Positions 1 through 38,269 of a stretch of DNA of 38,269 bases are shown here, piece after piece. The number at the start of each line of letters is the position of its first letter. The stretch's first letter is position 1. Below the pieces are notes generated by a model. It was not told where the DNA came from and searched no databases. It saw nothing but the letters and a program-made list of their open reading frames with translations. The position numbers were made by a program, and so were the translations under genes. This DNA is from a virus, in the IMG/VR virus record IMGVR_UViG_3300027734_000151, positions 1-38,269 of that record. One strand, written 5' to 3'.

Positions 1-90
1 GACAGATTGTCAGGTGACAGATTGTCAGGTGACAGATTGTCAGGTGACAGATTGTCAGGTGACAGATTGTCAGGTGACAGATTGTCAGGT
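1..90. repeat. 15-bp tandem repeat array of TGACA-N3-TGTCA palindromes
   Basis: Six perfect head-to-tail copies of GACAGATTGTCAGGT. Read as protein-binding sites, each period contains the dyad TGACA-gat-TGTCA, and dyads are separated by two G. After the last copy the motif degenerates to TGACC. The window's final bases (38253-38269) fall in the same repeat, so the array spans the contig junction and its true copy number is unknown. Possible roles are replication iterons, an operator cluster or a packaging/terminal site; the sequence does not decide between them. Confidence 0.95.
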
Positions 91-506
91 GACCTTTCGG
101 CGTTTTGGGTCACGCCCATATACCTATGCGTTGCGCGCATAGCAGCCAGGCCTCTGGCGCATAGGTCGCCGGGCACATGCGCCTCCCGTGCCCTTGGGGC
201 TTTGGGTCATTTCGGCGGTTTAGTCACGGGAAAAAACTTGAGGCGCCGCTTCGTGCGCCGGTCGGTGCGGTATCAGGATACCTATATTTTCCTTCCCCAG
301 AATATATAGAGAATAATAGACACTATAGCCGAAACCCGCGTTGGCGCGTTTGGGTGTCGACCATAGCCGAAACCATAGCCGTGTGCGGCGCCGTGATATG
401 CGCCGCACGCATACCAGGGTTGCAAAAATAGCATTACTCAATTTCAAAAACCCTGCTACATTAAATCCAACAGCGCACGGGGCGCTGGCAACCAGAGGAC
501 TAGACC
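91..506. other. non-coding leader/control region
   Basis: About 415 bases without a supportable gene. It holds inverted repeats: CTATGCG (124-130) with CGCATAG (136-142), a second CGCATAGG at 158-165 that could pair with the same arm, GGTATC-ag-GATACC (269-282), and GTGCGGCGC (383-391) with GCGCCGCAC (400-408). An AT-rich stretch runs at about 283-330. The string 'atagccgaaacc' occurs twice at about 325-376, followed by a third partial copy. 'tttgggtca' occurs twice (near 104 and 203). The region ends in promoter P1. With the repeat array it is a candidate origin or control region. Confidence 0.6.
409..462 (+). promoter_or_regulatory. promoter P1 with upstream dyad
   Basis: An imperfect dyad GCATACCAGGGTTGC (409-423) is followed after 10 nt by a -35-like TTACTC (434-439), a 17-nt spacer and -10 TACATT (457-462) preceded by TGC (extended -10). 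It lies 45 nt before the first gene. The geometry is identical to P2, P3 and P4, which is the main support. Confidence 0.7.
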
Positions 507-701
507 ATGGCAAACATCTGGGAAAACACTTACAGCGGCAACACCGCGCACTACTACGCAACGCGCAAGCGCAAGGCTGTGATCATCGGTGTGAACAGCG
601 ATATCACCTTTGCTAACCGCATCGCCGAAATCGAAGTGTCCGGCAAAATTGAAGCGCGCAAGGTCGCGGCGCAATACAACGCCAAGCCTTGGAATTTCTG
701 A
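507..701 (+). CDS. small hypothetical protein (64 aa), first early gene
   Basis: I do not recognise the family. The protein is basic and has no obvious membrane segment. The start is set by the repeated block 'accagaggactagaccATG', with AGAGGA as Shine-Dalgarno seven nucleotides from ATG. It is the first gene downstream of promoter P1 and of the repeat array. Its TGA stop is followed at once by the first of the eight intergenic hairpins (703-742). Position and size suggest an early host-takeover gene, which is inference only. Confidence 0.75.
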   Translation: MANIWENTYSGNTAHYYATRKRKAVIIGVNSDITFANRIAEIEVSGKIEARKVAAQYNAKPWNF

Positions 702-702
702 C

Positions 703-742
703 GGACTACCGTGCGGCGCCGCAAGGCGCCGCACCATAGTTT
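703..742 (+). other. intergenic hairpin H1 (GCAA loop)
   Basis: The inner stem GTGCGGCGCC (711-720) pairs perfectly with GGCGCCGCAC (725-734) across a GCAA (GNRA-type) tetraloop. A CC/CA internal loop separates it from an outer stem ACTA/TAGT, extendable by G-U pairs. It begins directly after a TGA stop and has no U-tract, so it is not a typical intrinsic terminator. First of eight related elements. Confidence 0.85.
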
Positions 743-773
743 GCCAGTACCACCACAACCAGAGGACTAGACC

Positions 774-857
774 ATGAAACGCTCACAAATTATCGGACGC
801 TATGCCGCCATTGCTGGCGCCGCCATCTTGCTCACTGTTCTGATTGCGGGGCTTTGA
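774..857 (+). CDS. membrane microprotein (27 aa)
   Basis: A tiny gene supported by the strong shared start block (accagaggactagaccATG). The protein has a short basic N-terminus (MKRSQIIGR) and then one hydrophobic span (AAIAGAAILLTVLIAGL) that runs to the C-terminus, so it should be a single-span inner-membrane microprotein, N-terminus probably in the cytoplasm. Its stop is two bases before the next start (860). Function unknown; phage proteins of this kind can be holin-like, superinfection-exclusion or host-modulating, but nothing here decides. Confidence 0.6.
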   Translation: MKRSQIIGRYAAIAGAAILLTVLIAGL

Positions 858-859
858 CC

Positions 860-982
860 ATGACCCGTATACAGCGATACCACCGCAACCATGACCGCCT
901 CGCCATTGCAGCCGCCACCATTGCAACCATCGCCATGGCGGCGTTCGACGGCGCCGTAGCCTACGCATGGTGGCTGTCATGA
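860..982 (+). CDS. membrane microprotein (40 aa)
   Basis: An Arg/His-rich N-terminus (MTRIQRYHRNHDR) is followed by an Ala-rich hydrophobic span of about 25 residues ending in YAWWLS, consistent with one membrane helix. It lies between two coupled genes: the start is two bases after the previous stop and the end overlaps the next start as ATGA (979-982). It has no separate strong ribosome site, so translation probably depends on coupling. No family recognised. Confidence 0.55.
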   Translation: MTRIQRYHRNHDRLAIAAATIATIAMAAFDGAVAYAWWLS

Positions 983-1125
983 CTGTAAACTATGACGGGT
1001 TTCTCATTCGCAAACATGGCCGCGAATATGGCGTTTATGATTGGGACTATGAAAGCGAGGCCCTTGTATTTGTGGCGCCGTCTATTAGCGCCGCAAGGGC
1101 TTGGATCGACCGGCGCAACGCCTGA
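979..1125 (+). CDS. small hypothetical protein (48 aa)
   Basis: Starts in a four-base ATGA overlap with the preceding microprotein gene and ends just before hairpin H2. The protein is soluble-looking and rich in aromatic and acidic residues (YGVYDWDYES), with a C-terminal segment SISAARAWIDRRNA likely to be helical. The pattern of a stained beta-rich start and helical end is common in tiny phage proteins, but I recognise no family. Existence rests on coupling, the stop-hairpin junction shared with neighbours and normal amino-acid composition. Confidence 0.6.
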   Translation: MTVNYDGFLIRKHGREYGVYDWDYESEALVFVAPSISAARAWIDRRNA

Positions 1126-1126
1126 C

Positions 1127-1166
1127 GGTCTACCGTGCGGCCGCGCAAGCGGCCGCACCATAGACC
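1127..1166 (+). other. intergenic hairpin H2 (GCAA loop)
   Basis: Outer stem GGTCTA (1127-1132) with TAGACC (1161-1166); CC/CA internal loop; perfect inner stem GTGCGGCCGC (1135-1144) with GCGGCCGCAC (1149-1158); GCAA tetraloop. Compared with H1, the inner stem is rearranged on both arms so that pairing is kept. Confidence 0.88.
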
Positions 1167-1184
1167 ACCAGCCATGCGCCGCGC

Positions 1185-1238
1185 GCATACCAGGTATGCA
1201 ATCTTTGCGTTACTCATTCGCACCAACACTGCTACATT
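1185..1238 (+). promoter_or_regulatory. promoter P2 with perfect 15-bp operator
   Basis: The operator GCATACC-A-GGTATGC (1185-1199) is a perfect inverted repeat. Ten bases later come TTACTC (1210-1215), a 17-nt spacer and TACATT (1233-1238) with an extended TGC. ATG of the next gene is 30 nt downstream of the -10 element. This is the best-conserved of four copies. Confidence 0.75.
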
Positions 1239-1267
1239 AAATCCAACACCAACCAGAGGACTAGACC

Positions 1268-1501
1268 ATGACATACGATATCGAGATGACGGACACCTTC
1301 GGAGGCGAGGCAAACTATTGCTGGGTAAAGCGCGACGAAATAGACGCGCCTGATACCCTGTCACGCCTCGCCTTAGTGCGCCGTGCCAAGGGCCTGATGG
1401 GCCTTAACGGCGTGCGGTGCCGCACATACGACCATGGCGACATGATTGAGATACGCCCATACGGCGCCTGTATCGTGGTGTTTATTCAGCACCGCTATTG
1501 A
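1268..1501 (+). CDS. conserved small phage protein (77 aa), function unknown
   Basis: The N-terminus (MTYDIEMTDTFGGEANYCWV) resembles, from memory, a widespread family of small phage proteins with a TDTFGGEANY motif; no function is known to me. The protein looks mixed alpha/beta and has a hydrophobic C-terminal strand (ACIVVFIQHRY). The start is fixed by the shared ribosome block, and promoter P2 lies directly upstream, so it is probably the first gene of its own transcript. Hairpin H3 follows the stop without a gap. Confidence 0.8.
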   Translation: MTYDIEMTDTFGGEANYCWVKRDEIDAPDTLSRLALVRRAKGLMGLNGVRCRTYDHGDMIEIRPYGACIVVFIQHRY

Positions 1502-1502
1502 C

Positions 1503-1544
1503 GGTCTACCGTGCGGCGCTCTAGCGGGCGCCGCACCATAGACC
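1503..1544 (+). other. intergenic hairpin H3
   Basis: Outer stem GGTCTA (1503-1508)/TAGACC (1539-1544), CC/CA internal loop, inner stem GTGCGGCGC (1511-1519)/GCGCCGCAC (1528-1536) and an eight-base loop. Identical over 42 bases to H7 (3379-3420). Confidence 0.88.
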
Positions 1545-1576
1545 GCCAGCGTGCGGCACAACCAGAGGACTAGACC

Positions 1577-1849
1577 ATGAAAATAGAAACTATTTCAGAT
1601 TTCCGCCGTGCAATGCTTGTCGGACCGTATGCTTGGCCGGGTGGGTACCCCACATACTTCTACACCGCTGACGGCGCCGTTCTGTCTTTTGACGCCGCGC
1701 GCCTTGAGCGCCGCAATATCCTAGAGGCCATTGCCAGCAATGACGCGCGTAGTGGTTGGCGTATCGCTGGCATGGATATTAACTATGACGATACTGAAAT
1801 GGTATGCGACCATACGGGCGTACCTATCCCGTCAGCCTATGAAGCCTGA
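1577..1849 (+). CDS. conserved small phage protein (90 aa), function unknown
   Basis: Contains GPYAWPGGYPTYFYTADGAVLSF near the N-terminus and SGWRIAGMDINYDD...CDHTGVPIPSAYE near the C-terminus. I remember this arrangement (proline-rich GPYAWPGGYP start, C-terminal CxH-x-G) from hypothetical proteins in many unrelated phages; its function is unknown to me. Only one C-x-x-H pair is visible here, so a complete zinc site is not evident. The start is set by the shared ribosome block, and hairpin H4 follows immediately. Confidence 0.85.
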   Translation: MKIETISDFRRAMLVGPYAWPGGYPTYFYTADGAVLSFDAARLERRNILEAIASNDARSGWRIAGMDINYDDTEMVCDHTGVPIPSAYEA

Positions 1850-1850
1850 C

Positions 1851-1891
1851 GGTCTACCGTGGCGGGCGCCAAACGCCCGCCACCATAGACC
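1851..1891 (+). other. intergenic hairpin H4
   Basis: Outer GGTCTA/TAGACC, CC/CA internal loop, inner stem GTGGCGGGCG (1859-1868)/CGCCCGCCAC (1874-1883), loop CCAAA. Identical to H8 (4277-4317). The inner stem differs from H1-H3 at several paired positions with matching changes on both arms. Confidence 0.88.
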
Positions 1892-1916
1892 GCCAGAGTC
1901 CAGGCCCGCGCGTAGC

Positions 1917-1970
1917 GCATGGCTGGTATGCAAAAATAACGTTACACAATATCCTACACGCCTGTAAGAT
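1917..1970 (+). promoter_or_regulatory. promoter P3 with upstream dyad
   Basis: The dyad GCATGGCTGGTATGC (1917-1931) is the exact reverse complement of the P4 dyad. Ten bases later come TTACAC (1942-1947), a 17-nt spacer and TAAGAT (1965-1970). The next ATG is 31 nt downstream. Confidence 0.68.
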
Positions 1971-2000
1971 AGGCGCGCCAACCAACCAGAGGACTAGACC

Positions 2001-2258
2001 ATGGGCAAGTATCTGATAATCCGCACGGACACCAAAATAGTAAAGGGATGCGCGCGGCACACGGACCGGGTTATGAAGCGCCTGCATATGCCAGACGTAG
2101 ACGATAGTGTTGTGGGTTCCTACATGCGGCAATTCGACGATATCGTAATGACGGCGCGCGGCTATTGTCGCGTTGAACGGCGCGGGTTCTACATTACCAT
2201 AGTAGACGCCAAGGGGCAGAATATCTGGGGATGCGACGTCGAAGGCACGCATTACTGA
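2001..2258 (+). CDS. hypothetical protein (85 aa)
   Basis: Not recognised. The protein has a strand-like start (MGKYLIIRTDTKIVKG), a central helical segment (HTDRVMKRLHM) and a C-terminal beta-rich part (RGFYITIVDAKGQNIWG). The start is fixed by the shared ribosome block and promoter P3 lies directly upstream. Unlike its neighbours it is not followed by the GGTCTA hairpin. Instead its TGA stop forms the first bases of a pair of TGACA-N3-TGTCA dyads (2256-2283), the same half-sites as the terminal repeat array. Confidence 0.75.
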   Translation: MGKYLIIRTDTKIVKGCARHTDRVMKRLHMPDVDDSVVGSYMRQFDDIVMTARGYCRVERRGFYITIVDAKGQNIWGCDVEGTHY

Positions 2259-2283
2259 CAAACTGTCAACTGACAAACTGTCA
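2256..2283. promoter_or_regulatory. two TGACA-N3-TGTCA dyads, 15-bp spacing
   Basis: TGACA-aac-TGTCA (2256-2268) and the same again (2271-2283), separated by two bases. Half-sites and the 15-bp period match the array at 1-90, but the central triplet is aac instead of gat and the linker differs. It overlaps a stop codon and lies just upstream of promoter P4. Confidence 0.85.
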
Positions 2284-2305
2284 GAGGTCCAGGCATGCGT
2301 TTTAC

Positions 2306-2359
2306 GCATACCAGCCATGCAATAATACGTCTGGTGCGAGTGTCGGAAAGTGCTATACT
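2306..2359 (+). promoter_or_regulatory. promoter P4 with upstream dyad
   Basis: The dyad GCATACCAGCCATGC (2306-2320) is followed after 10 nt by a weak -35 region (CTGGTG, 2331-2336), a 17-nt spacer and a near-consensus extended -10, TGC-TATACT (2354-2359). The -10 element is the strongest of the set and the -35 the weakest. ATG is 46 nt downstream of the -10. Confidence 0.7.
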
Positions 2360-2404
2360 TTATCTAACAGCGCAAGAAAGCGCCGCCAATCAGGAGACTA
2401 GACC

Positions 2405-2602
2405 ATGGCAGACATTCACGTTCTACGGCACACAAATGGCGGCCGCCATTTTGTCGTCAAGGTAGTGACAGAAGAAATCTCGCATCAGGTAGACAAGCGG
2501 CTATTGTCGTTAATCGTCGCGGGCGCGCAAACGCAAGGCTTGACGGTTTATTGCGATACCTACCAGCGTTATTTGGCAGGGTCCGTAGACCAGATGCGTT
2601 GA
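2405..2602 (+). CDS. small hypothetical protein (65 aa), paralogue of the next gene
   Basis: Preceded by a variant of the shared ribosome block (caggagactagaccATG). The protein aligns by eye with the product of 2664-2858: both start M-x-DI, carry NG followed by F-x-V, then a L-[IV]-VAGA core, VY, an R-Y-L-x-G motif and a final D. This suggests a tandem duplication with strong divergence. No family or function recognised. Promoter P4 lies directly upstream and hairpin H5 follows. Confidence 0.75.
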   Translation: MADIHVLRHTNGGRHFVVKVVTEEISHQVDKRLLSLIVAGAQTQGLTVYCDTYQRYLAGSVDQMR

Positions 2603-2604
2603 CA

Positions 2605-2643
2605 GACTACCGTCCGGCGCCCGCGCGGCGCCGGACCATAGTC
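2605..2643 (+). other. intergenic hairpin H5, compensatory variant
   Basis: Outer stem GACTA (2605-2609)/TAGTC (2639-2643) replaces GGTCTA/TAGACC. The inner stem GTCCGGCGCC (2612-2621) pairs with GGCGCCGGAC (2627-2636). CC/CA internal loop kept. Both stems changed on both arms, which argues that structure is selected. Confidence 0.88.
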
Positions 2644-2663
2644 CGGCAACCGGAGAAACTACC

Positions 2664-2858
2664 ATGCCTGACATTACCATAGCCCGTGCTTCAAACGGCG
2701 TTGACTTCATTGTAGAGCGTGACGGCGCCGTTAGTATTGTGCCCCCTGCTATCATGACGCTTGTCGTGGCGGGCGCCAGCGCAAGCCGTCTTAGCGTGTA
2801 TGACGCAACCGGCGCCCGTTACCTGACCGGTACCCTTGACGAATTGCTTAACGGCTAG
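2664..2858 (+). CDS. small hypothetical protein (64 aa), paralogue of the previous gene
   Basis: Shares M-x-DI, NG-x-x-F-[VI]-V, LVVAGA, VYD and RYL-x-G-x-x-D with the 65-residue protein just upstream, so the two are tandem paralogues. Its ribosome site departs from the neighbours (ccggagaaactaccATG), with GGAG rather than AGAGGA. The stop codon TAG leads directly into the divergent hairpin H6. Function unknown. Confidence 0.75.
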   Translation: MPDITIARASNGVDFIVERDGAVSIVPPAIMTLVVAGASASRLSVYDATGARYLTGTLDELLNG

Positions 2859-2911
2859 GGCCTATCGTGCGGGCGCCACGGCGCCCGCATTATGGCCCTG
2901 GTATCTTTTTT
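2858..2911 (+). terminator. hairpin H6 plus T-tract, candidate terminator
   Basis: Outer stem GGGCC (2858-2862)/GGCCC (2894-2898), internal mismatch, inner stem GTGCGGGCGC (2867-2876)/GCGCCCGCAT (2881-2890). Six T follow at 2906-2911, seven bases after the stem. It is the only member of the hairpin family with a T-run, so intrinsic termination is plausible here. Confidence 0.65.
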
Positions 2912-2957
2912 CTAACGCTGGCATTATGCCAACACCAACCAACCAGAGGACTAGACC

Positions 2958-3377
2958 ATGACATGCTATCGTGAGTTTCCAGACTTTCCGGCCGCCGATA
3001 TGCCCGCCCTTCCAGAGGGCTGGATTGACACTAGTTACCACAATGACGCTTGCCCTTGTTACACCAGCCCTGACGGCGTAGTCATATGGATTGACTACGT
3101 AGACCCGGCGCAACGGGAGTTTCCCGGCCAAGCGCGCTTTGCGGTCACCTATCTAGACGCTGATGGCTGTCATCTGGTTGACGACACAACGCTAGACTTC
3201 GACACCTTCCAAGCGGCGCTAGATCACGCCGCCATGGGTAACACCAGCACCGAACGCCTGCTAGAGGCTATCCATGAAAGCGAGTTTAATTTCTGGGTAC
3301 GCGACTACGGCGAGGCGCACGCGCAAGCTATGGCTGACGCCGCTGTAGCGCGTGAAAAGGCCAAGCGCAACGCCTGA
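2958..3377 (+). CDS. hypothetical protein (139 aa)
   Basis: One of the larger early-arm proteins and acidic overall. The N-terminal half looks beta-rich with a compact aromatic segment (MPALPEGWIDTSYHNDACPCY, then TSPDGVVIWIDYVDP), which resembles small single-domain proteins that form one sheet. The C-terminal half is predicted helical (FQAALDHAA..., AQAMADAAVAREKAK). No family recognised. The start is set by the shared block accagaggactagaccATG. H7 follows the TGA stop. Confidence 0.78.
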   Translation: MTCYREFPDFPAADMPALPEGWIDTSYHNDACPCYTSPDGVVIWIDYVDPAQREFPGQARFAVTYLDADGCHLVDDTTLDFDTFQAALDHAAMGNTSTERLLEAIHESEFNFWVRDYGEAHAQAMADAAVAREKAKRNA

Positions 3378-3378
3378 C

Positions 3379-3420
3379 GGTCTACCGTGCGGCGCTCTAG
3401 CGGGCGCCGCACCATAGACC
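3379..3420 (+). other. intergenic hairpin H7 (identical to H3)
   Basis: Same 42 bases as H3: GGTCTA/TAGACC outer stem, CC/CA internal loop, GTGCGGCGC/GCGCCGCAC inner stem. A 17-base palindrome CCCTTGTC-T-GACAAGGG (3429-3445) follows nine bases later and may form a second hairpin or a protein site. Confidence 0.88.
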
Positions 3421-3428
3421 GCCTATAA

Positions 3429-3445
3429 CCCTTGTCTGACAAGGG
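3429..3445. repeat. perfect palindrome CCCTTGTC-T-GACAAGGG
   Basis: Eight-base arms around one base. It contains TGTC and GACA half-sites in the opposite relative arrangement to the dyad arrays. Either an RNA hairpin or an operator; no T-tract follows. Confidence 0.7.
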
Positions 3446-3485
3446 CCAGGCCCTTCCATGCCTAAACCAACCAGAGGACTAGACC

Positions 3486-3824
3486 ATGACCGCATCAGAC
3501 TTGTTTGCCGCTCATTTTGTTGAGGCGGCGCTATTTGCCGATACGCCAGAAGAATATGAGGGCGAGGGCTTGTCAGAGGAATCCGACGCCCGCTTGCGCG
3601 CCTTTGCAACGGCGTTCTACGCCGCCCATCAAGATGACATAGACGCCTATTGCGAGGGCGTAGACGGCGCCGCACATGACCTCTGGTACACCCTGCTAGA
3701 CCATGGTTGCGGCTACTGGGAGCAAGACGACGACATATCCAAGCGCCTTGACGCCGCCGCTAAGGCGTTGGCAACCGTTTGCGGCCTATATGAAGGCGAC
3801 GATGGCCTATTGCATTGGGCCTAA
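3486..3824 (+). CDS. hypothetical acidic protein (112 aa)
   Basis: Strongly acidic and mainly helical by appearance (ESDARLRAFATAFYAAHQDDIDAYCEG). It is rich in Asp/Glu with several aromatic residues (HDLWYTLLDHGCGYWEQDDD). Acidic phage early proteins can mimic DNA or bind host enzymes, but no specific anti-restriction motif is visible. Start fixed by the shared ribosome block. The gene ends TAA, and a short AACT/AGTT inverted repeat and a TTGACA box follow. Confidence 0.75.
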   Translation: MTASDLFAAHFVEAALFADTPEEYEGEGLSEESDARLRAFATAFYAAHQDDIDAYCEGVDGAAHDLWYTLLDHGCGYWEQDDDISKRLDAAAKALATVCGLYEGDDGLLHWA

Positions 3825-3838
3825 CTGTTACTTTTTAG

Positions 3839-3868
3839 TTGACACTACCAGCCAAGCGCGGACAAAAT
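3839..3868 (+). promoter_or_regulatory. possible promoter (TTGACA box)
   Basis: A consensus -35 TTGACA (3839-3844) is followed after 17-18 nt by a poor -10 (acaaaat). No operator dyad like those of P1-P4. Low confidence. Confidence 0.3.
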
Positions 3869-3897
3869 GACCGCACCAACCACGGGAGACTAGGACC

Positions 3898-4275
3898 ATG
3901 ACCACGTACAACGGATGGACTAACTACGCCACATGGCGCGTTAACCTTGAAATTTTCGACGGTACCAGCGCCTCTGACCATATCGGGACCGGCGGACGTG
4001 ACCGCCTCACCTTGCTTATGGACACCTTGCGCGACACGGCGGAGGACCTGGTTTCCGAAACGGAAAACAGCCTCGCACGCGACTACGCGCTTGCGTTCAT
4101 GGAAGAGGTGAATTACCGCGAAATCGCCGAACATATGTTGGAGGATGAAGAGGAAGAGGAAGAGGAAGAGGAAGAGGAAGAGGAAGAGGAAGAAGGCACC
4201 ACGCTGGCGGACCCGCCCGCATCTATCGAGATTGAATGTTCGCCGTTTATAAAGGCGGCGCTAGGCGATAATTGA
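3898..4275 (+). CDS. WTNYATW-motif protein with poly-glutamate tract (125 aa)
   Basis: The N-terminus NGWTNYATWRVNLEIFDG matches a small-protein motif (W-T-N-x-x-T-W) that I know from many phages and plasmids; its role is unknown to me. A helical segment follows (RLTLLMDTLRDTAEDLVSE). Residues from about 84 contain about 16 consecutive Glu, encoded by alternating gaa/gag codons, a hexanucleotide tandem repeat at 4147-4194. The C-terminus after the tract (ADPPASIEIECSPFIKAALGD) is ordinary. The ribosome block is a variant (cgggagactaggaccATG). The Glu tract could vary in length by slippage. Confidence 0.8.
   Translation: MTTYNGWTNYATWRVNLEIFDGTSASDHIGTGGRDRLTLLMDTLRDTAEDLVSETENSLARDYALAFMEEVNYREIAEHMLEDEEEEEEEEEEEEEEEEGTTLADPPASIEIECSPFIKAALGDN
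4147..4194 (+). repeat. GAAGAG hexanucleotide repeat (poly-Glu coding)
   Basis: An uninterrupted purine tract of alternating gaa and gag codons inside the 125-aa protein gene. Alternating codons reduce a pure trinucleotide repeat but leave a six-base unit open to slippage by multiples of six, which keeps the frame. Confidence 0.9.
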
Positions 4276-4276
4276 C

Positions 4277-4317
4277 GGTCTACCGTGGCGGGCGCCAAAC
4301 GCCCGCCACCATAGACC
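4277..4317 (+). other. intergenic hairpin H8 (identical to H4)
   Basis: Same 41 bases as H4: GGTCTA/TAGACC outer stem, CC/CA internal loop, GTGGCGGGCG/CGCCCGCCAC inner stem, loop CCAAA. The next start block lies about 16 bases downstream. Confidence 0.88.
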
Positions 4318-4349
4318 GCCATGGGGCGGCACAACCAGAGGACTAGACC

Positions 4350-4745
4350 ATGCGAATTAATCTTAAAGACACGGACGCCGTGCGCGCGGCGCTTGCCGCC
4401 GTAAACGGCAGAGCGGAACGCCATGCCTATACTCTACCGTCCGAAATTGCGGCGGTAGCTTATGACGCCGAACGGGCGCTGGCGCGCTTGAACCTGTCTA
4501 AAAGCGCGCGGCGCGGCGCACGCTATGTGTCGCAATCCAGCGGCAATCTGCCCAAAGCCTACAAGTATAATGCTATCGGCACCGTCGTCACGTTAGAGCG
4601 GGGCGCAACGGCCTGGTTTATGGTGAACGTCGCGGCGTGTGATATCCGCCCCGGCGCGGCACCCTTCCAGCGGCTCACGTTGACGCCAGATCAGGACGCC
4701 GCCGCCGTGGCAGCGTTGCGTAAAGCCTATGGGGTGGCAGCATGA
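4350..4745 (+). CDS. hypothetical basic protein (131 aa)
   Basis: Starts at the last of the strong shared ribosome blocks (accagaggactagaccATG). The protein has an Ala-rich helical N-terminus, then a basic central segment (LNLSKSARRGARYVSQSSGNLPKAYKY) and a strand-rich region (IGTVVTLERGATAWFMVNVAACD). This could bind nucleic acid, but no known fold is evident. It is the first gene of a coupled run of five: its stop overlaps the next start as ATGA (4742-4745). Confidence 0.75.
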   Translation: MRINLKDTDAVRAALAAVNGRAERHAYTLPSEIAAVAYDAERALARLNLSKSARRGARYVSQSSGNLPKAYKYNAIGTVVTLERGATAWFMVNVAACDIRPGAAPFQRLTLTPDQDAAAVAALRKAYGVAA

Positions 4746-4876
4746 TTTACATTCCGCCGCCGCCGCGCCAGCGCACTAGCCTATGGCTGGCTCTGGCTGA
4801 ATTTACCACCCTTGTCGCCCTATGGGGCAGCATTATCGCGCTTGCCGTATTGGCCCGCGCTATCATGGGAGTGTAG
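4742..4876 (+). CDS. membrane microprotein (44 aa)
   Basis: Begins MIYIPPPPRQR, a short proline-rich basic head, then a hydrophobic stretch of about 28 residues (LWLALAEFTTLVALWGSIIALAVL) ending ARAIMGV. This fits one membrane span. Translation is coupled to the previous gene (ATGA overlap), and the next gene starts four bases after its stop. No family recognised. Confidence 0.6.
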   Translation: MIYIPPPPRQRTSLWLALAEFTTLVALWGSIIALAVLARAIMGV

Positions 4877-4880
4877 GACC

Positions 4881-5060
4881 ATGGTCTTCTACGAAATCGA
4901 CGATTGCAACGGGCCTATAGATGCCGCGCCGCGCTTTAGCAGTGTAGAAGCCGCTATTGCGCTGGCACGAAGCTATGCTAACGACGGACGTCAGGGCGTA
5001 TGCATCTATAGGGTCGAGACAATATGGACAGCCGAACCGGAGGCAGACGACAATGACTGA
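4881..5060 (+). CDS. small hypothetical protein (59 aa)
   Basis: I choose the ATG at 4881, preceded by gggagtgtaggacc, rather than an upstream start inside the membrane gene. The protein is acidic and alpha/beta: FYEIDDCNG, then a helix (SSVEAAIALARSYAND), then GVCIYRVETIW and an acidic tail. This order resembles short regulatory or pyocin-like single domains, but nothing specific. The end overlaps the next start (5053-5060). Confidence 0.7.
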   Translation: MVFYEIDDCNGPIDAAPRFSSVEAAIALARSYANDGRQGVCIYRVETIWTAEPEADDND

Positions 5061-5313
5061 ATTTACCTTCTTTGCCCACATAGCAGGGCTGGAAATACAG
5101 GTCGACTGTCTTGTGGCGGACCCCGGTATGAAGCCCCGTTATGGGGAAGACCCCGACCCCGGCCATGATCTGGAAATACAGATCGAGCGGACAAGCTATA
5201 ACGGCGAGGATGTGTCGTTTGACGGCTTGTTCATGAAGGTGCCTTGGCACTATGTGCCGATCGATGACTGGTTGCTGGAACAGGCACACGAATTTTATGC
5301 GAGGGGCATATGA
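5053..5313 (+). CDS. hypothetical protein (86 aa)
   Basis: The ATG at 5053 lies inside the end of the previous gene and is preceded by ccggaggcagacgaca, a good ribosome site (GGAGG). The protein (MTEFTFFAHIAGLEIQVDCLV...) alternates strands and ends in a helix (DDWLLEQAHEFYARGI). It is acidic with several His residues. No family recognised. It overlaps the last microprotein gene by ATGA (5310-5313). Confidence 0.7.
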   Translation: MTEFTFFAHIAGLEIQVDCLVADPGMKPRYGEDPDPGHDLEIQIERTSYNGEDVSFDGLFMKVPWHYVPIDDWLLEQAHEFYARGI

Positions 5314-5378
5314 TCCATTTCCTACTGGTGATACTGGCGGCGTTTATTGCGGGGCTGCTTTTGCATGACGCCGATTGA
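5310..5378 (+). CDS. membrane microprotein (22 aa)
   Basis: The sequence is essentially one hydrophobic helix (IHFLLVILAAFIAGLLL) with a short polar tail (HDAD). It is the last gene of the plus-strand early arm and is coupled by an ATGA overlap. At this size confidence rests on coupling, its membrane-like composition and the three similar microproteins upstream. Confidence 0.5.
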   Translation: MIHFLLVILAAFIAGLLLHDAD

Positions 5379-5470
5379 TACCCACAACCGGGTGTGCGCG
5401 CTGGCACCGTGTGGTAAGGTCCAGAGATTAGTCCGGCGGGCAGGGTTCTAGTCCCCTGCCATCGCGTGTA

Positions 5471-5501
5471 GGGGGCAGCGCAAGCGCCGGATGCTGCCCC
5501 C
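5471..5501. terminator. bidirectional terminator hairpin
   Basis: GGGGGCAGC (5471-5479) pairs perfectly with GCTGCCCCC (5493-5501). It sits between converging genes, so a bidirectional transcription stop is likely, although there is no clear U-run on either strand. The same nine-base stem recurs at 28991-29012. Confidence 0.6.
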
Positions 5502-5506
5502 ACCTC

Positions 5507-5562
5507 CCATCTGCCAAGGGGCGCACGCGCACCATGGCCCAGCGGCGTTCCTTGGCGGATGG
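5507..5562. repeat. 13-bp inverted repeat
   Basis: CCATCTGCCAAGG (5507-5519) and CCTTGGCGGATGG (5550-5562) are complementary apart from one position. The 30-base interior is GC-rich. It lies against the stop codon of the minus-strand holin gene and may end that transcript. Confidence 0.65.
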
Positions 5563-5563
5563 A

Positions 5564-5965
5564 TTACTTTGCGGCTACGCCGCGCACCTTTTCAAACGTC
5601 CTAAGCCCACCAAGGCCTAACATGCCCGTGAGGACGGTCATCAGCGTGCCCATGTCAAATGGGATCACGATGGGGTCATGCCCGAACAGGACCGCCAACC
5701 AGCCTAGTAGGGGCAGGATCACGAAATGGAGCGCGAACGCCGCGCCGCAGATCCAGCCAATGCCAGGACGCCAGCCAGCGACAAACACGCTGCTACTGGC
5801 GGCTTCAATCTTGTTTATGTCGATCTGTTGCTGGACGCCTGCTATCGCGGCGTCCATCTGCGCCTTGACTAGCTGCGCCTCTGCGCTGGCGCGGGCGGCA
5901 GGATCAGGCCAGATCCGGCTTATCAGGGTTTCAGCCAGACCGGCTACTGCGCTTACAGGGTCCAT
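5564..5965 (-). CDS. GTA-type 3TM holin
   Basis: Predicted to form lesions in the inner membrane that let endolysin reach the wall. It matches the gene-transfer-agent holin family (3TM holin): a helical N-terminus (AGLAETLISRIWPDPAARASAEAQLVKAQMDAA), then WRPGIGWICGAAFALHFVILPLLGWLAVLF and a final GTLMTVLTGMLGLGGLRTFEKVRGV. Its 133 residues are usual for the family. The start overlaps the primase-helicase stop as TAATG. Oddly it sits at the end of the replication operon, about 10 kb from the endolysin. Confidence 0.88.
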   Translation of the reverse strand: MDPVSAVAGLAETLISRIWPDPAARASAEAQLVKAQMDAAIAGVQQQIDINKIEAASSSVFVAGWRPGIGWICGAAFALHFVILPLLGWLAVLFGHDPIVIPFDMGTLMTVLTGMLGLGGLRTFEKVRGVAAK

Positions 5966-8268
5966 TATCCAGATCCTTTCACAACGCTAAGGGTGGGCGG
6001 CGCTGGTGGCTCGACCATGCGCCGCAGATCCGATTTACTCATACGGGCCATGTCGGGCGCAACAAACAAGTGCTTCTTTGTCGGCAGTTCCCCAGACGAC
6101 ACGCGCCCCAGATCCTTCCAGCCCGCCTCTTTCAGCGCATGGAACAAGTTATTCGGGCCGATAAACGTCCCGGCGGGCGCAAGCGCCGCCAGACGCGAAC
6201 AGACGGCGTGCCACGGGCCGCCTACTACGCCCTTGGCGAACTCGCCCCGGCGCGTCTCCATCAACTCCAATAGATACCCTTCTGCTGCGCTCATGCTGCT
6301 CTCCACTAGGTTGCGCTTCCAGTCCGTGACCGGCGGCGCGGCGGCAGGGTTAAACGCCGACACGTCGCGGGCGTATAGCCAAGCCGCGCACGCCTCGAAC
6401 CCGCCCGCCTTGTACCAAGACCAGAGTCGAACCGACCCCTCGGCGGACAGGCGCGCGGCGGTTGACCAGACGGCAAACCAGCGCCGGTCCTGTGACGGCA
6501 GGGTAAGGGGGACGTAGTCGTTGGTGAACGCCAGCACCAGCAGCCGGTTGACCAGGTCATAGGGCGCGCGGTTCTTGCGATTGATCGAGATCACGTCAGG
6601 CGGCGCGGCGATGATAGGCTTGAGTTTGTTTGCCAAGGCTCGACGGGCGCTCGCGTCCGTCTCCCGCAGTTCGTTGAGGACGACGACCTCGGACTGGTAA
6701 TGGTAGTCAAAGTCACTGTCGAGTTTCTTACCGTCCACCAGACCGTAGTTTTTGAGATCGGGTCCACATACTGCCCAGATAAAGGGGGCATATAATGTGT
6801 CCTTCCCGATACCCTCGTCGCCTCCGTGTAAGATAGCATGGTTCACCTTCACCTTGGGGTTCTGTACTTTGAAGGCCAGCACATCCAGCACATGCTCCCG
6901 CTCGATTGCCTCCGGTATCAGAGCCTCGACATGCTCCAGCCACGGCGACACGTCACCCGCCGCACCCACTACCGCCGGCCTGGCGTTCAGCCATGTGTTG
7001 CCGTAGACGTCGCCCGATCGGTAGACCAGCGCCGTCTCGCCGGGGGCGTAGGTTAGCCCTTGCAGGGTGCGCCCGCCGCCGCTCTGGCGGTTCTCGTCAA
7101 AGGCTACGGACGCCTCGATGTTGCGCCCAGTCCTGATCGATTTGCAGGCTATGTGCCGGAACTGCGCGTCAAAGTTAGGGCGCGTAAGATCCCGGCGCGT
7201 CTCCAGATCGAAGTAGCCGTTGTCTGCCATGATGTAGGCAAAGCGTTCGTACCATGCCGCCCGCTCGATCCGGCCCATCTCGGCCCGGTCTACCTCGGCC
7301 ACCCGCGCGGCGGCGGCGTCGGGAAACTCGTCGGTAGGCGTCAGGCGCTCCCGCACTTTCGCCATGCGCTCGGCCAGCAGTTCGTTCCGCAGCCCGTGCT
7401 GGACCCGTGGCCCGCCCTGTTCGAACACCCAGTCAAGGAACGCCGTGCTGTTCAGGTCTTCACAATGCCCATGGTAGCAGCAGAACGAACGGTCGAGCGG
7501 GCGGTACCTGGCTTCGATCTGCCCGTCCGTGTGCGCCGCATTGTTAGGGCAGACCACGCCGCACCAGCCCTCGGCGTTGGTGCGTGACAGCACCAGCCCA
7601 TGCTCGTTCAGCCATTGCAGGACGGTGTCGGCGCCCGTGTCGGCAAGACGCAGCGCCTTGTGGCTGGCGGTGTCGGCCTCGTCAGGCGTGACGCCCAGCG
7701 CCTCGCATATCTCGGGCAGGGTGTATTCCCGGTCAGGGTGGAACTCGACCAACCGGCTGGCAAACCTATCACGGCCCGGCTTCAGATTGATGGACCCCGG
7801 TATGCGGAAGTTGCGGACGGCGTTGGTAGCGCCGGGGTCGGTGTAGCCCGCCGCCGCTATGGCTTTGATGGCGGCGGTGTAGTCGCCCGTGGATGGTTGG
7901 GCGCTGAAAGCGTAGCCCCACTGGAAGCTGCCGGGGCTTGTCTCCATCACCCATGTCGGCGGCAGGGGCGGCGTGTTCGGTGCCTTCTCAGTCCCCACGT
8001 CGTCCAGCATCATGCACAGAACGAAGGCAGCATTGGCGCTACTGGCGGACGGCTTGCCGTCGCGGAATCTGTCCAACATGAAGCAGCCGGTGTTCAGGTA
8101 CCACGCGCCGTCTGTCTTGCGCCCCGGCAGATAGGCGGGCCAGGTATAAGCCAGCGTGCCGTCTCCGTGCGTCTTCTGGACGCCGTCACGCATGATTGCC
8201 TTTTGCTGGACCAGCAGCGCCGTCTCGCCCTCGGGTGCCAGACTGGTGATGTACTCGACAAAATTCAT
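5965..8268 (-). CDS. primase-helicase (primase-like N-terminus, zinc site, SF3-type ATPase)
   Basis: Likely primes and unwinds phage DNA. Residues about 50-190 resemble the archaeo-eukaryotic primase/RepB-type fold (MMLDDVG near 88, SPGSFQWGY near 111, VRNFRIPGSINLK near 151). A Cys/His cluster at about 236-270 (CGVVCPNNAAH, FCCYHGHC) should bind zinc. The helicase half has Walker A GGDEGIGKDT (about 482-491), Walker B VVVLNEL (about 529-535), sensor AFTND and QDRRW (about 592). It is like the DUF5906/NrS-1 group. I choose the ATG at 8268, overlapping the polymerase stop as ATGA; a longer frame upstream lies within the polymerase gene. Confidence 0.88.
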   Translation of the reverse strand: MNFVEYITSLAPEGETALLVQQKAIMRDGVQKTHGDGTLAYTWPAYLPGRKTDGAWYLNTGCFMLDRFRDGKPSASSANAAFVLCMMLDDVGTEKAPNTPPLPPTWVMETSPGSFQWGYAFSAQPSTGDYTAAIKAIAAAGYTDPGATNAVRNFRIPGSINLKPGRDRFASRLVEFHPDREYTLPEICEALGVTPDEADTASHKALRLADTGADTVLQWLNEHGLVLSRTNAEGWCGVVCPNNAAHTDGQIEARYRPLDRSFCCYHGHCEDLNSTAFLDWVFEQGGPRVQHGLRNELLAERMAKVRERLTPTDEFPDAAAARVAEVDRAEMGRIERAAWYERFAYIMADNGYFDLETRRDLTRPNFDAQFRHIACKSIRTGRNIEASVAFDENRQSGGGRTLQGLTYAPGETALVYRSGDVYGNTWLNARPAVVGAAGDVSPWLEHVEALIPEAIEREHVLDVLAFKVQNPKVKVNHAILHGGDEGIGKDTLYAPFIWAVCGPDLKNYGLVDGKKLDSDFDYHYQSEVVVLNELRETDASARRALANKLKPIIAAPPDVISINRKNRAPYDLVNRLLVLAFTNDYVPLTLPSQDRRWFAVWSTAARLSAEGSVRLWSWYKAGGFEACAAWLYARDVSAFNPAAAPPVTDWKRNLVESSMSAAEGYLLELMETRRGEFAKGVVGGPWHAVCSRLAALAPAGTFIGPNNLFHALKEAGWKDLGRVSSGELPTKKHLFVAPDMARMSKSDLRRMVEPPAPPTLSVVKGSG

Positions 8269-10208
8269 TTGCCATACCTCTCCATGGTGGATACCTCGAC
8301 GGCAAGGGGTAGCCCTTTGGCCCAGCCTGGCGGGGTACACATGATACGCTCTAGATCCGCCTTTGCACGGGCCGGATCGTCCGTTTCGATCACAATCTCG
8401 TCGTGGACGTGCAACACAACATCATGTGCGTGCCCGTCCAATACGGTCAGTGAATGTCTCAATATGTCGTGTGCAACGGCCTGCGTGACATTTTCGCACG
8501 CCAGACCGGACCAAAGCCTTGCCCTCGGCCACTCGGTCGCGTTCTGCGCTGGCTTCCACGACGCCTTGGCGTACCCGACGCCACGCTCCTCTAGCCGGGC
8601 ATAGGGGTAGCACAGTATCCGACCGCTCGGCAGGATGTACCAGAGATGTTGGCGGTCGAACAAATAAGTGATGTGACCGGCGCTGAACTCACGGTTCGGG
8701 TGGCGCATGGCACCCATATAGGCCCGCTCCAGTTGGCCCCAGAAGTGGACAGCCCACTGGTTGGCGCGCCGCCAACCGTTGACCATTGCGCGCGCCTCTG
8801 GCTCTGGCATCAGCAGCCCGTAGACCCGGCCCATGGCAGCGAACGCGCCCACGGCACCGCCAAAGCCGCAGGACAGTTCCTGCACCTTGCCGATCTGGCG
8901 CTGGTCCTTGGTAACAGCCTCGACCGGCACGCCGAACGTGGCGCTGGCGTTGGCCTTGTAGATGTCCACGCCCGTCTCGAACAGGCGCAGCTTCTCCTCG
9001 CCCAGCCCCGACAGCCACGGGTTGACGCGCGCCTCGATGCTCGACCAATCGGCCACCACAAGGGTCTTGCCGGGGGCAGCCAGCAGCGCGGGGCGCAGCA
9101 TACCCTTCAGCACGTCGGTCACCCGGCGCCCGAACTGCGGCACGATAGGCTCACCGGCCACCATGGCGGCACGCACCGCCTCTGGCTCCTTGGCGCAGAC
9201 GCGGGTGAAGTTGTGGACCTGCGCGCCGTAAGACGACGCCCGACCCGTGGCAGAGCCACCGGCAAACACGAACGCGCCGCGCACGCGGTGATCCTCCTCG
9301 TCGGCTAGCCCGGCCAGCCGGTAGAACTTGGCGACACTGCTGGCCCACAGATCGTCGGCGCACTGGATGACCTCGGCCACCTCGACCGGCACCTCGTCGG
9401 TGCTGATCTCGGCCAGTTGCAGCAGCGCCGCGCGGGCGTTCTTGTCGATGCTGACCTTGCCCTCCTGCTTGCCCATCATGAACTTGCGGGCCTGCGGCCC
9501 AACGCGGTCCCAGACCCACTGGCGCATCTTGGGCGACCGCACCGACGTCAGTTCGCCGTTGGTGACCTCGGACACTACAGTGCCGATCTCGTTCAGTTCC
9601 TTGAGCGCGTATGCCTGTGCGGCCTCGGCCAGTGGCAGATCCAGCAGCACGCCCCGGTCGTTAATCCGCTCGTTAACGTGGTACTCGGCCAGTTCGACCG
9701 GCGACAGATCGCGCATGACGCGGGAGAAGGCGCGCGTGGTGCGAACGTCCTGTTCGCAGTACGCCACCATTTCCTTCATCAGCATGGCGTCTTGGCGGAA
9801 CGTGCCGTCCTTCTGCGGGACCGACAGCGCGCGTATCAACTGATTGCCCCTGTGGTCCTTACGCATCTTGGCGCTGGCGAACCGGCCCACGTCTTCCAGC
9901 GCGCCAGGCGCGCAGTTGGCGCGGGCCTGCGCGGCGGTGCAGTAGAACTGTTCAAGGGTGAAGTCGATCTGGAGGACGTACCAGAAGATGAGCCGCTCAA
10001 AGGCGGCGTTGTGCGCCCGAATTTGCCCTCTGTGGGAGACGACGTCAGCGGGCAGCGGTTGACCCGGCAACCACGTCCGCACCTCCTCGTCGTCGAAGGC
10101 GTAGGACATGCACAGCACCTCGGTGGTGCCGTGCTGGGCATAGTTGTAGACGCCTCGCGCCCGTAGGTCGCAGCGGGAGCGCGTCTCAAAATCAATCCAG
10201 AGGATCAT
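8265..10208 (-). CDS. family A DNA polymerase with 3'-5' exonuclease
   Basis: Replicative polymerase of about 647 residues. The exonuclease domain shows ExoI WIDFET (D6, E8), ExoII HNAAFERL (about 66-73) and ExoIII YCEQD (150-154). The polymerase has motif A LVVADWSSIEAR (D387), a phage-type motif B RQIGKVQELSCGFGG (about 437-451) and motif C HVHDEIVIE (D603). No 5'-3' exonuclease domain is present. The start MILWIDF at 10208 begins directly with the first exonuclease strand; the upstream extension is low-complexity and rejected. A strong hairpin lies upstream, and the stop is coupled to the primase-helicase. Confidence 0.96.
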   Translation of the reverse strand: MILWIDFETRSRCDLRARGVYNYAQHGTTEVLCMSYAFDDEEVRTWLPGQPLPADVVSHRGQIRAHNAAFERLIFWYVLQIDFTLEQFYCTAAQARANCAPGALEDVGRFASAKMRKDHRGNQLIRALSVPQKDGTFRQDAMLMKEMVAYCEQDVRTTRAFSRVMRDLSPVELAEYHVNERINDRGVLLDLPLAEAAQAYALKELNEIGTVVSEVTNGELTSVRSPKMRQWVWDRVGPQARKFMMGKQEGKVSIDKNARAALLQLAEISTDEVPVEVAEVIQCADDLWASSVAKFYRLAGLADEEDHRVRGAFVFAGGSATGRASSYGAQVHNFTRVCAKEPEAVRAAMVAGEPIVPQFGRRVTDVLKGMLRPALLAAPGKTLVVADWSSIEARVNPWLSGLGEEKLRLFETGVDIYKANASATFGVPVEAVTKDQRQIGKVQELSCGFGGAVGAFAAMGRVYGLLMPEPEARAMVNGWRRANQWAVHFWGQLERAYMGAMRHPNREFSAGHITYLFDRQHLWYILPSGRILCYPYARLEERGVGYAKASWKPAQNATEWPRARLWSGLACENVTQAVAHDILRHSLTVLDGHAHDVVLHVHDEIVIETDDPARAKADLERIMCTPPGWAKGLPLAVEVSTMERYGK

Positions 10209-10221
10209 AATGGGGCTACTC

Positions 10222-10258
10222 GCCGGCGGGCTTGGGGGGAGACAACCGGCCCGCCGGC
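10222..10258 (-). terminator. intercistronic hairpin upstream of polymerase
   Basis: GCCGGCGGGC (10222-10231) pairs perfectly with GCCCGCCGGC (10249-10258) in the gap between the ssDNA-binding candidate and the polymerase. No U-run is seen on the minus strand, so an attenuator or RNA-stability element is more likely than a full terminator. Confidence 0.6.
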
Positions 10259-10273
10259 TTTCGCACTCCCGTG

Positions 10274-10927
10274 TTAGGCGCTGCGGCGACGACGGCGGGG
10301 CTGGACGCCCTCGTCGCTGACTGCTGCCTCGGGAGCCTCCGGCGGCGTAGTATCGCCGGTCAGTGCTACCCACTTCAGCACCTCGAACACGGGCGTGTAG
10401 ATGCGCCCGTAGGACTTGTGCTGATAGTGTTCCTTCTTCAGCAGGACGACGGGCACGATGTGCTTCTCGTCCTTGTCGACCTGGTCCGCAATCAGGTTAC
10501 CCAGTGCAGTGACAGCCTTGCGGCCGCCCACGCTGGTCACCGTATAGCGGGCTTCCATGCCCTCGTCCTCGCCGCTCACGCAGCGGAGATTAACGCCGAC
10601 CTGGACCTCCCACCCACGGGCAGCGCCAGCGGGGACAGGACCAGTCTCGGGCAGAGGCTCGGAGACAGGCGCCATCTTCTCAGACAGAACCACGCCCTCG
10701 CCCCATGCAATATACCCATGCACGAAGGACATGGGGTTGACAGCCCAGCGGCTGCCCTCCTCGACCTCGTCCTGGTCCTTACCGAAAACCCAGTGGCCGG
10801 TCTTGTCCATCTTGAGGATGACCATGCCGCCGCTGGCGTCGGTCCCTGCGTTCATGGAACGCAGAGCGGAGGAGAGGGACTTTGCGCTGGGCAGACCCGC
10901 GCCAGCAAACTTTACGATGTCAGTCAT
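10274..10927 (-). CDS. putative ssDNA-binding/recombination accessory protein (217 aa)
   Basis: Not assigned by motif with certainty. It lies between a DUF2800-type exonuclease and the polymerase, the place where many phages keep a single-strand-binding protein. It has a beta-rich middle (GGMVILKMDKTGHWVFGKDQDE, then SRWAVNPMSFVHGYIAWGEG) and a disordered basic end (VQPRRRRRSA). Unlike most SSBs the tail is basic, not acidic. I use MTDIVKFAGAG at 10927, since the longer frame upstream adds poor sequence. SSB function is inference from context. Confidence 0.7.
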   Translation of the reverse strand: MTDIVKFAGAGLPSAKSLSSALRSMNAGTDASGGMVILKMDKTGHWVFGKDQDEVEEGSRWAVNPMSFVHGYIAWGEGVVLSEKMAPVSEPLPETGPVPAGAARGWEVQVGVNLRCVSGEDEGMEARYTVTSVGGRKAVTALGNLIADQVDKDEKHIVPVVLLKKEHYQHKSYGRIYTPVFEVLKWVALTGDTTPPEAPEAAVSDEGVQPRRRRRSA

Positions 10928-10940
10928 GTGTGTTTGTCCG

Positions 10941-12071
10941 TTATGAGAGTTTCGAGAGGGCCGCACGAAGATGCGGCCCGAACGTCAACGCCGCTGGGCG
11001 AGGGTCAGCCTCGGGTGCCAGCGTGTTGCCTGATGAGACGCTTATCACCATGTCGGTGGGAAGCGCCAATTTCTGTTTCTTGAGAACCTTCTCAATCTTG
11101 GCGGGCGACAGCAATTCGGGTGCCTCCCACACATCGTCGTCGGTCAGGCCCAGCAAGATAAGCTGCGCGTAGGCGGTTTCGTCGTCAGTCCACTTGCGGA
11201 CGCCGCGCTTGGCGACCAGCTTGTAGCCCGGCACCGGCTTACCGGCTTCCAGCATCTGGAAGGCCAGTTCGCGCAGCGACTTGACCCAGTCCTCAAGCAT
11301 GTCTGCCTTCTGAAGATACTCGCCAATCTTGGCGGCGTCGATACCTTCTAGCTGGCTGTTGACCACGCGGTCGAGCGCGCCGGTCATTACCGGGCAGACC
11401 GGCTTGGCCGCGCACCAGCGGCACCAATCACCGGACGCCAACGGCGCGTCGGGCTTCTTGGCTACCTTCACCGCGCGGATCAGATCCTTCTCAAACTTGT
11501 CGATGCGCGCGAACGTGGTCGTCCAGCGCCGGATGTTTGGCGGCTGGACAATCACCAGTTCAAGCGACTCGGCCCCTTCGTGCCACCACTCAAGCCCCGG
11601 CGTACGTCGGGCGGCGGCGGAATAGAACATGGGCTGCGGGTTCTCCTCGGCCTCAACTGTGACGCCGTCGCCAAACTTCCAATCCAAGCAGACAGCCCGA
11701 TTACCAACGCGGCAAAGAAGATCGGTGCTACCAAACACACCAGGTAGACGGTCACCAAAACCGACCCGGTTCTCGACTGAAAATTCAGCAATATTCTCAG
11801 GATCGATCTCATTCAGCAACTCCAGTGCCGGGATCAGCTTGGTGTCGATCAACTCCTGTGTGAGTTCGACACCGTTGTAGACGGTGCCCAGATACTCGGA
11901 CGGATCGGTGCCCTTGTCGAGGATCTGCGCGATAGTGTCGTGCAGCAGGGTGCCCTCGTCCGCGTAGGACGATGACGGTTGCGGCGGCATCTTGGCGACC
12001 AGCGCAACCGAGCCGGGGCAGTTTATTACCCGCTTGGCCGTGCTGCCGCCTACGATAGTTGAATGTTGCAT
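10941..12071 (-). CDS. DUF2800/Cas4-RecB-like PD-(D/E)XK exonuclease
   Basis: Predicted nuclease of the phage recombination/replication set. It has an early Cys (NCPGS, about 18), an HD pair in GTLLHDTIAQ, GVFGSTDLLCRVGNRAVCLDWKFGDG around 112-136 (the catalytic D...D-x-K core) and a C-terminal Cys cluster CRWCAAKPVCP (about 213-223) that with the early Cys can hold an iron-sulphur cluster, as in Cas4/AddB-type nucleases. The length of 376 fits DUF2800. A good GAGGG ribosome site precedes the start. It is the first gene of the minus replication operon. Confidence 0.88.
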   Translation of the reverse strand: MQHSTIVGGSTAKRVINCPGSVALVAKMPPQPSSSYADEGTLLHDTIAQILDKGTDPSEYLGTVYNGVELTQELIDTKLIPALELLNEIDPENIAEFSVENRVGFGDRLPGVFGSTDLLCRVGNRAVCLDWKFGDGVTVEAEENPQPMFYSAAARRTPGLEWWHEGAESLELVIVQPPNIRRWTTTFARIDKFEKDLIRAVKVAKKPDAPLASGDWCRWCAAKPVCPVMTGALDRVVNSQLEGIDAAKIGEYLQKADMLEDWVKSLRELAFQMLEAGKPVPGYKLVAKRGVRKWTDDETAYAQLILLGLTDDDVWEAPELLSPAKIEKVLKKQKLALPTDMVISVSSGNTLAPEADPRPAALTFGPHLRAALSKLS

Positions 12072-12151
12072 GTCAGCCCTCGTTGTCGATATGCCGACTG
12101 TCTGCTATAAAAATGTTTGCGTCAACAAAAATCTTCCGGTAGGGTGGCCCC
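12072..12151. promoter_or_regulatory. divergent promoter region with extended -10
   Basis: For the plus strand, TTGTCG (12083-12088), a 17-nt spacer and extended -10 TGC-TATAAA (12106-12111) form a good sigma70-type promoter 40 nt before the VRR-NUC start. No P1-P4 operator is present. A minus-strand promoter for the exonuclease operon should also lie here, but I find no convincing boxes. Confidence 0.65.
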
Positions 12152-12418
12152 ATGAAAGAACGAGACATCGAGGTGTACCTACGGGTGCGCGTGAAGGCGC
12201 TGGGCGGCATCGCCTACAAGTTTGTCAGCCCCGGCCATGCCGGGGTTGCCGACCGCATCGTGTGCCTGCCCGGCGGCGTAGTGTGGTTCATCGAGGTTAA
12301 AGCGCCGGACGGGAAACTGTCGCCACTGCAAAAGTTGTTCGGACGGCGCATGGAAGAGTTGGGCATGAACTACCGGGTGGTCTGGTCACGGGAGGATGTA
12401 GACGCATGGTTGTCCTAG
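12152..12418 (+). CDS. VRR-NUC domain nuclease (88 aa)
   Basis: A stand-alone VRR-NUC (PD-(D/E)XK) nuclease of the size common in phages; such enzymes cut branched or junction DNA. Catalytic pattern: conserved N-terminal E7, GVADRI (D34), FIEVKAP (E48, K50), then the helix SPLQKLFGRRMEELG. First gene after the promoter at 12083-12111. It overlaps the methyltransferase start by 13 bases. Its grouping with an SNF2-type helicase (13101) recalls phage sets where the two act together in replication or recombination; that pairing is inference. Confidence 0.92.
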   Translation: MKERDIEVYLRVRVKALGGIAYKFVSPGHAGVADRIVCLPGGVVWFIEVKAPDGKLSPLQKLFGRRMEELGMNYRVVWSREDVDAWLS

Positions 12419-13110
12419 ACTTGTTCAGCGGGATCGGGGGTTTCTCGTTGGGGCTGGAGCGCGCGGGGATGAGGACCGCTGCGTTCTGCGAAATCAATCC
12501 CCACGCTAGGCTGGTACTGCGCCAGCACTGGCCCGACGTGCCCATCTTTGAAGACGTGACGGCGCTCACCGCCGCCGATATGCCGGAGAAAATCGATGTC
12601 ATCTGTGGTGGGTTCCCCTGTCAGGATATCAGCCTCGCAGGAAAAGGCGCAGGACTTGCCGGCGAACGAAGCGGCCTCTGGTCCGAGTTCCACCGGCTCA
12701 TCGACGAGATCCGCCCGGCGTGGGTCGTCGTCGAAAATTCCAGCGCCCTTCGCTCTCGCGGACTGGATACCATCCTCGGGGGCCTCGCTGCGCTCGGGTA
12801 TGATGCGGAATGGCACTGTATACCCGCTGCCGCCGTTGGCGCTCCTCACCGCCGGGACCGGGTCTGGGTCATTGCCTACCCCCAGCGGAGTGGGTTCCGG
12901 CCGGAAGAACCACGTCATGGGACGCTTAGACGAGTGGGGCGGGAGTTCCAACCCTTTCCGTGGGACAGAGGTTGGGAAAGTGCGCTGCGCGAGTTTCGAG
13001 GAGTGGATGATGGGCTTTCCTACGGGGTGGACCGCGTCGATACGCTTCGCAACGCGGTCGTCCCGCAGATCCCCGAAGTGATCGGGCGGGCGATAATGTC
13101 ATGGAACTAA
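12406..13110 (+). CDS. DNA (cytosine-5) methyltransferase, compact
   Basis: Methylates cytosine at C5 in a target sequence that cannot be read from here. Motif I LDLFSGIGGFSLGLE (4-18), motif IV GGFPCQDIS with catalytic C72, motif VI VVVENSSAL (E110), motif VIII HRRDRVWVIAY (148-158) and motif IX/X LRNAVVPQIPEVIG (214-227). At 234 residues it is much shorter than bacterial enzymes, leaving only about 50 residues for target recognition. No cognate restriction enzyme is evident, so it probably protects phage DNA or alters expression. Overlaps both neighbours (13 and 10 bases). Confidence 0.96.
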   Translation: MVVLDLFSGIGGFSLGLERAGMRTAAFCEINPHARLVLRQHWPDVPIFEDVTALTAADMPEKIDVICGGFPCQDISLAGKGAGLAGERSGLWSEFHRLIDEIRPAWVVVENSSALRSRGLDTILGGLAALGYDAEWHCIPAAAVGAPHRRDRVWVIAYPQRSGFRPEEPRHGTLRRVGREFQPFPWDRGWESALREFRGVDDGLSYGVDRVDTLRNAVVPQIPEVIGRAIMSWN

Positions 13111-14402
13111 GACCCTATCAGGAAGAGGCGGCGGACTTCCTGTTCGAGCGCGACCGGGCCATGGTGCTGGCGCCCGTGGGCGCTGGCAAGACGGCCATCA
13201 CGCTGGCCGCTATGGCCGACATGCTGGGCCAGGGATTGGTCAAGCGGTGGCTGGTGCTGGCGCCCAAGCGCGTGTGCGTGAGCGTCTGGCCGGTCGAGGC
13301 TGAGAAGTGGGGCAAGCCTGCCGTAGCCGTGGCGGTGGGTACGCCCGCCGCGCGCGCGGCGGCGTTTGCGTCCGACGCTTGCATCGTCACGGCCAACTAC
13401 GACAGCATCGTGGGGGCAAACCTGTCCAGCTTCGACGGCGTGGTGTTTGACGAGTTGACCCGGCTGAAGAACCCCAGCGGCGTGCGCTTCAAGGCCATCG
13501 AGAAGGCCATCAAGCACATCAACGTCCGCTGGGGCCTGACCGGGTCGTTCACGTCGAACGGGCTGGAAGACGTGTTCGGCCAGTGCAAGATCGTGGACAT
13601 GTCGCTGCTGGGCCGGGCGAAGGGCGCGTTCCAGCAGCAATACTTCTTCTGCATAGACCCCATCCACAAGCAGTACGCGCCGCTGCCGGGTGCGCTGGAA
13701 AGCGTGATGGCGCGCATCCGCCCAGTCACCTACGTGCTGGAGCCTGGCGAGTATGCCGACAAGCTGCCGCCCCTGCACGCGGTGCCCATGTGGAATCCGT
13801 TGTCCACCATCGATGAGTACAATGACTTTCGGAAGAAGATGCTGCTGGAACTGGGCGACAACTGGGTCACGGCAGAAACCGGCGCGGCGCTCTCGGGCAA
13901 ACTACAGCAGATGGCGTCAGGCTTTGCCTACGGTGCGACGGGCACGGCATGGCTCGACCACGGCAAGATGGACGCGCTGAACGAGATCCTAGATGGCAAC
14001 CAGCGCGCCAACACCATCATCGTCTACAATTTCAAGGCTGAACTGGAACAGTTGCGCGAGACGTACCCGCACGCGTGGACCGTGGACATGCCGGGCGCCA
14101 TCGACAAGTGGAATGCGGGCGAGATCGAGATCCTGCTGATCCACCCCAAGAGCGCCGGCCACGGCCTGAACCTCCAACACGGCGGGCACCACATGGTGTT
14201 CATGTCGCTGCCGTGGTCGCTGGAACTGTACGAACAGACTGTGGGCCGGCTGCACCGGGGAGGTCAGACCAAACCCGTGTGGTGCTACGCGCTGTTGTCC
14301 AACGATACCATCGACGAGCGTATGTGGGACGCGCTGCAAGACAAGCGCGACATGTCCAACCTAGCCATAGAGGAGTTAAAGGCATGGCGTTCAAAGGCAT
14401 AA
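13101..14402 (+). CDS. SNF2-family (SF2) helicase
   Basis: DNA-dependent ATPase of 433 residues. LRPYQEEAADFLFE (Q motif), Walker A APVGAGKT (24-31), motif II VFDEL (D117-E118), motif III GLTGSFTSN (about 145-153) and motif VI QTVGRLHRGGQ (about 378-388). The two RecA lobes are compact with no extra domain. It starts within the last 10 bases of the methyltransferase gene, and its end overlaps the next small gene. It may remodel or unwind DNA in replication together with the VRR-NUC nuclease; partnership is inferred from neighbourhood. Confidence 0.93.
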   Translation: MELRPYQEEAADFLFERDRAMVLAPVGAGKTAITLAAMADMLGQGLVKRWLVLAPKRVCVSVWPVEAEKWGKPAVAVAVGTPAARAAAFASDACIVTANYDSIVGANLSSFDGVVFDELTRLKNPSGVRFKAIEKAIKHINVRWGLTGSFTSNGLEDVFGQCKIVDMSLLGRAKGAFQQQYFFCIDPIHKQYAPLPGALESVMARIRPVTYVLEPGEYADKLPPLHAVPMWNPLSTIDEYNDFRKKMLLELGDNWVTAETGAALSGKLQQMASGFAYGATGTAWLDHGKMDALNEILDGNQRANTIIVYNFKAELEQLRETYPHAWTVDMPGAIDKWNAGEIEILLIHPKSAGHGLNLQHGGHHMVFMSLPWSLELYEQTVGRLHRGGQTKPVWCYALLSNDTIDERMWDALQDKRDMSNLAIEELKAWRSKA

Positions 14403-14581
14403 GGGTACTGGCGGATGCGTGCCAGGTACTGGGTGAGGATCGCGTCAAGGAGTTGCTTGAAGAGGAGATGGTTAGCCAGCACCCCCGGCGCACCGCGCTG
14501 CGGATCTTGCACCAGCGTTACTGCATCCTGCGCGCGAAGCGCGAGAGAAAGGAGATCATGAAATGTTTGAATACGAACTGA
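14384..14581 (+). CDS. small basic helical protein (65 aa)
   Basis: Overlaps the helicase end by 19 bases and is preceded by aggagttaaaggc, a good ribosome site. Helical and basic in its second half (HPRRTALRILHQRYCILRAKRERKEIMK), with a first part VLADACQVLGEDRVKELLEEEM. Charge pattern fits a nucleic-acid or partner-binding helix. No family recognised. Confidence 0.7.
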   Translation: MAFKGIRVLADACQVLGEDRVKELLEEEMVSQHPRRTALRILHQRYCILRAKRERKEIMKCLNTN

Positions 14582-14739
14582 TGGCGCGTCTAGAGAACAG
14601 ATTGCGAGAGTGGGAAGACATAAAGCACGAGATGCTGCGGACTCGGCTCAACGCCATCAACAACGCCGTTGACGACCTAAAGCAACAGTTGATGGGCGCG
14701 CTCAAGCGGATCGAGGAACTGGAGGCAGACCATGACTGA
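14563..14739 (+). CDS. coiled-coil microprotein (58 aa)
   Basis: Begins inside the end of the previous gene, eight bases after AAAGGAG. The whole chain has heptad-like spacing of Leu, Ile and Met (MARLENRLREWEDIKHEML, then AVDDLKQQLMGALKRIEELEA), so a parallel coiled coil is likely. It was missed at usual length cut-offs. The end overlaps the next gene by eight bases. Confidence 0.7.
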   Translation: MFEYELMARLENRLREWEDIKHEMLRTRLNAINNAVDDLKQQLMGALKRIEELEADHD

Positions 14740-15148
14740 CATCGTGATGAGGCTAAAGGAGGCTGTGTGCCTACCAAACACCGGGTGCATGTCGATCAAG
14801 ACGTGCATCTGCGACTTGTTGGGGGACGCGGCCGAAGAGATCGAGCGCCTGCGAAACATGGTGGACCAGTGCGGCCACCATGAAACCTCGCTGCAAGAGG
14901 CGCAGACCGAAATTGAAAAACTGTACGCTCAGAACCAGCACTGGAATGAACATCTCAGAACGGCGCAGGCCGAGATCGAGCGCCTGACCGCGTGCCTTCG
15001 ATGGGAACAGAATTGGCTGGAGCGCGTCGGCACCCACGCGCCCGGCTGCTGGCAGTGGGGGCCAGGGCATTACCTGTGCGCGGTGCGCCACATTGAGGGA
15101 CTTGAACATGTTGCAACTGAACCCGCCGATACCGCTGACCACGCCTAA
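14732..15148 (+). CDS. coiled-coil protein with Cys/His-rich ends (138 aa)
   Basis: The middle is a long coiled coil (AAEEIERLRNMVDQCG, ETSLQEAQTEIEKLYAQN, RTAQAEIERLTACL). The N-terminus has CMSIKTCIC and the C-terminus has HAPGCWQWGPGHYLCAVRH, so metal binding is possible but unproven. The start is preceded by aactggaggcagacc (GGAGG). It forms with the previous two genes a run of helical proteins that may assemble together. No family recognised. Confidence 0.7.
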   Translation: MTDIVMRLKEAVCLPNTGCMSIKTCICDLLGDAAEEIERLRNMVDQCGHHETSLQEAQTEIEKLYAQNQHWNEHLRTAQAEIERLTACLRWEQNWLERVGTHAPGCWQWGPGHYLCAVRHIEGLEHVATEPADTADHA

Positions 15149-15302
15149 TGGCAAGGCGCTGGCGCACGTCCTTCTGGACTACGGGCCTGAGTACGATCTG
15201 CTCTGGGTCTGTTTTGACGACAAGACCGGCGAGTGCTGGACCTGGCCCAACCATCAGGTCAGGGCACAACGCAACATCACCATGGGAAGGGACTTGAAAT
15301 GA
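15108..15302 (+). CDS. conserved small phage protein (64 aa)
   Basis: MLQLNPPIPLTTPNGKALAHVL, then DYGPEYDLLWVCF and GECWTWPNHQVRAQRN. I remember this pattern from many short-tailed phages, without a known function. I choose the ATG at 15108, preceded by GAGGGA, over an upstream TTG. The end overlaps the next start as ATGA (15299-15302). Confidence 0.8.
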   Translation: MLQLNPPIPLTTPNGKALAHVLLDYGPEYDLLWVCFDDKTGECWTWPNHQVRAQRNITMGRDLK

Positions 15303-15598
15303 CCGACGTGACGCAGACACTGACAGACCGTGAGAAGGATTACGGCAAGTTCACCGACTTGTCCGCCATCTCGCAGGCGTTGAAGGACGCGTACCGCGTC
15401 TGGCCGAACTGGGGCAAGCTGAAGCAGGATCAGCGCGAGGCGCTGGACATGATCGCGGTCAAGATTGGCAGGATCATGAACGGCAACCCCAACTACCCGG
15501 ACAGTTGGGTGGACATCGCAGGCTACGCTATGCTGGTGGCGGATCGGCTGGGTACGCCGCCCATGGAAGCTGCCAGTGAGGACCATCAGGAAACTTAG
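15299..15598 (+). CDS. DUF6378-like phage protein (99 aa)
   Basis: Characteristic core: REKDYGKFTDLSAISQALKD, then LKQDQREALDMIAVKIGRIMNGNPNYPDSWVDIAGYA. It is all-helical with conserved acidic residues, similar to MazG-like small helical proteins. The family is common in phages and lacks a proven function; a nucleotide-related role is only a guess. Translationally coupled to the previous gene. Its last 71 bases overlap the end of the endolysin gene on the opposite strand, so the two operons converge without a spacer. Confidence 0.85.
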   Translation: MTDVTQTLTDREKDYGKFTDLSAISQALKDAYRVWPNWGKLKQDQREALDMIAVKIGRIMNGNPNYPDSWVDIAGYAMLVADRLGTPPMEAASEDHQET

Positions 15599-15890
15599 TC
15601 CAGTCACCGCCCCATTCCAAGGGCACGTTCTCAGCCTTGGCGGCGGCCTTTACGGCTGCCGCCAAGATGTGGAACGCAGGCCAGTCCCAGTGGATCTGGC
15701 CCATCACCAGAGGCGCCAGATCGACCGCGTGGCCGGTCAGGTGGCGCGAGTTCATGGTCTTGGACTTGCCAGACGCAAACAGCATTTTTTGCCGCTCCAG
15801 CGACCGCACACCCTCGATGACCTTGAACGCAACGCCCTCGTCGATCAGACGCTGGACGACGCGCATCAGATCAGGATGGATCTCAATCAT
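15528..15890 (-). CDS. endolysin, M15 family L,D-type peptidase
   Basis: Cuts peptide bonds of peptidoglycan during lysis. It has the zinc motif SRHLTGHAVDL (H50, D57) and the second motif WGGDW...DGPHWQ (93-106, H105), typical of M15C (VanY/L-alanyl-D-glutamate) peptidases such as the T5 enzyme. 120 residues, no signal peptide, so export needs a holin. Starts at 15890 with an ATGA overlap with the one-span membrane gene upstream. Longer upstream frames are out-of-register readings of that gene and are not used. Confidence 0.93.
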   Translation of the reverse strand: MIEIHPDLMRVVQRLIDEGVAFKVIEGVRSLERQKMLFASGKSKTMNSRHLTGHAVDLAPLVMGQIHWDWPAFHILAAAVKAAAKAENVPLEWGGDWTKFPDGPHWQLPWAAYPADPPPA

Positions 15891-16108
15891 TTGTCGGCCT
15901 TGTTGTCCAGACGGTCGAAGATCTTGCCGAGCATCGTCTTGATGTCGCCAATGTCCGACCTGTAGTCGTCCTTGCTGACGTAAACGTGTGGCATCTTCCG
16001 CACGTCCCCGTCCAACTGGTCGATGGCGTGATAGATGCGCGTGAGCGCCCAGCCACCAAAGAAGCCGGCCAGACCGACAGCGATGTTGAAGAGGATTTGA
16101 GGTTCCAT
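15887..16108 (-). CDS. one-span membrane protein, holin- or spanin-like (73 aa)
   Basis: An N-terminal hydrophobic segment (ILFNIAVGLAGFFGGWALTRIYHAI) is followed by a charged helical tail (RSDIGDIKTMLGKIFDRLDNK). It is placed directly before the endolysin with an ATGA overlap, the usual position of a holin, antiholin or inner-membrane spanin. I start at ATG 16108 (TGATG with the upstream stop); a GTG four bases earlier would add one residue. A separate 3TM holin is encoded at 5564-5965, so the role of this one is open. Confidence 0.75.
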   Translation of the reverse strand: MEPQILFNIAVGLAGFFGGWALTRIYHAIDQLDGDVRKMPHVYVSKDDYRSDIGDIKTMLGKIFDRLDNKADK

Positions 16109-18876
16109 CACTGTGCCATCGCATTTTGGTTTTCGGGGGCCATTGCATTAGTTACCGCGCCAGCCGCCGTGACGCCACGCAGATCTTGCGCCGGTCTGGC
16201 TGCTTTGCCTTTGCGGGCCAGCGCCTCGTTTATGAGCGCCGCCGCCGCGTCAGGGTTGGTGTACATGACGTACGCCAGTTCCGCTGCTGCCTTGCGGTTG
16301 ATGCGTTTCTCGAAGCGTTTTCCGATATTACGAAGCACCGAATAGACTCTGTTCGTGAGCGCCGGGGCGTCTCCCGCTGCGGTACCTATCTCACTGGCTG
16401 CCTCTGAACCAGCTTTGTAGGCTGGGCCAGGACGACTGCCGGTGCCCGCCATTTCTTCAACCGTTTTGCCGCGCCGGATGTCTTCTGCCACTAGCGACAG
16501 ATCGTGCAACTCTGCATCCGAGAACGCCGACAGGTCGCGCGCCGTGCTAGGCGTGATGGTCTTGGGGGCCTCCTTGACTACCGCCGCAAGGTCGCGGCCA
16601 GAGTTCGCCATGTCCACCAGATCGTCGTACGCGCCCTTGCGGCCCATGCCGGTGCGGAGTGCGTCCTCGTTCTCGGTCAAGAACTTCAGCGCCTCTTCGT
16701 GCTTGCCTGCTTTGACCATGTCGAGGACACGATTGGTCAACTCACCGCCAAACGCCGCGCGGCCAGCCTTATCGAGCCGGCTGATCGCGTTGCCCATCAA
16801 CTTGGGCGATTTCAACGCGGCGTCCACCAATTCAACCGCAGTCTCGGGCGCCTTAAGCGCGCCCTGTAGGTCGCTCAGTTCACCAGCCTTGCCTTCCAAC
16901 TTAGCGGCCTGATTGCGGACATCGTTAATGCCGGCGCGAATGTCGATGCCGGCCTGCTGGAGTACATCCAAATTGTCGCCGTACTGTTTAATGAACGCAT
17001 CCGCCATTGCGGAGTTCACCGCGCCAGTGGTCTTGTCAATCACCTTGGAGCGGAACAGATCGAGGACGCCCGCCGCCATGTTTGCAGCAGCCTTGGGGTC
17101 ACCTTTGAACAGATTGCCAAACTGTTCAGCGCCGCGCTCAGATCCGAGAAACTTCTGAACCACAGCGTCGGGAAGAACGCCCGGCTCATTCCGCCACGTC
17201 GTGCGGCGCAGATCGGCAGGGATGCCGGTTTTGAAAGGCCCAACGATTTCAGTTTTGAATTTGCTAAGGGCGCCAGCGTACGCTGCTTTTGCCTCGTCGG
17301 TCAGACCACTCTTGGCGATAGCGTCATCCAGCACGGCATGAAGCTGGTTCAAATTGCGGCGCTGAATGTCTGCAGTGCCTGCACCCGACGTTGCCTTTGC
17401 CTCGGCGATGTCCGCGTTGATGGCTTTGCGGATGTCGTCTATCTGTTCGAGCGTGACGTTGCCACCGGTCGTTTTTGTGATGCCAAACTTACCCTTTACC
17501 GTTGTGACCGGCGCGAGTTCCGACAGCAATTGCACCGTACGGGGCGCGGTGCTGGGATCGAAATCGGACAACTTGCGGCCAAGGATTTTCTCGGCAGCGG
17601 CGGCAGCGTCAGAGATATCGATAGGCGTGCTACCGGCCAGAGCATAAGCCTCCTTGTACGCCGGATCGATGACGTTGGCACGAACACCTTTTTCCAGTTC
17701 ACCGGCCCGCGTGATGAGCGCCTGCCCTGGCTCGCGCTGACCGGTGTTGGGGAGAATGTCGGCAAGGTCGGTGCCCTGCTTGGTGAGCGCAGCCTGCTCT
17801 TCACTGATGCGGCGCAGAAGCTGGTTACGCACCTCGGTCAAATCTTGCAAACCCTGCGGCGTAGCCGCAGTTGCCCGCTGGGACAACTGGTCCTCAATGC
17901 GCGCCAATTGATCGTTCAGTGCGTTCAGCGATTGCTGGCGCTGGGCAAACACCTTACGACCGACAGGGTTGTTCGTCGTGTTGAGGCCGGCTTCCAGCCC
18001 TGCTGCGCCGGGTTCGTACACGCCCTCACCCACCAGACGCTCACCGAACGTCGGGACGTAGCCGGGCGTGGCCCGCGCACCTTGGCTAGCTGCGAGCGCG
18101 TTCAGCACTGCGGTGGGGTTGTCTATGGACCCCAGCAAAGCGTTGCCCGCCACGGCTTTCGGATTGACAAACGGCGCCGCCATGTTGGCTACGCCGCGCC
18201 CTGTCGCCATCCCGCCTCTGGCGGCAAGCATGACGGGGTCTACAGCGCGTGACACCTTGCCTGCCGTGGACGCAATGTCTGCGTTAACAGCGCCGGGGAG
18301 CCGCCCGGCAACGCCTTCCACGCCGCCCAGCAGCATAGACAAGTCGCCCATTAAGCGGACAGGGTCTGTTTCCCAAGTGTTCCTGATAGCGTCGAGGCTG
18401 CCGTAGGCTTTCTTGTAGTCGCCGCCGATTGCGTTTGCCGTCTCGATAGCTTTTGTGACCTTTGGGTCGTCAGGAGACGACAAATCAAAAGGATTCTCTT
18501 TCGGGATCTTCATGCCCGTGATGTTGTATGCCGCACCAAGCGCCGCCGACCCCAGCGTTTCGGCGGTCTGGACGGGATTGGTGACGGCCTCAACTATTCC
18601 TTTGCCAAATTTAACGGCGCTTTCGGGAAGCGCCATAGCCGCACGGGCGTTTGACAAACCGTATTGCTCGACCATGTTGCCCGCACGGGACAGCATGGAC
18701 TCGGGCACGTCCGCCGGGGGCGCGGCAGGAGTCTCTGCGGAAACGCCAAGTTTCTTGTAAAATTCGTCTTTGGGCATGTCTGCATAGAACTTGCTATGCA
18801 GACCGTCTGCCAACTGCTGGTCAGACATATCGCCGTACTCGGGATGCGCGGCCCTGATTTCAGCAAGCGTTGCCAT
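16108..18876 (-). CDS. large internal/ejection-type virion protein (922 aa)
   Basis: The N-terminus (IRAAHPEYGDMSDQQLADGLHSKFYADMPKDEFYKKLG) resembles a segment shared by many large podovirus virion proteins. The rest is helical and Ala-rich with several candidate amphipathic regions, and no lytic transglycosylase motif is obvious. By size and place after two other virion proteins it probably is one of the proteins ejected with DNA, comparable in role to P22 gp16/gp20. The start overlaps the upstream stop as TAATG. Confidence 0.72.
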   Translation of the reverse strand: MATLAEIRAAHPEYGDMSDQQLADGLHSKFYADMPKDEFYKKLGVSAETPAAPPADVPESMLSRAGNMVEQYGLSNARAAMALPESAVKFGKGIVEAVTNPVQTAETLGSAALGAAYNITGMKIPKENPFDLSSPDDPKVTKAIETANAIGGDYKKAYGSLDAIRNTWETDPVRLMGDLSMLLGGVEGVAGRLPGAVNADIASTAGKVSRAVDPVMLAARGGMATGRGVANMAAPFVNPKAVAGNALLGSIDNPTAVLNALAASQGARATPGYVPTFGERLVGEGVYEPGAAGLEAGLNTTNNPVGRKVFAQRQQSLNALNDQLARIEDQLSQRATAATPQGLQDLTEVRNQLLRRISEEQAALTKQGTDLADILPNTGQREPGQALITRAGELEKGVRANVIDPAYKEAYALAGSTPIDISDAAAAAEKILGRKLSDFDPSTAPRTVQLLSELAPVTTVKGKFGITKTTGGNVTLEQIDDIRKAINADIAEAKATSGAGTADIQRRNLNQLHAVLDDAIAKSGLTDEAKAAYAGALSKFKTEIVGPFKTGIPADLRRTTWRNEPGVLPDAVVQKFLGSERGAEQFGNLFKGDPKAAANMAAGVLDLFRSKVIDKTTGAVNSAMADAFIKQYGDNLDVLQQAGIDIRAGINDVRNQAAKLEGKAGELSDLQGALKAPETAVELVDAALKSPKLMGNAISRLDKAGRAAFGGELTNRVLDMVKAGKHEEALKFLTENEDALRTGMGRKGAYDDLVDMANSGRDLAAVVKEAPKTITPSTARDLSAFSDAELHDLSLVAEDIRRGKTVEEMAGTGSRPGPAYKAGSEAASEIGTAAGDAPALTNRVYSVLRNIGKRFEKRINRKAAAELAYVMYTNPDAAAALINEALARKGKAARPAQDLRGVTAAGAVTNAMAPENQNAMAQ

Positions 18877-20222
18877 TAGCGTATCCCCAAGGGGTCAGCG
18901 AGCGGAGCGGCGCCAGCAGTGGGCGGCGGCGGGGCAGCACCGTTGGTGCTGAGAGGCGCGTACGTTTCGTCAAACGTGCCATGAAGCCGCTGTTTGGACC
19001 GGGCTATCTGCGCTTTGAGTTCATTAAGCGCGGCGACATAGGACGGGTAATCCTGTGCCTGACCGAGCCGGGCAAAGGCTGCGCGGAGGTACTGTCCTTC
19101 AGTGTCAGACACGTTGCCCAGCGCGCCGCCCGTGGGCGATGCAGCGCGCATTTCTGCCAGTTCATTGAACCCACCTTGTGCAATGATCTGTTTCACACGC
19201 TGCTGCGCGTTGGCTGACTTTGTACCGAAAATGGTGGGCCAATCGCCCTTGGCTGCTGCAATCTCGCTGCCGGTGATGTTCTTGAGCGTCGGGTCTTTGA
19301 TCAGCGCGTCGATGTTGGCCGTCATATCGTCAAACTTGGCGTCTGTGGTGTTAAGAACACCACGCGCCTTCGGCAGCGACGTCTCAAGCGCAACCCGGCG
19401 TTTGGCTTCAGGGACGCTCGACGCAACGCCTGGCTGATCCGGCGCGGGTTCTTGGCCCACGCGTGTGACCGTAGCGCCCGTGACGCCTGCCCGACCGGCT
19501 TCCGAAAACATTTTGGCGTCCTGACGCGCGCCCTGCGCGGTCCGGTTTTGGTCCGCCGTGTCGGCGCCAACATCAATCCCATAACGCCGAACGTTGGCGC
19601 CAATGCCCGCCACGGCCTCGCGCGACTGGGCGCCAAGCGCTGCCGTACCCATGCCAAGCGACTTAACTTGATTGCCGTTGTTGTCAGTCATGGGCGTGTA
19701 TTCGCCAGTTGGGCTGACAAGGTATACGCCATCCGCCGTCTGCACGGCTCTAGTGGCTGCTTGCCCGCCACCGCCCTTTAGATTGCGCCGCGCGTCCATA
19801 TAGGCTTGCAAGAACTCGCCGCCCTTTGCGACGTTGCTGGGCCAACCCATCACCGCTTCGGGATACTTCTGCCCCAAGTGCATATGTAGCTGGTCCCAAG
19901 CGGCTTGGTCGCCTGACTTCACAATGGCTGCGCCGACAGGAATATACCTGTCCAGTTCTGCCGCGATTGCCTCTTGCTGTTTGGCCTGCAAGGACGCCTG
20001 ACTGGTCTGCATCGTGTTGGCGTTCGCCATCAACTCCATCCCCATCTTAGGGTCGCGCGCCATCATGGCGTTGACGACCTCGGGAGAATCAATGGACTTG
20101 CCAGCGCCCAGCATATTCCGCAGGGAGTTCATGTTCTGCTTGGCGTCAAGTTCATCCTGCGTGGGGCCGCTATATTCTTTCTGCCGAAAGACGATGTACG
20201 GGTCGAGTTCAGCCATGGTCAT
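18876..20222 (-). CDS. putative internal virion/ejection protein (448 aa)
   Basis: Mainly helical (QNMNSLRNMLGAG, AMMARDPKMGMELMANANTM, QASLQAKQQEAIAAELDRY) with a disordered proline-rich C-terminus. It lies between a DNA-transfer-like gene and the 922-residue protein, the same order as P22 ejection proteins. No specific family recognised. MTMAEL at 20222 gives overlap with the previous stop; MAEL at 20216 is an alternative. Confidence 0.68.
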   Translation of the reverse strand: MTMAELDPYIVFRQKEYSGPTQDELDAKQNMNSLRNMLGAGKSIDSPEVVNAMMARDPKMGMELMANANTMQTSQASLQAKQQEAIAAELDRYIPVGAAIVKSGDQAAWDQLHMHLGQKYPEAVMGWPSNVAKGGEFLQAYMDARRNLKGGGGQAATRAVQTADGVYLVSPTGEYTPMTDNNGNQVKSLGMGTAALGAQSREAVAGIGANVRRYGIDVGADTADQNRTAQGARQDAKMFSEAGRAGVTGATVTRVGQEPAPDQPGVASSVPEAKRRVALETSLPKARGVLNTTDAKFDDMTANIDALIKDPTLKNITGSEIAAAKGDWPTIFGTKSANAQQRVKQIIAQGGFNELAEMRAASPTGGALGNVSDTEGQYLRAAFARLGQAQDYPSYVAALNELKAQIARSKQRLHGTFDETYAPLSTNGAAPPPPTAGAAPLADPLGIR

Positions 20223-21076
20223 TACCCTCCGAAACGGTTCAGCCTGCCGTTGCTGCCCATGCTGTACCCGCCGCCAACGCCGCCGCCAAACATGCTGCCA
20301 AAATTGTAGCCGCCCAATGCGTCAGTAACGCCGCCAACTGCACCTGTCCATGCGTTGCCGCGTGCAACCTCGCCCGCTGCCTGAACATTGCCAAGCTGGT
20401 ACGAGTTTGATGCCAACTGATTGCCCAAGTTGCCCGCCGCGCTGCCCAACGTGTTGGCCGATTCGTGCGCGCCGCCGAACAGCGTCTCGAGAGGCGCAAG
20501 CTGGTTCCGCCGGTTCAACTGATACCGGTTGAACGCATTCAGATATTCATCGCTGGCGGTTTTCTGACCGTAGTCCGAAGCACTGCGTAGGGCGTTGCCC
20601 GACAGCAGGCCGCCACGCGATGCCGCGCTGGCGTCGATTGCTTTGAGGCCCTCGGACAACCGGAACGCATAGCCAGGATCGGCCTGAAAATCCGCCATGC
20701 CAAAGTCGCGGGAATACTTGCCAAAGTTGGGGTCGTTAGGATCGACCGACAATTCGGGCGGCTGCCCCATGTTCCGCTGCGCGTCTGCAAGCGCCTGGCC
20801 CTTCAGCGGCTTACCGTCTGGGCCAGTCAACGACGGCGGCGTCATGGTGCCGCCGGCGTAAATAGTAGGCGTCTCAAGGCCAAAGTATGTCAGGTAACGG
20901 CTGAGTGCTGACAGACCACCCGCGCGGAACGGCGCCTGAAGCTGAACCTGGCGCTCGAACGCTTGGTTCTGGTCGCGGCGCGCTCGGGCCGCAGCCCGTT
21001 CCTGCGCGCTCTGTGCGTCGCTGGCAGCGTTGCTCTGGATGATGCCGCCAACGATAGAGCCGAGGGCAGAGGCCAT
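20222..21076 (-). CDS. DNA transfer (P22 gp7-like) protein
   Basis: Hydrophobic, small-residue N-terminus (ALGSIVGGIIQSNAASDAQ), then QLQAPFRAGGLSALSRYLTYFG, DPGYAFRLSEGLKAIDASAASRGG and SDYGQKTASDEYLNAFNRYQ. This combination is characteristic of proteins annotated as phage DNA transfer protein. Gly-rich C-terminus. A strong ribosome site (TAGGAGA) is seen upstream on the minus strand. It likely takes part in passage of DNA through the envelope. Confidence 0.82.
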   Translation of the reverse strand: MASALGSIVGGIIQSNAASDAQSAQERAAARARRDQNQAFERQVQLQAPFRAGGLSALSRYLTYFGLETPTIYAGGTMTPPSLTGPDGKPLKGQALADAQRNMGQPPELSVDPNDPNFGKYSRDFGMADFQADPGYAFRLSEGLKAIDASAASRGGLLSGNALRSASDYGQKTASDEYLNAFNRYQLNRRNQLAPLETLFGGAHESANTLGSAAGNLGNQLASNSYQLGNVQAAGEVARGNAWTGAVGGVTDALGGYNFGSMFGGGVGGGYSMGSNGRLNRFGG

Positions 21077-21077
21077 G

Positions 21078-21539
21078 TCAGTCTCCTATCCACTTGTTGT
21101 AGTAGACCTCGACGGGGTCCATCTTCATGTACTCGAACAGCCGCGACGAGTCTTTATGGAGTTTGCTGCCGAAAAACATTTGCTGCGCCCCACGTCGCTT
21201 GGCTTCCGCCTCGACCTCCCGCAGCAGCTTGACGCCCGGTAGGCCCTTGCCTCTGACAGATGGGTGAACCCAGTATAGGTCCATCATCAATGTCAAGCAA
21301 GTTTTGTGGTGAACGTGCGGTATCAGGAAGCCCCAGAAGTACCCCACCAGTTCGCCGTCCTTGCGTAAGGTGACGACAAGCAGCGATTTACCGGCAGCGT
21401 GACTGTCGTACACCTCGAACTGGACCCCAAGCGGGATCTTGTCCCTGTTCAGTTCCATCTCTTCCCAGTGATGGTGCAGGAACGGGATAATCTCATGCTT
21501 TACGTCTTCCCACTCTTCTGCCTGCGCCGTCAGGGTCAC
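21078..21539 (-). CDS. GNAT-like acetyltransferase (153 aa)
   Basis: GNAT fold by motif: MMDLYWVHPSVRGKGLPGVKLL contains the acetyl-CoA binding [RQ]-x-x-G-x-[GA]-like loop, preceded by KDGELVGYFWGF and followed by AEAKRRGAQQMFFGSKLHKDSSRLFEYM. Similar proteins occur among phage structural genes. Substrate unknown. The frame opens with GTG at 21539, overlapping the upstream stop as GTGA with GGGAGA before it. It could modify a virion or host protein, but it may have a non-enzymatic structural role. Confidence 0.8.
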   Translation of the reverse strand: MTLTAQAEEWEDVKHEIIPFLHHHWEEMELNRDKIPLGVQFEVYDSHAAGKSLLVVTLRKDGELVGYFWGFLIPHVHHKTCLTLMMDLYWVHPSVRGKGLPGVKLLREVEAEAKRRGAQQMFFGSKLHKDSSRLFEYMKMDPVEVYYNKWIGD

Positions 21540-21874
21540 GCGCTGATCTCCCGCCCGCTGGCGCGGATCGTCACCGACGCGCCGTCGCCGCAGAGCGTCG
21601 AGATGTAGCCACCGGACAGGATGGCCGAGCCGACGATCTCGGGGAAGGTATACGTCTCGCTGGCCGAGATGGTGCGGGACACCACGATGGTGTTCTGGTC
21701 GCCTGGCGTGTCGCCCATCGTGACGAGGTAGACCGTCAGGGTAGTGGCCGCGCTGGAGAAATTGGACGCCGTAAACTTGTCGATCAGCGCGGTGACGTTC
21801 GAGGCAGTGTACTGCTTCGTGGTCGTGCCTTCGCAGATCTTGGCGGGGATGAGGACTGTTGCGATAACGGCCAT
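21536..21874 (-). CDS. small virion-associated beta protein (112 aa)
   Basis: Ser/Thr-rich, beta-strand-like sequence (AVIATVLIPAKICEG, TLTVYLVTMGD, SETYTFPEIVGSAIL). It looks like a small head or tail decoration protein. It is translationally linked to both neighbours: its start is one base after the Gly-rich gene stop and its stop overlaps the GNAT start. No certain family. Confidence 0.7.
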   Translation of the reverse strand: MAVIATVLIPAKICEGTTTKQYTASNVTALIDKFTASNFSSAATTLTVYLVTMGDTPGDQNTIVVSRTISASETYTFPEIVGSAILSGGYISTLCGDGASVTIRASGREISA

Positions 21875-21875
21875 G

Positions 21876-22853
21876 TCAGAACCACAGCATGAAGTTGTTG
21901 GTTGTCGCCGCCGGGCTGGTCCCGGTGTACGTAATATAGATCACACCCTGCGCGCCATTGCCACCGGCAGTGCCAGAGGTGCCGCTGCGGTTAGACCCAC
22001 CACCGCCACCACCACCGTAGTTGCCCGCATCGCCGCCCTTGGCGCCGCCGCTGGAGCCGGCTGACGCGCCGCCGCCGCCGCCGCCCGCACCGGCCACAGC
22101 CGTGAACTCAGTGCCAGCACCACCAGCGCCACCCGCGTACGCGCCACCAGAGCCGGTCGAGCCAGAGCCACCGGCCCCGCCACCACCGCCGCCGTTGGAG
22201 CCTGCACCGCCAGGGCGCGTGGTGCTGTTGCCCGCCACGCCACCGCCAGCGCCAAGGTAGTTGTTGCCGCCCGCGCCGCCGACCGAATTGCTGGCGCCCT
22301 GCTGCCCTGCCGTCCCGCCGCCGCCACCACCGCCACCACCGCCCGTGTACGGGTTGCCCGCCGTGCGCGCCGCGCCGCCTACTGCGCCGATCCCGTTTGG
22401 CCCGCCCGCGCCGCCGCCACCGCCGCCGCCGTTGGACGACCCTACCGCGCCGCCGTTGCCGCCTGAGTATTTTACCGTGCCGACAGACGTGGCCGACCCG
22501 CCGCCTGACCCGGCTGAACCGCTGCTACTTGTACCGCCGGTACCACCCTTGGCCCCGACGCTTGACGCGGCCAGAGACGCACCGTTGAAATAAGTATCGC
22601 CGCCGTCAGTGCCTGCGGTGCCCGCAACGGCGCTGCCTACGCCTGCTGCGCCGACCGCTATGATGACCGAGGCCCCGGCGGTCAGCGTCAGGTTGGTGAT
22701 CTTGGCGTACGCGCCGCCGCCACCGCCGCCGCCCTGAGCGTTGCCCCCGCCACCACCGCCACCAATAGTTTCGATGGTGTTGCTGGCAGAGTTCCAGTCA
22801 GTCGGCACGGTCCACGTCGTGCCTGTCGTGAGAATGATCGTGGTCAGGGCCAT
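21876..22853 (-). CDS. glycine-rich tail/adhesin protein (325 aa)
   Basis: After MALTTIILTTGTTWTVPTDWNSASNTIETIGG come long runs of glycine broken by short polar or aromatic segments, ending NGAQGVIYITYTG and a short tail. The Gly-run layout resembles phage receptor-binding tips that stack polyglycine-II helices (as in phage S16 gp38) and the Gly-rich tail domain family. It probably sits at the fibre tip or forms a fibre accessory. The very repetitive GGN codons may allow recombination. Start overlaps the upstream stop as TGATG. Confidence 0.82.
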   Translation of the reverse strand: MALTTIILTTGTTWTVPTDWNSASNTIETIGGGGGGGNAQGGGGGGGAYAKITNLTLTAGASVIIAVGAAGVGSAVAGTAGTDGGDTYFNGASLAASSVGAKGGTGGTSSSGSAGSGGGSATSVGTVKYSGGNGGAVGSSNGGGGGGGAGGPNGIGAVGGAARTAGNPYTGGGGGGGGGGTAGQQGASNSVGGAGGNNYLGAGGGVAGNSTTRPGGAGSNGGGGGGAGGSGSTGSGGAYAGGAGGAGTEFTAVAGAGGGGGGASAGSSGGAKGGDAGNYGGGGGGGSNRSGTSGTAGGNGAQGVIYITYTGTSPAATTNNFMLWF

Positions 22854-23038
22854 CAGGTCACCTCTGGTGAGAATGTACCAGTCGCCGGGTCATAGATGTA
22901 GCCGATCTGGCAATCGTCGCCGGGCTGGAGCCGGATCAGCAGATAGCCCGGCGGCGCCGGGTCCACTGCCGGGTCGGCCACGATGACGTTGGCCACAACC
23001 AGCGTGGCGGCATCGACGAGTGCGGATGTGATCGCCAT
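22853..23038 (-). CDS. small virion or fibre-associated protein (61 aa)
   Basis: I start at MAITSALVDA (23038), not at the longer upstream frame. Short and beta-rich (ATLVVANVIVADP, GYLLIRLQPGDDCQIGYIYD). It lies between two fibre genes and is coupled to the Gly-rich protein. Function not recognised; it could be a fibre chaperone or small structural part. Confidence 0.65.
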   Translation of the reverse strand: MAITSALVDAATLVVANVIVADPAVDPAPPGYLLIRLQPGDDCQIGYIYDPATGTFSPEVT

Positions 23039-23039
23039 G

Positions 23040-23819
23040 CTACGCCTGTGTCGTAACTGCAACAACATCCCAAGACGTTGCCGCGACGTTGTAGATGCAG
23101 CCGATGTACCCGGTCTTTGACGCCGTGGTCGTGGTGGGCAGCGTGACGCCGATCACCCGGTAGATAGCGTTCCACGTCAACGCTCGCGCCGTGCCGTTGT
23201 CCAGAATACGGATCAGCAGGCGCTGGCCGTCTGTAGGCGTGCCGGTGGGCGCAGCAATCGTGGCGGGCACCGCCAGCGCCGTGACCGTGTACAGGTCGCT
23301 CAGATCGGCTGTTGGGGTGACAGTCGCCGCCGACACCACCGTGTTGACACGCGGCGTGACGCGCTTGTTGGTCAGCGTCTGGGCGGTCGCGGTGTCAACG
23401 AACGTCACGCGGCCAGAGCCGTTGCCGGCGGTCAGAACCTGGCTGGTTGTGTTCCAGACCAGCGAACCGGCTGCGGTCTGGGCAGGCGTGGCGGACGAGG
23501 GGACGATGACCGGACGGCCAGACGTGCTTAGGAAGGTGCTGATGCCATCCTTGGACCAGATCTGCACCGACGACGAGTTCTGAAGCGTCAGCGTGTACTG
23601 GATGTCGTCAGTCAGCCAGACCTCGGCGGACACGCGCCCGGCGGCGTCCAGCACGATAGGGTTAGTGTTGGCCGTGGCGCCTGTGCTGGACGTGTAGGTG
23701 GTGGCGGGCGTCGTGGTGCCCGACAGGTAGGTGTAGATCTTGCCGCCAGCCAGCGGCACGCCGTTGTCGTCGAAGAACTGCCAGCCGGCGCCCGCCAGGG
23801 GTGAGAGAGCAATGGTCAT
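23040..23819 (-). CDS. tail fibre/tailspike protein with head-binding-like N-terminus (259 aa)
   Basis: The N-terminus LSPLAGAGWQFFDDNGVPLAGGKIYTYLSGT, with TPATTYTSSTGATANTNPIVLD, is the common N-terminal module of podovirus tail fibres related to the P22 tailspike head-binding domain. The C-terminal part (DGQRLLIRILDNGTARALTW... GYIGCIYNVAATSWDVVAV) is a known small fibre module. No enzymatic domain is visible. GGAGG precedes the start. Confidence 0.85.
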   Translation of the reverse strand: MTIALSPLAGAGWQFFDDNGVPLAGGKIYTYLSGTTTPATTYTSSTGATANTNPIVLDAAGRVSAEVWLTDDIQYTLTLQNSSSVQIWSKDGISTFLSTSGRPVIVPSSATPAQTAAGSLVWNTTSQVLTAGNGSGRVTFVDTATAQTLTNKRVTPRVNTVVSAATVTPTADLSDLYTVTALAVPATIAAPTGTPTDGQRLLIRILDNGTARALTWNAIYRVIGVTLPTTTTASKTGYIGCIYNVAATSWDVVAVTTQA

Positions 23820-23830
23820 AGGAGCCTCCG

Positions 23831-25858
23831 TTAGGCGGTTACAGCCTTGATGACAGCAAAGTTCAGGACGGGCGCCTCGGCTACCGCCACTGCCGCGACA
23901 TTGTGGATCTGGACGCGGAACGACCCTGCCGCCACGGCGGTGACTGTCACGTTGTACCGATCTGCCGTGGCGCTGGCACCAATATTGATAATCACCACAT
24001 CAGTAGCCGCAACGGCGCTGTTTGTCACCGTGAAGCTGGAGAACGTGCCCGCCGTCGTGGTAGCCGAAAAGAGCGTGATCTTACCGCAGATTGTATTGAG
24101 CGTGACGCCCGTCGTGCGGGATGTTAGCTGGGTCTGCGACCCGCCCGCGCCCGTGGCGTAACCGACGCCGCTGGTAGCGCCGGTAGACAGGATGGTGGTG
24201 GTGGCAGCCACAGAGCCGGTGACATCCACCGTAGCGACGGGGACCGTGACGCCGCCGAAGCGAGAGTTGCCCGCGTAGGCATTGTTTGCCGTACCAGCGG
24301 CGTAATAGTTCCAACTGCCTGTTGCGGCTGCGAGGTTGCCAAAAAACCCATAGTTGTTGGTGCCGGTGGTTATTGTGGACCCCGCGTTAAACCCGACTTG
24401 GTTCGTGATGCTAGCGCCAGCGCCCAAAGTGGCGCCCTGCACATTGAAGCCTCGCACAGTGCCGGTTGCAGTCGCCGCCGCAAGACTAGGCGCGCATCTG
24501 ATGCTATCAAAGACCACCGTCACGTCAGTCTGAACCGCTTGGTTCAGGTACATGCTGTACAGCGTGGTGGCGCCTGTGGCGTTGCCGTTGAGCGCAAGCA
24601 ATCCCGCTGCGTCTACCGCGCCAAAGGCGTTCTTGCCATGGCCACCCGTAAACGTGGACGTGCTGTTTGCAGTAAGGGTGGTAAACGCCCCGGTGTTGCG
24701 CGTGGTAGCGCCTACAGTGCCGTTATGAGGTCCATTGAACGTAACGCTGGCAGTGATTGTAGTTCCATCGACAGTCGTGAACGCGCCAGTAGCCGGTGTC
24801 GTGGCGCCCACAGTACCGTTGTGCGGCCCGACCAAACCCGTGTTGGCCGTAATCGTCGTGCCAGTAATGGCCGCAGCGACAGTACCGCCAATGGCCGGGG
24901 GCGAAGCCAAGTAAGTGCTAAAGCCTGTACCGCTGACAGTCGAAGAAGCAGATAGTGTGGTGAACGCGCCAGCAGCCGGTGTTGTAGCGCCCACAGTGCC
25001 GTTGATGTTGATCGACGCGGTGCCCGTCAGGTTGGTCACGGTGCCGCTGGTCGGTGTGCCCAAGACGCCGCCATTCACAACGACCGCGCCGGCTGTGCCG
25101 ACGTTGACACCGAGAGCCGTCAATACGTTTGTGCCGGTGGTCACCGTGGACGGCGCGACCGCAGCGCCACCGCCAACCACCAGCGCGTTGGCTGCAAGCG
25201 CAGCAGACGTCGCCCAGGTTGACGCGCTGGAGAAGTACGGGATGCCGCCCGACGTGCCCGCCACCGTGAACGCCGGGGTCGTGGTGGGCGTGGCAACCGA
25301 AACAACGCCGCCGGTAAAGCTGACGCTGGTCACCGTGCCGCCAGACGGCGCGACCCACTCGGGCGCTGTGGCGCCTGCGTTGACCTGGAGGACTTGAGAC
25401 GCGGTGCCTATGGGCAGGAACGTCGTCGTGCTGACGCCGCTCTGATATGGCAACGACCCTGCCACGCCGCCGGTCAGGTTGGCAGCCGACGCAGCCGCCG
25501 ACGCCGCCACCGTGATGGTGCCCGCGCCGTTGGTCAGCGTGACGCCTGTGCCAGCCGTCAACGTGTTCAGCGAGAAGCCCGTACCGTTGCCGATCAGCAA
25601 CTGTCCGTTCGACGGGGTCGCGGCCAGCCCGGTACCACCGTTGGCGGTGCCGAGCGTGCCGGTGGCGCCGCTCAGGTTCGCGCCTGTGGACGGTTGGGGC
25701 GCGGGCGCCAGCGCAAGGTCGTTGGCGTTGGTGGGCGAAGACCCGGCGTTGGTCAGGTTGAACAGGTTGAAGAAGTACCGGTACCACTGCCGGGTCATCA
25801 GGCCCTTGTCGTCCAGAACCGGGACGCGGGCCGAGGGGATATTGGAGATATCAGGCAT
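23831..25858 (-). CDS. tail fibre protein with repeats and duplicated C-terminal domain (675 aa)
   Basis: The N-terminus (PSARVPVLDDKGLMTRQWYRYFFNLF) is a conserved phage segment for attachment to the tail. A long low-complexity Thr/Ala/Gly shaft includes repeated NGTVGATTPATGAFTT modules (coding about 24660-25010). The C-terminal about 95 residues (TTGVTLNTICGKITLF... VVIINIGASATADRYNV) closely resemble the separate protein encoded at 34507-34935. Start overlaps the gp10-like gene by eight bases. Confidence 0.85.
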   Translation of the reverse strand: MPDISNIPSARVPVLDDKGLMTRQWYRYFFNLFNLTNAGSSPTNANDLALAPAPQPSTGANLSGATGTLGTANGGTGLAATPSNGQLLIGNGTGFSLNTLTAGTGVTLTNGAGTITVAASAAASAANLTGGVAGSLPYQSGVSTTTFLPIGTASQVLQVNAGATAPEWVAPSGGTVTSVSFTGGVVSVATPTTTPAFTVAGTSGGIPYFSSASTWATSAALAANALVVGGGAAVAPSTVTTGTNVLTALGVNVGTAGAVVVNGGVLGTPTSGTVTNLTGTASININGTVGATTPAAGAFTTLSASSTVSGTGFSTYLASPPAIGGTVAAAITGTTITANTGLVGPHNGTVGATTPATGAFTTVDGTTITASVTFNGPHNGTVGATTRNTGAFTTLTANSTSTFTGGHGKNAFGAVDAAGLLALNGNATGATTLYSMYLNQAVQTDVTVVFDSIRCAPSLAAATATGTVRGFNVQGATLGAGASITNQVGFNAGSTITTGTNNYGFFGNLAAATGSWNYYAAGTANNAYAGNSRFGGVTVPVATVDVTGSVAATTTILSTGATSGVGYATGAGGSQTQLTSRTTGVTLNTICGKITLFSATTTAGTFSSFTVTNSAVAATDVVIINIGASATADRYNVTVTAVAAGSFRVQIHNVAAVAVAEAPVLNFAVIKAVTA
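24660..25010 (-). repeat. fibre-shaft repeats (GTVGATTPxxGAFTT modules)
   Basis: At least three near-copies of the module GTVGATT-x-x-x-GAFTT in the fibre gene, at about 24680-24726, 24777-24823 and 24959-25005. Such shaft repeats can expand or shrink by recombination. Confidence 0.75.
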
Positions 25859-27380
25859 TGGTGGGCGAGATGGTTAGTTCAGCGGCGACGATAGCAATCT
25901 TGACCGGGTCGGTGCCAGACACTTCGTACACGCGGTCGCGGGACCGCTGGGTCATGCCCAGCCGGCGCCACATGACGCGGGTAGCCGACGCGCCGATCCT
26001 GCCCATGCTGCGCCAATGTTCTGCCGACCAAGTGTGCCCGCCATCGTCCGACCACCGCAGCATGGCTTGAGGGTCCACGCCTGTGGTAAGCGCCGACGCG
26101 ATGATAAGATTGTCGCCGTTCTCAGCCTCAATCTGGTCACCGGCTTCCGTAGTCAGGTAGACTGTCTCGACCGTGAAGTTAGACGTGCCTTGGATGCCGA
26201 CGCCGACTTCGCAGTCGAGTTGCAGCAGATCATGCCGGGTGCGTTTCAAATTGTTCTGGTCAGGCCCCAGCGCACGCCAAGACCGCAGCCACCGCTGAAC
26301 CGTCTCGTTGTCGGCGTAGTATTCCAGATCGAACGCATAGATGTTGCCGGTCAGCCAGTCTCCGACAACCGTGGTATTGTTGTAAAACACCTGATTGTCG
26401 GCCAGATGCCGGGTGTACGTGCCGTTGTCCCAGTAGGCCCGTTCATGCCATGACTGGGTGGCGACGTCATACACCCAAGTCGTGCGGCCTGTGGGGAAGT
26501 TCAGCACATAGAAGGCATGTCCATCCTGCTGGTAGGTGTACGCCGTGGCGTCGGCCAGTGTGTCGTAGTTCTGGATTTGCCACTCGACCGCATGGGTCGA
26601 GATACGAGCGCCCGCATAGCCATTTGATCGGTAAACGATCCCTTTGCCGCGCGCGTCGGCGCCCAGCCAGAAGACGCCATTGTCCAGCTTGGCGACCGAG
26701 TACGGCGCGATGCAACCAATCTCGTTGAACGCGCCCTGAATACGGGCCAGCGGGAACCCGATGTTGCCTGCGTCGTACCAGACCTCGACCGAGTTGGTGC
26801 CGAACAGCCAAGCCTCACGGTGGTCCACAATCAGCGATATCAGCCCATCAGGTGAGCCTTCTGCACTAGCAAACGCCAGCCCGTCGATGTTAATCCCGTC
26901 GTACAGCGCCGTGACCCAGACCTTCTGGCTGTTGGGTTCGTTGAAGACAAAGTACCCATCCAAGAACCCAACCATCACCGCACCGGGGAAGTCTGGGTCT
27001 GTGATCTGAACAAGCGTCAACGTGCTGACGTCATAGATATAGCTGGGGCCGTTGCAGGCAATGAAGATTTGCGTGCCGTTGTCGGCCATACACACCGGGC
27101 CAGTGCCCAGAATGTAGCCGACCGGCGTGGCCGTCCATGTTGTATCGATGCGGTACAACTGGTTGGCCGAGACGGCAAACATGTAGCCGCCCAACTGCCA
27201 CAGCCCTCGGATCGGCCCCACGTCCGCAGACAGCAGGAACCGCAACCCTGGCGCCCTGTTGAGGAACGCCGGTTCTTTGCCGCCCTCGGGGACAATCTCG
27301 GGGAACAAGTTGACCATGCGGTTGTCCGCAGCGTTGACGCTGCGAGCAACATACGAGGAGCCAAGGATAGGCGTTTTCAT
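25851..27380 (-). CDS. P22 gp10-like DNA stabilization / tail hub protein (509 aa)
   Basis: Part of the neck that plugs the portal after packaging. Recognised by the start RMVNLFPEIVPEGGKEPAFLNRAPGLRFLL and the succession of beta-propeller-like strands (IRGLWQLGGYMFAVSANQLYRID, SLIVDHREAWLFGTNSVEVWYDAGN, WLGADARGKGIVYRSNGYAG), typical of the phage stabilisation family of P22 gp10. Length is close to the family (P22 about 470). Start overlaps the previous stop as ATGA. Confidence 0.87.
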   Translation of the reverse strand: MKTPILGSSYVARSVNAADNRMVNLFPEIVPEGGKEPAFLNRAPGLRFLLSADVGPIRGLWQLGGYMFAVSANQLYRIDTTWTATPVGYILGTGPVCMADNGTQIFIACNGPSYIYDVSTLTLVQITDPDFPGAVMVGFLDGYFVFNEPNSQKVWVTALYDGINIDGLAFASAEGSPDGLISLIVDHREAWLFGTNSVEVWYDAGNIGFPLARIQGAFNEIGCIAPYSVAKLDNGVFWLGADARGKGIVYRSNGYAGARISTHAVEWQIQNYDTLADATAYTYQQDGHAFYVLNFPTGRTTWVYDVATQSWHERAYWDNGTYTRHLADNQVFYNNTTVVGDWLTGNIYAFDLEYYADNETVQRWLRSWRALGPDQNNLKRTRHDLLQLDCEVGVGIQGTSNFTVETVYLTTEAGDQIEAENGDNLIIASALTTGVDPQAMLRWSDDGGHTWSAEHWRSMGRIGASATRVMWRRLGMTQRSRDRVYEVSGTDPVKIAIVAAELTISPTNA

Positions 27381-28024
27381 GATGGTACGAGCGGGGTGCT
27401 GTAGGCAGCGGTGCTGGTGTAGGCCACCAGAATAAGGGACGTGTTGGCAGCCACCGAGAGCGCCGCGCTAGCCGCGCCTGCGTTGATGGTGCCACCTGAG
27501 ACAGGGTAGACCTTCAGGATCGCGGCAGCGTTGTTCTTGATGATGTAGACGTCGCCCGCCACCGTGGACGAGGACAAGACAACGCCCTTTGTAGCGTCGG
27601 CGGCGGTGACCAACACGAAGCCTGGCGTCATCGAGGTGGCAGTCGCCAACGTGGTGCCTGCGGCTGCTACTGTGGCAACCGGGATACGCGGCATCCCGGT
27701 AAACGTCGGAGCGGTCGCAAAAACGGCCGATCCGGTGCCCGTCTCGTCGGTAAGCATGAGCGCAAGGTTGGCCGACGTCGGCGTGGCAAGGAACGTAGCC
27801 GCGCCAGTACCCAGCCCCGATACGCCCGTGGCGATGGGCAGGCCAGTGCAACTGGTCAGCACGCCTGAAGCCGGCGTGCCAAGCGCCGGGGTCACCAACG
27901 TGGCACTGGTGAACAACAGCGCATTGGTCAACTGCTTGGTAGTGCCACCCTGCACGATGGGCAGGATGTCCGTTGAAGCAGACGCTGTGGCAACCGGCAG
28001 CGCCGAGATCTTGATGTCGGTCAT
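27377..28024 (-). CDS. virion beta-rich protein (215 aa)
   Basis: Ser/Thr/Ala-rich with many short strands: MTDIKISALPVATASASTDILPIVQGGTTKQLT is a start shared with many phage fibre and tail-appendage proteins. The C-terminus (AILKVYPVSGGTINAGAASAALSVAANTSLILVAY) looks like a small beta domain. Placed between gp10-like and gp4-like neck genes. Likely a tail appendage or needle-like accessory; not certain. Confidence 0.72.
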   Translation of the reverse strand: MTDIKISALPVATASASTDILPIVQGGTTKQLTNALLFTSATLVTPALGTPASGVLTSCTGLPIATGVSGLGTGAATFLATPTSANLALMLTDETGTGSAVFATAPTFTGMPRIPVATVAAAGTTLATATSMTPGFVLVTAADATKGVVLSSSTVAGDVYIIKNNAAAILKVYPVSGGTINAGAASAALSVAANTSLILVAYTSTAAYSTPLVPS

Positions 28025-28737
28025 CAGTAATTTCCGGCAAATATATTAAACCGCTGGCGGGTGCCAACGATGCTGTAGGGCAGCGACATGATGTCGTCAG
28101 GGTTGTTGATGCGCTTAAGATTGCGCTTGGAGTACATTGCAATCCGTTTGACCTGAAGCGGTGGCTCGATGCCAAACTCGGGCGCAAACTCGCAGGCCAG
28201 ATTGTAGCGGAACGCCCGCAGGTATCCTGGCGGAAACAGGATATCGGTGGCGAGGGTAGCCGGCTGGTCCAGCGCCGCTGCCGAAATGAAGTGCCATTCC
28301 AGCACCTTGGTCGGCACCGGGTAGATGTGCATGTCGATGTTGGGGAAGTTGGTGTTGATCCACATCACCTGTGGGTACGTACTGGTCACGGTCTTGACCG
28401 CAATACCATCGTACTGCTGCTGGTTGATGATCTTGATGCCAAACGAGATGCCGTTGGCCGGGTCAATAAAGTAGGTCGCGTCATCCATCAGGACGGGGCG
28501 GACACCTACAAAATCACCGCTCGGGCCAAGCGTCTGGCTGATGTAGCCCGGCAACCACGAGAACGTCTGTTCCAGCGTGGTGAACGTCGCCAGTTTCTCG
28601 GTGCCCCAGCTATCAATCATCTGGTTCATCGCAAACAACGCGTCTTGCGACGTAGCCGCCGACGGCGTCTCATCTTCTGCCAGCACGCCCAGCAGCCGCA
28701 GGGAGCCGTTGATGATGTCGCCGGCAGTGGTTGCCAT
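28024..28737 (-). CDS. P22 gp4-like tail accessory / neck protein (237 aa)
   Basis: Helical start (ATTAGDIINGSLRLLGVLAEDETPSAATSQDALFAMNQMIDSW) and a mixed second half (HIYPVPTKVLEWHFISAAALDQPATLATDILFPPGYLRAFRYNLACEFAPEFG), which match the packaged-DNA stabilization protein family of P22 gp4. It is longer than P22 gp4. It would form the ring joined to the portal. GAGG ribosome site upstream; stop overlaps the next start as TGATG. Confidence 0.85.
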   Translation of the reverse strand: MATTAGDIINGSLRLLGVLAEDETPSAATSQDALFAMNQMIDSWGTEKLATFTTLEQTFSWLPGYISQTLGPSGDFVGVRPVLMDDATYFIDPANGISFGIKIINQQQYDGIAVKTVTSTYPQVMWINTNFPNIDMHIYPVPTKVLEWHFISAAALDQPATLATDILFPPGYLRAFRYNLACEFAPEFGIEPPLQVKRIAMYSKRNLKRINNPDDIMSLPYSIVGTRQRFNIFAGNY

Positions 28738-28738
28738 A

Positions 28739-28972
28739 TCAGACCTCGGGGGTTGTGGTGCGGCGCTTGCGCGTCTTCACGATAGCATTATTTTCCAGTT
28801 CCGCGAGAGTCTGTTCTTCAACCGGCGTTTCTTCAACGACAGTCTCTTCTTCAGTGACAGTCTCCTCTGCGGGATCGAAACGTGACCAGCCGTTCTGCTC
28901 GTCGTACTGGGCTTCCATCTCGATGCTGGCGACCTTGGTGCCGTGCGTGGGATGGCGAAGATAGATGGGCAT
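28739..28972 (-). CDS. small acidic virion-operon protein (77 aa)
   Basis: I start at MPIYLRHPTHGTKVASIEMEA (28972); the longer frame upstream would run through a strong hairpin. A short N-terminal domain is followed by a very acidic segment (EETVTEEETVVEETPVEEQTL) and a basic end (KTRKRRTTTPEV). Similar small proteins occur beside coat genes in podoviruses. Possible head-completion or assembly factor. Confidence 0.7.
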   Translation of the reverse strand: MPIYLRHPTHGTKVASIEMEAQYDEQNGWSRFDPAEETVTEEETVVEETPVEEQTLAELENNAIVKTRKRRTTTPEV

Positions 28973-28990
28973 GTTGTTCTCCAGATGAGT

Positions 28991-29012
28991 GGGGGCAGCC
29001 TTCGCTGCCCCC
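28991..29012 (-). terminator. hairpin after decoration-protein gene
   Basis: GGGGGCAGC (28991-28999), CTTC loop, GCTGCCCCC (29004-29012). It lies just after the stop of the 133-aa gene on the minus strand. No U-tract, so it could reduce rather than end readthrough into distal genes. Same nine-base stem as 5471-5501. Confidence 0.65.
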
Positions 29013-29019
29013 AGCCATA

Positions 29020-29421
29020 TCAGACGATACGGTAGGCCGTCCAAGCCGCCGTGTCCGTGCGGACAAAGCGGATCTGGGCCGACGTGCCGTCATTGACCGT
29101 GGCAGAACCGGCGAGGGTAATGCCCGTGCCTGCGACGATTGTGATATCGCCGGTAGACGTGCCCAGGTTGACAATGACGAGATCGAACGTCGAACCAACC
29201 TTGGCGTTGGTCAGCGTGGCGTCGATCAGCGTGCCGGTCGGCAGCGTGTAGCTGGCGGCGGACGTGCTGGGGTTGGCCGAGAGAATGCCGGCAGTGATCT
29301 GCGCGACAGTCAGGGTGGCAGTGGCGGTGGCGGTGGCAACGGTGCCCTGATCGCCGAGCGTCACTTCAGACAGGTTGCCGTCACCAACCTGGTAACCGCC
29401 GCCTACAGAGGGAAGAGCCAT
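29020..29421 (-). CDS. putative capsid decoration protein (133 aa)
   Basis: Beta-rich and Ser/Thr/Gly-rich (ATATATATLTVAQITAG, AASYTLPTGTLIDATL, TFDLVIVNLGTSTGDITIVAG). It lies directly after the coat gene with a good ribosome site (AGGAAAGG), as capsid-stabilising proteins often do. A strong hairpin follows the stop. Decoration role is inferred from position and composition. Confidence 0.75.
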   Translation of the reverse strand: MALPSVGGGYQVGDGNLSEVTLGDQGTVATATATATLTVAQITAGILSANPSTSAASYTLPTGTLIDATLTNAKVGSTFDLVIVNLGTSTGDITIVAGTGITLAGSATVNDGTSAQIRFVRTDTAAWTAYRIV

Positions 29422-29445
29422 GATAGTACCTTTCCTAAAATGGGA

Positions 29446-30660
29446 TTAGCCCCAGAGACGAACGGCGGCGGGAGCGCGGATCACGCTGTAGCCGTAAAGC
29501 ACGTCGATACGGCAGGGCATCCGGTCATTGTTGATGTCGTACTGACGGACAATGCGAAGGCTGATGCCGTTGTGAACCTGGCGCGAGGCCATGTCCACAC
29601 CCTGCGGAAGCAGAAGATCTGCCGTGGCGAACGCGATTGCGTCCTTCTGGTAGACGAGGTTCTGCGGGTACTGGGTCGAGGCCGCGCCGACAAAAGTGAC
29701 CGCCGCGTTGTCCGCCGGGAACGAGTCCACGGTAGCCAGAGCGTTGGTCGGGGTGTAGATCGCCGGGGAGATCGACACAGTCGCCCAAGCGCCAGACGAT
29801 GCCGTGGCGTCAGCCGTGGCAACGAACTGCTGGAGCGAGCCAGTGGACTGACGGGTCTGCGGGTTGACCGCGTACACGTTGGCAATGGTGAAGACGTCAC
29901 CCTGCTTGATCGTGGCCGAGCCGGTGCCGCCGTCGATGGCGATGGTGGACGCGCCCTGCGTGCTGATCGCGCCGTTGACGAGGATCGTGTCCGACGTGGA
30001 ACGCGAGCCGGTCGTGTGGTTCACAATGGACTGCGACATCGCAATCTCATTGTAGCCCAGCACGCCCTGACCCATCAGGCCCTGCTTGAACTGGCGGCTG
30101 ATGGTGTCGGTCGGATTAAACAGACCCTTCATGCCCTCGACCAGACCGGCGTTGGCAGCCGGGTTGACGGTGGCGTAGCGCGGGTCCATGGGAACAGCGT
30201 ACTCGTTCAGCTTCTGCTGGGCCTGAAGCAGGACAAGCGAAGTGGACGGGGTCGTGCCGGGGGTGCCGACAGTGCCGTAGATGCCCTTGTACGCATTCGC
30301 CACGTCGTTATCGACGCTGCTGGCGAGCTGCGAGATACGAGGCTTCAGCACGCGTTCTGCGAAGTCATCCAACTGCATCGTCAGTTCGGCGCTGGTGAAG
30401 TTCACGCCGATGTGCTTCTGGCTGGACACGGTCAGGGTCGTGTACTGCTCGTTGTCGTCCTGCACCTGCAGAGCGGCGCCGTCGGTCACCAGTGCGCGGT
30501 CAGGCAGACGGATGCGGAGGGTCGAGCCGATCTTGGCGCCTTCAACGGCAAACGAGTTGTCGTACTGGCGGTTAACATTCCTGGTCAACACCAGGTTGTT
30601 CTCAAAGATCTCCAGAGCCTTTCTGGTGATCATGTCGATAGTAAGAATCGAATTAGACAT
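29446..30660 (-). CDS. major capsid (coat) protein, P22 gp5-like
   Basis: 404 residues; forms the icosahedral shell. The start (SILTIDMITRKALEIFENNLVLTRNVNRQYDN) and the following SAVEGAKIG-type segment, here FAVEGAKIGSTLRIRLPDR, then SSQKHIGVNFTSAELTMQLDDFAERVLKPRI, are typical of the P22 coat family (HK97 fold with an inserted domain). Strong AGGAGG ribosome site seven bases before ATG on the minus strand, in line with high expression. Scaffold gene lies upstream. Confidence 0.9.
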   Translation of the reverse strand: MSNSILTIDMITRKALEIFENNLVLTRNVNRQYDNSFAVEGAKIGSTLRIRLPDRALVTDGAALQVQDDNEQYTTLTVSSQKHIGVNFTSAELTMQLDDFAERVLKPRISQLASSVDNDVANAYKGIYGTVGTPGTTPSTSLVLLQAQQKLNEYAVPMDPRYATVNPAANAGLVEGMKGLFNPTDTISRQFKQGLMGQGVLGYNEIAMSQSIVNHTTGSRSTSDTILVNGAISTQGASTIAIDGGTGSATIKQGDVFTIANVYAVNPQTRQSTGSLQQFVATADATASSGAWATVSISPAIYTPTNALATVDSFPADNAAVTFVGAASTQYPQNLVYQKDAIAFATADLLLPQGVDMASRQVHNGISLRIVRQYDINNDRMPCRIDVLYGYSVIRAPAAVRLWG

Positions 30661-30679
30661 GGATGCCTCCTAGGGGCAA

Positions 30680-31438
30680 TCAGCGGCGATTGGCTGCCTC
30701 GTACTTCCTGATCTGGCGCTGCCGCTCGGCCTCAATCCACTCCGACGTAGTCATCGACTTGATACTACGCGGGTCTGTGGTGTCGTACGAGTTGGACCCA
30801 GTGGTCCTGGCAGTCACCGGAGCAATCGGCGCCGGGGCGGTGGATGTGCGTTTGACCGGCGGGTCGGAGACAAGTTTTGCCTCCAGTCTGCCGATCTCTT
30901 TAGCCTGAAGCAGAACAGGCAGACGGGCGATACGGTCGGCTTCTTTCGGGTTGGTACCGAGGTAATAGATTACGTCGGGGCCAATGTCAGAAGCCTGGAT
31001 CGTCTGGGCCATGGCGTCCGTGACGCGGAGGTTGGGGTTGTAGGCGACTTGCTCGAAGTCGTCGTACTTTACCCGCGCCTCTTCTTCACGGTCGTGGTAG
31101 GCGTCCAGAACAGCCGTTTGCTGCTGTACCGCGTCCCGGCGGGCCAACAGTTCCTGCGCCTTCTGTTCTGCCAAAGCCTCGGCATAACTCTGAGCGTCAG
31201 CAAAACTATCGACCGGCGGAAGCTGCACAGGGGGAGCGACCTCGACGGCCCTCCGCGACTGCTCTCGTTCCCATTTACGCTGCTCTCGCGCGAGCCGCTT
31301 GGTGACAATAGCGTCCAACTCTTCCTGAGTGAACGATTTGCCATCCTCTTGCTCGCCCGGCGTGACTACAGGCTCAGGCGCCGCCGTGGCTTCCTGACCC
31401 GACGTGGTGTTAATCACGTCAACGGAGTTCTCGTCCAT
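30680..31438 (-). CDS. scaffold protein (252 aa)
   Basis: Assists procapsid assembly and is then lost. Acidic disordered N-terminus, a charged coiled-coil middle (FTQEELDAIVTKRLAREQRKWEREQSRRAVE; SYAEALAEQKAQELLARRDAVQQQ) and a basic C-terminal part that usually binds coat protein (SMTTSEWIEAERQRQIRKYEAANRR). Size and place between portal and coat fit. GGGGAG ribosome site. Confidence 0.85.
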   Translation of the reverse strand: MDENSVDVINTTSGQEATAAPEPVVTPGEQEDGKSFTQEELDAIVTKRLAREQRKWEREQSRRAVEVAPPVQLPPVDSFADAQSYAEALAEQKAQELLARRDAVQQQTAVLDAYHDREEEARVKYDDFEQVAYNPNLRVTDAMAQTIQASDIGPDVIYYLGTNPKEADRIARLPVLLQAKEIGRLEAKLVSDPPVKRTSTAPAPIAPVTARTTGSNSYDTTDPRSIKSMTTSEWIEAERQRQIRKYEAANRR

Positions 31439-31468
31439 TTTTACTCCCCAGGCTATCCGGCCTGTCGG

Positions 31469-31744
31469 TTAGGCATACGCAATAGTCGCTTTAGGGGTAG
31501 TGCCCCCAAGAACAACGTACAAGCCCTTGTTGAAGTAAAGCCCGTCATCCCCGCCAGTGAATATGTAAATGCCGGGGGTGGCGGGGGTGAAAGTAGCAAT
31601 CAACGTGGTGCCGGATGTCGAGCCAGCATCAGTGTCGTAAACCGCCACTGTCGGGCTAGTGCCGGAACTGACAAAGATGCTCTTCAGCTTGCCAGCACCA
31701 ACCTTGATCTGCGCCGTAGCAGTGATATGCGTATAATTTGCCAT
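31469..31744 (-). CDS. small beta-rich virion protein (91 aa)
   Basis: Thr/Gly-rich strands (HITATAQIKVGAGKLKSIFV, PTVAVYDTDAGSTSGTTLIATF, GLYFNKGLYVVLGG). It resembles small decoration proteins common in phage head regions. TAGGAG ribosome site precedes the start. Exact role unknown. Confidence 0.75.
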   Translation of the reverse strand: MANYTHITATAQIKVGAGKLKSIFVSSGTSPTVAVYDTDAGSTSGTTLIATFTPATPGIYIFTGGDDGLYFNKGLYVVLGGTTPKATIAYA

Positions 31745-31753
31745 GTCAGGCTC

Positions 31754-32116
31754 CTACGACAGAAAGCGAAGTTTGTAAAGAGTTGACAGGTACAACTCTA
31801 TGATGTTGTCAACGAGGTTGTGCAGCGCCGTGTCCGTCTTGGGGATCACGTCGTACCGGGTGGCCTCGATCTCGTCCAACTGCCCTTGCAGGAAATCGAC
31901 GACATTTGATGTGGTCTTGGCCGAGTGGAGCGTGATCGGCCCCAGCAGCCCGTACCGGCCCTGATACGCCTCGGCCAGATCGTCTGTCCGCTCGATGATG
32001 CCCTCGTAGAACTTCTGCAACGCCTTGTGCTTGGAATAGCTGCGGGTGTTGAGATGGACCGAATGCGTGACGTCGCGCGCAAGAAAGAACAGCCCGATAA
32101 AGTCAGCGCACTTCAT
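31754..32116 (-). CDS. DUF5856-like helical phage protein (120 aa)
   Basis: MKCADFIGLFFLARDVTHSVHLNTRSYSKHKALQKFYEGIIERTDDLAEAYQGR is the typical start of a phage family I know as DUF5856, made of four helices and conserved His/Glu residues (H17/H21, H29, E37) that look ferritin- or Dps-like. Metal binding is a reasonable guess. Placed directly after the portal gene; start overlaps the portal stop as TAATG. Confidence 0.8.
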   Translation of the reverse strand: MKCADFIGLFFLARDVTHSVHLNTRSYSKHKALQKFYEGIIERTDDLAEAYQGRYGLLGPITLHSAKTTSNVVDFLQGQLDEIEATRYDVIPKTDTALHNLVDNIIELYLSTLYKLRFLS

Positions 32117-34362
32117 TACATTGCTCCTTGTGGAGGCATCTGGGGAGGCATCATCTGGCCCTGCGCGGGAGGCATCTGGCCCGGCTCTTCCATGCCGCCT
32201 TCCATGGTGTTTTCGGCTGGCGTCTCGGGTTCAGCCGGCATCCCGCCGCGCCCCGGCGGAAGCCCCGGTATACTGCCGACGATGTCGCCAGTGTCGATGG
32301 CAGCGTGCAGGGTGCCCATGACGATGTCGTGGATCTGGTCTGGCCCCAAAGAGTTCTGAACAAGCGCGATACGCTTTGTCTCGGCATCGTACGCCTTGAC
32401 TTGGGCCTCGAACTGCTTGACCGACGCGTCCTGCGCCTCGATGGACTTGCTGGCGTTTTGCAGCATCTGGTGCATCTGGTCCATTTCCTTGCCCATGGCT
32501 TCCATCTGCTGCTTGGCCTGCTGCATCTCGGGCGACTGGTCGTCACCGGCCATGACCTTGGGGTCAATGATCTTGGCAAACCGTGCCGCCATCTCCTGCG
32601 CGCCCGGCCAGTCCATGTTGCGGATGAACAGATCGCCGGCCACCGTCCAAAGCTGCGGGTTGCTTTGAAGCAGCATCTGCATGGCGTCGAGAGCCTCCTG
32701 CCGCTTGGTCATGTAGCCAGGGCCGGTGGTGACGCACACGTCGTAGACGCCCACGGTCGGGTTGTAGATTTTCTCCAGCACGATGCCGTTCTCGTCGGTG
32801 ATCTTTTTGACCGCCTCGGGCTGTGACGGGTTGATCTTGACCATGTCCACGTCGCCGTCGAGGCCGATGATGCGGGCCACACGCTGCGTGTCGTAGATCT
32901 TGGGGATCATGTCCACAAGCTGCCGGGCAACGTACCGAACGGCGCGGGCGAGGTTGTCCACGTAGTGATATGTGCCCGTGTCACCTTGCTTCTCGCGGGC
33001 CAGAATGGCCTTGCCCGACCGCTCGTTGCCCTGCTGGCCCAGACTGGCATCGTACTGGCCGGTGGTGGCCTTGATGTCCTCACCAGCGCCCATTTTTGCC
33101 TGTATCAGGCCAGTCTGAGCGAGCGGCGGGGCAGCGCGCTGCGGAAGCGGCATACTGCCTCCTTGACCGTCTGTGACGTCAGGATTGACCTCTAGGTAAG
33201 GCCAGTTGGTCGTGTTGGCGGTCTTCCACTGCTGTTCGTAGCCCTCGAACTGGCCGCCATAGCCAATGAACGGGGCCTTGGGCGCCAGCGCCAGCATCTC
33301 TGCTTCCTGGCTGACCCAGTAGTTGTACATGCGCTGGGCGTCTTTGGCGTTGCGGATCAGGCCAGAGACATACAGCCGGCCATCGACCTCGAACTCGTTG
33401 CCGACGACGCGCACGATGGGGATGTACCTGCCCGCCCACTCGCGCTCTTCCAGCACCTCGTAGCCGTTGGTCTTTACCCACATGACCCGCTTGCGGTCTA
33501 CGCGCCGGGTGCGGACAGGCTTGCCGAACATAGCACGAAGCTGCTTGTCCTTGGGCGTGCCTTGGAAAGCCGTGATGTTGTCGGGGTACAGGTGCAGCGT
33601 GTCGGGCTTGTGGTCGTGGTAGAAGTATTCCGCGATGCGGATCGTGTCTTCCGATACCCACTGGGCCATAGACTCGTCGCCTACACTCTGACTGAGCATG
33701 GAACTGACCGGCGAGGCGTCGGGAAACTCGCGCTCGTAGTCGGTCTTGAGCATGTCTTGGGTGACAAAGCACCATTCCGCGTCGGACCCACAGGGATCTT
33801 GGATCATGGGGTCCATGTAGACCGAGAACGAGTTTCGCACCCGGCCAATCTTGATGTCCTGATCGAAACTGTCTTCGTAGCAATACTCGGTCAGGATGCG
33901 GATGTAGCCCTCACCGAACGTGACCTGGTTGTCGCACGCGGTGTCGTAGGCCACGTCGGCGTCCGACAGATACTCGATGTGCCGGATCATGCCGTTGAAG
34001 ATCTCGGCAACCTCGACGTCGCCCTTGTCGTCCGCCGGGATTACCTTGCCGGTGGGCCGGTTCTGCCGCTGTTCGTTCGTGACCTGGCGAACGTGCTGCG
34101 GCAGCTTGTTGATGGTCAGGCACGGGCGAGCGTTGATCGTCTGGCCCTGAACAGACCCGCGCGTAGCCAGCACGTCAGCCGGCCACTGCCACTGGTTATC
34201 GGGGCTGCCAGCCATGAACCGGAGGTCATCCAGTTCATCTTCACGGCTCTCCGAATACGCGGAGATAGCCATTGTGAAGCGGCTACGCATGGTGTTGAGC
34301 ATGTCCTTGCGGTCACCACCGCCAGACACAACACCCGCTGATGCAACGTCGCTCGCAGCCAT
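32116..34362 (-). CDS. portal protein, P22-like
   Basis: Twelve-subunit channel at one capsid vertex through which DNA is packaged and ejected. 748 residues, near P22 portal (725). Supporting stretches: RPCLTINKLPQHVRQVTNEQRQNRP, FNGMIRHIEYLSDADVAYDTACDNQVTFGEGYIRILTEYC, and a helical barrel-like C-terminus (QQAKQQMEAMGKEMDQMHQMLQNASKSIEAQDASVKQFEAQVKAY) followed by a Pro/Met/Gln-rich tail. Start overlaps the small basic gene upstream as TAATG. Confidence 0.92.
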   Translation of the reverse strand: MAASDVASAGVVSGGGDRKDMLNTMRSRFTMAISAYSESREDELDDLRFMAGSPDNQWQWPADVLATRGSVQGQTINARPCLTINKLPQHVRQVTNEQRQNRPTGKVIPADDKGDVEVAEIFNGMIRHIEYLSDADVAYDTACDNQVTFGEGYIRILTEYCYEDSFDQDIKIGRVRNSFSVYMDPMIQDPCGSDAEWCFVTQDMLKTDYEREFPDASPVSSMLSQSVGDESMAQWVSEDTIRIAEYFYHDHKPDTLHLYPDNITAFQGTPKDKQLRAMFGKPVRTRRVDRKRVMWVKTNGYEVLEEREWAGRYIPIVRVVGNEFEVDGRLYVSGLIRNAKDAQRMYNYWVSQEAEMLALAPKAPFIGYGGQFEGYEQQWKTANTTNWPYLEVNPDVTDGQGGSMPLPQRAAPPLAQTGLIQAKMGAGEDIKATTGQYDASLGQQGNERSGKAILAREKQGDTGTYHYVDNLARAVRYVARQLVDMIPKIYDTQRVARIIGLDGDVDMVKINPSQPEAVKKITDENGIVLEKIYNPTVGVYDVCVTTGPGYMTKRQEALDAMQMLLQSNPQLWTVAGDLFIRNMDWPGAQEMAARFAKIIDPKVMAGDDQSPEMQQAKQQMEAMGKEMDQMHQMLQNASKSIEAQDASVKQFEAQVKAYDAETKRIALVQNSLGPDQIHDIVMGTLHAAIDTGDIVGSIPGLPPGRGGMPAEPETPAENTMEGGMEEPGQMPPAQGQMMPPQMPPQGAM

Positions 34363-34505
34363 TACTTGCCCTTCTTGGGTGTCATGGCGCCGCGCTTGGT
34401 GGCGTAGGCAATCGCAACTGCCTGCTTCACCGGCTTGCCCGCCATGACTTCAGCCTTCACGTTCTTGCGGAACGCGTTCTTGCTGGTTGACTTCACCAAC
34501 GGCAT
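34362..34505 (-). CDS. small basic protein (47 aa)
   Basis: MPLVKSTSKNAFRKNVKAEV, then AGKPVKQAVAIAYATKRGA and a Lys-rich end. It resembles short lysine-rich phage proteins with an A-G-K-x-x-K-Q-A-[VI]-A-I-A motif, related in look to DUF6496. Perhaps binds DNA or portal during packaging. Its stop overlaps the portal start. Ends one base before the next gene's stop region (34507). Confidence 0.7.
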   Translation of the reverse strand: MPLVKSTSKNAFRKNVKAEVMAGKPVKQAVAIAYATKRGAMTPKKGK

Positions 34506-34506
34506 C

Positions 34507-34935
34507 TTACTGACCGTGGATGATGGCGAAGTTGATGACGACGGCTTCTGACAACGACGTAGAAGCAGTCATATTGCGGAGCGTAATAACGGCTGACCCT
34601 GCGGCCAGACTGCTGACATAGACCGTGTACGCTGCTGCCGTGCCTACGTCCGACACGTTGACGACAAGCACGTCTTTGACGCTAATCTGGCTGTTGGTCA
34701 GCGTGAAACTGACCGCCGTGGCGCCTGCAAGCGCTGCGCCGTTCATCGTGATGCGGCCTGCACTCTTGTTGAGCGTCACGCCAGTGGACTTGCTGGTCGC
34801 CTGCGTCACGGTACCCTGCGCGGTGCTGGTGTAGCCCAGTTCCGTGCTTGCGTAAACGGCGGCTGCGGTAACGGTATCTGCGCCGGTGATGTCCTGGTCA
34901 GCGTAGGCTACGCCGATGGGCTTGGTATTTGCCAT
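34507..34935 (-). CDS. beta-rich virion protein homologous to fibre C-terminus (142 aa)
   Basis: I start at MANTKPIGVAYAD (34935), with AAGGAAATC ribosome site; the longer frame upstream is another gene in a different register. Residues from about 50 align with the C-terminal domain of the 675-residue fibre: STGVTLNKSAGRITMNG against TTGVTLNTICGKITLFS, then SFTLTNSQISVKDVLVVNV against SFTVTNSAVAATDVVIINI. So one beta domain is used both alone near the portal gene and at a fibre end. Role unknown: head decoration or tail part. Confidence 0.78.
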   Translation of the reverse strand: MANTKPIGVAYADQDITGADTVTAAAVYASTELGYTSTAQGTVTQATSKSTGVTLNKSAGRITMNGAALAGATAVSFTLTNSQISVKDVLVVNVSDVGTAAAYTVYVSSLAAGSAVITLRNMTASTSLSEAVVINFAIIHGQ

Positions 34936-34936
34936 T

Positions 34937-35089
34937 TTACGATTTCCTTGGTTTTGCCGTCTTGGCGGAGTCTTTGAACGCTTTTGCAGTGGGGGCGCCT
35001 TTAGCACCCGGTTTACGCATTGTTTCCTTGGAACCGGCTGCAATACGGTCCTTTTTGGCGTTAATGTTGGCGTACAGACCTGGCTTCAT
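34937..35089 (-). CDS. small basic phage protein (50 aa)
   Basis: MKPGLYANINAKKDRIAAGS, KETMRKPGAKGAPTAKAFKD and a Lys-rich end. I know near-identical arrangements (K-x-GLYANI-x-AK...RIAAGS...MRKPG-x-KGAPTA) from many short-tailed phages, beside head genes, function unknown. Likely binds nucleic acid or capsid. Overlaps its upstream neighbour as ATGA. Confidence 0.8.
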   Translation of the reverse strand: MKPGLYANINAKKDRIAAGSKETMRKPGAKGAPTAKAFKDSAKTAKPRKS

Positions 35090-35364
35090 TTGCAGTTCCA
35101 CCGCTTGAGAGACGCCGCTTTGCGGGTTGGTTGGCCTTTGTCGTCCTTCATTGGCCCCGGCATCCCCGACATACGCGCGCAGAACGAGGCTTTGCGGCCT
35201 GCGTCGGCCTTAGTCTTGGGGTTGGGCGCTGGCGCCTTCAAATTGGACCCGTTCTTGGCGTTGTACGCCCTGCGGCCTGCCTCGGTCATGCCCGCGCCCT
35301 GAGACGTAGGCTGATAGTGCGCGTTTTTACCCTTGGTCGTGCGCGAGATGGGCTTATCGGCCAT
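35086..35364 (-). CDS. DUF6321-like small basic protein (92 aa)
   Basis: The C-terminal motif RKASFCARMSGMPGPMKDD, then RKAASLKRWNCK matches a family I know as DUF6321, found in phages near terminase or portal genes. Its pair of Cys near both ends of the motif could bind metal. Start at ATG 35364 overlapping the upstream stop as TGATG. Function unknown. Confidence 0.8.
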   Translation of the reverse strand: MADKPISRTTKGKNAHYQPTSQGAGMTEAGRRAYNAKNGSNLKAPAPNPKTKADAGRKASFCARMSGMPGPMKDDKGQPTRKAASLKRWNCK

Positions 35365-35780
35365 CACTTTGTACCCATGAACTGGCGCAAACGCTTGACG
35401 TATTCAAGCTGATCCGCTGTCGGCTTCAACGCTGACGGGTCACCAGACAGGATGCGCGCGGCCAGCGTCTGCCGCATGGTGTCCAGCTTGCGGTCGCCGT
35501 AAGTGGAAAACGCCTTCTCTTGTTCCGGCGTCAGATCGAACCGAGGAGGTTCTACAAGCCCGCGCCGCATGTGAACGCGCGCCGCTTCGTTCATCATTAC
35601 CGCGTTCTTCTCGGTCTGCGACAGTGTGCTGTACGGGTTCAGGATGATGTGGTCATCTTCCGCCGCCATGCCGGCCACATTTGGGTTGGCTTTAAAATAC
35701 GTCTCTTCGCCGGGGTAAAGTTGCTCGCGCAACCCCACACCATAATAGCCTTTCGGGTATCCGGCGGCGACACTGGGCAT
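35364..35780 (-). CDS. conserved phage protein (138 aa), near terminase
   Basis: MPSVAAGYPKGYYGVGLREQL, then YFKANPNVAGMAAEDDHIILNPYSTLSQTEKNAVMMNEAARVHMRRG: a pattern common in podovirus genomes next to the large terminase. Function unknown, helical C-terminal half. I start at ATG 35780, which overlaps the terminase stop as TAATG, instead of the longer frame that begins inside terminase. Confidence 0.8.
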   Translation of the reverse strand: MPSVAAGYPKGYYGVGLREQLYPGEETYFKANPNVAGMAAEDDHIILNPYSTLSQTEKNAVMMNEAARVHMRRGLVEPPRFDLTPEQEKAFSTYGDRKLDTMRQTLAARILSGDPSALKPTADQLEYVKRLRQFMGTK

Positions 35781-37303
35781 TATGACCCCATCCAAGACGT
35801 AGAAATCCCTGACTGAGAATAAGAGCGGGTCTGGGCCTTGTCAACGCGTTCTCTGTGTGCGACGGGAAACGCGAAAGTAACGGCTATAGCGTCGGCGGCG
35901 TCCGGGGACGCTAGCCCTCGGCTTTTCATGTCCTTCTTGCTCTCCAAGAAGAGGGTGCCACGGCTGTCGGGCTTGGACATGGGGCCAATGAGATCCGATT
36001 TCAGGTACCTGTCCTCGGGGATGCTCGCCGTCTTCAGCCATTCACGCATTGCTCCCCACATCTCGGCGCGCTTGTTTCCCCACATCTTGGGGTTTTTGGC
36101 CTTGTTGCCGAAGTTCACGCCCCTGACGACGTACCGTTGCTCCTTGAGCCGGTCCACGATGCCCGCGCCCAGCCCGCCCTCGTCGATCACGACCATGGCG
36201 GGCTTGAACTCCTCGATAGCCTCGATGACGTGGCCCACCACGGTCATGGTGTCGTCGCCCCGGTGCTTGATCAGCTTGACGATATCGCGCCCTTGGCGCA
36301 CCGCCAGCACGGTAGCGTCGGCGCCAAACCGCGCCGGGTCCACGCCGAGAATGATGGGCGCGCTCAGATCCTTGACGCGGGGGCGCTTCATGGCGTCGTT
36401 GACCAGCATATTGGGGATGAACTGGTCGTCCGACGCGTTTGGAAACTGCCCGTAGACCTCGACGTGGGCTTGGCTGGACTCCGGCCCGTACTCGTCGATG
36501 ATCTGCTGGTAGACGGCCTTGTCGGTGCCTTCGACCTCGCGCGCGTCCACGATCTTGTTGAGCCAGAACTCCCGCTTGGAGTTGAAGCACTCGTAGAAGT
36601 AGCCACTGTTGCGGCGTGGGTTGCTGAACGCCATCCAGAAACGGTTGGGCGTGTTCTCGGTGAAGAAGCCCGCTGCTACCGACCAGATGCTGTCAGGGAT
36701 ACCACTAGCCTCGTCGAACACCAGCATGACGCCGTCCATGTTGTGGACACCGGCATAGCTGTCGGGATTCTCAGCCGACCACAGCCGGCCCTCGACGCCC
36801 CAGTAACGCGTGCCCTTCTTGAGGTCGCGCTCGACCAATTCGGTCAGCCACTTGGCCGGCATCAGGCGGGTAGCCGACACTTCAAACCAGTGGCTGTTCA
36901 AACTCATGGATAGCCACTTGGTAATTTCCGCCCAGGTGACCGAGCGTAACTGGGCTTCTGAGTTGGCGCTGACGATGATGGTCCCGCCGATCCGCGTGGA
37001 TAGCATCCAGATCACCAGCCAACTGACCAGCGCCGACTTGCCAATACCACGGCCCGAACTGACCGCCAGCCGCAGCGTGCTGAAGTCGATCCTGCCGTTG
37101 TTGTCGCGGATGTGGTCAGCCAGATCCTGTAGCACCTGGCGCTGCCACTTGCGCGGGCCACTAAAGTGTTCCAGCGGCGTGCCGGGCTGACCCCACGGGA
37201 AGGTGTACAGCACAAACTTGAGCGGGTCGTCCTTGAGAGCCGGCGCCCACAGCCGGCTCATGAGCATCATCTCATCGTCGGCGCTATAGATGGTGGTCTG
37301 CAT
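35780..37303 (-). CDS. terminase large subunit
   Basis: Packaging motor of 507 residues. ATPase: Walker A SSGRGIGKSALV (82-93, K89), Walker B VMLVFDEASG (D197-E198), coupling motif SNPRR near 227. Nuclease: GVDPARFGADATVL (D322), VVIDEGGLGAGI (D374) and SPDAADAIAVTFA (D468/D471). Replicated concatemers would be cut here either at a pac site or at fixed ends; the sequence does not say which. Confidence 0.94.
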   Translation of the reverse strand: MQTTIYSADDEMMLMSRLWAPALKDDPLKFVLYTFPWGQPGTPLEHFSGPRKWQRQVLQDLADHIRDNNGRIDFSTLRLAVSSGRGIGKSALVSWLVIWMLSTRIGGTIIVSANSEAQLRSVTWAEITKWLSMSLNSHWFEVSATRLMPAKWLTELVERDLKKGTRYWGVEGRLWSAENPDSYAGVHNMDGVMLVFDEASGIPDSIWSVAAGFFTENTPNRFWMAFSNPRRNSGYFYECFNSKREFWLNKIVDAREVEGTDKAVYQQIIDEYGPESSQAHVEVYGQFPNASDDQFIPNMLVNDAMKRPRVKDLSAPIILGVDPARFGADATVLAVRQGRDIVKLIKHRGDDTMTVVGHVIEAIEEFKPAMVVIDEGGLGAGIVDRLKEQRYVVRGVNFGNKAKNPKMWGNKRAEMWGAMREWLKTASIPEDRYLKSDLIGPMSKPDSRGTLFLESKKDMKSRGLASPDAADAIAVTFAFPVAHRERVDKAQTRSYSQSGISTSWMGS

Positions 37304-37752
37304 CAGGATCTCTGGTTCATGGTTGGGCGCGGGTTGAGGAACGCCTGATACCGCGCCAGTCGTCCGACGCCTCCCAGCATACCGTCGCCTGCGGGCGCGG
37401 TCATGGTGGGTGAGGTGGCGCCCCGGCCCGGCAGAGCCTGACTGAACAGATCAAAGTTCATGGGCATGGGGTCACGCCCACGGTCGGCGGCGTACCCCGG
37501 CCCACGGGGCACATTGCCGTAGATGAATTGCATGGGGCTGCCGGGGTTGTTGCGCCGCATCTGGTAGGCGCGCAGTTCGCGGAACAGCGCCTCCTCGTCG
37601 TCAGGCGACATGTTGCTTGAGAATCTCTGGTAGTTTGCGCCGGCCATTGGGCCTGTCTGAGACGCGAACGCGTTCGATTGGGTGGTCGGCGCGTACGACT
37701 GGTACTGCTGGGGCGTCATCATGCGCGCCAGGTAGTTCGGCATCTCGTACAT
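37303..37752 (-). CDS. hypothetical protein (149 aa) overlapping the terminase small subunit
   Basis: Gln/Pro/Met-rich, probably flexible (MYEMPNYLARMMTPQQYQSYAPTT, LFRELRAYQMRRNNPGSPMQ). An AGAGGG ribosome site five bases before ATG supports the start at 37752. The first 152 bases overlap the end of the 179-aa gene in another frame of the same strand. Its end overlaps terminase by one base. Unrecognised. Confidence 0.65.
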   Translation of the reverse strand: MYEMPNYLARMMTPQQYQSYAPTTQSNAFASQTGPMAGANYQRFSSNMSPDDEEALFRELRAYQMRRNNPGSPMQFIYGNVPRGPGYAADRGRDPMPMNFDLFSQALPGRGATSPTMTAPAGDGMLGGVGRLARYQAFLNPRPTMNQRS

Positions 37753-38140
37753 ATTCGCCCTCTATGACACGTTGCTGCGCCATCTCCAGCGCGCCAATGA
37801 TGCTGATACGCTGTTCCACGTCAACGCTGATCTGCTGCTTGGCTACCCAGCCGTGCTGGTGCTTGAGGATCTCAAGCGCCGCCTTGGCGTCTCCCGCCAG
37901 CGCTGCCTCATGCAACACGGCGCTGATTTCCATCTCGCCGTCTGCGCGGCCCTTGAGTTCGGCCATCTCGGCTATGGGGTCAAACTGGCAAAGCTGCCTG
38001 TATTCAGCCGGCAGCAGTCCTGCCGCCAGCGCAAGGCTTTCGCCACGCAGCCCTTTACGCGCCGCCTGATAGATGGCTTCGAGCCGAGCCTCTGTGGCTT
38101 GTAACCTGCGAGGTTCATGCGAGAGAGAAAATATGCTCAT
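37601..38140 (-). CDS. putative terminase small subunit (179 aa)
   Basis: Helical N-terminal DNA-binding-like part (ARLEAIYQAARKGLRGESLALAAGLLPAEYRQLC) and a central helix pair (ISAVLHEAALAGDAKAALEILKHQHGWVAKQQISVDVEQRISIIGALEMAQQRVIEGEY), a pattern I associate with phage small terminases. It lies two genes before the large terminase, and it is the first gene of the late minus-strand operon. It has a poor ribosome site and the start may be nearly leaderless. The C-terminus is read through the overlap region. Confidence 0.75.
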   Translation of the reverse strand: MSIFSLSHEPRRLQATEARLEAIYQAARKGLRGESLALAAGLLPAEYRQLCQFDPIAEMAELKGRADGEMEISAVLHEAALAGDAKAALEILKHQHGWVAKQQISVDVEQRISIIGALEMAQQRVIEGEYVRDAELPGAHDDAPAVPVVRADHPIERVRVSDRPNGRRKLPEILKQHVA

Positions 38141-38269
38141 GGCGGCAGGGTAACAGATTTTAAAAAAAATAAAAAGTTTGTGCGATCCCTGCGTGGGGGA
38201 TGGCGGCGCCGCGCCGGCCCTGCCCCCCTGCCCCCCCCCTTAACTGATTATTTGTCAGGTGACAGATTG
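38141..38269. other. divergent upstream region with A/T tract, C-tracts and end of the repeat array
   Basis: Between the late operon and the contig end. A tract of A and T (about 38158-38175) could serve as -10/UP region for the minus strand (TAAAAT at 38162-38157, weak -35). Then ATCCC...GGGGGAT pairing, GC-rich inverted repeat and runs of C including nine C at 38231-38239. TGTCA (38253-38257) and TGACA (38260-38264) begin the 15-bp repeat that opens the window. No gene seen. Confidence 0.6.

Follow-up and report, generated by a model that had tools for sequence, protein, structure and literature searches.

A gene-end RNA hairpin in a row of tiny early genes recurs in related viruses with changed but matching letters

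What are the hairpins that recur in a row of tiny virus genes, and what might they do for those genes? The question is raised by an uncultured bacterial virus whose entire IMG/VR record, 38,269 bp, is the window analysed here. The window carries P22-like virion genes (portal, coat and the Hc3 closure protein), and the hairpins lie among its early genes.

507..4876, + strand: row of tiny early genes that carries the hairpins
507-701, 774-857, 860-982, 979-1125 and 1268-1501, + strand: early genes 1-5
1577-1849, 2001-2258, 2405-2602, 2664-2858 and 2958-3377, + strand: early genes 6-10
3486-3824, 3898-4275, 4350-4745 and 4742-4876, + strand: early genes 11-14
490..509, + strand: first copy of the start-associated sequence AACCAGAGGACTAGACC-ATG, an exact repeat

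The ten proteins of the early row that were tested gave only weak, sub-threshold matches in Pfam. The gene-start repeat AACCAGAGGACTAGACC-ATG, overlooked in the initial annotation, is present in eight exact copies (ATG at 507, 774, 1268, 1577, 2001, 2958, 3486 and 4350), and variants of AACCAGAGGACTAGACC precede the starts at 2405 and 2664. Positions 1-6500 of the window have zero DNA matches in named phages and only 1% matches in plasmids; the protein encoded by 3898-4275 has no tblastn match. The closest portal proteins, 72-73% identical, are those of DSL-LC05 and MW202483, and a two-stem scan of these two found no comparable hairpin set.

Eight hairpins had been predicted in this row. All of them exist on the + strand, about 1-5 nt or less from their stated positions; they are listed below with their MFE and z-score.

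698..747, + strand: hairpin 1 (703 copy), at the end of the 507-701 gene, whose UGA lies at 699-701; GCAA loop, following start 774; −33.1 kcal/mol, z −7.1
1122..1171, + strand: hairpin 2 (1127 copy), after the 979-1125 gene; GCAA loop, then a promoter-like repeat; −35.6 kcal/mol, z −8.9
1498..1549, + strand: hairpin 3 (1503 copy), at the end of the 1268-1501 gene; following start 1577; −35.8 kcal/mol, z −7.2; sister-family model E 7e-7
1846..1896, + strand: hairpin 4 (1851 copy), after the 1577-1849 gene; then a promoter-like repeat; −36.6 kcal/mol, z −7.9
2598..2651, + strand: hairpin 5 (2605 copy), at the end of the 2405-2602 gene; GACTA/TAGTC as outer stem, GUUG/CAAC as base, following start 2664; −32.5 kcal/mol, z −6.0
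2854..2902, + strand: hairpin 6 (2858 copy), at the end of the 2664-2858 gene; stem includes the UAG stop, no CC/CA loop, then TCTTTTTTC; −40.1 kcal/mol, z −6.7
3374..3425, + strand: hairpin 7 (3379 copy), at the end of the 2958-3377 gene; following start 3486; −34.8 kcal/mol, z −5.9
4272..4323, + strand: hairpin 8 (4277 copy), after the 3898-4275 gene; next start 4350; −34.8 kcal/mol, z −7.8

The stabilities thus range from −32.5 to −40.1 kcal/mol (z from −5.9 to −8.9), and none of 200 shuffles was equally stable. A covariance model run over the 38 kb record finds exactly these eight hairpins, all in the early region and, as best matches, on the + strand. The GCAA loop is found in two copies (703 and 1127) and a T-tract follows a single one (2858), both as first described. 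The eight copies had also been taken as differing in sequence with pairing kept; pairing is indeed kept, but the 1503 and 3379 copies are identical over 49 nt, as are the 1851 and 4277 copies, which reduces the set to six distinct sequences and makes some of the repetition a matter of recent copying.

The helix is longer than the initial annotation described. Its base has the plan N-U-G-A-C / G-C-C-A-N', in which the U and G of the UGA stop codon are paired and the A stands opposite C. Each hairpin lies exactly on a gene end, and most copies hold the stop within the base of the helix instead of merely adjoining it, as first described; in the 3379 and 4277 copies the base outside the outer stem is weak or partial. 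Above the base follow three variable pairs, CUA/UAG, a small internal loop, the inner stem and the terminal loop. The common plan proposed earlier is confirmed for the outer stem, the GC-rich inner stem (10-11 bp in the window, with a terminal loop of 4-5 nt) and the 2×2 CC/CA internal loop of seven of the eight hairpins, the 2858 copy being the exception. In this copy the UAG stop of the gene pairs with CUG, and in a copy with a UAA stop, from the relative L059, the opposite triplet is UUA.

The same element is present in about 40 IMG/VR contigs. One of these, L123, is almost the same phage as the window; L059 has seven copies of its own version, with outer AGTCTA or GGTCTA, and L084 has a diverged hairpin set. 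A sister family with the plan UGAC-NNN-CUA-A / CA-UAG-NNN-GCCA was recognized by a two-stem and internal-loop descriptor in L128, L210, L218, L304 and L306, and a scan with its pattern returned 38 contigs, about 36 of them with true hairpins. The descriptor succeeded where free-energy scans of about 230 relatives were too noisy; the matches of a first, loose pattern scan were mostly due to chance. In L474, L500 and L501 the outer GGTCTA stem of the window type is joined to the sister loop, and in L294 and L225 a third version retains the base CUGAC/GCCAG. Sister phages also bear a second kind of hairpin, and L168, L263 and L270 have TAG-linked hairpins of a different build. Rfam gave no match to the element at the gathering threshold; weak microRNA-like matches were rejected as generic hairpin matches.

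The initial annotation had suggested an RNA element selected for its pairing, and covariation in related phages, whose absence had been named as a refutation, is far in excess of slid or shuffled controls and bears this out. Double changes occur at 10 of the 17 pairs of the window family (34 cells, against at most 8 with slid controls) and at 10 of the 20 pairs of the sister family (70 cells, against at most 10); none of 500 shuffles reached these counts. By construction, the sister set cannot vary at the letters that the search pattern prescribes, and the signal there is carried by the parts that the pattern leaves free, namely the outer triplet, the inner stem and the outermost pair. A covariance model built from 25 sister sequences, none from the window phage, recovers five window hairpins on the sense strand (1498, 1846, 1122, 4272 and 3374; E from 7e-7 to 6e-4 by a rough calibration) and also detects L334, L294 and a second copy in L474. 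The pair cells include 43 G.U and only 7 A.C, 23 of the G.U coming from a single conserved sister pair, and this excess favours an RNA of the coding strand. The hairpin is thus a real gene-end RNA element, which recurs in related viruses with changed but matching letters.

The elements are palindromic as DNA, and the inverted repeats of cluster K mycobacteriophages have been explained at the DNA level (PMC3203893). A DNA site of this kind (a protein-bound palindrome, an origin or a packaging signal) or a host-derived repeat is nevertheless very unlikely here, given the invariable sense orientation at gene ends, the G.U excess and the conservation of asymmetric mismatches; moreover, only two pattern matches were found in 84,980 bacterial and archaeal genomes. 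Of these two, one was examined over its whole length and proved to be due to chance, lying within a gene and lacking a stem. Mobile repeats with unrelated placement, which the initial annotation had named as an alternative, are ruled out because the elements are fixed on stop codons in a single orientation.

The surroundings of the hairpin were compared in 52 elements from the window and sister families. A co-directional start lies downstream of 51 of them, usually 22-31 nt away. The distance to this start is variable, and the constant feature is the contact with the upstream stop. In several phages, a recurring upstream gene usually keeps its hairpin while the downstream gene is often a different one, and sometimes the inner stem is swapped, at the same gene, for another fully paired version. 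Such junctions, together with the repeated start sequences and the identical 49-nt copies behind unrelated genes, could be read as recombination linkers: phages would use conserved short sequences at gene ends and starts to shuffle small gene cassettes, and the pairing would be incidental or maintained by copying. We regard this as quite improbable, since it leaves unexplained the compensated pair changes, the retained mismatches and the strand asymmetry; repair of palindromes by template switching should erase mismatches, yet these persist.

No run of at least four T follows the hairpin in any of the 52 elements, and in the window a U-tract follows the stem in one copy of eight. Rho-independent terminators or attenuators are accordingly highly improbable, although T-tracts do follow the 2858 copy and a copy in L084 (7144-7190), in both cases shortly before promoter-like sequence. 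Five window copies (703, 1503, 2605, 3379 and 4277) are each followed by a gene, with no intervening promoter found, and the hairpins sit between genes that must often be co-transcribed; the 1127 and 1851 copies precede promoter-like repeats. The attenuator, one of the functions first put forward, also lacks the support of a shared alternative pairing: pairing between the 5' arm and the linker exceeds chance in only 13 of 47 cases, with none common to all. A GGTCTA pairing with TAGACC of the start sequence (6 bp at 1503, 3379 and 4277) is absent at 703 and 2605 and was therefore not accepted as a switch. The processing site, the 3'-end stabilizer and the protein-binding hairpin remain as candidate functions. 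The structure, its covarying conservation, the sense-strand asymmetry, the stop-codon placement and the absence of a U-tract are established.

Among the 52 elements, the base that precedes UGA forms a matching outermost pair with N' 36 times, where 26.9 would be expected (permutation p = 0.00045, relatedness ignored), and the inner stem usually starts 8-10 nt 3' of the stop codon. About this distance past the stop lies the leading edge of the footprint of a terminating ribosome, and the inner stem could thus stay folded while the ribosome opens the outer stem. The element might be a ribosome-gated gene-end switch, whose stop, be it UGA, UAA or UAG, is purposely paired with a partner that fits it; we hold this to be unlikely. 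If it were true, the outer stem would open at termination and close after release, cleavage or protection of the tiny messages would depend on how often they are translated, and the internal loop may be read by a phage-specific protein. A related and rather doubtful proposal is a translation-linked insulator, in which the terminating ribosome opens the stop-bearing outer stem and refolding stops read-on or re-initiation and isolates start sites. The paired stop, to which the opposite strand is adapted in the UAA and UAG copies too, the position of the inner stem and the nearness of the next start are in line with it; however, the 1127 and 1851 copies do not lie before a near start, and the embedding of the stop may simply reflect a gene and its hairpin moving as a unit.

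In bacterial SECIS and other stop-recoding hairpins, UGA likewise stands at the base of a hairpin. Here, in contrast, no open frame continues past the UGA: in the window family, hairpin lengths of 42-46 nt break the frame, and in the sister family the frame past the stop closes after 10 codons. No conserved readthrough product was found, and stop readthrough or recoding was rejected.

The element might instead be bound by a phage or host RNA-binding protein that reads the CUA/UAG flanks and the CA strand, which would coordinate post-transcriptional control of the early genes. These letters recur both among window-family hairpins and among the sister copies that were found freely, whereas the stems vary, and the hairpins are alike within one genome and unlike between genomes. 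In the large sister set, however, the flank and CA letters are fixed by the search pattern, L084 and other lineages have other loops, and no candidate binder was found among the proteins tested; we judge a protein site of this kind improbable.

Comparison with known systems points most directly to the early region of T7, whose intergenic regions, when folded here, gave hairpins that we take to be RNase III sites. R0.3, R0.5, R1, R1.1 and R1.3 are two-part hairpins between early genes, with an outer stem, an internal loop, an inner stem of 9-10 bp or more and a tight loop, and the R0.5 hairpin starts at the UGA of gene 0.4, which pairs in the outer stem. The elements described here share with the T7 type the location between genes of an early operon and about two duplex turns, with an internal loop between the lower and upper stems. 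They differ from R1.1, an RNase III site (PMC6121014, PMC8708148), in the internal loop, which is 2×2 CC/CA or 1×2 A/CA in the window and sister elements and asymmetric with 4/5 nt in R1.1 (PMC6121014). The T7 stems are also richer in AU, whereas the window elements are GC-rich and every copy has the stop codon in its base. The SAS/ESAS of cluster K phages (TM4, Adephagia) resemble the window in combining a short conserved sequence, found at many gene starts, with inverted repeats close by, along rows of small genes (PMC3203893). The ESAS, however, precede starts, contain putative promoters (PMC11373665) and differ among themselves in ways that do not support RNA pairing (PMC3203893); the window hairpins lie on stops and covary. 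REP-type stem-loops and those of selective RNA processing and stabilization are also stable, stand at a gene end within an operon and probably protect the upstream message (PMC10667835), but the present element forms a family that different phages have in common, its internal loop is fixed and its helix takes in the stop codon.

We give about an even chance to a cistron-end RNA element that acts like the T7 intercistronic RNase III or 3'-stabilizer hairpins. Once the early polycistronic mRNA is made, each copy would fold into a helix of about 20-23 layers, comprising the stop-codon base, the outer stem, the fixed small internal loop, the GC-rich inner stem and the tight loop. The hairpin would most likely act on the upstream message: a double-strand RNase of the RNase III type would cut it, or it would block 3'-to-5' exonucleases, or both, and every tiny gene would end up with a message that is stable and can be tuned on its own. 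We infer the cleavage, the blocking of exonucleases, the enzyme and the role of the internal loop as recognition feature or hinge. In E. coli, an intercistronic stem-loop of −25 kcal/mol with a following cleavage site leads to higher expression of the upstream gene (PMC10667835). Against this reading, tests of window proteins turned up no RNase III, and cleavage would need an enzyme of the host; an alphaproteobacterial RNase III requires longer duplexes than the E. coli enzyme (PMC6121014).

Several further observations weigh against the cistron-end reading. Some RNase III enzymes may be poor on GC-rich stems, and the T7 sites have neither this internal loop nor a fixed stop-codon base. A plain 3' stabilizer would not need the invariant CA strand of the loop, which hints at a specific binder. 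The element is also missing from two early genes, those ending at 2258 and 3824.

No description of the element was found in the open-access literature searched. It is apparently undescribed so far and of a kind that is already known, the intercistronic hairpins of phage mRNA. It represents a covarying RNA family outside Rfam, spread across a large group of uncultured P22-like podoviruses, and it marks the ends of genes and not their starts. It thereby provides a testable account of how a row of tiny early genes is expressed from shared transcripts and a strong handle on the true ends of small genes in phage metagenomes, and such natural stop-plus-hairpin parts could serve to tune the genes of synthetic operons.

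Above-chance pairing between the linker (GGGGCGCGTCAAC type) and the 5' arm of the stop-codon hairpin is possible in 13 of the 47 elements, and the linker sometimes pairs perfectly with the stop codon. Linkers 3' of the hairpin with such pairing occur in the related contigs L128, L218, L473, L505 and L507. This pairing is not general among the elements. In the sister phages, which carry a related hairpin family, gene ends also bear a second hairpin kind (CGCAAGTCTAAGC ... GCTTATGCG), in which AGTC bulges out on one side only and one inner stem can stand in for another. Its positions in the sister phages, and further features of the window itself, are as follows.

L128, 10676 and 11437, minus strand: second hairpin kind (also in L210, L218, L475, L483, L497, L502, L505 and L507)
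490-509 and seven more gene starts, up to 4352: AACCAGAGGACTAGACC-ATG
398-472, 1174-1248, 1898-1975, 2287-2366: promoter-like repeat GCATACCAGG..TGCAAAAATAGCATTAC...TGCTACATTAAAT
1-90 and 2257-2284: GACAGATTGTCAGGT, six tandem copies, and diverged dyads
4140-4196: GAG/GAA repeat within the 3898-4275 gene
5507-5563: long hairpin, 57 nt, -40.8 kcal/mol

The start-associated sequence is found at nearly all early gene starts of the window, where its conservation reaches far past the ribosome-binding site; in L059 and L084 it takes forms peculiar to those contigs (GGAGACTAGACC). The promoter-like repeat lies upstream of four early genes. The GAG/GAA repeat encodes a long poly-glutamate run in a protein weakly matching DUF7249.

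The diverged dyads are placed 3' of the 2001-2258 gene, one of two early genes lacking the hairpin, and long arrays of the tandem repeat GACAGATTGTCAGGT are present in L059. These repeats and dyads are possible repressor or origin sites. The long hairpin, perhaps a two-way terminator, separates the rightward early genes from the leftward replication genes.
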